DNA of 39,796 nt from Clostridia bacterium (lineage in GTDB: Bacteria; Bacillota; Clostridia; Oscillospirales; CAG-272): NCBI GenBank assembly GCA_017467105.1, contig JAFTSU010000026.1, positions 1-39,796 of the forward strand, given 5' to 3'. The notes under the pieces are model-generated. The model did not search any database and was not told the origin of the DNA. It saw nothing but the letters and a program-made list of their open reading frames with translations. How positions within the stretch are numbered: position 1 is the stretch's first letter; each line of letters begins with the position of its first letter. The position numbers were made by a program, and so were the translations under genes. Shown piece by piece: positions 1 to 39,796 of this stretch.

Positions 1-2
1 AA

Positions 3-143
3 GCACCCTCCGGCGTCGTAATTTTTAATGGATTTAGTCAAAGCGAGTTGAAGCAAGATGCCGATCTTGCAAGACGAGATTTGCCCAAAGACGCAAAAAT
101 TGCTCGCCGCAGAGCGTATGCGTTCGACTCTCTTCGGCTATAG
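3..143 (+). other. unresolved open frame at window edge
   Basis: The third frame is open from the window edge to a TAG at 141-143 (46 codons). It could be the end of an upstream gene, but the translation resembles no family I recognise and it is not the C-terminus of ArgC or ArgB, the usual neighbours of argJ. It contains a perfect 7-bp hairpin (53-59 with 64-70, loop GCCG), which fits structured non-coding DNA as well as coding DNA. I leave it unassigned. Confidence 0.2.
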
Positions 144-191
144 CATCCCGGTATCACTTAGATCACTCACATAGCAATCATAAGTACATTA

Positions 192-213
192 TGCTACGGA
201 AAACTCTGTAGCA
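192..213 (+). promoter_or_regulatory. leader hairpin upstream of argJ
   Basis: TGCTACGGA (192-200) pairs with TCTGTAGCA (205-213) over 9 bp with one G-T wobble around an AAAC loop. No T-run follows, so it is not a standard intrinsic terminator. It lies 37 bases before the argJ start and before the ribosome binding site GGAGGA (235-240). I see no T-box sequence and no recognisable ArgR operator, so its role is unknown; it could protect the transcript or end an upstream transcript poorly. Confidence 0.35.
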
Positions 214-250
214 ATAAGACGAGATAACTTGATCGGAGGATTTAGTAATT

Positions 251-1459
251 ATGGCTATTAACGTTATTGAAGGAGGCGTATGCGCTCCTATTGGATTTCT
301 CAGAGCGGATATCTATTCCGGAATTGCAAAAAACAGCGATAAAAAGGATCTTGTGCTGATATACTCCAAAAAGCTGTCAAACGCCGCGGCTACGTACACA
401 GCTAACAGGATAAAAGCTGCTCCGATCACAGTTACAAGAGATAACCTCTCAAACGGTAGGGCTCAGGCAATTATCTGCAATAGCGGAAACGCAAACTCGT
501 GTAATAAAAACGGAATAGAGGTCGCCAAGGAAACTTGCGCCCTTATCGCTGAAGAATTAAAAATAGCAAAAAGCAACGTTATAGTTGCTTCAACCGGCGC
601 CATCGGTAAGTCAATGTCGATAGATCCGATCACGGCATCTGCCTCCGCGCTTGTCAGTACCCTCAAGGATATCGATAATAAAGCTACAATAGATGCAACA
701 ATACAAAATAAAGACGATAACGGTTTTTCCGTAAGCTTTGAGATAGGCGGTCAGATCTGCCGTATCGGCGGAACCTTCTGCGGATCTAATATGTCAGAAT
801 CGAATAATGCAACAAGACTCGTATTTATTACAACTGACTGCGATATTTCATCCGAATTACTGTCGTCTGCTTTGGAAGAGAGTGTACGTAAAATATTTAG
901 TATGCTGAGCATTAGCGACGAGTGCTCCACAAACGATATGATAGCTATAATGGCAAACGGCATGTCAAAAAATCCTCCTATTGCAAAAAAAGGTAAGGCT
1001 TATTCCGAATTCACCGCTGCGCTGAATTCAGTTTCTTTAAATCTATGTAAAAAAATCGCGGCAGACTCATCAGGAGCTACAAAGTTAATCGCTTGCTCCG
1101 TTATCGGTGCCAAAAACAATGCATGCGCTAAAAAGGTGGCAAAAAGCGTTGTTTCCTCATCTCTCGTTAAATGCGCGATGTTCTCCTCCCTTGCGGATTG
1201 GGGACGTATAATCACCGCTGTCGGCTGCACCGATACCGATGCTGACGTTTCAAAGCTCGATATCTCCTTCGTTTCGGGAAAGGGCGAGATCCCCGTTTGC
1301 TATAGCGGTGTGGGTGTGAACTTCTCTGAGGATTTTGCTAAAGAGATCTTATCAGAGGATGAGGTTACTATCGTTCTGAAGCTTGGTGACGGTTGCGGCA
1401 GCGCTGTTGCTTACGGATGCGATCTGTCATATGATTTTATTAAGATGAACAGCATATGA
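251..1459 (+). CDS. argJ: ArgJ-family ornithine acetyltransferase (divergent active site)
   Basis: ArgJ transfers acetyl from N-acetylornithine to glutamate (some members also use acetyl-CoA) in cytoplasmic arginine synthesis. The 402-residue length is normal. Family blocks are clear at the N-terminus (EGGV..P.GF, residues 7-16; NRIKAAPI, 52-59), in the oxyanion-hole region (STGAIG, 114-119), in ITTD (193-196), in STND (226-229) and at the C-terminus (GDGCGSAVAYGCDLSYDF). The expected self-cleavage site Ala-Thr is at 187-188 (NNATRL). However, the usual KGSGM..PNMATM block reads CGSNMSESNNATR, the usual TTDT block near residue 153 reads NKDD, and VDGDTSTND reads SDECSTND. The start has GGAGGA ten bases upstream. 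argF follows after 177 bases. The family call is firm; full catalytic competence is in doubt. Confidence 0.88.
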   Translation: MAINVIEGGVCAPIGFLRADIYSGIAKNSDKKDLVLIYSKKLSNAAATYTANRIKAAPITVTRDNLSNGRAQAIICNSGNANSCNKNGIEVAKETCALIAEELKIAKSNVIVASTGAIGKSMSIDPITASASALVSTLKDIDNKATIDATIQNKDDNGFSVSFEIGGQICRIGGTFCGSNMSESNNATRLVFITTDCDISSELLSSALEESVRKIFSMLSISDECSTNDMIAIMANGMSKNPPIAKKGKAYSEFTAALNSVSLNLCKKIAADSSGATKLIACSVIGAKNNACAKKVAKSVVSSSLVKCAMFSSLADWGRIITAVGCTDTDADVSKLDISFVSGKGEIPVCYSGVGVNFSEDFAKEILSEDEVTIVLKLGDGCGSAVAYGCDLSYDFIKMNSI

Positions 1460-1636
1460 CTTGCGCTTGTATAATCAGCTGCAGATCACGTATATTAATT
1501 AAGAAAAAGAGAAAAATATCTATCAAGGTCTCTGTAGCCATTTCGGTTTAATCCCGGAGAATTTAAAAATTATCGAGACTTAACCTCAACCTATCCAGGC
1601 GTTTGACTATGGATGACTTAAAGGAGTAATACACCA

Positions 1637-2632
1637 ATGAATAACGTAAATTTTTTGAAGGGTAAGGATTTTTTAAAGCTTCTGGATCTTTCCGGAGATG
1701 AAATTGGAGCTCTTATTGACCTTGCCGCCGATTTTAAAGAAAAAAAGAAAAAAGGTATCAGCCATAAGCTCTGCGAGGGAAAGAATATCGCTCTGATATT
1801 TGAGAAGACCAGCACCAGAACCAGATGCAGCTTTGAGGTTGCTGCCTACGATCTTGGCATGCACGTAACTTATCTGGATCCTACAGCTTCTCAGATAGGA
1901 AAAAAGGAGAGTATAGCGGATACCGCACGGGTTCTTTCGTCTATATATGACGGTATAGAATATCGAGGATTCGGCCAGGAGATCGTTGAAGATCTGGCTA
2001 AATATTCCGCTGTACCGGTATGGAACGGTCTTACTAATGAATTCCATCCGACTCAGATTCTCGCAGATTTTCTGACCATAAAGGAGCGTTTCGGCAAGCT
2101 GCGCGGTATCAAGCTCGTATATATGGGTGATGCAAGATATAATATGGGCAACTCCCTTATGGTAGGCTGTGCAAAGATGGGAATGGACTTCGTTGCTTGC
2201 GCTCCGAAGAAATATTTCCCCGATCAGTCTCTTGTTGATAAATGCAAAGAAATATCCAAGAATAGCGGAGGCAGTATCAATCTTGAGGATAACGTTGCAA
2301 AAGCACTCAAGGGCGCTGACGTAGTCTATACAGACGTTTGGGTCTCTATGGGAGAACCGGACGAGGTTTGGGAGGAGCGTATACGCGAGCTTTCTCCTTA
2401 CCAGGTCAATTCCGCAGCAATGAGTATAGCGGGCAAAAGCGCCGTATTTATGCACTGTCTGCCTGCATTCCACGATCTTAAAACAAAGATCGGCGCTGAG
2501 ATAAACGCTAAATTCGGTATTAACGAAATGGAAGTTACCGACGAGGTGTTCGAATCTGAGCAATCAATCGTCTTCGAAGAAGCGGAAAACAGAATGCATA
2601 CTATAAAGGCTGTCATGGCAGCTACTCTGTAA
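1637..2632 (+). CDS. argF: ornithine carbamoyltransferase
   Basis: It makes citrulline from ornithine and carbamoyl phosphate in the cytoplasm, the step that uses the ornithine ArgJ helps produce. The 331 residues carry the carbamoyl-phosphate site STRTR (59-63), HPTQ (137-140), the ornithine-binding SMGE loop (237-240) and HCLPA (273-277). SMGE and HCLPA separate it from aspartate carbamoyltransferase. The start is preceded by AAGGAG. A TATAAT lies in the 177-base gap after argJ (1470-1475) but has no convincing -35, so I cannot say whether argF is read with argJ. No hairpin terminator is visible in the gap that follows. A catabolic role cannot be excluded from sequence, but adjacency to argJ favours biosynthesis. 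Confidence 0.97.
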
Positions 2633-2712
2633 TTAAGCCTCCCTGTTTTTATATTATTTACATTTTCATAACAGACAGTTAACCGCTCTTTAGACGTCAT
2701 TTAAAGTTTAAG

Positions 2713-2721
2713 TGATATAAT
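2713..2721 (+). promoter_or_regulatory. extended -10 promoter of the HtrA-like gene
   Basis: TGATATAAT gives an extended -10 (TG at 2713-2714, TATAAT at 2716-2721) 34 bases before the protease start. The -35 is poor, as is common for extended -10 promoters. It suggests the protease is transcribed independently of argF. Confidence 0.5.
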
Positions 2722-2754
2722 CCTTATTACATAAACCAGAAAGGACAACTTTTT

Positions 2755-3999
2755 ATGAAAAAAACGGGTATAAGGCTGATCACATTTATTTGTGCGACCG
2801 TTTTGCTTTTCTCGATGACATCCTGCGGTTATTTATCTTTCCCCGACCTGAGCGGTGACAACTACTACGACGTTACTAGCAACGAGATAACTATAAACGG
2901 AGACAAGGGAAATACGGCGTATGCCTCCGCAGCAGGACTGCGAAGCGCGGTAAGCGTTTATTGCTCCTTTGAGGTGCAAACCGGAGGCAATTCCTTCTGG
3001 TCTCCTACACCTACAGTCAAGACGTACTACACAACAGGCTCCGGCGTTATTTACAGGCTGGAGGATAACGGTAGCGCCTTCATTATAACTAATTATCACG
3101 TTGTATATAACAACGCGTCACTTACCTCGGACGGCATAAGCGACAGTATATTCCTATATCTTTACGGTATGGAAAGCCAACAATACGCCATCAGCGCGTA
3201 TTTTGTCGGAGGATCAAGCGCGTATGACATTGCCGTACTTCGTGTTGATAGCTCTGAGGTGCTGCAAAACGCGATCGCAACCGGCGCTGCGGCTGCAGTC
3301 AAGGTGGGAGATTCAGATGATCTCGTTCCCGGTCAGCACACACTCGCGATAGGAAATCCTTCAAGCACCAATCTTGGCGGAATATCCGTTACGGAAGGTA
3401 TAGTCAGCGTTGATTCTGAATATATCACAATGTCATCTTCTGACGGAAGCGGAGATGCTACCTTCAGAGTAATACGAACTGATACAGCTATTAACTCAGG
3501 CAATTCCGGCGGTGGAATGTACAATCTTGACGGCGAGCTTGTTGGAATCGTGAACGCAAAGATCACCAGCTCCTCTATAGAGAATATCGGCTATGCTATT
3601 CCATCGAGCGTTGCCGCGGCTGTAGCCGATAATATAATCGATAATTGCTACGGCAAGGAGACAAGCGCGGTAAAGCGTGTACTGTTAGGTGTAACGCTGG
3701 CAGCATCCGGCTACTCGACTTATTACGACAGTGAAGCAGGTGTAATAAGAAAAGACGAGACCATCACCGTAACACAAGTCTCCGACGGCTATGCCGCAAG
3801 CGGTGTTCTGGAGGTCGGTGACGAGATAGTGAGGATCACCGTTAGCGAAAGATCGAAGGACGTCACCAGGCTCCACCACATAATAGATCTTATGCTTTAC
3901 GCCCGCGAGGGTCAAACGGTTACCGTGGAATATTTGAGAGATGGCGAAGCTCAAACCGCAACCTTTACGGTAAAATCATTATATATTACAGATTATTAA
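2755..3999 (+). CDS. HtrA/DegP-like serine protease, probable lipoprotein
   Basis: This is an S1C-type trypsin-fold protease with a C-terminal PDZ-like domain, expected to act outside the membrane in protein quality control. Residues 1-23 form a lipoprotein-type signal (lysines, hydrophobic core, MTS before Cys24). The triad is visible as His115 (TNYHVV), Asp158 (YDIAVL) and Ser251 (GNSGGG). A PDZ-like segment occupies about 310-408. Typical Firmicutes HtrA proteins are membrane-anchored by a transmembrane helix; here a lipid anchor at Cys24 is predicted instead. The gene stands alone, with AGAAAGGA before the start and a strong terminator overlapping its stop codon. The protease assignment is firm; the lipobox has Met at the -3 position, so the anchoring is slightly less sure. 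Confidence 0.9.
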   Translation: MKKTGIRLITFICATVLLFSMTSCGYLSFPDLSGDNYYDVTSNEITINGDKGNTAYASAAGLRSAVSVYCSFEVQTGGNSFWSPTPTVKTYYTTGSGVIYRLEDNGSAFIITNYHVVYNNASLTSDGISDSIFLYLYGMESQQYAISAYFVGGSSAYDIAVLRVDSSEVLQNAIATGAAAAVKVGDSDDLVPGQHTLAIGNPSSTNLGGISVTEGIVSVDSEYITMSSSDGSGDATFRVIRTDTAINSGNSGGGMYNLDGELVGIVNAKITSSSIENIGYAIPSSVAAAVADNIIDNCYGKETSAVKRVLLGVTLAASGYSTYYDSEAGVIRKDETITVTQVSDGYAASGVLEVGDEIVRITVSERSKDVTRLHHIIDLMLYAREGQTVTVEYLRDGEAQTATFTVKSLYITDY

Positions 4000-4038
4000 T
4001 TAAAGCACCCAAGGGAATTCCCCTTGGGTGCTTTAATT
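3998..4038. terminator. 18-bp bidirectional intrinsic terminator
   Basis: Bases 3998-4015 pair perfectly with 4021-4038 around an AATTC loop. The outer stem is A/T-rich on both sides, so either strand yields a U-rich tail. It overlaps the stop codon of the HtrA-like gene and also lies beyond the end of the ABC operon on the other strand. The 121 bases to 4160 hold nothing else I recognise. Confidence 0.88.
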
Positions 4039-4159
4039 ATGTGGATATTGAAATCCGGTTAAAAGCAACCATATTTACAGTAAAGTATCTGCTTAGAAAA
4101 ACGCAATCGCGATTCAACGTGACACGACTTGATTTACATTAAACTCATCAGGATGTAGT

Positions 4160-6124
4160 TTAATCAAGCTCCTTCTTTCCTGTATAGAGCTCGTAATATC
4201 TTCCCTTCATCGCCACGAGATCGTCGTGAGTTCCCCGTTCTATTATCTCGCCGCGCTCAAGAACCATGATCGCGTTAGCGTTACGGACCGTTGACAGTCT
4301 GTGAGCTATAACAAACGTCGTTCTGTCCTTCATAAGTCGATCCATACCGCGCTCAATGTGTCTCTCTGTTCTGGTATCAACAGAGGAGGTTGCTTCATCA
4401 AGAACCAATATAGGCGCTTTGGAAAGAGCGGCACGCGCAATATTAAGCAGCTGACGCTGCCCCTGCGAAAGATTTGCTCCGTCACCCTCAAGCACGGTGT
4501 CGTAGCCGTTCTCAAGTCTCGTGATAAAGCTGTGCGCGCTAGCTGTTTTTGCAGCGGCAATAACCTCTTCATCCGTTGCGTCCAGTCTGCCGTATCGAAT
4601 ATTCTCCATTACAGTTCCGGTAAATAAATGAGTATCCTGCAAAACCATAGCTATATTTTTGCGTAGATGATCACGTCTGAATGATTTCAGCGGCTTGCCG
4701 TCTATCGTGATCTCTCCCTCCTCTATATCGTAAAAGCGATTAAGAAGATTTGTAACCGTGGTTTTTCCGGCGCCGGTCGAGCCGACAAAGGCAATCTTTT
4801 GACCCGGTTTTGCGTATAGAGAGATGTTTTTCAACACCGTTTTATCGGGATTGTAGCCAAAGGTTACGTTATTCATTATTACGTGACCCTTAATCTCATC
4901 TGTAATAGCATCATCAGCGTCATCTGTCTCCGGTGTCTCGTCGATAATATTAAATACCCGCTCTGCGCCTGCTAAAGCTGCAAACAGAGTAGAAACCTGC
5001 ATTGAAAGCTGATTTATAGGCATTGAAAACTGTTTGGAATAGTTAGCAAAGGCGGAAAGCTCACCCGGAGTAAATGCGGTAGTAACTATAAGGATACCAC
5101 CTACGCCAAGAGTAACAGCGTAGGATATGAGGCTGATGTTGTGCATTATAGGACCTGTTACACCGCCCCAGAACTGAGCCTTCTCGTGCTTGTATCTAAG
5201 GTCCTCATTTATAAGCTCCATCTCCTCTACGCACTCATCCTCATGATTGAAGACTTTAATTACCTTCTGACCGCTGATCGTCTCCTCAATATATCCATTA
5301 ACTGCGCCAAGCGCCGCCTGGCCGGCTCCGTAATACTTCGCGGAGTTCTTTCCGATAATGCCAACAGCATATATCAGAAGAGGCACGAACACGACGGTTA
5401 CAACCGTGAGCCATACGTTCGTTGTAAGCATAAACAAAAAGGTACCTATAAGGCTAATGGATCCGCTGACGATTGACGTTAAGGAATTACTCAACATAAC
5501 GTCAATATTATCAACATCATTGGTAAATCTGCTCATCAGCTCACCTGTCGGTCTACCGTCAAAATATCTGACCGGTAAGGTCTGAAGCTTGGTGAAAAGA
5601 TCGTTACGAATATTCTGAATTGCGTTCATAGTAACCGTGAGCATAAGTCTGCCCTGCAGATAATTACCGAGAGCCGCTATAGCATAAACCGAACCAAGAA
5701 CTATAAGAGCGGCAAACACGTAAACGGTAACCTCGGCTACCGTATTCTGCATAAGACTCTGTACAAAAGGAGTTGAAGCAAACGACTCAATAACGCTATC
5801 GGCAAGCTCGGCTATACGTGATGGCTCCAAAACAGCATTCGGATTTACAGCAAGAGTAATACGGTTGATTATCGGTACTATCATATATCCGCCAACAAGA
5901 GTTGACACCGTAGTAAGTATCATGCACACAAGAACGAGACAGAGCCGTGCCCAATACTTACTTACGTACGATAATAGCCTGAGTACCGTTTTCTTGACGT
6001 CCTTAGGCTTTCCTTTTGCTATTCCGCGAGGACCGCCCCTGCCAGGTCCTCCACCTCTGAGTGATTCGCCGTGGGAGACGCTGTTGTACTGCGCTCTTAA
6101 TTTTTCAAGTGATCTTGCAGCCAT
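4160..6124 (-). CDS. ABC exporter half-transporter, canonical ATPase subunit
   Basis: This membrane exporter has six transmembrane helices (about 55-390) fused to an ATPase domain. Walker A is GSTGAGKTT (448-456), the catalytic glutamate is E577 in LDEATS and the switch histidine is H608 (IAHR). The signature is LSQGQ (552-556), not LSGGQ. The protein is 654 residues, longer than usual because of a Gly/Arg-rich N-terminal extension (about 24-34) before the first helix. It starts two bases after the partner gene, with AAGGAGG overlapping the partner's end, so the two are surely co-made and likely form a heterodimer of the BmrCD/LmrCD/EfrAB kind. Multidrug or peptide export is inferred from the family and the adjacent MarR regulator; the substrate is unknown. 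Confidence 0.92.
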   Translation of the reverse strand: MAARSLEKLRAQYNSVSHGESLRGGGPGRGGPRGIAKGKPKDVKKTVLRLLSYVSKYWARLCLVLVCMILTTVSTLVGGYMIVPIINRITLAVNPNAVLEPSRIAELADSVIESFASTPFVQSLMQNTVAEVTVYVFAALIVLGSVYAIAALGNYLQGRLMLTVTMNAIQNIRNDLFTKLQTLPVRYFDGRPTGELMSRFTNDVDNIDVMLSNSLTSIVSGSISLIGTFLFMLTTNVWLTVVTVVFVPLLIYAVGIIGKNSAKYYGAGQAALGAVNGYIEETISGQKVIKVFNHEDECVEEMELINEDLRYKHEKAQFWGGVTGPIMHNISLISYAVTLGVGGILIVTTAFTPGELSAFANYSKQFSMPINQLSMQVSTLFAALAGAERVFNIIDETPETDDADDAITDEIKGHVIMNNVTFGYNPDKTVLKNISLYAKPGQKIAFVGSTGAGKTTVTNLLNRFYDIEEGEITIDGKPLKSFRRDHLRKNIAMVLQDTHLFTGTVMENIRYGRLDATDEEVIAAAKTASAHSFITRLENGYDTVLEGDGANLSQGQRQLLNIARAALSKAPILVLDEATSSVDTRTERHIERGMDRLMKDRTTFVIAHRLSTVRNANAIMVLERGEIIERGTHDDLVAMKGRYYELYTGKKELD

Positions 6125-6126
6125 TT

Positions 6127-7875
6127 TTACGCCTCCTTTTTATCCATTTGAGAATAATAAATTTCACTATACTCGGAGTTATTTTCAAGCAGATATTCGT
6201 GTTCTCCGATTCCTGTTATCCTTCCGTCATTCATAACTATTATCATATCAGCGTCCTTGACGGAGGATATACGCTGCGCAATGATTATTTTTGTGCAATC
6301 GGGAAGATCGTTTTTCAGAGCATCTCTGATCTGAGCCTCAGTAGCAGTATCTACCGCGCTTGTTGAGTCATCGAGGATCAGGATCTTCGGCTTTTTCAAT
6401 AGCGCTCTGGCTATGCACAGCCTCTGCTTCTGACCTCCGGAAAGGTTCATACCACCCTTATCCAGCGTGGTTTCGTAGCCGTCATTAAATGTAGATACGA
6501 ATTTGTGAGCGGCGGAATGCTCTGCGGCGAGCTGCATTTCCTCGTCAGTCGCCTCGCTGTCACCCCACCGAAGATTATCGGCAATAGAACCGGAGAATAA
6601 CAGGTTCTTCTGAAGCACCATACCTATTCCAAGTCTGAGATTTTCAAGAGAGTAGCTCTTTACGTTGATTCCGTCTATCAAAACCTCGCCGGAGTCCACG
6701 TCGTATAGTCTTGGTATCATCGAAACAAGTGTGGTCTTACCACATCCGGTAGAACCGATAATACCAACCGTTGAGCCCGCAGGTATTTCTACATTAATAT
6801 TATCAAGCACAGGCTCCTCGCTGTTTTTATAATATCTGTAGCTTACGTTTCTGAAGGTTACGCTTCCCTTTTCGATATGCCTAAGAGCATCACAGCCTGA
6901 CACATCGGTAATATCTATCTGCTCATCAAGAACCTCACATATTCTCTTTCCCGATGCCATTGCCCTCGAAAAGTTCATAAGAAGCATTGTAACCATCATA
7001 AGAGATGAAAGTATCTGAGTCGTATAAGTGATAAACGCGGAAAGATCTCCTACCTGCATACCGCCCACAAGCGTCTGCTCATCAAGAACTATACCGTGAC
7101 CTATCCAAATTACAGCAATTACTGTTGCATACATAAATGCGCTCATTATAGGTCCCATTAGTATGACCATTTTGATAGCGTGCATCGCCGTATCCTTCAG
7201 GTCCTTGTTATCTCTGGCAAACTTCTCTTTTTCGAAATCCTCTCTCACAAACGATTTAACTACTCTGACATTCGTTACGTTCTCGCGAACTGTGGAATTC
7301 AGCTTATCGATCTTCTTCTGCATAAGTCCGAATCTGGGGAAGCTTATTCTTATAATCAGGAAGATGACCAAAATCATAAGTGGCATAGTTACAGCGAGAA
7401 CTACCGAAAGAGAGGGCTTCAGAGCAATTGCCATAATTATTCCGCCGATAAACATACCGGGAGATCTCAAAGCCATACGTAAGAGCATATTAACGAAATT
7501 CTGCAGCTGAGTTACGTCATTCGTCATTCTGGTGACGAGAGATCCTGTGGAGAATTTATCAATGTTGGAAAATGAAAACTGCTGTATCTTAGCATACATA
7601 TCGCGTCTGAGATCCGCGGCGAAGTTTACCGATGCCTTTGAGCCGTAATATGCTCCGGCAACGCCGCCCGCCATCATAGTAAGCGCAATACCGATCAGAA
7701 TAGCGGCGTAGCCTACGCTTGATTGCCAGGTCAGCTTATCCTTAAGTCCGTCGTTGATGATCATAGCGAGAACCAGTGGCATAAACATCTCTCCGATCAC
7801 CTCAATGACCATTCCCAACGGTCCCAGAATAAAGGACTTAAGATAGGGCTTAACGTATTTCATCCATCTTTTCAT
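6127..7875 (-). CDS. ABC exporter half-transporter, degenerate ATPase subunit
   Basis: This is the partner half-exporter of 582 residues: six transmembrane helices (about 15-305) followed by an ATPase domain with Walker A GSTGCGKTT (374-382) and signature LSGGQ (478-482). The Walker B end reads LDDSTS, placing Asp503 where the catalytic glutamate should be, and the switch histidine is Gln534 (IAQR). These changes mark the non-hydrolysing site of heterodimeric exporters. In the dimer that site would be completed by the atypical LSQGQ signature of the partner, so all the departures fall in one composite site. The start overlaps the marR stop by ATGA, with AGGAAG upstream. Drug efflux is the likely role; the substrate is not readable. 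Confidence 0.93.
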   Translation of the reverse strand: MKRWMKYVKPYLKSFILGPLGMVIEVIGEMFMPLVLAMIINDGLKDKLTWQSSVGYAAILIGIALTMMAGGVAGAYYGSKASVNFAADLRRDMYAKIQQFSFSNIDKFSTGSLVTRMTNDVTQLQNFVNMLLRMALRSPGMFIGGIIMAIALKPSLSVVLAVTMPLMILVIFLIIRISFPRFGLMQKKIDKLNSTVRENVTNVRVVKSFVREDFEKEKFARDNKDLKDTAMHAIKMVILMGPIMSAFMYATVIAVIWIGHGIVLDEQTLVGGMQVGDLSAFITYTTQILSSLMMVTMLLMNFSRAMASGKRICEVLDEQIDITDVSGCDALRHIEKGSVTFRNVSYRYYKNSEEPVLDNINVEIPAGSTVGIIGSTGCGKTTLVSMIPRLYDVDSGEVLIDGINVKSYSLENLRLGIGMVLQKNLLFSGSIADNLRWGDSEATDEEMQLAAEHSAAHKFVSTFNDGYETTLDKGGMNLSGGQKQRLCIARALLKKPKILILDDSTSAVDTATEAQIRDALKNDLPDCTKIIIAQRISSVKDADMIIVMNDGRITGIGEHEYLLENNSEYSEIYYSQMDKKEA

Positions 7876-8351
7876 ATAGGTTCATTCTTCCTTTCGTTAG
7901 TATTGGAATCCGAAGAGGCCAGGCTCAACCTGATATTATTCTGAAGCTTCTCGAGGCACTTTATATAAGCGGATATTTCCTCATCGCTGAAGTTAGCAAA
8001 CATAGCCCTGTCTGCCTCGGAGAAAAGCTTTTTAGTCTTGTTTACCACGTCTCTTCCCTTTTCGGTAATCTCAATCTCGTAAAACCTGTTATCGTGCCCA
8101 GGCTTTCGAGCAATGTACCCATCCTGCTCTATCTTCTTTAACGCGCCCGTAACTGCAGCGGGAGTTATGTCAAGATGCTCGGCAAGCTCCTTCTGCGACG
8201 GAAGCGTCCCGTGTCTTGCAAGATGCATAAGTATTCTGTGCTGCGTCCGATGAATGCCGATATTACGCACGCGACTGTCAATCATCGCCTTGTGCATACG
8301 GTCGGTTCTGATCATCATATCAACAGCTTGAATAAGTTTATCGTCTCTCAT
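7872..8351 (-). CDS. MarR-family transcriptional regulator
   Basis: A 159-residue winged-helix dimeric repressor. The DNA-reading helix region is LAEHLDITPAAVTGALKKI, followed by the wing around KPGHDNRFYEIEIT. I chose the ATG at 8351 rather than the one at 8369 because GGAAGGAAGG sits at the right distance before it. Its end overlaps the first ABC gene by four bases, so it heads the efflux operon. A sigma-A promoter and a palindrome just downstream of the -10 suggest it represses its own operon and is released by a small-molecule ligand, as is usual for this family. The ligand is unknown. Confidence 0.93.
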   Translation of the reverse strand: MRDDKLIQAVDMMIRTDRMHKAMIDSRVRNIGIHRTQHRILMHLARHGTLPSQKELAEHLDITPAAVTGALKKIEQDGYIARKPGHDNRFYEIEITEKGRDVVNKTKKLFSEADRAMFANFSDEEISAYIKCLEKLQNNIRLSLASSDSNTNERKNEPI

Positions 8352-8372
8352 AGCCGTCCTTCCTTCCAATTC

Positions 8373-8401
8373 GTTAATTACTTAATAGTTAACCACTTAA
8401 T
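8373..8401 (-). promoter_or_regulatory. putative MarR operator
   Basis: A 21-base near-palindrome (8373-8393) pairs GTTAA with TTAAC and most inner bases. The half-site ACTTAAT occurs at 8380-8386 and again at 8395-8401, 15 bases apart. It lies directly downstream of the -10 of the marR promoter, so a bound dimer would block transcription. The position and symmetry fit MarR autorepression; binding itself is inferred. Confidence 0.6.
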
Positions 8402-8402
8402 T

Positions 8403-8430
8403 ATTATACCCTATAAAGTGAAAAAGTCAA
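8403..8430 (-). promoter_or_regulatory. sigma-A promoter of the marR-ABC operon
   Basis: Read on the minus strand, TTGACT (8425-8430) and TATAAT (8403-8408) are separated by 16 bases. The transcript would start near 8397, inside the putative operator. Confidence 0.82.
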
Positions 8431-8531
8431 GTTTTAACATCATTTCTTTACAATTTATATACATTTATTTTAAGTGTGATTTATTTGCCGATTGATACAG
8501 TATTTTTTCGTTCTTATTTAAATTAACGGTA

Positions 8532-8560
8532 TTGATTTTTATCAGATGATATGATAAAAT
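8532..8560 (+). promoter_or_regulatory. promoter of the Nudix gene
   Basis: TTGATT (8532-8537) and TAAAAT (8555-8560) have a 17-base spacer, with TG one base before the -10 (extended -10). The ribosome binding site GAGGTGA follows shortly before the ATG at 8579. Confidence 0.7.
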
Positions 8561-8578
8561 AATTATTGAGGTGACAGA

Positions 8579-9037
8579 ATGATCAACACTACACTATGCT
8601 ATATTGAAGACGGTGAAAAATATCTCATGATACACCGCGTAAAGAAAAAGAATGATATAAACCATGATAAATGGATCGGTGTAGGCGGTAAATTTGAAAG
8701 CGGCGAAACCCCATATGAGTGCGCGCGAAGAGAAATACTAGAGGAAACCGGTGTTATTCCCTCAGGGCTCAAATACCGCGGAATAGTTACGTTCGTTTCT
8801 GATGAATACGGAACCGAATATATGCATCTTTTCACAGCGTCCGGATATATCGGCAAAATCGACTACGACTGCGATGAGGGCAGACTCGAATGGGTGGAAA
8901 AGGATAGGATCAAGGAGCTTCCTATCTGGGAAGGAGATCTCATCTTCTTTGAGCTTTTAAGAAAAGAAGAACGATTCTTCTCTTTAAAGCTTGAATATAA
9001 AGGCGACAGCTTGATCTCTCATACCGTTGAAATCTAA
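8579..9037 (+). CDS. Nudix hydrolase (MutT/8-oxo-dGTP diphosphatase-like)
   Basis: A 152-residue hydrolase with an exact Nudix box, G-x5-E-x7-REILEETGV, at residues 37-59. Members cleave nucleoside diphosphates linked to another group; the N-terminus (LCYIEDGEKYLMIHR) and the GVGGKFE context resemble 8-oxo-dGTP sanitising MutT-like enzymes of Firmicutes. The exact substrate cannot be read from the sequence. It has its own promoter and lies opposite the marR operon. No terminator separates it from the next gene. Confidence 0.9.
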   Translation: MINTTLCYIEDGEKYLMIHRVKKKNDINHDKWIGVGGKFESGETPYECARREILEETGVIPSGLKYRGIVTFVSDEYGTEYMHLFTASGYIGKIDYDCDEGRLEWVEKDRIKELPIWEGDLIFFELLRKEERFFSLKLEYKGDSLISHTVEI

Positions 9038-9041
9038 TAGC

Positions 9042-9148
9042 AACAGTATGTTCTCACATAGTATTGAAATATAACAAATATATCTTTTACTATCATACTG
9101 TTAAAGTATAATGGCGTTTATTACCTGCCTTAATATACTTAACAGTAT
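9042..9148 (+). promoter_or_regulatory. promoter with repeated AACAGTAT sites before the YcxB-like gene
   Basis: A TATAAT at 9107-9112 with a weak -35 (TTTTAC, 9085-9090, 16-base spacer) is a likely promoter. The octamer AACAGTAT occurs at 9042-9049, at 9095-9102 (reverse) and at 9141-9148. The latter two sit in inverted arms 9095-9110 and 9134-9148 that pair almost perfectly, and each arm is itself a small palindrome (ATACT...AGTAT). One arm overlaps the -10, the other lies about 22 bases downstream. This is the layout of paired operator sites; a hairpin in the RNA is the alternative. Confidence 0.5.
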
Positions 9149-9169
9149 AAAACAATAAGGAGAAGCGAT

Positions 9170-9688
9170 ATGTCAATAAGAACAGAATCGGTTTATACTA
9201 AGGAAAGACTTATAAGATTCAACAATTACGTAATGCTTTCAAAAAAGGTGCTGCTGTCGCTGATGGCGATAGGTACTCTGCTGGTATACGGTTGCGTTAT
9301 TTTTATGATGGTAAACGGCGGACTTGCAGAAACGGTAACGTACTCTGCTATATTTTTAACCTTACTTGACGTGTTTTATATTTTCGTTTCCTTTATTTTA
9401 CCTAGATTCACACTAAAAAAATCAAAGACCCTGAATGCGAAAATTACTTGCATATTCAACGAAAGCGGATTTGATTTGAGCGTAACCAGCAACACCTTCA
9501 ATGAGTCAAGCACAATCAGATATCCTACGCTTACACAAATCGTTAAAAACAAAAACGATATTTACCTTTTTATTGCGTCTAATCAAGCGTTTATCACCTC
9601 GGTTGATGGACTTCGAGAGGACGAAATTGAAGAGCTGAGATCACTGCTTTCGAACTCTATAAACAAAAAAGATTTCAAGTGGAATTAA
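9170..9688 (+). CDS. small YcxB-like membrane protein
   Basis: A 172-residue protein with two predicted transmembrane helices (about 25-50 and 57-80) and a cytoplasmic tail of about 90 residues. The tail reads like the YcxB domain (beta strands, then Y..L..IV....D.YLFI and a short helix near the end). The function of this domain is unknown. AAGGAG precedes the ATG. It has a separate, apparently regulated promoter and an intrinsic terminator after it, so it may be a single-gene unit. Confidence 0.6.
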   Translation: MSIRTESVYTKERLIRFNNYVMLSKKVLLSLMAIGTLLVYGCVIFMMVNGGLAETVTYSAIFLTLLDVFYIFVSFILPRFTLKKSKTLNAKITCIFNESGFDLSVTSNTFNESSTIRYPTLTQIVKNKNDIYLFIASNQAFITSVDGLREDEIEELRSLLSNSINKKDFKWN

Positions 9689-9723
9689 CAAGCATAGAGC
9701 TTAAATCAACGTTAAGAGAAAAC

Positions 9724-9756
9724 AAAAAGCACTCGTTTTAAACGGGTGCTTTATTA
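9724..9756. terminator. bidirectional intrinsic terminator
   Basis: AAAGCACTCG (9726-9735) pairs with CGGGTGCTTT (9743-9752) with one wobble, loop of seven bases. T-rich tails follow on both strands, so it can serve both the YcxB-like gene and the phosphatase gene facing it. Confidence 0.82.
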
Positions 9757-9790
9757 ATTATCCGGAAATAAATTTGGGCAATAAATTAAA

Positions 9791-10285
9791 TCAAGTGACA
9801 ATCTTGGAGATTGAGCTTTTGTTTATTCGGCAGTCGATTGACGAAAGCAATGCTATGCAGCCACGAAAAATATCATCATACGCTTCATCAAAGCATCCTG
9901 TATACCACGGGTCAGCAACGTCTCTGTCAAGACCGCAAAAGCTTAATAGCTTATGAACCTTATTCTCGGTGTCAGACGGGAAGATGCGTCGAATATTTCT
10001 GAAATTATTATCATCCATAAGCACGAATAGGTCATATTTATCGTAGTCGGATGAAGAAAGCCTTGTGGCTCTTCTATTATTGAAAGCAATACCGCGCCGC
10101 TTAAGCTCAACGGCAGCCGGAGGATACAGAGGATTTCCAAGCTCCTCTGTACTGGTGGCAGATGACGACACTAAATATTCATCTGATAGACCAAGTCTTT
10201 CAAGTATATGCTTAGTTATAAATTCAGCCATAGGACTGCGGCAAATATTGCCGTGACACACAAACATTATTCTGCGTTTCAGCAT
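9791..10285 (-). CDS. low-molecular-weight protein tyrosine phosphatase
   Basis: A 164-residue cytoplasmic phosphatase. The P-loop C-x5-R-S is at residues 10-17 (CHGNICRS) and the general acid is Asp125 in VADPWYTG. Members remove phosphate from tyrosine or arginine (YwlE-type) residues. No tyrosine or arginine kinase gene is adjacent, so the substrate is open. It is the last gene on this minus-strand stretch, 118 bases after sfsA. A TATAAT on the minus strand (10352-10357), flanked by TTATACT and AGTATAA arms, may give it its own promoter. Confidence 0.92.
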   Translation of the reverse strand: MLKRRIMFVCHGNICRSPMAEFITKHILERLGLSDEYLVSSSATSTEELGNPLYPPAAVELKRRGIAFNNRRATRLSSSDYDKYDLFVLMDDNNFRNIRRIFPSDTENKVHKLLSFCGLDRDVADPWYTGCFDEAYDDIFRGCIALLSSIDCRINKSSISKIVT

Positions 10286-10342
10286 TCATTTTTCTCTTTC
10301 TGCCCTGTTTTATTTCTTAAAAATCGTTTTTCATCTAATTTT

Positions 10343-10374
10343 TTATACTATATTATAAGTTATTACCAGTATAA
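10343..10374 (-). promoter_or_regulatory. possible promoter and inverted repeat before the phosphatase gene
   Basis: The minus strand has TATAAT at 10352-10357. It is enclosed by an inverted repeat, TTATACT (10343-10349) and AGTATAA (10368-10374). No good -35 is visible. It could be an operator around a weak promoter. Confidence 0.35.
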
Positions 10375-10403
10375 TCCGTAACTAATTTAAGTAAAAGATT
10401 TTT

Positions 10404-11114
10404 CTAATTCTGTTCGTAATCAAGCTTTATTTCTACCCCATCCGCAATTTCAATTGAATCACTTTTAACGAGACACTTGTACGCCAAGGCTTTAACCCCT
10501 TTCCCTATCGCGTACCTCAAGCTCTCTCCGAATTCCCGATGTGTATTGTAATTAGGAGTGAAATATTTCGCGTCGTTCAGCGCTATTACGAAAATTACGT
10601 ATGCCTCATATCCCTTTGCTACAAGCTCGGAGAGCTCGCGTAGATGCTTCACGCCACGCTCTGTTGGAGCGTCCGGAAACATCACTATTCCTTCCGATTC
10701 AAGAGTTACACCCTTCACCTCTATTAACGCGCGGCGACCTCCATCCTCTACGTAGAAGTCAAATCTGGACCTTCCGACAGTATGCTCTCTTTTTATTCTG
10801 CAATTTTCGCTGAAAAGTCCGCTGCCTTCGAGCCACTCGGCTACCGCGTCGTTCGGCGCTGTCGAATCTATATTAATAATCAGAGGGGGTAGTCCTTCCC
10901 TGTCCTTCAATACGGATACCAGATCATACTCTGTTTTGCGATGAACATTATTGGTTCGGGTAAGGTACACCGTCCTGCCATCCCAAAGCAGCTCCTTACA
11001 TCTTCCTGTGTTCTTGACGTGAACAGTATGTATCTCGCCGTCAATCATTACCTTCGCTACAAATCTATTCGGTCGTGATACAAACACCGCTTCCTTTATA
11101 TTCGGATATCTCAT
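10404..11114 (-). CDS. sfsA: SfsA family DNA/RNA nuclease-like protein
   Basis: The 236 residues match SfsA throughout: an N-terminal OB-like part (F..RPNRF.A.V.IDGE...H..NTGR..ELL..G) and a nuclease-like part (SRFDFYVEDGGRRALIEVKGVTLE..G...FPDAPTERG.KHL.EL), with RFDFY and IEVKGVTL holding the acidic and lysine residues expected of a PD-(D/E)xK fold. The name comes from sugar fermentation stimulation in E. coli; nuclease action is the current family view. It lies 76 bases after trmL and is probably read with it. Confidence 0.94.
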   Translation of the reverse strand: MRYPNIKEAVFVSRPNRFVAKVMIDGEIHTVHVKNTGRCKELLWDGRTVYLTRTNNVHRKTEYDLVSVLKDREGLPPLIINIDSTAPNDAVAEWLEGSGLFSENCRIKREHTVGRSRFDFYVEDGGRRALIEVKGVTLESEGIVMFPDAPTERGVKHLRELSELVAKGYEAYVIFVIALNDAKYFTPNYNTHREFGESLRYAIGKGVKALAYKCLVKSDSIEIADGVEIKLDYEQN

Positions 11115-11190
11115 AACGCTTGTCCTGTCTTTATATTTTTTGTACTAAAGCTTCCAATTTGGATCACGTCGGTTCAGCCGCAGAATATTA

Positions 11191-11658
11191 TTATATGAGA
11201 TCTTTAAAGCTATGCTGCCTCAGCACCTCGTAAACGGCGATAGCGACAGCGTTCGAAAGATTAAGGCAACGCAGCGTAGGACGCATTGGAATACGTACGG
11301 TCCTGTTTCTGTTAGGTTCCGTTATATCAGAGGGTAAGCCGCGCGTCTCCTGCCCAAAAATAAGATAGACCTCCTCAGGATACGATATATCTGTATACGA
11401 CGTGCTGGTATGTGAAGTAAAGTAATATTTCTCCCCGTCCGGATTCATAGACATAAACTCCTCGAAGCTGTCATAATAAAAAACGTCCAGCTTGTCCCAA
11501 TAGTCAAGACCTGCCCGCTTCAACGTGCGATCGGATATTTCGAATCCCGTTGGTCTTATTATGTGAAGTGCCGCACCCGTGACAGCTGCGGTACGTGAAA
11601 TATTCCCGGTGTTCTGAGGGATCTCCGGGCGAAACAGTACTATATTTATTCGACTCAT
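11191..11658 (-). CDS. trmL: tRNA (cytidine/uridine-34 2'-O)-methyltransferase
   Basis: A 155-residue SPOUT-class methyltransferase that methylates the wobble ribose of certain leucine tRNAs using S-adenosylmethionine. The hallmarks are the N-terminal PEIPQNTGNISRT, the FGQETRGLP block and the C-terminal knot motif IPM....RCLNLSNAVAIAVYE. The length is typical. GGAGGA precedes the start, and a promoter lies 27-55 bases upstream. Confidence 0.95.
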   Translation of the reverse strand: MSRINIVLFRPEIPQNTGNISRTAAVTGAALHIIRPTGFEISDRTLKRAGLDYWDKLDVFYYDSFEEFMSMNPDGEKYYFTSHTSTSYTDISYPEEVYLIFGQETRGLPSDITEPNRNRTVRIPMRPTLRCLNLSNAVAIAVYEVLRQHSFKDLI

Positions 11659-11684
11659 TTCTATTCCTCCGATTTTTCATTATT

Positions 11685-11713
11685 ATTTTATCACACAGAA
11701 AAGAAAAAAGCAA
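11685..11713 (-). promoter_or_regulatory. promoter of trmL-sfsA
   Basis: On the minus strand TTGCTT (11708-11713) and TAAAAT (11685-11690) are 17 bases apart, with TG before the -10. Confidence 0.65.
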
Positions 11714-11782
11714 GAAAAAGAGGTCTCGAATAAAAAACAGTATATTTTTTACAATTTGCTCTTTTATTTTGCGCTCGCGTAT

Positions 11783-11790
11783 GTTATAAT
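11783..11790 (+). promoter_or_regulatory. extended -10 promoter of secA
   Basis: TG-TATAAT (TATAAT at 11785-11790, TG at 11782-11783) lies 64 bases before the secA start. The -35 is weak. Confidence 0.55.
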
Positions 11791-11853
11791 ATTAAATTGA
11801 TATATTATATGCTTACACTTGTTTGAGCGACTTTTGTACTGAAAGGAAAAAAT

Positions 11854-14619
11854 ATGGGACTGTTTGGATCTTTATTCAAGAGCTACAGCGAAAAGCAAAT
11901 AAAAAGAATACTTCCACTTGTTGACGCAACGGAGGCTCTGGCGGATAAATTTGCCGCAATGACCGATTCAGAAATGCGGGCTTATACAGACAAGCTTAAG
12001 GGGGACTTAGCTGACGGAAAAACGCTCGACGATATATTACCCGAGGCATTCGCGCTTGTAAGAGAGGCTGACGACAGAGTTCTCGGCAAGCGTCCGTTCA
12101 GAGTGCAGATAATGGGCGGTATCCTACTCCACCAAGGAAGGATCGCGGAGATGAAGACCGGCGAGGGTAAAACTCTCGTTGCTACCTTGCCCGCATACCT
12201 TAACGCCCTCTCGGGAAAGGGAGTTCATATCGTTACCGTTAACGACTACCTTGCCAAGCGTGACAGTGACGAGATGGGGAGAGTATACGGCTTCCTCGGT
12301 TTAAAAACCGGACTTATTATTCACGGACAAACAGGAAACCAGAAGCGTGAGGCGTACAACGCGGATATCACTTACGGAACAAACAACGAGCTTGGCTTCG
12401 ACTATTTGCGTGACAATATGGTCGTTTACAAGGAAAAAATGGTACAGCGCGGCCATAATTTCGCAATCGTTGACGAGGTGGACTCGATTCTTATCGACGA
12501 GGCAAGAACACCCCTTATCATTTCCGGACAGGGATCAAAGTCCACGGATCTTTACGGGCTTGCTGATAAGCTTGTACGTACTATGCGCCGTCACGTTATC
12601 AAGGAGGTAGATCAGAAACAAGATCTTGACACCTATGACGAGGATTATATCGTAGATGAAAAGGCGCGTACAGCCGTTCTGACTCAGCACGGTATTGAGA
12701 AGGCTGAGAAATTCTTCAATCTGGAAAATCTATCAGATCCCGCAAACACCTCTATATATCATCATGTTAATACCGCCATCAAGGCTCACGGCGTTATGAA
12801 ATGCGACGTTGACTATATAGTCAAGGATGATAGCGTTATTATAGTTGACACCTTTACCGGAAGACTTATGCCCGGAAGACGATACAACGACGGTCTGCAT
12901 CAGGCTATTGAGGCAAAGGAGGGCGTTAAGATCCAGCGCGAGTCCCGAACTATAGCTACCATTACCTTCCAGAACTATTTCAGGATGTATAAAAAGCTCT
13001 CGGGCATGACCGGTACAGCTCTGACAGAGGACGACGAGTTTAGACAGATCTACGCTCTTGACGTTGTTGAGGTTCCCACTAATAAGCCTATGATCAGAAT
13101 CGACAGAAACGATGCCGTGTACAGAACCTATAGGGGTAAAATTCTGGCGATTGTGGAGCAGATAAAGGCTTGCCGTGAAAAAGGTCAGCCGGTTCTGGTC
13201 GGCACTGTATCCATAGATAAGTCCGAGGAGCTCTCCTCCGTACTTAAAAGAAACGGGATTCCTCACACAGTTCTTAACGCAAAGCATCATGAAAAAGAAG
13301 CTGAAATAGTTGCTCAAGCAGGTAAGTTCGGCAGCGTTACTATATCCACTAACATGGCAGGTCGAGGCACGGATATTATGCTGGGCGGAAACCCCGAGTA
13401 TATGGCAAAGCACGACCTGAGACGTCAAGGAATCGATGAGGGACTTATCGCTATGGCAACAAGCACTTCTCCGTCGGAGGATGAGGCGGTAAACGAGGTG
13501 CGCGCAAAATACAAGGAGCTATACGGTAAATATCGCGAGGAAATAGCGCCTGAGGCAGAAAAGGTTCGCGAGGCCGGAGGTCTTTTCATTCTTGGTACGG
13601 AAAGACACGAATCCAGGCGTATCGACAATCAGCTGCGCGGTCGAAGCGGCCGTCAGGGAGATCCCGGAGAATCCAGATTCTATCTGTCTCTCGAGGATGA
13701 TCTTATGCGTCTGTTTGGCTCTGACAGAATTGCGGGAATCTGCGAAAGGCTGGGTCTTGAGGAAACTATGCCTATCGACGCAAAGATCCTTTCCGGCTCT
13801 ATAGAAAATGCGCAGAAGCGCATAGAGGATAATAACTTTAACCGCAGAAAGAACGTCCTCACCTATGATGACGTTATGAACCAGCAGCGTAACATCATTT
13901 ATCAGCAGCGTAGTGAGGTTCTGATGGGTGACGATATCAGCGAAAAGATCAAGTCAATGATAACACAATCCGTGAACGAAACCTTCGACTTCTGCTTCGG
14001 TGTAGATACACCTGAGGATTGGAAATTTGACGAGTTCAAGAACCACTATCTCGGTCTGCTCACTGATAGCCGCGGCTTCGAGTATTCAAGCGAGGAACTT
14101 CAAAGCATTGACAAGGAAGCGCTTCGTGAAGAGCTGATAGAACGCGCACTTGAGATATACACCTCGAAGGATGCTCTGTTCAACAGCGCCGAGGGCGCAC
14201 CCGCAAATGCTATGCGCGAGGTCGAAAAGGTAATTCTGCTTCAGAACGTTGACAAAAAATGGATGGATCACCTTGAGGATATGGATCAGCTCAAGGAATC
14301 CGTTGGTCTCAATTCCTATGCTCAGAGAGATCCTGTGGCAATGTACAGGCTTCAGGGCGCTGATATGTTCGATCAGATGGTTGATGATATCAAGGAGGAT
14401 ACCGTACGTCAGATACTTGCCGTACAGCCACGTCCGCAGATTACCGAGAGAGTGCAGGTTGCAAAGCCTACCTCCGAGGGATTTGGCGGTAGCGGATCGA
14501 TTGTACGCAAGCCCATTGTCAAGGCTGTAAAGATAGGCAGAAATGACCCCTGCCATTGCGGAAGCGGCAAAAAATATAAAAAATGCTGCGGCGCAAGCGT
14601 AGAAACCGATAAGGATTAA
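11854..14619 (+). CDS. secA: preprotein translocase ATPase SecA
   Basis: SecA drives secreted and some membrane proteins through SecYEG using ATP. The 921 residues show Walker A TGEGKT (102-107), the DEVD box (207-210), the preprotein-binding region, the second helicase domain (STNMAGRGTDI, GRSGRQGDPG) and the scaffold and wing domains. The extreme C-terminus holds the zinc motif with Cys900, Cys902, Cys911 and Cys912, which binds SecB or ribosomes. AAAGGAA precedes the ATG. The stop codon is followed by a single base and then the ATG of the next gene, so translation of that gene is almost certainly coupled to secA. Confidence 0.98.
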   Translation: MGLFGSLFKSYSEKQIKRILPLVDATEALADKFAAMTDSEMRAYTDKLKGDLADGKTLDDILPEAFALVREADDRVLGKRPFRVQIMGGILLHQGRIAEMKTGEGKTLVATLPAYLNALSGKGVHIVTVNDYLAKRDSDEMGRVYGFLGLKTGLIIHGQTGNQKREAYNADITYGTNNELGFDYLRDNMVVYKEKMVQRGHNFAIVDEVDSILIDEARTPLIISGQGSKSTDLYGLADKLVRTMRRHVIKEVDQKQDLDTYDEDYIVDEKARTAVLTQHGIEKAEKFFNLENLSDPANTSIYHHVNTAIKAHGVMKCDVDYIVKDDSVIIVDTFTGRLMPGRRYNDGLHQAIEAKEGVKIQRESRTIATITFQNYFRMYKKLSGMTGTALTEDDEFRQIYALDVVEVPTNKPMIRIDRNDAVYRTYRGKILAIVEQIKACREKGQPVLVGTVSIDKSEELSSVLKRNGIPHTVLNAKHHEKEAEIVAQAGKFGSVTISTNMAGRGTDIMLGGNPEYMAKHDLRRQGIDEGLIAMATSTSPSEDEAVNEVRAKYKELYGKYREEIAPEAEKVREAGGLFILGTERHESRRIDNQLRGRSGRQGDPGESRFYLSLEDDLMRLFGSDRIAGICERLGLEETMPIDAKILSGSIENAQKRIEDNNFNRRKNVLTYDDVMNQQRNIIYQQRSEVLMGDDISEKIKSMITQSVNETFDFCFGVDTPEDWKFDEFKNHYLGLLTDSRGFEYSSEELQSIDKEALREELIERALEIYTSKDALFNSAEGAPANAMREVEKVILLQNVDKKWMDHLEDMDQLKESVGLNSYAQRDPVAMYRLQGADMFDQMVDDIKEDTVRQILAVQPRPQITERVQVAKPTSEGFGGSGSIVRKPIVKAVKIGRNDPCHCGSGKKYKKCCGASVETDKD

Positions 14620-14620
14620 T

Positions 14621-15334
14621 ATGGGATTTGGAATTTTATTCGCAGGATACTTCCTGCTGTTGAATTTTGCGTATTACGGCTTTACCGACGCGATCGCGTC
14701 GGTAATAATGCTGTACGCTCTCTATAAGCTATCAGGAATAAATCGTGGCTTCAGAAATGCCGCAATCGCATCCGTTATATTCACTGTATTTGGACTTTTC
14801 GAGCTTGTTATTTCGGTTATCGGACTGTTTTACGGAGAAGGACTTGAAGGTATAGTATTCTACTCCGCACTTATACGTCACGTAATTATCGCTACTACGT
14901 CAGCCCTCATGCTGATAGGTATGCGCGAGATCGCTGACGAGGTCGGAATTGGCTCTCTCGCGCGAAAATGCAACAAGCTTGCCTACGCTACCGTTGCAAT
15001 ATATCTTTTAAATATCGCACTTGAGACCGGCGAGCTTGGCAGCTTTATCGACATAAAGATACTCGTATATGCCGCAGTACTTTCTATCGCATTGACCCTT
15101 GCTGTGACAGTCGCAAGCCTTTCCGCTATATTTAATTGCTACTCTCAGATCTGTATGCCCGAGGATAATACTCCGGACTATACAGAGCCAAAATCCAGGT
15201 TTGCCTTCGTAAACGAATTCAGAGCGCACCAAGAGGAGAAACAAAAAGAATACGCAGAGTATAAGCTCAATAAATTCAAGAAAAGAATGGAAAAAGCCAA
15301 GCAGAAAGAGAACAAAAATGCAGATAAAAAATAA
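14621..15334 (+). CDS. unknown six-helix membrane protein coupled to secA
   Basis: I do not recognise the family. The 237 residues contain about six hydrophobic helices (roughly 1-20, 23-40, 47-70, 75-98, 115-135, 145-172) and then a highly charged, lysine/glutamate-rich cytoplasmic tail (about 185-237) likely to be helical or coiled-coil. It starts one base after the secA stop and its own end overlaps the next gene by 17 bases, so secA and the two membrane proteins form one translational unit. A role in the membrane linked to export is suggested by position only. Confidence 0.75.
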   Translation: MGFGILFAGYFLLLNFAYYGFTDAIASVIMLYALYKLSGINRGFRNAAIASVIFTVFGLFELVISVIGLFYGEGLEGIVFYSALIRHVIIATTSALMLIGMREIADEVGIGSLARKCNKLAYATVAIYLLNIALETGELGSFIDIKILVYAAVLSIALTLAVTVASLSAIFNCYSQICMPEDNTPDYTEPKSRFAFVNEFRAHQEEKQKEYAEYKLNKFKKRMEKAKQKENKNADKK

Positions 15335-16739
15335 ACGTACAATTAGCAAGGCGGCACTTTTAATAGTTCTGATCTTCTTTGCGAATCCGAATATCAGAAT
15401 GGTGGATATCCTCCCCGATTTTGTCGCGTGCTTTATTGCTGCAAGTATTCTCGAATATCATTCAATTAGAGCTCCATTTTTCGAGAGCGCAAGAAAAAGC
15501 TTTATGACACTCGGCGCTGTATCTCTTATCAGAATACCCGTATCAATCTTTATAACTACGATACGGTCAGGGAACGTAGATGATTACGACATTATAATCC
15601 TCTTTTCATTCGTATTCTGCGTTATAGAAGGTATGCTGTTTTATTTTGCCGTCAGAGATCTGTTCGCCGGACTTTTTTACCTCGGACAAAGAAGCGAGGC
15701 AGCCTCTCTGATCTCACCCTTCTCTATATCAAAAGCAAAAAAACGTCTCTATACACCGGAAAAACTTAAGGGTTTGACCGTTTTTGCCTTTGTGATAAAA
15801 ATGTGTGGAAATTCTCTGCCAGAAATGCTCTTATTAACCAAAACCGTTGATACCGGCGCTCACGTTCAAGTCGTAAACACCTATGCTCTCTATCCGTACG
15901 CACTCGTTTTGGCGTTTATTTTGGTCAGCTGGGTATCTGTGACTTGCATCAGAAGGTTCTATCTGTACTCAAAAGAGATAATTTCAGAGGGAAAATTTTT
16001 TGATGCCGCTGATTCTATGATCGAAAGTAATATGCAGAGCACTCTGAATGCAAGAGTAAAGTTCCAATGCATTAAGCGTATCGCTCTGCTTCTCATAATA
16101 AGCCCGATCTTTTCATTCACCGTTCGTCTTGATAACGTAAGTCAGATCAACCTGATGCCCTACTTTATGGTTGGCGTTCTTATGATCGCCTCCTATGGTA
16201 TGATAGTTAAAATCTACAAGAAGTCAAAAGCGACGCTTATTTTGGGAATAGCATTTTCTCTTCTTTCCATCATCAATGCTTTCATAGAAGGACACTTTCT
16301 GGATACGTACGGATATTCATCGCTTGTCTCAAACCAAGCAGCAAAATCCGCTTATCTGCCTGTAATTTTCTCCTCGATTTTGAGTTTTATCTTTTTCGTC
16401 GCATTTATTATTGTTTTCAGAGGATTTTTAGGCAGCTTTATCGGCTCTCTTAACGCTTCAAGCTCGCTCTCGATATCAGATACCGGCGGAGCTGTAAGGC
16501 TTATGAATCTATGGCTGATTTCTGCCGTTTTGCACGGTACTGCAAGGGTAGCAGATACCGTATTCAGATATTATCCCGATATTACCGTGGTAGCAGTGGG
16601 AGACCAGCTATCCAACGTTGTAACAGGACTCATTCCCTGGTTTGGCACCGTTCTGTTCTGCACTTCCCTTGCTTATCTTGGCGCTTCATATCTGTTATTT
16701 TCCTCGGTAAAGGAACGCGCATCACTCCTGCTTGAATGA
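15318..16739 (+). CDS. unknown polytopic membrane protein
   Basis: A 473-residue protein of about ten or eleven hydrophobic helices with no domain I can name. The N-terminus, ANPNIRMVDILPDFVACFI, resembles a segment common in unnamed Clostridia membrane proteins (PN.N..DILPDF.G). A short soluble stretch near 225-255 separates two membrane halves. It overlaps the previous gene by 17 bases, and the start lies within that gene's lysine-rich tail codons, with AGAAAGAG upstream. The next gene has its own promoter, so this is probably the end of the secA unit. Confidence 0.75.
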   Translation: MQIKNKRTISKAALLIVLIFFANPNIRMVDILPDFVACFIAASILEYHSIRAPFFESARKSFMTLGAVSLIRIPVSIFITTIRSGNVDDYDIIILFSFVFCVIEGMLFYFAVRDLFAGLFYLGQRSEAASLISPFSISKAKKRLYTPEKLKGLTVFAFVIKMCGNSLPEMLLLTKTVDTGAHVQVVNTYALYPYALVLAFILVSWVSVTCIRRFYLYSKEIISEGKFFDAADSMIESNMQSTLNARVKFQCIKRIALLLIISPIFSFTVRLDNVSQINLMPYFMVGVLMIASYGMIVKIYKKSKATLILGIAFSLLSIINAFIEGHFLDTYGYSSLVSNQAAKSAYLPVIFSSILSFIFFVAFIIVFRGFLGSFIGSLNASSSLSISDTGGAVRLMNLWLISAVLHGTARVADTVFRYYPDITVVAVGDQLSNVVTGLIPWFGTVLFCTSLAYLGASYLLFSSVKERASLLLE

Positions 16740-16780
16740 TTTTGAGTGTATTTTGCGAAAAATTTTCGTTTCAATTGTAC

Positions 16781-16809
16781 TTGTTTTTTCACCCTGACAG
16801 TGCTACAAT
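16781..16809 (+). promoter_or_regulatory. promoter of the MATE gene
   Basis: TTGTTT (16781-16786) and TACAAT (16804-16809) are 17 bases apart, with TG one base before the -10. It lies 39 bases before the start. Confidence 0.7.
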
Positions 16810-16847
16810 AATCAAAGGTTGATTACACGTCGGATGGAGGGGCTTTT

Positions 16848-18245
16848 ATGGTTAATAGGAATACTAAAATTATCGACGGACCCATTTTCACAAGGTTATT
16901 TCTGTTTACTGCGCCTATTATGCTCACCGGTCTTTTGCAGGTCGCATACAACATGGCGGATAATATAGTGGTTGGCAGATTTTCCGGAGATGAATACGCT
17001 TTGGCAGCCGTTGGCTCTACTTCATCGTTAACTACTCTTATAGTTAACTTTCTGATGGGCATATCTACCGGAGCCGGTGTTGTGATCGCTCATGCTTTTG
17101 GAGCGGGAGATCGAACAAGAACGGAAAGAGCTGTTAGAACCGCTATGAGCTGCTCTATCGGATTTGGTCTTGCCTTTTCTATTCTTGCTTTCATCATATC
17201 AAAGCCTGTCCTTGCTCTTATGGGCACGAAGGCTGAGGTTTTTGATAGCGCCGTTCTGTATTTCAGAATAATTTGCTTAGGTATACCCGCCAGCACCTTC
17301 TACAATTTCGGCAACGCAACGCTCAGATCTCTCGGCAACTCAAGACTTTCGCTGTATATTTTAAGCTTATCCGGCATTTTGAACGTGGTTTTCAATCTTT
17401 TCTTCGTAATAGTATGCAATATGACTGTGGACGGTGTTGCTTTGGCTACCGTTATCTCACAGTACGCGTCTGCTATCAGCATACTATTGTATATGTCGCC
17501 AAAAAGACAGCACGAGGCTGAATTTTCACTTAAAAATATCGCTATCGATAGAAATATACTGGGTAGAATTCTCAGAATAGGTTTTCCCGCCGGACTTCAA
17601 TCATCGATATTCAGTCTTTCAAACATCATTCTCACAAGCGGATGCAATACTCTGCCTACTGCCGCTGTTTCGGCAAGGACTATATCCTTCAACATTGACG
17701 GAATGGTCTACACAGCTATGGACAGCTACACTCACTCCGTAACCACTTATATAGGTCAAAACTTCGGAGCGAGAAAGCCCGATAGGATAAGAAGGACTAT
17801 GCTCTTCTCAATTATACAGGTGACCGCGGTCGGATTGATTCTTGGTCAGCTGATAATAGCCTTCTCCAAGCCTATAATCTCGATGTATATCGCCCCTGAC
17901 GATCCGAATTTCAACGAGGTTCAGAGATATGCGATGGACCTTACGAAATTCATATTGAGCTTCTACTTTATCGCCGGAATAATGAACACCTTAAACGGTA
18001 TTTCCCGCGGACTTGGTAATTCAATCGCTCCTATGATTATCGGAATCATCGGGACCTGCGTTATCAGGATAGTATGGGTATACGCGTTCTTCCCAATGGA
18101 GATATTCCATACTCTCGACGGTCTGTATTACTGTTACCCGATAACATGGATCTTCAGCATTATTTGCCTGATAATCACAGTTATGTGGACGTATAAAAGA
18201 GCAAAAAGAAGCGGACAGCTTGATCCTCTCGCGGAAGCTGCTTGA
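16848..18245 (+). CDS. MATE family efflux transporter
   Basis: A 465-residue cation-coupled exporter with the expected twelve transmembrane helices in two similar halves. The N-terminus PIFTRLFLFTAPIMLTGLLQ..YNMADNIVVGRF and the GNSRLSLY and GISRGLGNS blocks are characteristic of the MatE family (DinF/NorM-like branch in Clostridia). Substrates may be drugs or dyes; none can be named. GGAGGGG precedes the ATG and a strong terminator follows. It is a single-gene unit. Confidence 0.95.
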   Translation: MVNRNTKIIDGPIFTRLFLFTAPIMLTGLLQVAYNMADNIVVGRFSGDEYALAAVGSTSSLTTLIVNFLMGISTGAGVVIAHAFGAGDRTRTERAVRTAMSCSIGFGLAFSILAFIISKPVLALMGTKAEVFDSAVLYFRIICLGIPASTFYNFGNATLRSLGNSRLSLYILSLSGILNVVFNLFFVIVCNMTVDGVALATVISQYASAISILLYMSPKRQHEAEFSLKNIAIDRNILGRILRIGFPAGLQSSIFSLSNIILTSGCNTLPTAAVSARTISFNIDGMVYTAMDSYTHSVTTYIGQNFGARKPDRIRRTMLFSIIQVTAVGLILGQLIIAFSKPIISMYIAPDDPNFNEVQRYAMDLTKFILSFYFIAGIMNTLNGISRGLGNSIAPMIIGIIGTCVIRIVWVYAFFPMEIFHTLDGLYYCYPITWIFSIICLIITVMWTYKRAKRSGQLDPLAEAA

Positions 18246-18330
18246 CTTTGTTCCTTACATTTTAATAATAATCTGTTTAAATTATTATGCCGGAACGATT
18301 TCTTCAAACAAAAAATTTAAAATAATAAAA

Positions 18331-18366
18331 GCAAAAAGGATTTGGCGAAAGCCAAATCCTTTTTGC
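18331..18366. terminator. 16-bp bidirectional intrinsic terminator
   Basis: Bases 18331-18346 pair perfectly with 18351-18366 around a GAAA tetraloop; A-runs and T-runs border the stem on both sides. It serves the MATE gene on the plus strand and the zinc-ribbon gene on the minus strand. Confidence 0.9.
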
Positions 18367-18415
18367 TCGTACGTATGTACTAAAGATAAGCAGACCTAAA
18401 TGTCCGAGTGCTGAT

Positions 18416-18700
18416 TTACTCTGCGCTCGCTGCCTTCTTTGCTGCGAAGCACTCGCTGCAATAAACAGCCTTACCTTCGGTGGGCTTGAAGGGCACCTGG
18501 CACTCCTTGCCGCACTCTACGCAGACTGCATCGAACATCTCTCTAGCACCCTTCTGCGCATTCTTCTTAGCGGCACGGCACTCTTTGCATCTAGAGGGCT
18601 TATTCTCAAAGCCTCTCTGTGCATAGAACTCCTGCTCACCTGCAGTGAACACGAACTCATTGCCACAATCTCTGCACTTCAATGTCTCGTCCTGGTACAT
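18416..18700 (-). CDS. two-domain zinc-ribbon protein (CxxC-x17-CxxC type)
   Basis: A 94-residue protein with two zinc-binding units: Cys9, Cys12, Cys38 and Cys41 in the first, and an exact CxxC-x17-CxxC at Cys60, Cys63, Cys81 and Cys84 in the second. The rest is lysine- and alanine-rich. Such proteins are common in Clostridia, and their function is unknown; nucleic-acid or ribosome contact is a guess. I place the start at 18700 because GGGAGAG precedes it; the longer frame from 18754 would run into the tRNA-like sequence. The same terminator region closes it and the MATE gene. Confidence 0.85.
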   Translation of the reverse strand: MYQDETLKCRDCGNEFVFTAGEQEFYAQRGFENKPSRCKECRAAKKNAQKGAREMFDAVCVECGKECQVPFKPTEGKAVYCSECFAAKKAASAE

Positions 18701-18734
18701 GTTTGTTTCTCTCCCTTGGTGGATTATAAATATT

Positions 18735-18800
18735 TGCCCTGAGACGGATTCCAACCGACGCCTTTGTAAACCAACGCTCTCCCTTAAGCTACCTTGGGCA
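18735..18800 (-). pseudogene. degenerate tRNA-like element
   Basis: Read on the minus strand, this 66-base stretch has the order of a tRNA: an acceptor start GCCCAAG, a D-arm GCTT...GAGC with the GG pair, an anticodon-like loop TTTACAA, and a T-arm GTCGG-TTGGAAT-CCGTC. About six bases are missing around the 3' side of the anticodon stem and variable loop, the 3' acceptor strand (TCAGGGC) matches at only four or five positions, the T-loop has G in place of the conserved C56, and no CCA follows. If the loop is read as TTTACAA the anticodon would be UAC (Val). It looks like a collapsed tRNA gene or a tRNA-mimic in the leader of the zinc-ribbon gene. Confidence 0.5.
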
Positions 18801-18810
18801 TAATGACTGA

Positions 18811-19377
18811 TTAATAACTGCGATAACCGTCAAGCTCTGACCGCAAACGACGGAATATACGGTTCTTAGCATTATCGACAGACTTCGCATCCCTACCCAG
18901 TGCTGAAGCGATCTGGGCGGTCTTATATCCTTGTGAATGAAGCATAAGCACCTTGTACTCATAATCTGAGAGTATCTCGTGTGCCGCTGAAATAAGCTTA
19001 TCCGCTGTCTCCCTCGAAATAATACTGACATCAATAGCACCGTCATCGGCGACCGTATCAGCATCAAGCTCCAAAAGCTCGCGCCTGCCGCTCTCGTGAC
19101 GGATAAGATCAACTATTCGGTTATATACGCATATTCTTGCATAAAGCCCGAAGGTAACTCCCGTCTGAACAAGATTAAACTTTTGAGCAGCGGAATGAAG
19201 TCCGATACAAGCCTCGGCAAACAGCTCGTCCGCCGAAACACATCCGTCATCGAACGAAGCGATCACCTTATTTAGCATAGGAGTATATCTGTGAACAAGC
19301 TCAGAGAATGCATCGTCGTCATGCTGACGGCACGCCTCAATCACTGTCTGAAGATCGGTTTTTTCAAATGAGTTCAT
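18811..19377 (-). CDS. sigma-70 family RNA polymerase sigma factor
   Basis: A 188-residue sigma factor with a region 2-like part (about 15-100: DDDAFSELVHRYTPMLNKVI and YARICVYNRIVDLIR) and a region 4-like helix-turn-helix near the end (LSDYEYKVLMLHSQGYKTAQIASALGRDAKSVDNAKNRIFRRLR). It resembles the SigH/ECF-size group more than the primary sigma. No anti-sigma gene adjoins it. It has a near-consensus promoter, but the leader is only about 20 bases with no clear Shine-Dalgarno sequence. The tRNA-like element and the zinc-ribbon gene follow. Confidence 0.87.
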   Translation of the reverse strand: MNSFEKTDLQTVIEACRQHDDDAFSELVHRYTPMLNKVIASFDDGCVSADELFAEACIGLHSAAQKFNLVQTGVTFGLYARICVYNRIVDLIRHESGRRELLELDADTVADDGAIDVSIISRETADKLISAAHEILSDYEYKVLMLHSQGYKTAQIASALGRDAKSVDNAKNRIFRRLRSELDGYRSY

Positions 19378-19404
19378 TTCTAAAAACTACCAATTTCAAA
19401 TTCT

Positions 19405-19433
19405 ATTATATATATTTATTCATTTTTTGTCAA
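19405..19433 (-). promoter_or_regulatory. consensus sigma-A promoter of the sigma-factor gene
   Basis: On the minus strand TTGACA (19428-19433) and TATAAT (19405-19410) are both perfect and 17 bases apart. Confidence 0.9.
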
Positions 19434-19463
19434 GACTTTTGTTAAAAAAAATATACAATCTTC

Positions 19464-19503
19464 AAAAGATTCGACAATATTCAATAAATAGCACGAATCT
19501 TTT
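19464..19503 (-). terminator. terminator after the DUF4364 gene
   Basis: AAAAGATTCG (19464-19473) pairs with CGAATCTTTT (19494-19503); the loop is 20 bases. On the minus strand a T-rich tract follows after a short gap. The long loop makes it a weaker candidate than the other terminators. Confidence 0.5.
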
Positions 19504-19533
19504 TTGTCGGTTTTGTCATAATAGCTATTTTAT

Positions 19534-20088
19534 TTACGAAAGATATTCTATTTTACCTGTAGCGGAGAACAGCACTCCCCTATATACTCCGTCCGGCTTG
19601 GACTCAAAATTGCGCTTGATCTCCTCGGCTTCCTTAAGCGAATTGACCGTGAGAGAGGTCTTCATAAGGTCTCCGTACGAATCATAAGCCTCCATAGTAA
19701 CGCGATAACGGCTGCTCTCAGTCTTCTCTATAAATGACTTTATCGAGGCTCCGCTCTTAGATAATGATATATGCTTTATTGCAGAGCGCAGACTACGCTC
19801 AAGGAATCCGCGATCAAGGCTGTCATACAGCTCTGACGCTACCACTCTGCCCTTGTCGGATATCATATAATATTTTTCACCCTCAACCTCATCATACAGA
19901 AGATGACCTGAATCTGCAAGCTCGGATAAGCACTGAACGTAGTCAAGAGAGATATCGTTTGTGTTTTCGGCTACTATAGTCGTTACAGTAGAAAGATCAA
20001 TAGGATATCTTATATTATCCAAAAGGAAAAGGAGAAAGACCTTCAGGTCTGTGGTGGTATTTAAACCGAATTCCTTGATTTTTTTCAT
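19534..20088 (-). CDS. DUF4364 family protein
   Basis: A 184-residue protein matching DUF4364: an N-terminal winged-helix-like half (TDLKVFLLFLLDNIRYPIDLSTVTTIV...YVQCLSELADSGHL, then YYMISDKGRVVASEL) resembling PadR/MarR-type folds, and a C-terminal alpha/beta half. The family is nearly confined to Clostridia. Gene regulation is inferred from the fold only. The start has GTGAGG upstream. It diverges from gpr with 110 bases between them, in which I find no convincing promoter for either gene. Confidence 0.85.
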   Translation of the reverse strand: MKKIKEFGLNTTTDLKVFLLFLLDNIRYPIDLSTVTTIVAENTNDISLDYVQCLSELADSGHLLYDEVEGEKYYMISDKGRVVASELYDSLDRGFLERSLRSAIKHISLSKSGASIKSFIEKTESSRYRVTMEAYDSYGDLMKTSLTVNSLKEAEEIKRNFESKPDGVYRGVLFSATGKIEYLS

Positions 20089-20198
20089 TATAAAACCTCA
20101 CTGTTTCGAAAATAAAATTCTGAATTTACGCACCCGATGTATTTAAGACGGCGTTTTGGTCAAAAATCCAAATTGATAAAGCTAATTCGGAGGTAAAT

Positions 20199-21083
20199 AT
20201 GTTTTTTACAGAGCGCAACTACAGGGATGACTACCCTTACACCGATCTTGCATGCGAAAGAAGACGGGCTGACACTTCCATTGACGGAGTGGATTATAAA
20301 AAAGAAAAAGGGATAGTCGGTATCTGGGAAAGAATAAAAATAACCTCAAAGGAAGGATCGCGAAGCATCGGGCGTCCTATAGGAATATACGACACCCTGG
20401 GACTTGACCGTATGGATATGATGGACAACGAGTCTATTGACGACGCACAGGATGAGATAGCGCGCGAGCTGTGCTATATGTGCGACGTTATGGACATCGT
20501 ACCCGAAAAGGTCCTTGTCGTAGGCCTTGGCAATCCTGCGTTAACTCCTGATGCCGTAGGTTCTGAGACTGCACGAGTAGTGAAGCCAACGATGCATATA
20601 AAGGACTTCGACTCAGAGCTTTTCGACGGACTTGAATGCTCGCAGATCGCCGTTATGACTCCGGGGGTAAATGCTACCAGCGGTATGGATGCCGGTATTT
20701 CCGTTAAGGGTGTATGCGAGATGCTTGAGCCCGACGTAATATTAGCCGTTGACGCGCTGGCGTCAAGATCTACTGAGAGACTTGGAACCACGGTTCAGGT
20801 ATCAAATACAGGCATAATACCAGGAAGCGGTATCGGAAACGGCAGGATCGCCATAAGCAGACAAACCATGGGGGTTCCTGTAATTTCAATAGGAATACCA
20901 ACTGTGATAGATTCAAGAATGTTTTGGTTAGATGCCCAGGGGGAGTCTGTCAGCCGCGGAATTGCCAGAGGAGCGGGAGACGCCATGTTCGTATCTCCTA
21001 AGGAGATAAACGAGATAGTCAGAGTCGGCGCAAAAATCGTAGGCGGAGGTATAAATCAAGCCTTTGGCTTGTTTGATTGTTAA
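20199..21083 (+). CDS. gpr: spore germination protease GPR
   Basis: GPR is the aspartic protease (family A25) that degrades small acid-soluble spore proteins when a spore germinates. The conserved blocks are TDLA at residues 15-18, VVGLGNPALTPDAVG (Asp118) and AVDALASR (Asp185), then TGI.PGSGIGN and GIPTVID. Asp118 and Asp185 correspond to the two aspartates regarded as catalytic in the family. The protein has 294 residues, clearly shorter than the roughly 370 of Bacillus GPR: the chain ends right after INQAFGLFDC, so a C-terminal extension is missing. GGAGG precedes the ATG. I see no clear sigma-G promoter. Its stop overlaps that of the convergent nitroreductase gene. It is the best evidence that this organism sporulates. 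Confidence 0.93.
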   Translation: MFFTERNYRDDYPYTDLACERRRADTSIDGVDYKKEKGIVGIWERIKITSKEGSRSIGRPIGIYDTLGLDRMDMMDNESIDDAQDEIARELCYMCDVMDIVPEKVLVVGLGNPALTPDAVGSETARVVKPTMHIKDFDSELFDGLECSQIAVMTPGVNATSGMDAGISVKGVCEMLEPDVILAVDALASRSTERLGTTVQVSNTGIIPGSGIGNGRIAISRQTMGVPVISIGIPTVIDSRMFWLDAQGESVSRGIARGAGDAMFVSPKEINEIVRVGAKIVGGGINQAFGLFDC

Positions 21084-21637
21084 ATTATCAGCTCGTCAAG
21101 AGAGAGCTTGGGTACGCAGTGAACGTCATTTTCGTCCCTGTAATACTTCAAATCTCCATCAATAGGATCGACTATAACAGCCTTCTCGGATGGATAACCC
21201 AGGGCTATTACCATCTCGGAGCTGTAGCCCTGCCGCGAGAGAATACCGTCAAGCTTCTCTCTGTCATAGCTTCTGAATATACAACCGCCGACGCCATTCT
21301 CCATGGCGGTCAGCAATATAGACTGCGCCGCAATACCCATATCGATCGCCGTTACGGTGTCCGGAGTATTCGCGGTCATCATAATTATATATGCAGCCGG
21401 CCGCTCACTAGGGGCGGGTCCGCTCCAATTCTTGAGAAAAGCGGCGAAGCGCAGGCAATCAAAAATGCGCGCAGAGGTCTCAGAGTCGTTCACGACAACA
21501 AATCTTATCCTCTGGCGGTTAGCCGCAGATGCCGAGCATCTTGCTGATTCGATACAATTTCTAAGAAGCTCCGTATCCACCGCTTTTTGTTCAAAGCGGC
21601 GATATGAGCGATTTACCTTTATTAATTCAGATATCAT
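21080..21637 (-). CDS. nitroreductase family protein
   Basis: A 185-residue FMN-dependent oxidoreductase-like protein. The N-terminal RSYRRFEQKAVDTELL and SASAANRQRIRFVVV segments and the later DMGIAAQSILLTAMENGVGGCI block are typical of the family. Substrate unknown. It is the last gene of the minus-strand housekeeping run, nine bases after obg, with AGAGG before the start. Its final bases overlap the gpr stop by four bases, so there is no room for a terminator between the converging genes. Confidence 0.9.
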   Translation of the reverse strand: MISELIKVNRSYRRFEQKAVDTELLRNCIESARCSASAANRQRIRFVVVNDSETSARIFDCLRFAAFLKNWSGPAPSERPAAYIIMMTANTPDTVTAIDMGIAAQSILLTAMENGVGGCIFRSYDREKLDGILSRQGYSSEMVIALGYPSEKAVIVDPIDGDLKYYRDENDVHCVPKLSLDELII

Positions 21638-21646
21638 ATTTGCCTC

Positions 21647-22939
21647 TTAATACACGAAATCAAATTCAAAGTCGTAAATGCTTACCGTGTCACCCTCCTC
21701 AACGCCAGCCTCGCGAAGCTTGTCGATTACTCCGTTCTTCAAAAGGACACGCTGGAAGAAGTTTAGAGATTCGTAATCGTCGAAGTTGATCTGACCCATA
21801 AAGTTGTAAAGCCACTCTCCCTCAACAATAAATTTGGTGTTTTCACGACGTACAACCGTTTCTCTCGCACCTGCTGTGCCCGAGACTGCCTCATCCTCAG
21901 GAGAATACTCTGGCTCGTACACAGTAACCGGCGGGAGTGTGGAAAGGGTGCTTATCGTAAGCTCGTTAAGCTCCTTGAGTCCTTCGCCCGTAACAGCCGA
22001 TACGTATACTACGGGATAGCCCAATTCGTCGCACTTTGACGCAAAGCGCTTTACCTCATCGCTTTCCATATCCGCGCTGTCTATCTTGTTTGCTACTATG
22101 ATCTGCGGTCTGTCGCCGAGAGCCTCGGAATATTTCACGAGCTCCTCGTTTATTTTATCAATATCGTCAGACGGATCCCTACCGTCTGTGCCCGCTATAT
22201 CCACGACGTGAAGCAAAAGTCTGCATCTGTCTACGTGTCTTAAGAATGCATGACCGAGTCCTAATCCCTCAGATGCGCCCTCAATAAGCCCGGGGATATC
22301 CGCAGCGAGAAAGCCCTTGCCATCGCCTATGCTGACAACTCCAAGATTTGGGGAAAGTGTTGTAAAGTGATAGTTTGCTATCTTCGGCTTAGCGGAAGAA
22401 ATTTGAGATAAAATTGAGGATTTTCCGACGTTAGGAAAGCCTATAAGTCCTACCTCAGCAAGCATCTTAAGCTCGAGAAGCACTTCTCTCTCCTCTCCCT
22501 TGGTGCCGCTCTTGGCAAATCTGGGTATCTGACGGGTCGGGGTAGCAAAATGACGGTTTCCCCATCCTCCTCTGCCTCCGTGACAGAGTATATATTCCCT
22601 GTCCTCAGCCATATCAAATATGATTTTGCCTGTTTCGGGATCCTTCAGCAGCGTGCCACGAGGAACTGTAATTATTACGTCCGCACCGTTTTTGCCATGC
22701 TTTTTGCCCGTCATACCGTTTCCGCCCCGCTCGGCTATAAACTTGCGCTTATAGCGGAATGCCAAAAGAGTGTTAGCGCCGTCATCGATCTTGAAAACGA
22801 TATTTCCGCCTCTTCCGCCGTCGCCGCCGTCAGGTCCGCCGGCGGATACGTATTTTTCGCGATGGAAGGAAACTGCACCGTCACCGCCGTCACCCGCCTT
22901 CACGTATATTTTTATGTTATCTATAAATGCGTTTTCCAT
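21647..22939 (-). CDS. obg: Obg family GTPase
   Basis: A 430-residue ribosome-assembly and stress GTPase. It has the glycine-rich Obg fold (1-160), a GTPase domain with G1 GFPNVGKSS (167-175), G3 DIPGL (214-218) and NKID, and the C-terminal OCT domain (about 360-430). It follows der after 18 bases, so two ribosome-assembly GTPases are made from one message. Confidence 0.97.
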   Translation of the reverse strand: MENAFIDNIKIYVKAGDGGDGAVSFHREKYVSAGGPDGGDGGRGGNIVFKIDDGANTLLAFRYKRKFIAERGGNGMTGKKHGKNGADVIITVPRGTLLKDPETGKIIFDMAEDREYILCHGGRGGWGNRHFATPTRQIPRFAKSGTKGEEREVLLELKMLAEVGLIGFPNVGKSSILSQISSAKPKIANYHFTTLSPNLGVVSIGDGKGFLAADIPGLIEGASEGLGLGHAFLRHVDRCRLLLHVVDIAGTDGRDPSDDIDKINEELVKYSEALGDRPQIIVANKIDSADMESDEVKRFASKCDELGYPVVYVSAVTGEGLKELNELTISTLSTLPPVTVYEPEYSPEDEAVSGTAGARETVVRRENTKFIVEGEWLYNFMGQINFDDYESLNFFQRVLLKNGVIDKLREAGVEEGDTVSIYDFEFDFVY

Positions 22940-22957
22940 TTTTGTTCCTGCTTTTAA

Positions 22958-24292
22958 TTATTTTGTGGAATCGTCTCCACGTTGCCTAATAATCAGCTTG
23001 ATAGGCGTTCCCTCAAAGCCGAAGGTGTCGCGCAAGCAATTTTCCAAATATCTTCTGTAGGAGAAGTGGAAAAGCTCCTCAGAATTACAAAAAACAACGA
23101 AGGTGGGAGGAGCAACAGAGGTCTGAGTCATATAATAAATCTTCAGTCTCTTGCCCTTGTCGGACGGTGGCTGAACTCTGGTCGTCGCATCGTTTAAAAG
23201 ATCGTTAAGCATACCGGTGGTGATGCGTCGACGTGATTCCGCGTATACGCTGTTGATAAGCTGGTAAATATTTGAGACTCTCTGGCCGGTAAGGGCTGAA
23301 ACGTAGATTATAGGCGCATACGGCATATAGCCGAGTGACGTCCTGATCTTACGGTTATATTCATTTACGGTGTTGTTCTCTTTTTCTATAGAGTCCCATT
23401 TGTTAATTACGATTATGCACGCCTTTCCTGCGTCGTGGGCAAGACCTGCGATACGCTCGTCCTGCTCTGTTACACCGTCGGCTGCATCGATCATAATAAG
23501 GCATACGTCCGCACGCTCTACAGCCATATTGGCTCTGATAACGCTAAATTTCTCTATTCGGTCCTCTACCTTAGAATGACGGCGTATACCCGCGGTGTCG
23601 ATAAAGTTGTATATTCCGTGTGAATTTTCAACTCTTGTATCAACTGCATCTCTGGTAGTACCGGCGATATCGGAAACAATAACGCGCTCCTCGCCGCACA
23701 TACGGTTGATGATCGAGGATTTACCCGCATTTGGTTTACCGATGACAGCCACGTTGATAACGCCCTCGTCATCCTGCTCGTTTTCATCAAAGCGACACTC
23801 CTCAATAACTGCGTCAAGCAAGTCACCGGAGCCTGTGCCGTGCAATGAAGAGAGCGCTATAGGCTCACGCTCAAATCCGAGCTCGTAAAATTCGTAAAAC
23901 TCGTACGGAAGATCGCCGACACTGTCAATTTTATTTACCGCAACTACTATAGGCTTACCGGATTTCTTGAGCATTATGGCGATATCTCTGTCATCTGCAA
24001 GAAGTCCGGAGCGAATATCACACATAAAGATAATTACATCAGCGGTGGCTATCGCGATCTCCGCCTGATTACGCATCTGCTTCGGTATAACCTCATCACT
24101 CTTAGGCTCTATACCTCCTGTATCAACCAGGATGAAACGGCGAGAATTCCACTCCGCCTCTGCGTAAATACGGTCACGCGTAACGCCGGGGGTATCCTCG
24201 ACGATAGACCGACGTTCTCCGATCAGCTTATTAAACAAAGTACTCTTTCCAACGTTGGGTCTGCCAACGATGGCAACAATGGGTTTTGACAT
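22958..24292 (-). CDS. der: double-domain GTPase Der (EngA)
   Basis: It assembles the 50S ribosomal subunit. The 444 residues contain two GTPase domains in tandem, with G1 motifs GRPNVGKS (10-17) and GKPNAGKS (185-192), each followed by its TPG or DTAG switch and NK(I/W)D, and a C-terminal KH-like domain (about 350-440). AAGGTAGG lies before the start. It sits six bases after the DUF512 gene. Confidence 0.98.
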   Translation of the reverse strand: MSKPIVAIVGRPNVGKSTLFNKLIGERRSIVEDTPGVTRDRIYAEAEWNSRRFILVDTGGIEPKSDEVIPKQMRNQAEIAIATADVIIFMCDIRSGLLADDRDIAIMLKKSGKPIVVAVNKIDSVGDLPYEFYEFYELGFEREPIALSSLHGTGSGDLLDAVIEECRFDENEQDDEGVINVAVIGKPNAGKSSIINRMCGEERVIVSDIAGTTRDAVDTRVENSHGIYNFIDTAGIRRHSKVEDRIEKFSVIRANMAVERADVCLIMIDAADGVTEQDERIAGLAHDAGKACIIVINKWDSIEKENNTVNEYNRKIRTSLGYMPYAPIIYVSALTGQRVSNIYQLINSVYAESRRRITTGMLNDLLNDATTRVQPPSDKGKRLKIYYMTQTSVAPPTFVVFCNSEELFHFSYRRYLENCLRDTFGFEGTPIKLIIRQRGDDSTK

Positions 24293-24298
24293 AATTAC

Positions 24299-25615
24299 CT
24301 ACCTTTCAGTATCCGGCGAACCTAGAATTGCACAACAAAGCTCGTAACCGTCTGATTCCACCGGACGAATCGGTATTCCAAGCTTAGATGAAAGCTCACC
24401 GACAGTCATATCACAAAGGAACACGTCCTCGCCCGAACGAAGAGAGTTTGCAGGTATCAGGAGCTCGTCGCCAAGCTCCTCGCGCCTTAGCTGCTCATAC
24501 ATATCTTTTCCGGTCAAAAGACCGGTAACAGTGATGCTTTCGCCAAAGAAATTGTTGATTATTTTATAAATTTTAATATTTAATCCCGGGCAGAGTCTCA
24601 TAAGAGAATCAGCCAACTCTTTAACGGTATCGTATGCCGCAGCTCCGGTGGCAACAGAAACAGTTCGCTTAACTGACGTTTCTTTATCCATATCGGACAA
24701 GAACATATCGAATTCATCGCAAAGTGAACGCAGCATACCTACGCCGTTTTCTATCTGAGGATAGTCCTCGTAATAATCGGTCTCGGGTATTTCCATTCCT
24801 GCTTTAAGATAGAATTCATCGGCAGCGTATATAAGCCTTGTACCAAGTCGCGACTTACATTCGTCTCCAAACAGATTGACGGTACGGATCACTTCCTCTG
24901 CCTCGGCAGGCGTAAAATCGGTCAACGGATAGAGCTTGTCTCTGAATTTTGTAAGTCCGGCAGGCACTACCGCAACGCTGGTAAGCGAGGGATAGTATTC
25001 TATAAGGTCGCTTAGCGTTCTGCGAAGCTCATCCCCGTCGTTGACACCGCGGCATAAAACTATCTGCGCGCATATCCTGATTCCCGCTTCACTGAGAACG
25101 GACAGATATTTCAATACCTCTCCAGACCTTTTATTTTTCATCATACTTACACGCAGCTCGGGGTTCGTGGTGTGAACTGAGACGTTAATGGGAGAAAAAC
25201 GCATTTTTACTATTCTCTCAATATCCGAGTCAGTCATATTGGTAAGAGTGATATAATTGCCGTGGATAAATGAGAGCCTTGAATCATCATCCTTAAAATA
25301 TAGAGACTCACGAAGTCCCTCGGGATTCTGATCTATAAAGCAGAAGATGCACTTGTTTTTGCAGGTCTGCTTCTTATCCATAAGTGGAGTTTCAAACTCA
25401 AGTCCAATATCGTCATATTCACTTTTTTTAATATTAACCGTATACTCCGTATCTTCTCTCGAAAAAAGAAGGGTAACGGAGCTCTCGGTGAGGTAAAAAC
25501 GGTAATCAAGAACGTCATTGATAGAATTACCGTTAATAGAAATCAGAGTATCTCCGGGACGTATACCGCGCTTATCGGCGCGAGAGCCCGTGATAACGTT
25601 TTGTATTTTAACCAT
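24299..25615 (-). CDS. DUF512 protein with PDZ and radical-SAM-like domains
   Basis: The 438 residues start with a PDZ-like domain (about 1-55: GSRADKRGIRPGDTLISING), then a radical SAM-type core with the iron-sulphur ligands Cys85, Cys89 and Cys92 (CxxxCxxC), then the DUF512 domain. The function of this family is unknown. Unlike a PDZ protease, it has no signal peptide. Its start overlaps the VanZ-like gene by eight bases and der follows after six, tying it to ribosome-assembly genes, a recurring arrangement in Clostridia as far as I know. Confidence 0.9.
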   Translation of the reverse strand: MVKIQNVITGSRADKRGIRPGDTLISINGNSINDVLDYRFYLTESSVTLLFSREDTEYTVNIKKSEYDDIGLEFETPLMDKKQTCKNKCIFCFIDQNPEGLRESLYFKDDDSRLSFIHGNYITLTNMTDSDIERIVKMRFSPINVSVHTTNPELRVSMMKNKRSGEVLKYLSVLSEAGIRICAQIVLCRGVNDGDELRRTLSDLIEYYPSLTSVAVVPAGLTKFRDKLYPLTDFTPAEAEEVIRTVNLFGDECKSRLGTRLIYAADEFYLKAGMEIPETDYYEDYPQIENGVGMLRSLCDEFDMFLSDMDKETSVKRTVSVATGAAAYDTVKELADSLMRLCPGLNIKIYKIINNFFGESITVTGLLTGKDMYEQLRREELGDELLIPANSLRSGEDVFLCDMTVGELSSKLGIPIRPVESDGYELCCAILGSPDTER

Positions 25616-26096
25616 TGTCTCTATCCTTGATGCGATTTAATGCTAACATACGTATATAAAACACCGAAAAGGTCAAAAGAACAGCTGTGATATAACCGGA
25701 AAAGTCCAGCCACACGTCAGAGACGCTCGGTCCTCTGCCCGAAAATATCTGTATTGTTTCATCAAAAAATCCAATCAGCAAGCCGAAAACGATTAAATAT
25801 GACACCGCAATTGGCGAACGCTTCATATAAAGAAGCAAATACAGCGAAAACAGAAGTCCAAGCATTGCGTATTCCGCGAAATGAGCAACGCTGCGTATAT
25901 TAGTGGACAGAAAAGAGCCGACCTCCGTGTGCTCAGGTACTACGTCAAGAACAACATCCTTAACAGCCTCACTCTCCGCTACGGACTTCTCAACGGGAAG
26001 TGCCGAGTTAACGAAAATAAAAGCAAGATTCAATACGATAAGAACTATCAGAATAATACGAAGGGGTCGGATCGGACGTGATATGAGTGAGCTCAT
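25608..26096 (-). CDS. VanZ-like membrane protein
   Basis: A 162-residue protein with about four transmembrane helices. The VanZ signatures are HFAEYAMLGLL and the conserved DE.IQ.F..GR..S..DV..D..G block (here DETIQIFSGRGPSVSDVWLDFSG split over two helices). VanZ itself gives low-level teicoplanin resistance, but chromosomal relatives have no settled role. It overlaps its upstream neighbour by ATGA and its downstream neighbour by eight bases. Confidence 0.87.
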   Translation of the reverse strand: MSSLISRPIRPLRIILIVLIVLNLAFIFVNSALPVEKSVAESEAVKDVVLDVVPEHTEVGSFLSTNIRSVAHFAEYAMLGLLFSLYLLLYMKRSPIAVSYLIVFGLLIGFFDETIQIFSGRGPSVSDVWLDFSGYITAVLLTFSVFYIRMLALNRIKDRDNG

Positions 26097-26857
26097 CCGC
26101 CTATCTCCTTTAGTGTGTTTTTGTTCGCTTTGTTATCAAGAAGCGGGGCAAGTCCGTTTTCGAGTATGTAAGAGGTCGCCTCAGCAGATCCGCTGCGACT
26201 GGCGGCGAGCATAAGTCTCGTCGATTTCTCCCTATCGAAATCAGTTCCAAGACCGTCTACATAACATCTGGCATAAAGATATTTGCCCTTTGCGGTCAGC
26301 TCCTCGACGTAGGTGGGATCGTGTCGCGCGGCTGCTCTGAACCATTCAAAAGCGAGATGAGCATCCTGCTTTATTGCTGAGTAGCGTCTGTCCTCGTCCT
26401 CCTCAAAGTCAGGCACGTCACCGTCAAGCATAGGGACTGAATCTCTGTATTCCGGCTTGTGAAACGGAATCATAGAAATACCTATAACGTCCGGCTCGAA
26501 AATACATCCGGACGTGTAAGCCATACCTAGATACAGTTGAGCCTCTATGCAGCCCTGGATTGCGGATCTTTTCATATATTCGGCGCATTTCCTGTAATCA
26601 CGCGGCACACCCTCGCCGTGCATATAAAGCATTGCGAGATTATAGCACGCCTCTCCACCCTCAAGCTCGCTTGAGTAAACGAAAAAGCTTTTCGCTTCTT
26701 TAGGATCGTACGAAACGCCTATTCCACGCCAAAGACAGTAACCGTAATTGAATGCAGCCACAGGGTCGCCGTCTCTGGCGCCGTCATGGTACATATCCGC
26801 TGCCACGCTATAATTTCCATTTAGATATTCTACGTCAGCAACAAGCTTCTCGTACAC
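26093..26857 (-). CDS. Sel1-repeat (TPR-like) protein
   Basis: A 254-residue soluble protein built of Sel1-like helical repeats (for example AAFNYGYCLWRGIGV..D..EAKSFF and ACYNLAMLYMHGEGVPRDYRKCAEYM, followed by a third unit at AQLYLGMAYTSG). Such repeats hold protein partners together; the partner is unknown. The start codon is GTG with GAGGAG upstream. An acidic insert (DFEEDEDRR) interrupts the repeats in the middle. Confidence 0.85.
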   Translation of the reverse strand: MYEKLVADVEYLNGNYSVAADMYHDGARDGDPVAAFNYGYCLWRGIGVSYDPKEAKSFFVYSSELEGGEACYNLAMLYMHGEGVPRDYRKCAEYMKRSAIQGCIEAQLYLGMAYTSGCIFEPDVIGISMIPFHKPEYRDSVPMLDGDVPDFEEDEDRRYSAIKQDAHLAFEWFRAAARHDPTYVEELTAKGKYLYARCYVDGLGTDFDREKSTRLMLAASRSGSAEATSYILENGLAPLLDNKANKNTLKEIGG

Positions 26858-26874
26858 GGTTACTCTCCTCTCGT

Positions 26875-28098
26875 TTAGTTATTTTTAGATTTTGCTAGGT
26901 TGATCAGCTTAAGCATGAGCTGTGTGGCGATCGCTGACACAATTATGCCTATTGCCAAGGCGGCGGAAAGACTCAAGGTACCGGTCGCCCTGACCGTAAA
27001 CATATCCGTATTTCCATTTAAAGCAAACGCCATCGTATAATATAGCGATGCTCCGGGTACAAGTGGGATAAGCGACGGCGCAATGAATATAGTTGCGGGT
27101 GCCTTAAGCACACGCGACATTATCTCGGAATATAAGGATATAGACATTGCCACGATAAAATAGCATATCGCCTCATCGGCTATGACGGTGTTAAGGAAAA
27201 GAAAGAGCATCCAGCCAAAGCCGCCGCCCAACGCAGTTGCGATCAGCTTTCGCCCCCTTATATTAAACAGCACGGCAAATCCAAGAGATCCTAAAAACGC
27301 GCCGACTATCTGAACGGGTATCAACGCAGAGCCGCTGTGGCCGCTGACAGAAACATCACCGCTTACGAATACAAAAAGAATGTATCCGGCAGCTATGGCA
27401 ACCGCGGATATAGCCGCCTCAAGAGATCTGAGCGCGCCGGCTATACTGTCACCCGTGAAAAGATCTCTCAACGCATTGGTAAATCCAAGGCCCGGGATTA
27501 TAAGCATTATATTGCCGATGATTATTTCATCGACCCGTGACACCGCTCCTATCCACAGGAAAACGTATGAAAGCACGGTCACCGACAAAGATGAAACGAA
27601 TTTTGAAAAGATAATGTTTTGTATTACCTTTTCCGCAAGGCGTACGACGAAGCTTATCACGGCTCCTACGACTGCCGATGCGAGTATCTGCGGAAGATCG
27701 CCTCCGAAAAATGCGGTAAACGCTGCGGCAATAAGAGCGTATGCCGCGCATTGAAGTCGGAACGAATAGGCCTTGCCTTTAACGATTGACGATAGCTCCC
27801 GTCTGATCTCATCACAGCTCATTTCGCTGGCGCAAATACGACGCGACAGCGCATTAAGCTTATCAAGCCTGTCAAAATCGGTTCCGATAGATTTTATTCT
27901 TCTGGTTTCAGTATAAGCCCGGTCATCTGCAGAGTGAACCGTAATAACCATGCTGCTGGTTATTATGAAGCAATCAACGCGTACAGCGCCAAGGGCAGTA
28001 CAAATTCTGCTCATACTGTCCTCTACCCTGTGAACCTCTGCGCCGCTGATAAGCATTTGCTCTCCCAAATCCATAGCGCAGCTAAGTAATTCTCTCAT
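26875..28098 (-). CDS. threonine/serine exporter, ThrE type
   Basis: A 407-residue protein joining the two ThrE domains that are separate genes in many Firmicutes. The soluble N-terminal part has GEQMLISGAEVHRVEDSMSRI and the DCFIITSSMVITV strand; about ten transmembrane helices follow from about residue 120, with PG..F.NALRDLFTGD in the middle. Threonine and serine export is the family's role. It is 17 bases before the Sel1 gene and 44 after cysS. Confidence 0.9.
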   Translation of the reverse strand: MRELLSCAMDLGEQMLISGAEVHRVEDSMSRICTALGAVRVDCFIITSSMVITVHSADDRAYTETRRIKSIGTDFDRLDKLNALSRRICASEMSCDEIRRELSSIVKGKAYSFRLQCAAYALIAAAFTAFFGGDLPQILASAVVGAVISFVVRLAEKVIQNIIFSKFVSSLSVTVLSYVFLWIGAVSRVDEIIIGNIMLIIPGLGFTNALRDLFTGDSIAGALRSLEAAISAVAIAAGYILFVFVSGDVSVSGHSGSALIPVQIVGAFLGSLGFAVLFNIRGRKLIATALGGGFGWMLFLFLNTVIADEAICYFIVAMSISLYSEIMSRVLKAPATIFIAPSLIPLVPGASLYYTMAFALNGNTDMFTVRATGTLSLSAALAIGIIVSAIATQLMLKLINLAKSKNN

Positions 28099-28142
28099 TG
28101 TAACTTCTTTCCGTTTAAATTTCAGTGTCGCAAATCAGCAAT

Positions 28143-29585
28143 TCAAGCAATTGTAAATTTAGTGCCTTCGCGAGTATCGAGGATAGTAATTCCTCTCTGC
28201 ATAAGCTCGTCTCTGATGGCGTCAGCAGTTGCGAAATCCTTATTTTTCTTCGCGCACTTACGCGCCTCAATGCGCTCGTTAATATATGCAAGAAGCTCAG
28301 GATCTATATCGGAAGACGATTCTGCCTCTGCTTTTGTTTTGTTTTCGTTCATCTTTGCCGCCGCAGAGATAAGTCCGAGGTCAAGAACCTGCTCGAAATC
28401 ACGTATCAAGGCAAGCTTGGTCTTATCATTGGTGTCGAGCTTGAACACGTCGTAAAGCGCGGTTACGGCAAGGGAGGTATTAAGGTCATTGTCAAGAGCA
28501 TCGGTGAATTTCTTCTTACCCGACTTGAATGCCTCGGTATCTATCTCTTCATCACCGGAGTCGGAGAGTGAAGCTACGCGAGACACAAGCTTGGTGTACG
28601 CGATAGAGGCATTATCAAGGTTTTCCCAGGAGAAAACGAGATTGCGTCTATAGTGAGACTGCATGCAGAAGAAACGGTACACGAGCGGATCGTATCCCTT
28701 CTCCTCGAGCAGAGAAACGGTAAGGAATTCGCCCTTGGACTTTGACATTTTACCCGAGCTTGTATTGAGATGATGAACGTGGAACCAATACTTGCACCAC
28801 TCGTGACCGTAGGTAGCCTCGCTCTGCGCTATTTCATTGGTGTGATGAGGGAACGCGTTGTCAATACCGCCGCAATGAAGGTCCACGTACTCGCCAAGAT
28901 GCTTACCCGCTATGCACGAGCACTCTATATGCCAACCCGGATAGCCGATTCCCCAAGGTGAATCCCACTTCAACTCCTGATCCTCGAACTTTGATTTGGT
29001 GAACCAAAGAACGAAGTCCGCCTTATTTCTCTTATTTGAGTCCTCCTCTACGCTCTCACGCACTCCGACCTCGAGATCCTCCTCCTTGAAATCGTTGAAA
29101 ACGTAGTATTTCTCCAGCTTGGAGGTATCAAAGTATATATTTCCGCCTGCTTCATAAGCATATCCCTTGTGCAGAAGAGTTTCTATCATTTGAATGAACT
29201 CGGGAATGCAGTTAGTTGCCGGCTCTATAACCTCCGGACGCTTGATATGAAGTTTATCACAATCGGAAAAGAATGCGTCTGTGTAATATTTAGCTATCTC
29301 CAGCACCGTCTTATGCTCTCTTTTGGCGCCCTTCAGCATTTTATCCTCACCCGTATCGCCATCGCTGGAAAGATGGCCCACATCGGTAATATTCATTACG
29401 CGCTTAACGTCATTTCCAAGATAAGAAAGGTACTTTTCAAGCACGTCCTCCATAGTGTAGGTGCGAAGATTACCTATATGCGCAAAATGATAAACGGTAG
29501 GACCGCAGGTATACATGGTTACCTTGCCCTCCTGACGAGGCTTGAACTCATCCTTCGAGCGTGTCATTGAATTGTACAAAAGCAT
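28143..29585 (-). CDS. cysS: cysteinyl-tRNA synthetase
   Basis: It charges tRNA-Cys. The 480 residues have the HIGH-type motif HIGN (36-39), zinc ligand Cys27 near the start plus the later CS-C and HH clusters (about 222-249), and KMSKS (279-283). AAGGAG precedes the ATG. A consensus promoter lies about 90 bases upstream and no T-box leader is visible. It appears to be the first gene of the long minus-strand run ending at the nitroreductase. Confidence 0.98.
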   Translation of the reverse strand: MLLYNSMTRSKDEFKPRQEGKVTMYTCGPTVYHFAHIGNLRTYTMEDVLEKYLSYLGNDVKRVMNITDVGHLSSDGDTGEDKMLKGAKREHKTVLEIAKYYTDAFFSDCDKLHIKRPEVIEPATNCIPEFIQMIETLLHKGYAYEAGGNIYFDTSKLEKYYVFNDFKEEDLEVGVRESVEEDSNKRNKADFVLWFTKSKFEDQELKWDSPWGIGYPGWHIECSCIAGKHLGEYVDLHCGGIDNAFPHHTNEIAQSEATYGHEWCKYWFHVHHLNTSSGKMSKSKGEFLTVSLLEEKGYDPLVYRFFCMQSHYRRNLVFSWENLDNASIAYTKLVSRVASLSDSGDEEIDTEAFKSGKKKFTDALDNDLNTSLAVTALYDVFKLDTNDKTKLALIRDFEQVLDLGLISAAAKMNENKTKAEAESSSDIDPELLAYINERIEARKCAKKNKDFATADAIRDELMQRGITILDTREGTKFTIA

Positions 29586-29674
29586 TTTTACTTCTCCTTG
29601 AGCCTTTATGAATTTGAATATTTACGACCGCATTCTATCTATTACCATAAAATGCGCAAAAATGTCCATTTATC

Positions 29675-29703
29675 ATTTTAACAAAAATATTTAAATTTGT
29701 CAA
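29675..29703 (-). promoter_or_regulatory. sigma-A promoter of the cysS operon
   Basis: On the minus strand TTGACA (29698-29703) and TAAAAT (29675-29680) are 17 bases apart. The leader of about 85 bases shows no strong hairpin. Confidence 0.85.
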
Positions 29704-29763
29704 GTATTACGGGCGTGCGTTTTATTTTTTTGTTAAAATATTTTATTTTCTGCGTCTTCGCTC

Positions 29764-29792
29764 TTGCTTTTTATATGAAAATTTGTTATCAT
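29764..29792 (+). promoter_or_regulatory. promoter of ftsK
   Basis: TTGCTT (29764-29769) and TATCAT (29787-29792) are 17 bases apart. The leader includes a small TGCG-ATAA-CGCA hairpin before a T-run, and GGAGG just before the start. Confidence 0.6.
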
Positions 29793-29867
29793 ATTAGTTA
29801 GGGAGATTTGCGATAACGCATTTTTCTCTTCCCATTTCAAAGATTATACACGGAGGTTATATATAAT

Positions 29868-32800
29868 ATGAATGACGACAACAGAAACGGCAGCTATTAC
29901 GAGCAGCTTACAGGCTTCAAACGGGCTATCCCCGTAATACTTGTTGCTGTCGCGGGATTTATGGCTGTATGCTTTATGACCAGCGGAACAGGCTGGCTCG
30001 GAGGTATATGCGCCTCTGTGCTTCTTGGTCTTTTCTCTGCCGGAGCTTACGCGATCCCCCTGCTTCTCGTTTCGCACGCGATCTTCTACGCCGGCGATCA
30101 CTTTAAGGGTCTTACTCTGTCAAGGTCAATATTCTCCTCTGTGACAGTCCTGGTCGTTTCCTGCGTTGAATACGCCATAGTTAACTGGAACGATCTTGTT
30201 TTTGCTCCCGTTGAATTCTACCGGGCTCAAGCATCTGGCGGATTTGTCGGAAGCGTTATCGGATACGGTATTGCTACCGTCCTCGGTAACGTTGGTCTGA
30301 TCATTCTGGCCTTCGCTGTTATTGCCATATACATAACCTTCTTCTTCACAAAGGGTGACGGAGCGTTCAGCCGCATTGTAGTTGCTTGCGTTGGAGCTAT
30401 TGCAAGCGTGCTTGCCGCAATTGAGCGTTGGATAAAAAAGATGATCGCCTCCGCAAAAGCCGCAAAGGAGGAAAAGGAGCAGCTTGAGGAGGAGATGCGA
30501 AGCTCTGAGCTTCTGGACGATCAGTTCTTTGCGGTCGACAACGGAATGAAGGAGTTGAAGATCAGCGAGCTTGGTATTCACGAGATCAAGCACGATGAAT
30601 CCTTGGAAAAGAATCCCACTTTTCAAAGCAAGTTTCATCCCAAGAGCGAGGCAGAGCCCGTTTCAGATACGCGTTCTACCGAGCCTAAACGCTCATACGT
30701 CCCCACGGAAGTCGCACCCGAGGAAAAACGACCCGTTGATCTGACGTACGGCTTTACCGAGGAGCTGATGCTCACCGAGCCATCCGTAAAGGAAGAGGAA
30801 AAAGCACCCGAAATACAGGCTACTCCTGCCCGTCGCGTCCCTCTCGGAATAGACGAGAGTGCTGACGGTGTTTTCACAAAGGATTTTGATCCGTTTGACT
30901 TTGCTACCTCTGACAAGCTCTCATATAAAACATCGAGCAGAGTCAAGCCTAAGGAGCAAAGCACGGGAATAAGTGAATACGCGACTCCTCTCTCCGCTAT
31001 TACGGAAGAGGATATGATACGTCGCAAAAAGGAGCTTGAGGCGGAAAAGCGTCAGGCAGAATTCGAGGAAAGAAAGAGAAAGCTTCTCGGGGATATGCAT
31101 AAAGGCGCTGCTACTGTCGAAGCGGCTGCAGAGTCCACAGGGTCACCTGCAAAAGCTGAAGCAAACGACGTCGGCGAAGTAAAAACCGTCACCGAGGCAA
31201 AGCCTGTAACCGTTAATATCACCGAGGATAAAGCTCCCGTTGATCGTGAAAAAAGTGTTGCCTACAGCATAACCAAGGAGCGTCAAAGCTATGCTCCAAG
31301 CATCAGCGATTCTATGATAATGACCTTTGACAAGCCCGACTACGTTACTGACGAAACAGCCGACGTAGCCGCGAGAGTAGCTGAGGTCGTTGAACGCAAC
31401 ACTCCCGGTTATGCGAGAAGCGCAAACAAATCCTATACCTACACCAAGATTACAATGCCCGAGCCGAACGTAGAGGATACTGTCGCCTCTGAGGCTGTTC
31501 ATACTGTCGATGCAGAGAACGTCGAGGCTGTCTATGCCCCCGATGAGACTGCTCCTATGGAAATATCCTCTGCCGTAGAGGAAGCTACCGCTATTGAAGA
31601 GGCTGCTTCTGTTGAAGCGGAAGAGGCTACAGCAACGGAGACATTCACCGAATCAGCACCGGAAGCTAGAAGCATTGATGCGCAATATCCGGTGGATGCT
31701 GCGCCCCTTGAACAGTCATATAGCGAGTATACAGACGCTGTTGCTGCGGAGACTCAGACTCCTATTGCTAATGAAGCCGTTTCGACAGCTGCTCCTTACG
31801 TTCAAGAAAACACATCGACGGAATATGACAAACCGATTGAGGCAATTTCTACCGAGGCAGTTCCACATACTGAAGCGCCTGCCGCAATTCACGAAAGCGT
31901 TTCGACGCACAGCGACGATTACGGTGCCGGATTTGAGAAGATAATCAACATTTACAGCACGTCACACGAGCCGGAGCCTGATACCGAGGAGACATTCAAG
32001 CCGTACGAAGTGCCCACGGTCGATTATGCCACGATCCCAAAGGAGCCTGTGGAGGAGCTTAAGATCGAGCGCACGTTGATTTCTCCCACTCCCGATACCG
32101 TAACAGCTGATCTGCGTGAGCAGAGAGATCGTAAATACACGGTTATTGATGAGGATATGCCACTAATGACAGACACTCCCGATCCGGTTGAGGAGTCCAC
32201 CGAGGATTCTTTCGGCTGGGCGGTTGGCTCTGAGACCGATACTGCAGATACGGTAGAAAATGCTCCCGATCCCGAAGTGGAGGACGGCGGTACCGTTTTT
32301 GATTTCGGCGCGGATAACGAAGACTCTTCCGTCGAGGATGAGCCCGCTATTCCAGCATCTGACGACGGCGCGTTTATCTTTGGCGACGGTGACGATACTC
32401 TTATCCTCGACGGCGAGGAAAGCCGTGAAGAGAGCGATGAAGAGTCTCTGACTTTCGAATCCAATAATGGAGACGGCATATTCGATATAGGTGATGAGGG
32501 TGAGGATGATTCATCAGTCATTAACGGTGAGGAGATTCCACCCGAGGAGCAAAATCCCGAAATAGCAAAGCAAAGAGAGATGTTCCCCTTCCTTGACGAC
32601 CCGGTTATTGAAGACAGTATAACGGATCTCTCTGACGATGACGTTATTGACGGGGACGATTACGAGGATCTTACCGCTACGGATGATGAGCCTCCCTTTG
32701 ATACGGTTCCCTCTCCTGTGGTTTTGCCCAGAGCATCCGTAGTAAAGGACAATCTTGATTGGTTCTCTCCCGTAAAGGAGACTCCCGCAAAAGAAAAGGA

Positions 32801-34328
32801 AGAAAAAAAAGAAAAGAAGAAGCCCGATTTCTCAAGCTTTAAGTTCCCTCCCATTGATCTTCTTGGATTAGACGAGAACAGAGTGGATCTCGGTGAGCGC
32901 GAGGAGATACAGGAAAACGCGGATAAGCTTATCGAGACTCTCGCCTCCTTCGAGGTAACAGCGTCTATAAAGGGCGTTGACAGAGGACCTCGAATTACCA
33001 GATACGAGGTCGTGCCCGCAAAGGGCGTAAAGGTCAGCCGTGTTCTCGGTCTGCAGGACGATATAGCTCTGAACCTCGCGGCTGAAAGTATTCGTATGGA
33101 AGCACCCATCCCCGGAAAATCAGCAGTCGGTGTTGAGATACCTAACAAGAAGGCGTCTACCGTTAGGCTGAGAGAACTGTTGGATACCGAGGAGTTCAAG
33201 AGCGCCAAGTCCAAGACCACGGTATGTATGGGTAAGGACGTTGCTGGTCAGCCGATCTTCGCCGATATTGCTAAGATGCCCCACGCTCTGATAGCCGGAG
33301 CGACCGGTATGGGTAAGTCGGTATGCATCAATTCGCTGATGATCAGTATGCTCTTCAAGGCACGTCCGGATGAGGTCAAGTTTATAATGATCGACCCGAA
33401 GCAAGTTGAGTTTACAATGTACAACGGTATTCCTCATCTGCTCGTTCCTATAGTAACCGACGTTAAGCAGGCTGCGGGCGCTTTACAGTGGGCTGTTGAG
33501 GAGATGGAGCGCAGATACTCCGTGCTTCAGGATGCTCTAGTCAAGAATATTGACGCGTATAATGAAAAGGTGGCTTCCGACCCATCAGTCGGCGAGCCCA
33601 TGCACCGTATAATCATAGTTATAGACGAGTTTGCCGAGCTTATTATGCAGGTGAAGAATCCCGTGGAAAGCCTTGTTATAAGAATTGCCCAAAAGGCAAG
33701 AGCTGCGGGTATACATCTGATCATCGGTACGCAGAAGCCTGTAAAAGAGGTTATTACCGGTCTTATCAAGTCTAATATTCCTACGAAGATGTCGTGTAAG
33801 GTGCTGTCTAACCGCGACTCCATACTGATCTTTGATCAGGCGGGCGCGGAGAGACTGCTTGATAAGGGCGATATGCTGGTAGCCTTCGCAAGCGCCCCCA
33901 AGCCTCAGAGAGTTCAGTGCACATACGTTAACGATACAGAGGTTGACGCGGTAATGGATTACCTGAAGCAGTTCAGCGACGGAAACTGCTACGACGAGAG
34001 CGTTATTGAGGGTATTAAGCGTGAGACTGACAGGATATCCAAGAAGAACGGCGGAGACGATGACGACCGTGACGACGAGGGCAGCGGCGAGGGCTATCTC
34101 AACGACCGTCAATTCCTTGAGGCTGTTGAGGTCGCTGTTAATTCAAGCAAGATATCCACTTCTCTCTTGCAGAGAAAGCTGTCCATCGGATACGGTAAGG
34201 CTGCAAAATTCATTGATATAATGTACGATATGGGTATCGTCGGAGATTCCAACGGTCAGAAGCCCCGTGACGTGCTTATCTCCTCTGACGAGTGGAGAGA
34301 AAAGCTGGCGAGAACTATGATCGACTGA
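29868..34328 (+). CDS. DNA translocase FtsK/SpoIIIE with a very long acidic linker
   Basis: This motor pumps DNA through the division or sporulation septum. Residues about 20-190 form the four-helix membrane domain. The motor begins near 990 (FKFPPIDLLGL), with Walker A GATGMGKS (1144-1151) and Walker B DE (1253-1254, IDEFAEL). The C-terminal gamma winged helix (about 1410-1480: DRQFLEAVEVAV...KLSIGYGKAAKFID) reads directional DNA sequences. In between lie some 790 residues, rich in Glu, Asp, Ala, Thr, Ser and Pro and strongly acidic, probably disordered. The total of 1486 residues is nearly twice a usual SpoIIIE. Whether it acts in vegetative division, sporulation or both is not readable. 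Single gene with its own promoter and terminator. Confidence 0.95.
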   Translation: MNDDNRNGSYYEQLTGFKRAIPVILVAVAGFMAVCFMTSGTGWLGGICASVLLGLFSAGAYAIPLLLVSHAIFYAGDHFKGLTLSRSIFSSVTVLVVSCVEYAIVNWNDLVFAPVEFYRAQASGGFVGSVIGYGIATVLGNVGLIILAFAVIAIYITFFFTKGDGAFSRIVVACVGAIASVLAAIERWIKKMIASAKAAKEEKEQLEEEMRSSELLDDQFFAVDNGMKELKISELGIHEIKHDESLEKNPTFQSKFHPKSEAEPVSDTRSTEPKRSYVPTEVAPEEKRPVDLTYGFTEELMLTEPSVKEEEKAPEIQATPARRVPLGIDESADGVFTKDFDPFDFATSDKLSYKTSSRVKPKEQSTGISEYATPLSAITEEDMIRRKKELEAEKRQAEFEERKRKLLGDMHKGAATVEAAAESTGSPAKAEANDVGEVKTVTEAKPVTVNITEDKAPVDREKSVAYSITKERQSYAPSISDSMIMTFDKPDYVTDETADVAARVAEVVERNTPGYARSANKSYTYTKITMPEPNVEDTVASEAVHTVDAENVEAVYAPDETAPMEISSAVEEATAIEEAASVEAEEATATETFTESAPEARSIDAQYPVDAAPLEQSYSEYTDAVAAETQTPIANEAVSTAAPYVQENTSTEYDKPIEAISTEAVPHTEAPAAIHESVSTHSDDYGAGFEKIINIYSTSHEPEPDTEETFKPYEVPTVDYATIPKEPVEELKIERTLISPTPDTVTADLREQRDRKYTVIDEDMPLMTDTPDPVEESTEDSFGWAVGSETDTADTVENAPDPEVEDGGTVFDFGADNEDSSVEDEPAIPASDDGAFIFGDGDDTLILDGEESREESDEESLTFESNNGDGIFDIGDEGEDDSSVINGEEIPPEEQNPEIAKQREMFPFLDDPVIEDSITDLSDDDVIDGDDYEDLTATDDEPPFDTVPSPVVLPRASVVKDNLDWFSPVKETPAKEKEEKKEKKKPDFSSFKFPPIDLLGLDENRVDLGEREEIQENADKLIETLASFEVTASIKGVDRGPRITRYEVVPAKGVKVSRVLGLQDDIALNLAAESIRMEAPIPGKSAVGVEIPNKKASTVRLRELLDTEEFKSAKSKTTVCMGKDVAGQPIFADIAKMPHALIAGATGMGKSVCINSLMISMLFKARPDEVKFIMIDPKQVEFTMYNGIPHLLVPIVTDVKQAAGALQWAVEEMERRYSVLQDALVKNIDAYNEKVASDPSVGEPMHRIIIVIDEFAELIMQVKNPVESLVIRIAQKARAAGIHLIIGTQKPVKEVITGLIKSNIPTKMSCKVLSNRDSILIFDQAGAERLLDKGDMLVAFASAPKPQRVQCTYVNDTEVDAVMDYLKQFSDGNCYDESVIEGIKRETDRISKKNGGDDDDRDDEGSGEGYLNDRQFLEAVEVAVNSSKISTSLLQRKLSIGYGKAAKFIDIMYDMGIVGDSNGQKPRDVLISSDEWREKLARTMID

Positions 34329-34370
34329 TACGGTATACCATAAAGAGATTTACTTATACATTAAACCGAA

Positions 34371-34410
34371 AGGGGTCCCGATGGACAATCGCTCGGGACC
34401 CCTAATTTTT
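34371..34410 (+). terminator. intrinsic terminator of ftsK
   Basis: AGGGGTCCCGA (34371-34381) pairs perfectly with TCGGGACCCCT (34393-34403) and is followed by AATTTTT. It leaves only 22 bases before the next start, so the next gene's promoter must overlap it or be weak, or the gene depends on read-through. Confidence 0.9.
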
Positions 34411-34432
34411 GAAAGCTTAAAAAGGAAAAAAT

Positions 34433-34972
34433 ATGATAGCTGTATTACTTGCAGACGGATTTGAAGAAATTGAAGCGCTGACGCCTGTGGATATGCTCCG
34501 CAGAGCCGGCAAGGACGTAAAAACCGTGGGAATATCCGGAAGGATCGCCCACGGCTCCCACGGAATCGACGTAATATGCGATATCACTGCTGAGGAGCTT
34601 GATATAAACGCCGTCGAAATGGCTGTTTTTCCCGGTGGTATGCCCGGCGCGCTGAATCTTGACGGCTCTGAGCTTACCGACAGGGTAATCGCCTCAGTCA
34701 CTTCTCGCGGCGGCCATCTTGCCGCTATATGCGCCGCTCCTCTGGTGCTTGGTCGCAGAGGACTGCTTGACGGAAGGCGCGCAACGTGCTACCCCGGATT
34801 TGAAAATGAGCTGAAGGGCGCCACCGTAATCGGTGAGAGCGTTGTGACCGACGGTAACATCACCACGGCTAAGGGGATGGGAGTATCCCTGAGGTTCGCC
34901 GAGGAGCTTATAAGGATCTCGATCAGCGGAGAAAAGGCGGCACAGCTATCCGCCACGATAATGGAGAATTAA
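34433..34972 (+). CDS. DJ-1/PfpI family protein
   Basis: A 179-residue protein of the DJ-1/ThiJ/PfpI superfamily. The nucleophile elbow is AICAAP with Cys100, and the conserved acidic residue comes from FEEIEAL near residue 14. The length and motifs are closest to DJ-1-like proteins (YajL type), which act in protein repair or oxidative-stress protection; the exact activity is debated. AAAGGAAAAA precedes the start. Confidence 0.9.
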   Translation: MIAVLLADGFEEIEALTPVDMLRRAGKDVKTVGISGRIAHGSHGIDVICDITAEELDINAVEMAVFPGGMPGALNLDGSELTDRVIASVTSRGGHLAAICAAPLVLGRRGLLDGRRATCYPGFENELKGATVIGESVVTDGNITTAKGMGVSLRFAEELIRISISGEKAAQLSATIMEN

Positions 34973-35013
34973 CGCAGATTATCTTCACCCGAAGTAAAAA
35001 TTTTTATAAAGAG

Positions 35014-35067
35014 GTCGGATACAGCAAGGATATCATTGTTCTATTAATTTAAACGAGTGTATCCGAC
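35014..35067 (+). repeat. 9-bp inverted repeat before the cysteine-rich protein gene
   Basis: GTCGGATAC (35014-35022) is the exact reverse complement of GTATCCGAC (35059-35067), with 36 bases between. No T-run follows. It ends 17 bases before the next start. Operator or leader structure are both possible. Confidence 0.4.
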
Positions 35068-35084
35068 AGCGAACGGAGATCATT

Positions 35085-35732
35085 ATGGTAATTGAACCAA
35101 AAAAGAGAAATATAGCGTATCGCTGTCCCGAATGCGGTAGCGCGGTAATAGGTCTGGTAGGCAAATTCGCTCTGGCAGCAAATCTGTTACGTCTGAAATG
35201 CACCTGCGGCGAGGGCGCTCCTCTGGATATAAAAATGGAGTCCGACGGAAAAATAAGACTGTCGGTGCCCTGCGTGTTCTGCAAACAGAATCACAGCTAT
35301 ACGGTCAGCGAGGCAGTTTTCTTTGACCGAGAGCTGTTTTTGCTCAACTGTCCCTATGCCGGAATGGACATTGCCTTTATAGGCGAGGAATCCGATATTG
35401 ACGAACAGCTGCAGCGTACGGAAAATGAAATAAGACAGCTAATGTCCGCTCTGGAGGCCGAGGAGCTATCCGATATACAGCCTGCGGAAATGAATGAGGA
35501 TGAAATACTTCCCGACCCCGCGGTATATGACACGCTGCGCTTTCTCGTCCGCGATCTTGAGGAAAGCGGAAAGCTGAGCTGTCCGTGCGGAGAGGGAGAG
35601 TACGATCTGCGCTTCTGCGACGGAGGTGTTCAGGTCTATTGTGAGAGATGTGGGGCAACTCATACCTTCTACGCTACTACTCCGACTATGGCAGAGGAGT
35701 ATCTAGAAACAGAGGAAATCAAGCTAAAGTAA
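35085..35732 (+). CDS. unknown cysteine-rich, zinc-ribbon-like protein
   Basis: I do not recognise the family. The 215 residues contain three cysteine clusters that look like split zinc ribbons: CPEC (14-17) with CTC (39-41); CVFC (63-66) with Cys89; and CPC (166-168) with Cys178 and CERC (186-189). An acidic helical stretch (about 103-145) separates the second and third. There is no signal or membrane helix, so it is cytoplasmic. CGGAG lies before the start. A weak terminator follows and the next gene converges on it. Confidence 0.75.
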   Translation: MVIEPKKRNIAYRCPECGSAVIGLVGKFALAANLLRLKCTCGEGAPLDIKMESDGKIRLSVPCVFCKQNHSYTVSEAVFFDRELFLLNCPYAGMDIAFIGEESDIDEQLQRTENEIRQLMSALEAEELSDIQPAEMNEDEILPDPAVYDTLRFLVRDLEESGKLSCPCGEGEYDLRFCDGGVQVYCERCGATHTFYATTPTMAEEYLETEEIKLK

Positions 35733-35743
35733 TCACGCAGTCA

Positions 35744-35762
35744 GCCAAATGTTTGGTTTTTT
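35744..35762 (+). terminator. weak intrinsic terminator
   Basis: GCCAA (35744-35748) can pair with TTGGT (35753-35757) around a four-base loop, followed by a run of T. The stem is short, so confidence is limited. Confidence 0.4.
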
Positions 35763-35771
35763 GATGATATT

Positions 35772-36341
35772 TTAGAGCAGACCGTAGTATTTAAGCACTC
35801 CTCGATATATTCCCGTAGAGAAAAGATATGGCGAATCGCTTAATAATTCCGCATCGTAAGGATTAGTTATAAAACCCATCTCAACAAGAACGGCGGGCAT
35901 AACCGTTTCCTTTAACACGTAGAGCCCTGGGCGATATACTATGCCGCGGTTTTTAAGGCCTGTAGTAAGAGTGAGCTGCTCCAGGATCTGCTCTCCGAGC
36001 GCCACCGCAACAGTAGCTCCGGGGCCGTATACTAACGCTTCGTTACCCGATGCGTTTGAGTTTTCGACCGCGTTATTATGAAGGGAAAGAAATACGTCGG
36101 CTCCCCATGAATTTGCCTCGTTAACTCTTTCACTGAGGCTGGTCGAGTTGCTTGTTCCCTTCACCGTATCCGGTGTCGGACGGGAAAGTCTGGGCTCAAA
36201 TTCCGGATTTGTCAGAAAAAGATTATACAGTCTTCTACCTATCTCGTAGGTTATATCCTGCTCATAGAGTCCGTTGCCCTCTGCTCCCGTATTGAAATCT
36301 TTTGGGTTGTGTCCTTGGTCAATATATATTTTTATTGCCAT
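35772..36341 (-). CDS. N-acetylmuramoyl-L-alanine amidase (Amidase_3)
   Basis: A 189-residue zinc amidase that cleaves the bond between muramic acid and the peptide in peptidoglycan. Zinc ligands are His11, Glu27 and His88, and the catalytic glutamate is Glu154 (VEMGFITN). It consists of the catalytic domain alone: no signal peptide, membrane helix or wall-binding repeat. It therefore either acts from within (after lysis or in a spore compartment) or leaves by another route. AAGGAAGG precedes the start. It stands alone between genes on the other strand. Confidence 0.92.
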   Translation of the reverse strand: MAIKIYIDQGHNPKDFNTGAEGNGLYEQDITYEIGRRLYNLFLTNPEFEPRLSRPTPDTVKGTSNSTSLSERVNEANSWGADVFLSLHNNAVENSNASGNEALVYGPGATVAVALGEQILEQLTLTTGLKNRGIVYRPGLYVLKETVMPAVLVEMGFITNPYDAELLSDSPYLFSTGIYRGVLKYYGLL

Positions 36342-36406
36342 AAGTACCTTCCTTATTTATATTTATACTGTATTAAAAGTCTATGCACTGAACGGATTTT
36401 TAGATT

Positions 36407-37183
36407 ATGAATGAAATGAAAAGACTGCTCAGCTTTGTCAGGCGGGCTGTAGACGATTATAATATGATCGACGACGGAGATAGGATCGCTGTCGGCGTGT
36501 CGGGAGGTAAGGATTCTCTCGCACTACTCTACGCTCTGTCTGAAATGAGGCGTTTTTACCCCAAAAAATACGATATCGTAGCCGTAACGGTGGATATGGG
36601 CTTTGCGGGAATGGATTATTCTCCCATCGAAGCCTTTTGCAAGGAAAAGAATATTGAATACGTAGTAGAAAAGACGGAGATAGCAAAGATCATCTTTGAC
36701 GTGAGAAAAGAGCCTAATCCCTGCTCTCTCTGCGCTAAAATGCGAAGAGGCTCTCTTCACGCCGCGGCTCAGGCTCACTCATGCAACAAGGTTGCGCTGG
36801 GACATCACTATGATGATGCAGTTGAAACCTTTATGATGAATCTGTTCTTTGAGGGACGACTTGGCTGCTTCTCACCTAAAAGCTATCTCTCGAACAGGCG
36901 GCTCACCCTTATCAGACCCCTTCTCTACGCTACGGAAAAGGACGTTCAGTATTTCGCCAGACGCAGAGAGCTTCCTATAGTTAAAAATATGTGTCCTGAG
37001 GACAAGGCTACAGAGAGAGAAAATATAAAAAATCTGCTTTCTATGCTTGAAAAGGATAACAAGGGCGTTAAGCACCGTATTTTCAACGCTATGTGCAAGG
37101 GAGAGATAGACGGCTTTAAGCTCTGCGGAAGATATCCCGATGCAGGAAAAATTGACGAAGGAGAAAACAATGAACATACGTAA
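36407..37183 (+). CDS. TtcA-family tRNA thiolation protein
   Basis: A 258-residue PP-loop ATPase. It has the PP-loop SGGKDS (32-37), Cys106 and Cys109 (PCSLC) and Cys196 (NMCPEDK), matching the three cysteines that hold the iron-sulphur cluster of TtcA, plus GHHYDDAVETF. TtcA makes 2-thiocytidine at tRNA position 32; close relatives make other thio groups, so I do not assign the symbol outright. The Shine-Dalgarno sequence is weak and a start three codons later is possible. Its end overlaps the next gene by 14 bases. Confidence 0.85.
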   Translation: MNEMKRLLSFVRRAVDDYNMIDDGDRIAVGVSGGKDSLALLYALSEMRRFYPKKYDIVAVTVDMGFAGMDYSPIEAFCKEKNIEYVVEKTEIAKIIFDVRKEPNPCSLCAKMRRGSLHAAAQAHSCNKVALGHHYDDAVETFMMNLFFEGRLGCFSPKSYLSNRRLTLIRPLLYATEKDVQYFARRRELPIVKNMCPEDKATERENIKNLLSMLEKDNKGVKHRIFNAMCKGEIDGFKLCGRYPDAGKIDEGENNEHT

Positions 37184-38069
37184 CAATCTGATAACGTATC
37201 TTGACGATTTCGAGTATGAAAATGAAATCAGAGAGAGCGTGCTGTCAAACCTGGATAAGCTGCTAAAGCACTTGGAAATCGGTAATAAGATCGAGCATTA
37301 TACTGAGTTATATCAAAACGGAGTCTTTGATTTTGACGGTTTGCGCGAGGCTGCCGTCTCAGCGGCAGAGACGTCCGGAATAAGCGAGATGGAATCCTGT
37401 TTTATTCATATGGTATCACTTGCCAATTTTGCTCTTCCCTTCTTTGAAAGGCGTGGACTTGGCAAGGCTGAATGGTATGATTCCATGATAGATTTCAAGT
37501 GGAAGATGCGGGAAAACAAAAAAAGATTCGGACTGTGGGGGATCAACGCAGAGTGGCATAAGAAATTCTTCACCGCTGATAGAATCGCGTTTGGAAGACT
37601 GCAATACAATCTGCTCGACAGTGAACGTACCTTCAAGGGCAAAACCGTAGACGTAACCGAGGGACAAACGGTGGTAACGATACATATTCCCTCAGATGAC
37701 AGAACTCCGTTCAGCCGCGAAAACCGATACAGCTCCTACGTGCGCGCGGAGAATTACTATAGAAGGATCGTTCCGGACGGAAGAGTTATTTTCAGATGCG
37801 GAACCTGGCTTTTAAACACCTTACACCGCGAAATACTGCCGGAGGGATCAAACATACGAGGGTTTCTCGATGATTTTGAGATCGATCCCGACAGCTACGA
37901 AGTATCAAACGGTGATCTGTGGCGCATATTCTACGTAAACAGCTACAATGGAGATCCGTCCACGCTGCCCGAATCCTCCTCTCTGATGCGAGCATACAAG
38001 AAGCATCTGATAGGTGGCGGACAAATAGGAAAAATGGTAGGATATATCCCCGGAGAGAGCCTGAGATAA
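37170..38069 (+). CDS. acyltransferase-like protein (GNAT-like C-terminal domain)
   Basis: A 299-residue protein. The C-terminal half (about 160-290: VTIHIPSDDRTPFSRENRYSS, then RCGTWLLNTLHREILPEGSNI and a final DLWRIFYVN region) resembles the GNAT-like domain of Clostridia and actinobacterial acyltransferase-domain proteins; the N-terminal half is helical. Substrate unknown. I choose the ATG at 37170 since AAGGAG lies just upstream; the frame is open from 37140 but that start has no ribosome binding site. The start overlaps the ttcA-like gene by 14 bases, so the two are co-translated. Confidence 0.65.
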   Translation: MNIRNNLITYLDDFEYENEIRESVLSNLDKLLKHLEIGNKIEHYTELYQNGVFDFDGLREAAVSAAETSGISEMESCFIHMVSLANFALPFFERRGLGKAEWYDSMIDFKWKMRENKKRFGLWGINAEWHKKFFTADRIAFGRLQYNLLDSERTFKGKTVDVTEGQTVVTIHIPSDDRTPFSRENRYSSYVRAENYYRRIVPDGRVIFRCGTWLLNTLHREILPEGSNIRGFLDDFEIDPDSYEVSNGDLWRIFYVNSYNGDPSTLPESSSLMRAYKKHLIGGGQIGKMVGYIPGESLR

Positions 38070-38395
38070 TAGTGTGACCTCATAGGAGGCGGAAACAATC
38101 TTCGCGATTTCTGATTTTGTCCGATACGTTGATCCGTAGCCGCTTCTATCCTCCGGTGCTATATACTCTTTTCACTTAGAAAGTATAAAGAAGAGCATTT
38201 GGCATATCGTTCGTATCAGGCGTTACGGTAAGCTAATGCTCTTTCAAATATTTATCTATTATGATGTTTTGGTGTGTTTTTAAAAAAAAAATAATTTTCG
38301 CATTTGAGAAAACGGGAGATTTCGGGAGGTTTCGGGAGATTTTTGGAGGTTTGTTTTTTTAAATCGATTTTTTTAAAAAATTCTTTCAAAAAGTG
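38070..38395. other. gene-free stretch with inverted and tandem repeats
   Basis: I find no gene here. It holds a 9-bp perfect inverted repeat (AAGAGCATT 38191-38199 with AATGCTCTT 38235-38243) and, near 38084-38160, possible long-range pairing between GAGGCGG and CCGCTTC. A very A/T-rich part with A-runs and T-runs surrounds four tandem 10-bp units (38313-38352). No clear terminator for the upstream gene is seen. Confidence 0.5.
38313..38352 (+). repeat. four tandem 10-bp units upstream of the rplM promoter
   Basis: Units CGGGAGATTT (38313), CGGGAGGTTT (38323), CGGGAGATTT (38333) and TTGGAGGTTT (38343) follow without spacers. The period of about one helical turn puts all the GGGAG tracts on one face of the DNA. 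They end 44 bases before the -35 of the rplM promoter, with T/A-tracts between. Confidence 0.7.
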
Positions 38396-38424
38396 TTGAC
38401 AACTATGGAAATATATGCTATAAT
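38396..38424 (+). promoter_or_regulatory. consensus promoter of rplM-rpsI
   Basis: TTGACA (38396-38401) and TATAAT (38419-38424) are both perfect with a 17-base spacer, as expected for a ribosomal-protein operon. Confidence 0.92.
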
Positions 38425-38430
38425 ATGTAG

Positions 38431-38470
38431 GCTTTGAAAAGGCTCGTACAAGGTACGGCAAACTAAATAT
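38431..38470 (+). ncRNA. candidate L13 ribosomal protein leader
   Basis: The short leader contains a hairpin: bases 38442-38449 pair with 38453-38459 (7 bp, one bulged T, loop AAG). It lies directly between the promoter and the rplM ribosome binding site. Firmicutes are known to carry a conserved L13 leader thought to bind L13 and repress the operon. I recognise the position and hairpin but cannot align it to the family. Confidence 0.45.
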
Positions 38471-38484
38471 TGGAGGAAATTAAA

Positions 38485-38910
38485 ATGTCTACATTCATGG
38501 CAAATGCAAACAACATCGAACGCAGATGGTTTGTTATTGATGCAGCAGGTAAGCCCCTTGGCAAAACCGCTGTTAAGGCTGCTGAGATTCTTCGCGGCAA
38601 GCACAGACCCGAGTTCACCCCCCATGCTGACTGCGGTGAGTACGTTATTATCGTAAACGCTGCAAAGGCTGTTCTGACCGGCAAGAAGCTGGAGCAGAAG
38701 TTCTACCGTCATCACTCCGGTTATATCGGCGGACTTAAGGAAGTTAACTACAAGACCCTTATGGCTACCCGTCCCGAGAAGGCTATGGAGCTCGCAGTTA
38801 AGGGTATGCTCCCTCACAACCACATCGGTGATAAGTCCTTCACCCGTCTGCACGTATATGCAGATGCATCTCACAAGCAGGCTGCTCAGAAGCCTATCGT
38901 AGTTGACTAA
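38485..38910 (+). CDS. rplM: 50S ribosomal protein L13
   Basis: The 141 residues match L13 along the whole length, including RRWFVIDA, LGKTAVKAAEILRGKH, FTPHADCGEYVIIVNA and the YRHHSGYIGGLKE region, followed by MLPHN. I place the start at ATG 38485 after GGAGGAAAT; an in-frame TTG at 38470 would place the ribosome binding site inside the gene. It is followed after 18 bases by rpsI, the usual pair. Confidence 0.98.
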   Translation: MSTFMANANNIERRWFVIDAAGKPLGKTAVKAAEILRGKHRPEFTPHADCGEYVIIVNAAKAVLTGKKLEQKFYRHHSGYIGGLKEVNYKTLMATRPEKAMELAVKGMLPHNHIGDKSFTRLHVYADASHKQAAQKPIVVD

Positions 38911-38928
38911 TAAGGGAGGAAATGTGTA

Positions 38929-39330
38929 ATGTATACTAGTGCAAAGCCCTATTTCTACGGCACAGGCAGAAGAAAGAAGTCCGTAGCAAGAGTTCGTCTC
39001 TATCCCGGTACCGGCGCTGTTACTGTTAACGGCAGAGACGTTTCCGACTACTTTGGTCTGGAAACCTTAAAGTATATTGTTAATCAGCCCTTCGGTGTTA
39101 CTGATACCGTTGGCAAGTTCGACGTTGTAGCTAACGTTCAGGGCGGTGGCTTCTCCGGCCAGGCTGGCGCAATCCGTCACGGTGTTGCCCGCGCTCTTCT
39201 TTCCGCAGACGAAAACTACAAGCCCCTTCTCAAGAAAGCTGGATTCCTTACTCGTGATCCTCGTATGAAGGAGAGAAAGAAGTACGGTCTCAAGGGCGCT
39301 CGTCGTGCACCTCAGTTCTCCAAGAGATAA
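38929..39330 (+). CDS. rpsI: 30S ribosomal protein S9
   Basis: The 133 residues match S9: [24 protein letters not shown] near the start, [20 protein letters not shown], and the conserved C-terminal [11 protein letters not shown]-like tail (here [12 protein letters not shown]), whose final Lys-Arg reaches the P-site tRNA. GGGAGGAAA lies before the start. Confidence 0.98.
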
Positions 39331-39350
39331 TTTCGACCTTGTCGAATACA

Positions 39351-39381
39351 AAAAATGCTCCGTTTTTTCGGAGCATTTTTT
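39351..39381 (+). terminator. intrinsic terminator of rplM-rpsI
   Basis: AAAAATGCTCCG (39351-39362) pairs perfectly with CGGAGCATTTTT (39369-39380) around six T, followed by more T. A smaller TTCGAC/GTCGAA hairpin (39332-39346) precedes it. Confidence 0.92.
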
Positions 39382-39407
39382 ATTATCTCTTTGATAAGCT
39401 TGGGTGC

Positions 39408-39592
39408 AATGAAATCTGCCTTTGGCAGAACAAATCCACCATAGGTGGATGAAATCGCTTCGCGACGAAATCCGAATCGGTCGGGTTATAGTGGCAGATT
39501 TCATTTATCCCGAGGCTTGTCCTCGGATTTCATCTGAACGTAGTGAAGATTTCATCCGTCTTTGCGGATTTCATCACCGTAGGTGATTTCAT
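39408..39592. repeat. array of small hairpins joined by GAA/TTC
   Basis: Seven or eight short hairpins lie head to tail: 39415-39429, 39434-39450, 39455-39465, a poor one near 39472-39480, 39510-39526, 39532-39550 (two mismatches), 39554-39569 and 39573-39587. They are joined by the trinucleotide GAA in the first half and TTC in the second, so the octamer ATGAAATC or its complement GATTTCAT recurs seven times (two and five), with variants between. A perfect 13-bp inverted repeat (39408-39420 and 39493-39505) encloses the first half. No gene lies in it. Confidence 0.85.
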
Positions 39593-39608
39593 TCTCTCTG
39601 CCGTCCTA

Positions 39609-39637
39609 TTTACTTTTTGCCGTTTTTATGGTATAAT
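39609..39637 (+). promoter_or_regulatory. promoter of the last gene
   Basis: TTTACT (39609-39614) and TATAAT (39632-39637) are 17 bases apart, with TG one base before the -10. Confidence 0.7.
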
Positions 39638-39675
39638 ACAACTAATCGATAAACTTGAATTTGTAGGTGCGTGCA

Positions 39676-39796
39676 ATGAACCTAATAGAATTAACTCACA
39701 AGAACGATATTTTACAAACATATGAGATTTACAAACACTGTATGTTTATGCCTACCGAAGAAAAGTTTAATAAGAAAGTAGAACAATTTCTGAATA
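39676..39796 (+). CDS. partial gene, possibly a GNAT acetyltransferase
   Basis: An open frame starts at ATG 39676 after TAGGTG and continues past the window edge (40 codons seen). The opening IELTHKNDILQTYEIYKHCMF has the look of a GNAT N-terminus (a first strand, then a short helix after an aspartate), but too little is visible for a firm call. The promoter 39 bases upstream supports that it is a real gene. Confidence 0.5.
   Translation, partial: MNLIELTHKNDILQTYEIYKHCMFMPTEEKFNKKVEQFLN

What the first reader, a model, noticed from the sequence alone, without database searches (positions are those of the whole stretch)
39408..39592. Compound array of mini-hairpins with GAA/TTC joints and a mid-array flip
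Seven or eight short palindromes with different stems but a fixed junction (GAA before the flip, TTC after it) make seven copies of one octamer in two opposite blocks, and a perfect 13-bp inverted repeat closes the first block. The stems differ in sequence yet keep their pairing, which implies selection for structure or a mechanism that writes palindromes. It is not CRISPR (no constant repeat with unique spacers), not REP/BIME as I know them, and no transposase is present. It could be a non-autonomous mobile repeat, a structured RNA, a nucleoid or nuclease target, or a recombination-prone site.
Basis: seen in the sequence. Interest (0 to 1): 0.75.

Follow-up and report, generated by a model that had tools for sequence, protein, structure and literature searches.

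The report
Hairpin-array mobile elements at gene terminators
A stretch of tiny hairpins behind a ribosomal-protein gene is one copy of a large family of non-coding repeats in gut Clostridia that appear to have spread to sites at the ends of genes, and half of this unit was catalogued earlier as a small RNA of unknown role.

Summary
In detail: seven ATGAAATC octamers in two opposed blocks, about eight hairpins and a perfect 13-bp closing stem at 39408-39593. A three-unit TGAAAT pattern hits 103 of 147 related genomes. Rfam's "Gut-1 RNA" model, one block of such a unit, passes its cut-off in 92 of those 147 and in 0 of 14 controls, but not in the window's own genome (window blocks 34.5 and 27.7 bits against 50). 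Stems change on both sides far more often than shuffles. The element at rpsI is 98% identical between species whose rpsI genes are 82-86% identical; other families, or none, occupy the site in sister species. Related arrays are dispersed. Some ride in a frame with terminal inverted repeats whose flanks are the two arms of a terminator at 11 of 14 sites, and that frame carries arrays of five or more joint words. Best reading: non-autonomous mobile DNA, BIME/MITE-like, drawn to terminators. No mobilising enzyme was found. RNA function and palindrome correction remain possible.

The parts
38929..39330 (+). rpsI (ribosomal protein S9), the gene whose 3' side carries the element
   Evidence: Pfam PF00380, E 3.3e-50
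39308..39331 (+). 3' end of rpsI, left arm of an imperfect inverted repeat around the terminator
   Evidence: sequence; repeat I2, 39316-39331 with 39382-39397, 88%
39350..39381 (+). intrinsic terminator of rpsI (13-bp perfect stem with A- and T-runs)
   Evidence: repeat I4, 100% complementary
39382..39406 (+). inverted, diverged copy of the rpsI 3' end, abutting the element
   Evidence: better preserved, by eye, in G047, G048, G038 and G075
39408..39593 (+). the compound hairpin element (186 bp)
   Evidence: alignable units in G001, G038, G047, G048; alignment A1
39408..39420 (+). outer stem, 5' arm; its inner part can also form a local hairpin at 39415-39429
   Evidence: outer stem paired in 100% of cells in 32 sequences
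39434..39486 (+). block A hairpins (39434-39450, 39455-39465, about 39470-39486) joined by ATGAAAT/CGAAAT
   Evidence: sequence; RNA fold
39493..39505 (+). outer stem, 3' arm, followed by the flip
   Evidence: I1, I6; helix 1
39507..39593 (+). block B hairpins (39507-39527, 39532-39550 with a tandem GA/GA mismatch, 39554-39569, 39573-39587) joined by ATTTCAT
   Evidence: sequence; sub-threshold Gut-1 match 39522-39594 on the - strand
39600..39645 (+). right flank up to the next gene's promoter-like TATAAT, recognisable by eye downstream of rpsI in several sister species

Best explanation
The array is one copy of a class of non-autonomous, non-coding mobile DNA elements. Shown: a copy is two blocks of about 3-4 short hairpins joined by one 7-nt word per family (ATGAAAT here; ATGAATT, GTGAAGT, GTTATGA and others elsewhere), with an outer stem closing the first block. 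Shown: related arrays are dispersed in many genomes, the rpsI site differs between sister species, and most of the elements examined sit right behind a terminator or other hairpin; as cargo of a frame with terminal inverted repeats they often lie inside the loop of a terminator. Inferred: the elements move as DNA through an enzyme supplied in trans that recognises hairpins plus the joint word in single-stranded or cruciform DNA, and hairpin DNA at terminators is the preferred landing place. Inferred: stems stay near-perfect because both arms are needed for that recognition, or because arms are rewritten together by hairpin copying. The enzyme is not identified. Confidence about 0.8 in 'dispersed mobile DNA' for the class and about 0.3 in the enzyme-and-hairpin part.
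For: Pattern in 103 of 147 relatives, up to 50 matches in one genome; the reversed control pattern hit in 10 of the 147, at most 8 times. Eighteen related arrays at different sites of five genomes, with flanks that do not align left of the first hairpin. At the rpsI site element identity is 97.8-98.4% among G038, G047 and G048 while rpsI is 82.2-85.7%. Family labels there need 18 changes on the rpsI tree, shuffled mean 20.0. Inverted-repeat frame: at 11 of 14 distinct sites the two flanks share 10 or more complementary bases in a row, against 3 of 182 mismatched flank pairs; 9 of the 14 have TTTTT in the right flank. The frame carries arrays of at least five joint words. Of 71 elements, 61 have a perfect stem of 7 bp or more closing within 14 nt upstream, against 35 of 515 random positions. 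Outer-arm pairing is 77-96% within hairpins and 36-52% after swapping arms.
Against: No mobilising enzyme or autonomous copy: no convergent inverted-repeat pair 0.6-3 kb apart among 72 strict hits in six genomes (two same-strand pairs lie 2.1 and 2.6 kb apart). Near-identical copies of the window element were found only in the rpsI flank: the 99% partial copy in G018 is at a contig end but carries the rpsI downstream flank, so exchange of that region by ordinary recombination is possible for this copy. The window copy lacks the GCGTG repeats; its ends and any target duplication are undefined. In a wider test of 18 frame copies, 9 of the 15 with enough downstream sequence show terminator arms and 6 do not. 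The ATGAAATC label is clustered on the rpsI tree (3 changes, mean 4.9, as low in 6 of 500). No exact empty allele was found. The carrier genomes named are mostly metagenome-assembled, and many copies lie at contig ends.
Confidence: 0.6

Rival explanations
1. It is a structured RNA (Gut-1), for example a 3'-UTR or read-through regulator, selected by the host as RNA.
For: [quoted passage not shown] Covariation is strong. A GA/GA mismatch recurs (TC/TC on the other strand: 58 of 141 hairpins in block B slots 1-2 against 3 of 125 in block A). One U-G pair is conserved in 27 of 32 sequences, and elements tend to lie in one orientation behind a terminator, as read-through RNA would.
Against: In hairpins between exact joints G-T is 6 of 1309 pairs, against 20 of 487 in tRNA acceptor stems. 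The contrast is weaker over the whole alignment: 39 of 1396 standard cells, 27 of them in one pair. Copies are dispersed and patchy between sister species.
Confidence: 0.2
2. The hairpins have no function: stems stay perfect because template switching during replication corrects quasi-palindromes, and copies spread by recombination only.
For: 168 cells changed on both sides and few on one side. One hairpin of the frame is found flipped end for end (L477). Gene ends appear as inverted copies beside elements.
Against: Joint words stay constant within an element and the TC/TC mismatch is kept rather than corrected. Unrelated flanks at many sites need a way to move.
Confidence: 0.25
3. They are REP/BIME-type repeats moved by a RAYT (Y1) transposase.
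For: Hairpins tagged by a short word, head-to-head blocks, mosaic organisation. One RAYT-like gene (L427) has hairpin arrays on both sides.
Against: Y1 was found in 54 of 147 relatives and not in the own genome (57% complete); G028 and G048 (96% and 95% complete), rich in elements, are not among the 54. Of 20 Y1/RAYT-like loci fetched, my array detector gave 16 hits at L427, one each at L422 and L439, none at the rest.
Confidence: 0.1
4. They are remnants or ends of tyrosine-recombinase integrative elements that use rpsI and tRNA 3' ends.
For: Elements lie behind rpsI and behind tRNA-type CCA-GAAAAA...TTTTTC terminators (12 of 17 such sites by eye); extra copies of the rpsI 3' end occur in G011, G020 and G022.
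Against: 10 of 14 inverted-repeat-frame sites follow an ORF of 165 aa or more (their functions were not checked), and the frame copies of 314-522 bp have no room for an integrase gene.
Confidence: 0.1

Closest known systems
Gut-1 RNA (Rfam RF01706)
   Same: Three hairpins joined by (G)UGAAAU; the model is one block of the unit and scores over cut-off in 92 of 147 relatives.
   Different: Described as an ncRNA seen only in environmental sequences (passages). Here it is half of a head-to-head unit present in many copies per genome, with other joint words in sister families; the window's own genome has only sub-threshold matches.
REP / BIME / REPIN with RAYT
   Same: Short intergenic palindromes tagged by a conserved word, opposed orientation, mosaics (passages of PMC3733652 and PMC8266576).
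   Different: The tag is not GTAG or CGTC, stems differ from unit to unit, the units have about 6-8 hairpins, and a Y1 protein is not consistently present.
MITEs, including the pneumococcal BOX/RUP/SPRITE group
   Same: Short, non-coding, multi-copy; one frame has terminal inverted repeats. The MITE review mentions terminator-like SPRITE elements (passages of PMC10969869).
   Different: Settling inside terminator loops, and exchangeable hairpin-array cargo, are not mentioned in the passages seen.
TIGR stem-loop arrays
   Same: Tandem stem-loops with variable palindromes, one from a gut microbiome (passages of PMC12045711).
   Different: TIGR units carry dual spacers flanked by box C/D motifs beside a Tas gene with a Nop domain; here loops are mostly 3-4 nt and no such domain was found in the window.
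Group IIC introns
   Same: Insertion just behind terminators (recalled).
   Different: Nothing in the window reached an Rfam gathering cut-off, and the elements are 186-522 bp long.

Membership tests
Gut-1 RNA (RF01706) | score at or above the gathering cut-off (50 bits) | tested here: not met
   Window blocks 34.5 and 27.7 bits; own genome 20 matches, none over cut-off. In relatives 92 of 147 genomes pass.
Gut-1 RNA (RF01706) | three hairpins joined by UGAAAU | tested here: met
   consensus shown; window aligned (two joints degenerate)
Gut-1 RNA (RF01706) | expressed as an RNA | not testable with these tools
   no transcript data
REP/BIME | GTAG or CGTC tag next to a family-constant stem | tested here: not met
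   tag is TGAAAT-like; 15-20 distinct left arms of 4 nt in five of six slots
REP/BIME | cognate RAYT flanked by the repeats | tested here: inconclusive
   1 of 20 fetched Y1/RAYT-like loci has arrays at both sides; two more have a single detector hit
MITE | short, non-coding, multi-copy at unrelated sites | tested here: met
   met for related arrays; near-identical copies of the window element only at rpsI
MITE | terminal inverted repeats | tested here: inconclusive
   Met in the GCGTG frame. The window copy has only AATGAAAT/ATTTCATT ends.
MITE | target-site duplication | tested here: inconclusive
   no consistent direct repeat seen by eye at the sites; no exact empty allele
MITE | autonomous relative with a transposase | tested here: not met
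   no convergent repeat pair 0.6-3 kb apart among 72 exact-pattern hits in six genomes; diverged ends would be missed
CRISPR | constant repeat with non-palindromic unique spacers | tested here: not met
   intervening sequences are palindromes
TIGR stem-loop array | dual spacers in the loops, Nop-domain gene | tested here: not met
   loops of 3-4 nt in 175 of 202 hairpins with at least 4 outer pairs, of 336 in all; no Nop domain in 34 window ORFs

The most novel reading that the evidence does not exclude
A new kind of mobile DNA that homes to intrinsic terminators and carries exchangeable hairpin-array cassettes, each written in its own 7-nt word, with both arms of every hairpin renewed together by a hairpin-copying process. 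The 'Gut-1 RNA' family would be a piece of it.
Probability: 0.28. Interest if true: 0.85.

Novelty: new variant of a known kind. Interest (0 to 1): 0.68.

Why it matters
It would turn an unexplained Rfam 'RNA' into mobile DNA, explain many repeats (and perhaps assembly breaks) in gut Clostridia genomes, and show terminator hairpins acting as a landing site for transposition. It also makes an open question testable: whether near-perfect but ever-changing palindromes are kept by selection or written by a copying mechanism.

Tried and rejected
CRISPR, TIGR arrays, simple tandem repeats and group II introns were considered and set aside. Phage and plasmid collections gave no match to the L081 element. 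Y1 transposase presence does not track the elements. Literature: 'gut-1 RNA' and 'gut-1 motif' found nothing; one paper was listed for Gut-1 with Rfam-type terms. Searches on hairpin arrays, terminators and MITEs listed no paper on this as far as titles and abstracts show. The library is open-access only. I saw passages, not whole texts, of PMC2864571, PMC8040213, PMC12045711, PMC10969869, PMC3733652 and PMC8266576.

Mended on rechecking: I had taken the G018 partial copy for another site; its flank is that of rpsI. I had written 13 of 14 terminator sites; by a stricter rule it is 11 of 14 (L481 has 8, L518 7, L505 3 complementary bases in a row), and a wider test gives 9 of 15 readable copies. 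G-T scarcity is weaker over the alignment than between exact joints. I lowered the main confidence from 0.65 to 0.6 and the novel case from 0.3 to 0.28, and raised the RNA rival from 0.15 to 0.2.

Weaknesses: the 73 'unique' elements come from loci fetched because they match TGAAAT-type patterns, filtered from 107 candidates for an outer stem, joints, overlap and near-identity; two without full flanks were dropped. In one search, 22 hairpins with fewer than 3 outer pairs were skipped and 109 T-C cells were set apart; hairpins not bounded by exact joints on both sides were not counted. In one search, 70 of 76 tRNAs were used. The 32 sequences of A1 are the window plus 31 of 38 that fitted length and word limits. 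Gut-1 counts per genome are lower bounds (29 candidates scored). In 'further standard pair types' did not exceed the shuffles (469 of 500 as high).

Full report
What is there. The window ends in rplM-rpsI, a terminator, and a 186-bp non-coding element at 39408-39593. The element starts AATGAAAT and ends ATTTCATT. It holds a first block of hairpins joined by (A)TGAAAT inside a 13-bp outer stem, then a second block joined by ATTTCA(T). Seven of the window's eight ATGAAATC octamers are here, and both strands fold better than all 200 shuffles.

It is not alone. The pattern TGAAAT-(8-30)-TGAAAT-(8-30)-TGAAAT occurs in 103 of 147 genomes searched (own and relatives), spanning 45 of 64 genera, with up to 50 matches in one genome; the reversed control pattern hits in 10 of the 147. 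Rfam's Gut-1 model consists of three hairpins joined by GUGAAAU, that is, one block. The window's blocks score 34.5 and 27.7 bits, below the 50-bit cut-off, and none of the 20 matches in the own genome passes it. In the same 147 genomes Gut-1 passes its cut-off in 92; among 14 control genomes one matches, none over the cut-off. [quoted passage not shown]

Structure and its changes. From the fetched loci I extracted 107 candidates and kept 73 unique elements. Within 336 hairpins, the outer four positions are Watson-Crick in 77-96% of cells by slot; after dealing 3' arms anew within a slot the means are 36-52%. On an alignment of 32 sequences, 168 cells changed on both sides against 48.2 in shuffles, and pairing fell from 89.5% to 30-41% when partners were slid. 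One measure, the number of further pair types, did not exceed the shuffles. Between exact joints, G-T makes up 6 of 1309 pairs, compared with 20 of 487 in tRNA acceptor stems of the same loci (Fisher p 1.4e-7). Over the whole alignment it is 39 of 1396, 27 of them in one conserved pair, so this argument for DNA-level palindromes is suggestive only. One mismatch is systematic: TC/TC (GA/GA on the other strand) in 58 of 141 hairpins of block B slots 1-2 against 3 of 125 in block A.

The rpsI site. I read the rpsI 3' side in 41 genus members. Fifteen carry an element there: five ATGAAATC (including the window's genome), two other TGAAAT types, three ATGAATT, four GTTATGA and one GTGAAGT. Six are too short to tell, and 20 show none of these words in the roughly 400 bp read; one of the 20 (G012) keeps a short relic and some hold other hairpin-rich sequence. 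The labels need 18 changes on the rpsI tree (shuffled mean 20.0, as low in 11 of 200). The ATGAAATC label alone is clustered (3 changes, mean 4.9, as low in 6 of 500; two of its five rows are identical). Well-supported sister pairs differ: G029 against G041, G020 against G019. Among G038, G047 and G048 the element is 97.8-98.4% identical while rpsI is 82.2-85.7% identical. A 99% partial copy in G018, at a contig end, carries the rpsI downstream flank and so belongs to the same site. Other arrays, mostly 70-83% identical over their longer matches, are dispersed, up to 15 matches in a genome.

Where they land. Of 71 elements, 61 have a perfect hairpin stem closing within 14 nt upstream, against 35 of 515 random positions; 36 of 71 have a T-run there, against 34 of 515. 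Of 17 CCA-GAAAAA...TTTTTC sites in eight genomes, 12 are followed by an element-like start by eye. A second frame, beginning GCGTG and carrying imperfect terminal inverted repeats, holds arrays as cargo: 72 exact-pattern repeat hits in six genomes and none with the reversed pattern. At 11 of 14 distinct sites its two flanks share 10 or more complementary bases in a row, against 3 of 182 mismatched flank pairs, and 9 of the 14 have TTTTT on the right: the frame sits in the loop of an intrinsic terminator. In a wider set of 18 frame copies, 9 of the 15 with enough downstream sequence show such arms and 6 do not. Ten of the 14 sites lie 16-49 bp after the stop of an ORF of 165 aa or more, and six have a convergent ORF of over 100 aa within 17-32 bp on the other side. 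At the trxB site of G028, none of the 29 other loci shown carries this frame in the 190 bp read; many show a plain terminator, and one (L536) a different hairpin array. The frame carries arrays of different words: 32 TGAAAT, 5 TGAATT, 2 TTATGA, 2 TGAAGT, 1 TGATAT and 6 unclassified among 48; by eye three of the six use TCGATAT, one a degenerate GTTATGA, and two have no array.

Who moves them. Unknown. Y1 transposases occur in 54 of 147 genomes; G028 and G048, both nearly complete and rich in elements, are not among them. One RAYT-like gene is flanked by hairpin arrays, but by eye its own REPs are GTAG-type. No transposase was found in 34 likely genes of the window, three of which have no Pfam family, and no long version of the frame was seen.

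Verdict. The element works like BIMEs and MITEs and shares a block with Gut-1, but it does not meet the defining features of any of them in full. I file it as a new variant of a known kind. Mobile DNA is well supported for the class; for the window copy, exchange at one site is what is shown. The mechanism is inferred.

Noticed in passing
L427:2600-3900 (G056): A RAYT-like gene (176 aa) lies between hairpin arrays with other joint words (ATGATAT and GTGATGA) and GTAG-type REPs.
   Followed up: partly
L337, L356, L326, L340 downstream of rpsI: Extra direct copies of the rpsI 3' end, each with its own terminator, look like short attachment-site cassettes.
   Followed up: no
window 39308-39406; L083; L325: Where an element follows rpsI, the gene's 3' end is often present as an inverted copy behind the terminator.
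   Followed up: partly
L477 near 750 (G048): The first hairpin of the inverted-repeat frame occurs there in the opposite internal orientation.
   Followed up: no
L184:4505-5130: Three tandem copies of an element spaced 233 bp apart.
   Followed up: no
L209:4960-5200 and L274:13040-13290: Genuine elements on contigs catalogued as viral in IMG/VR; L274's follows a tRNA-like CCA end and terminator by eye.
   Followed up: no
G000:C22:96868 and G075:C12:38677: Another repeated sequence (TTATCCAAGYCGCAGRCTT) follows CCAGAAAAA...TTTTTC terminators in two genera.
   Followed up: no
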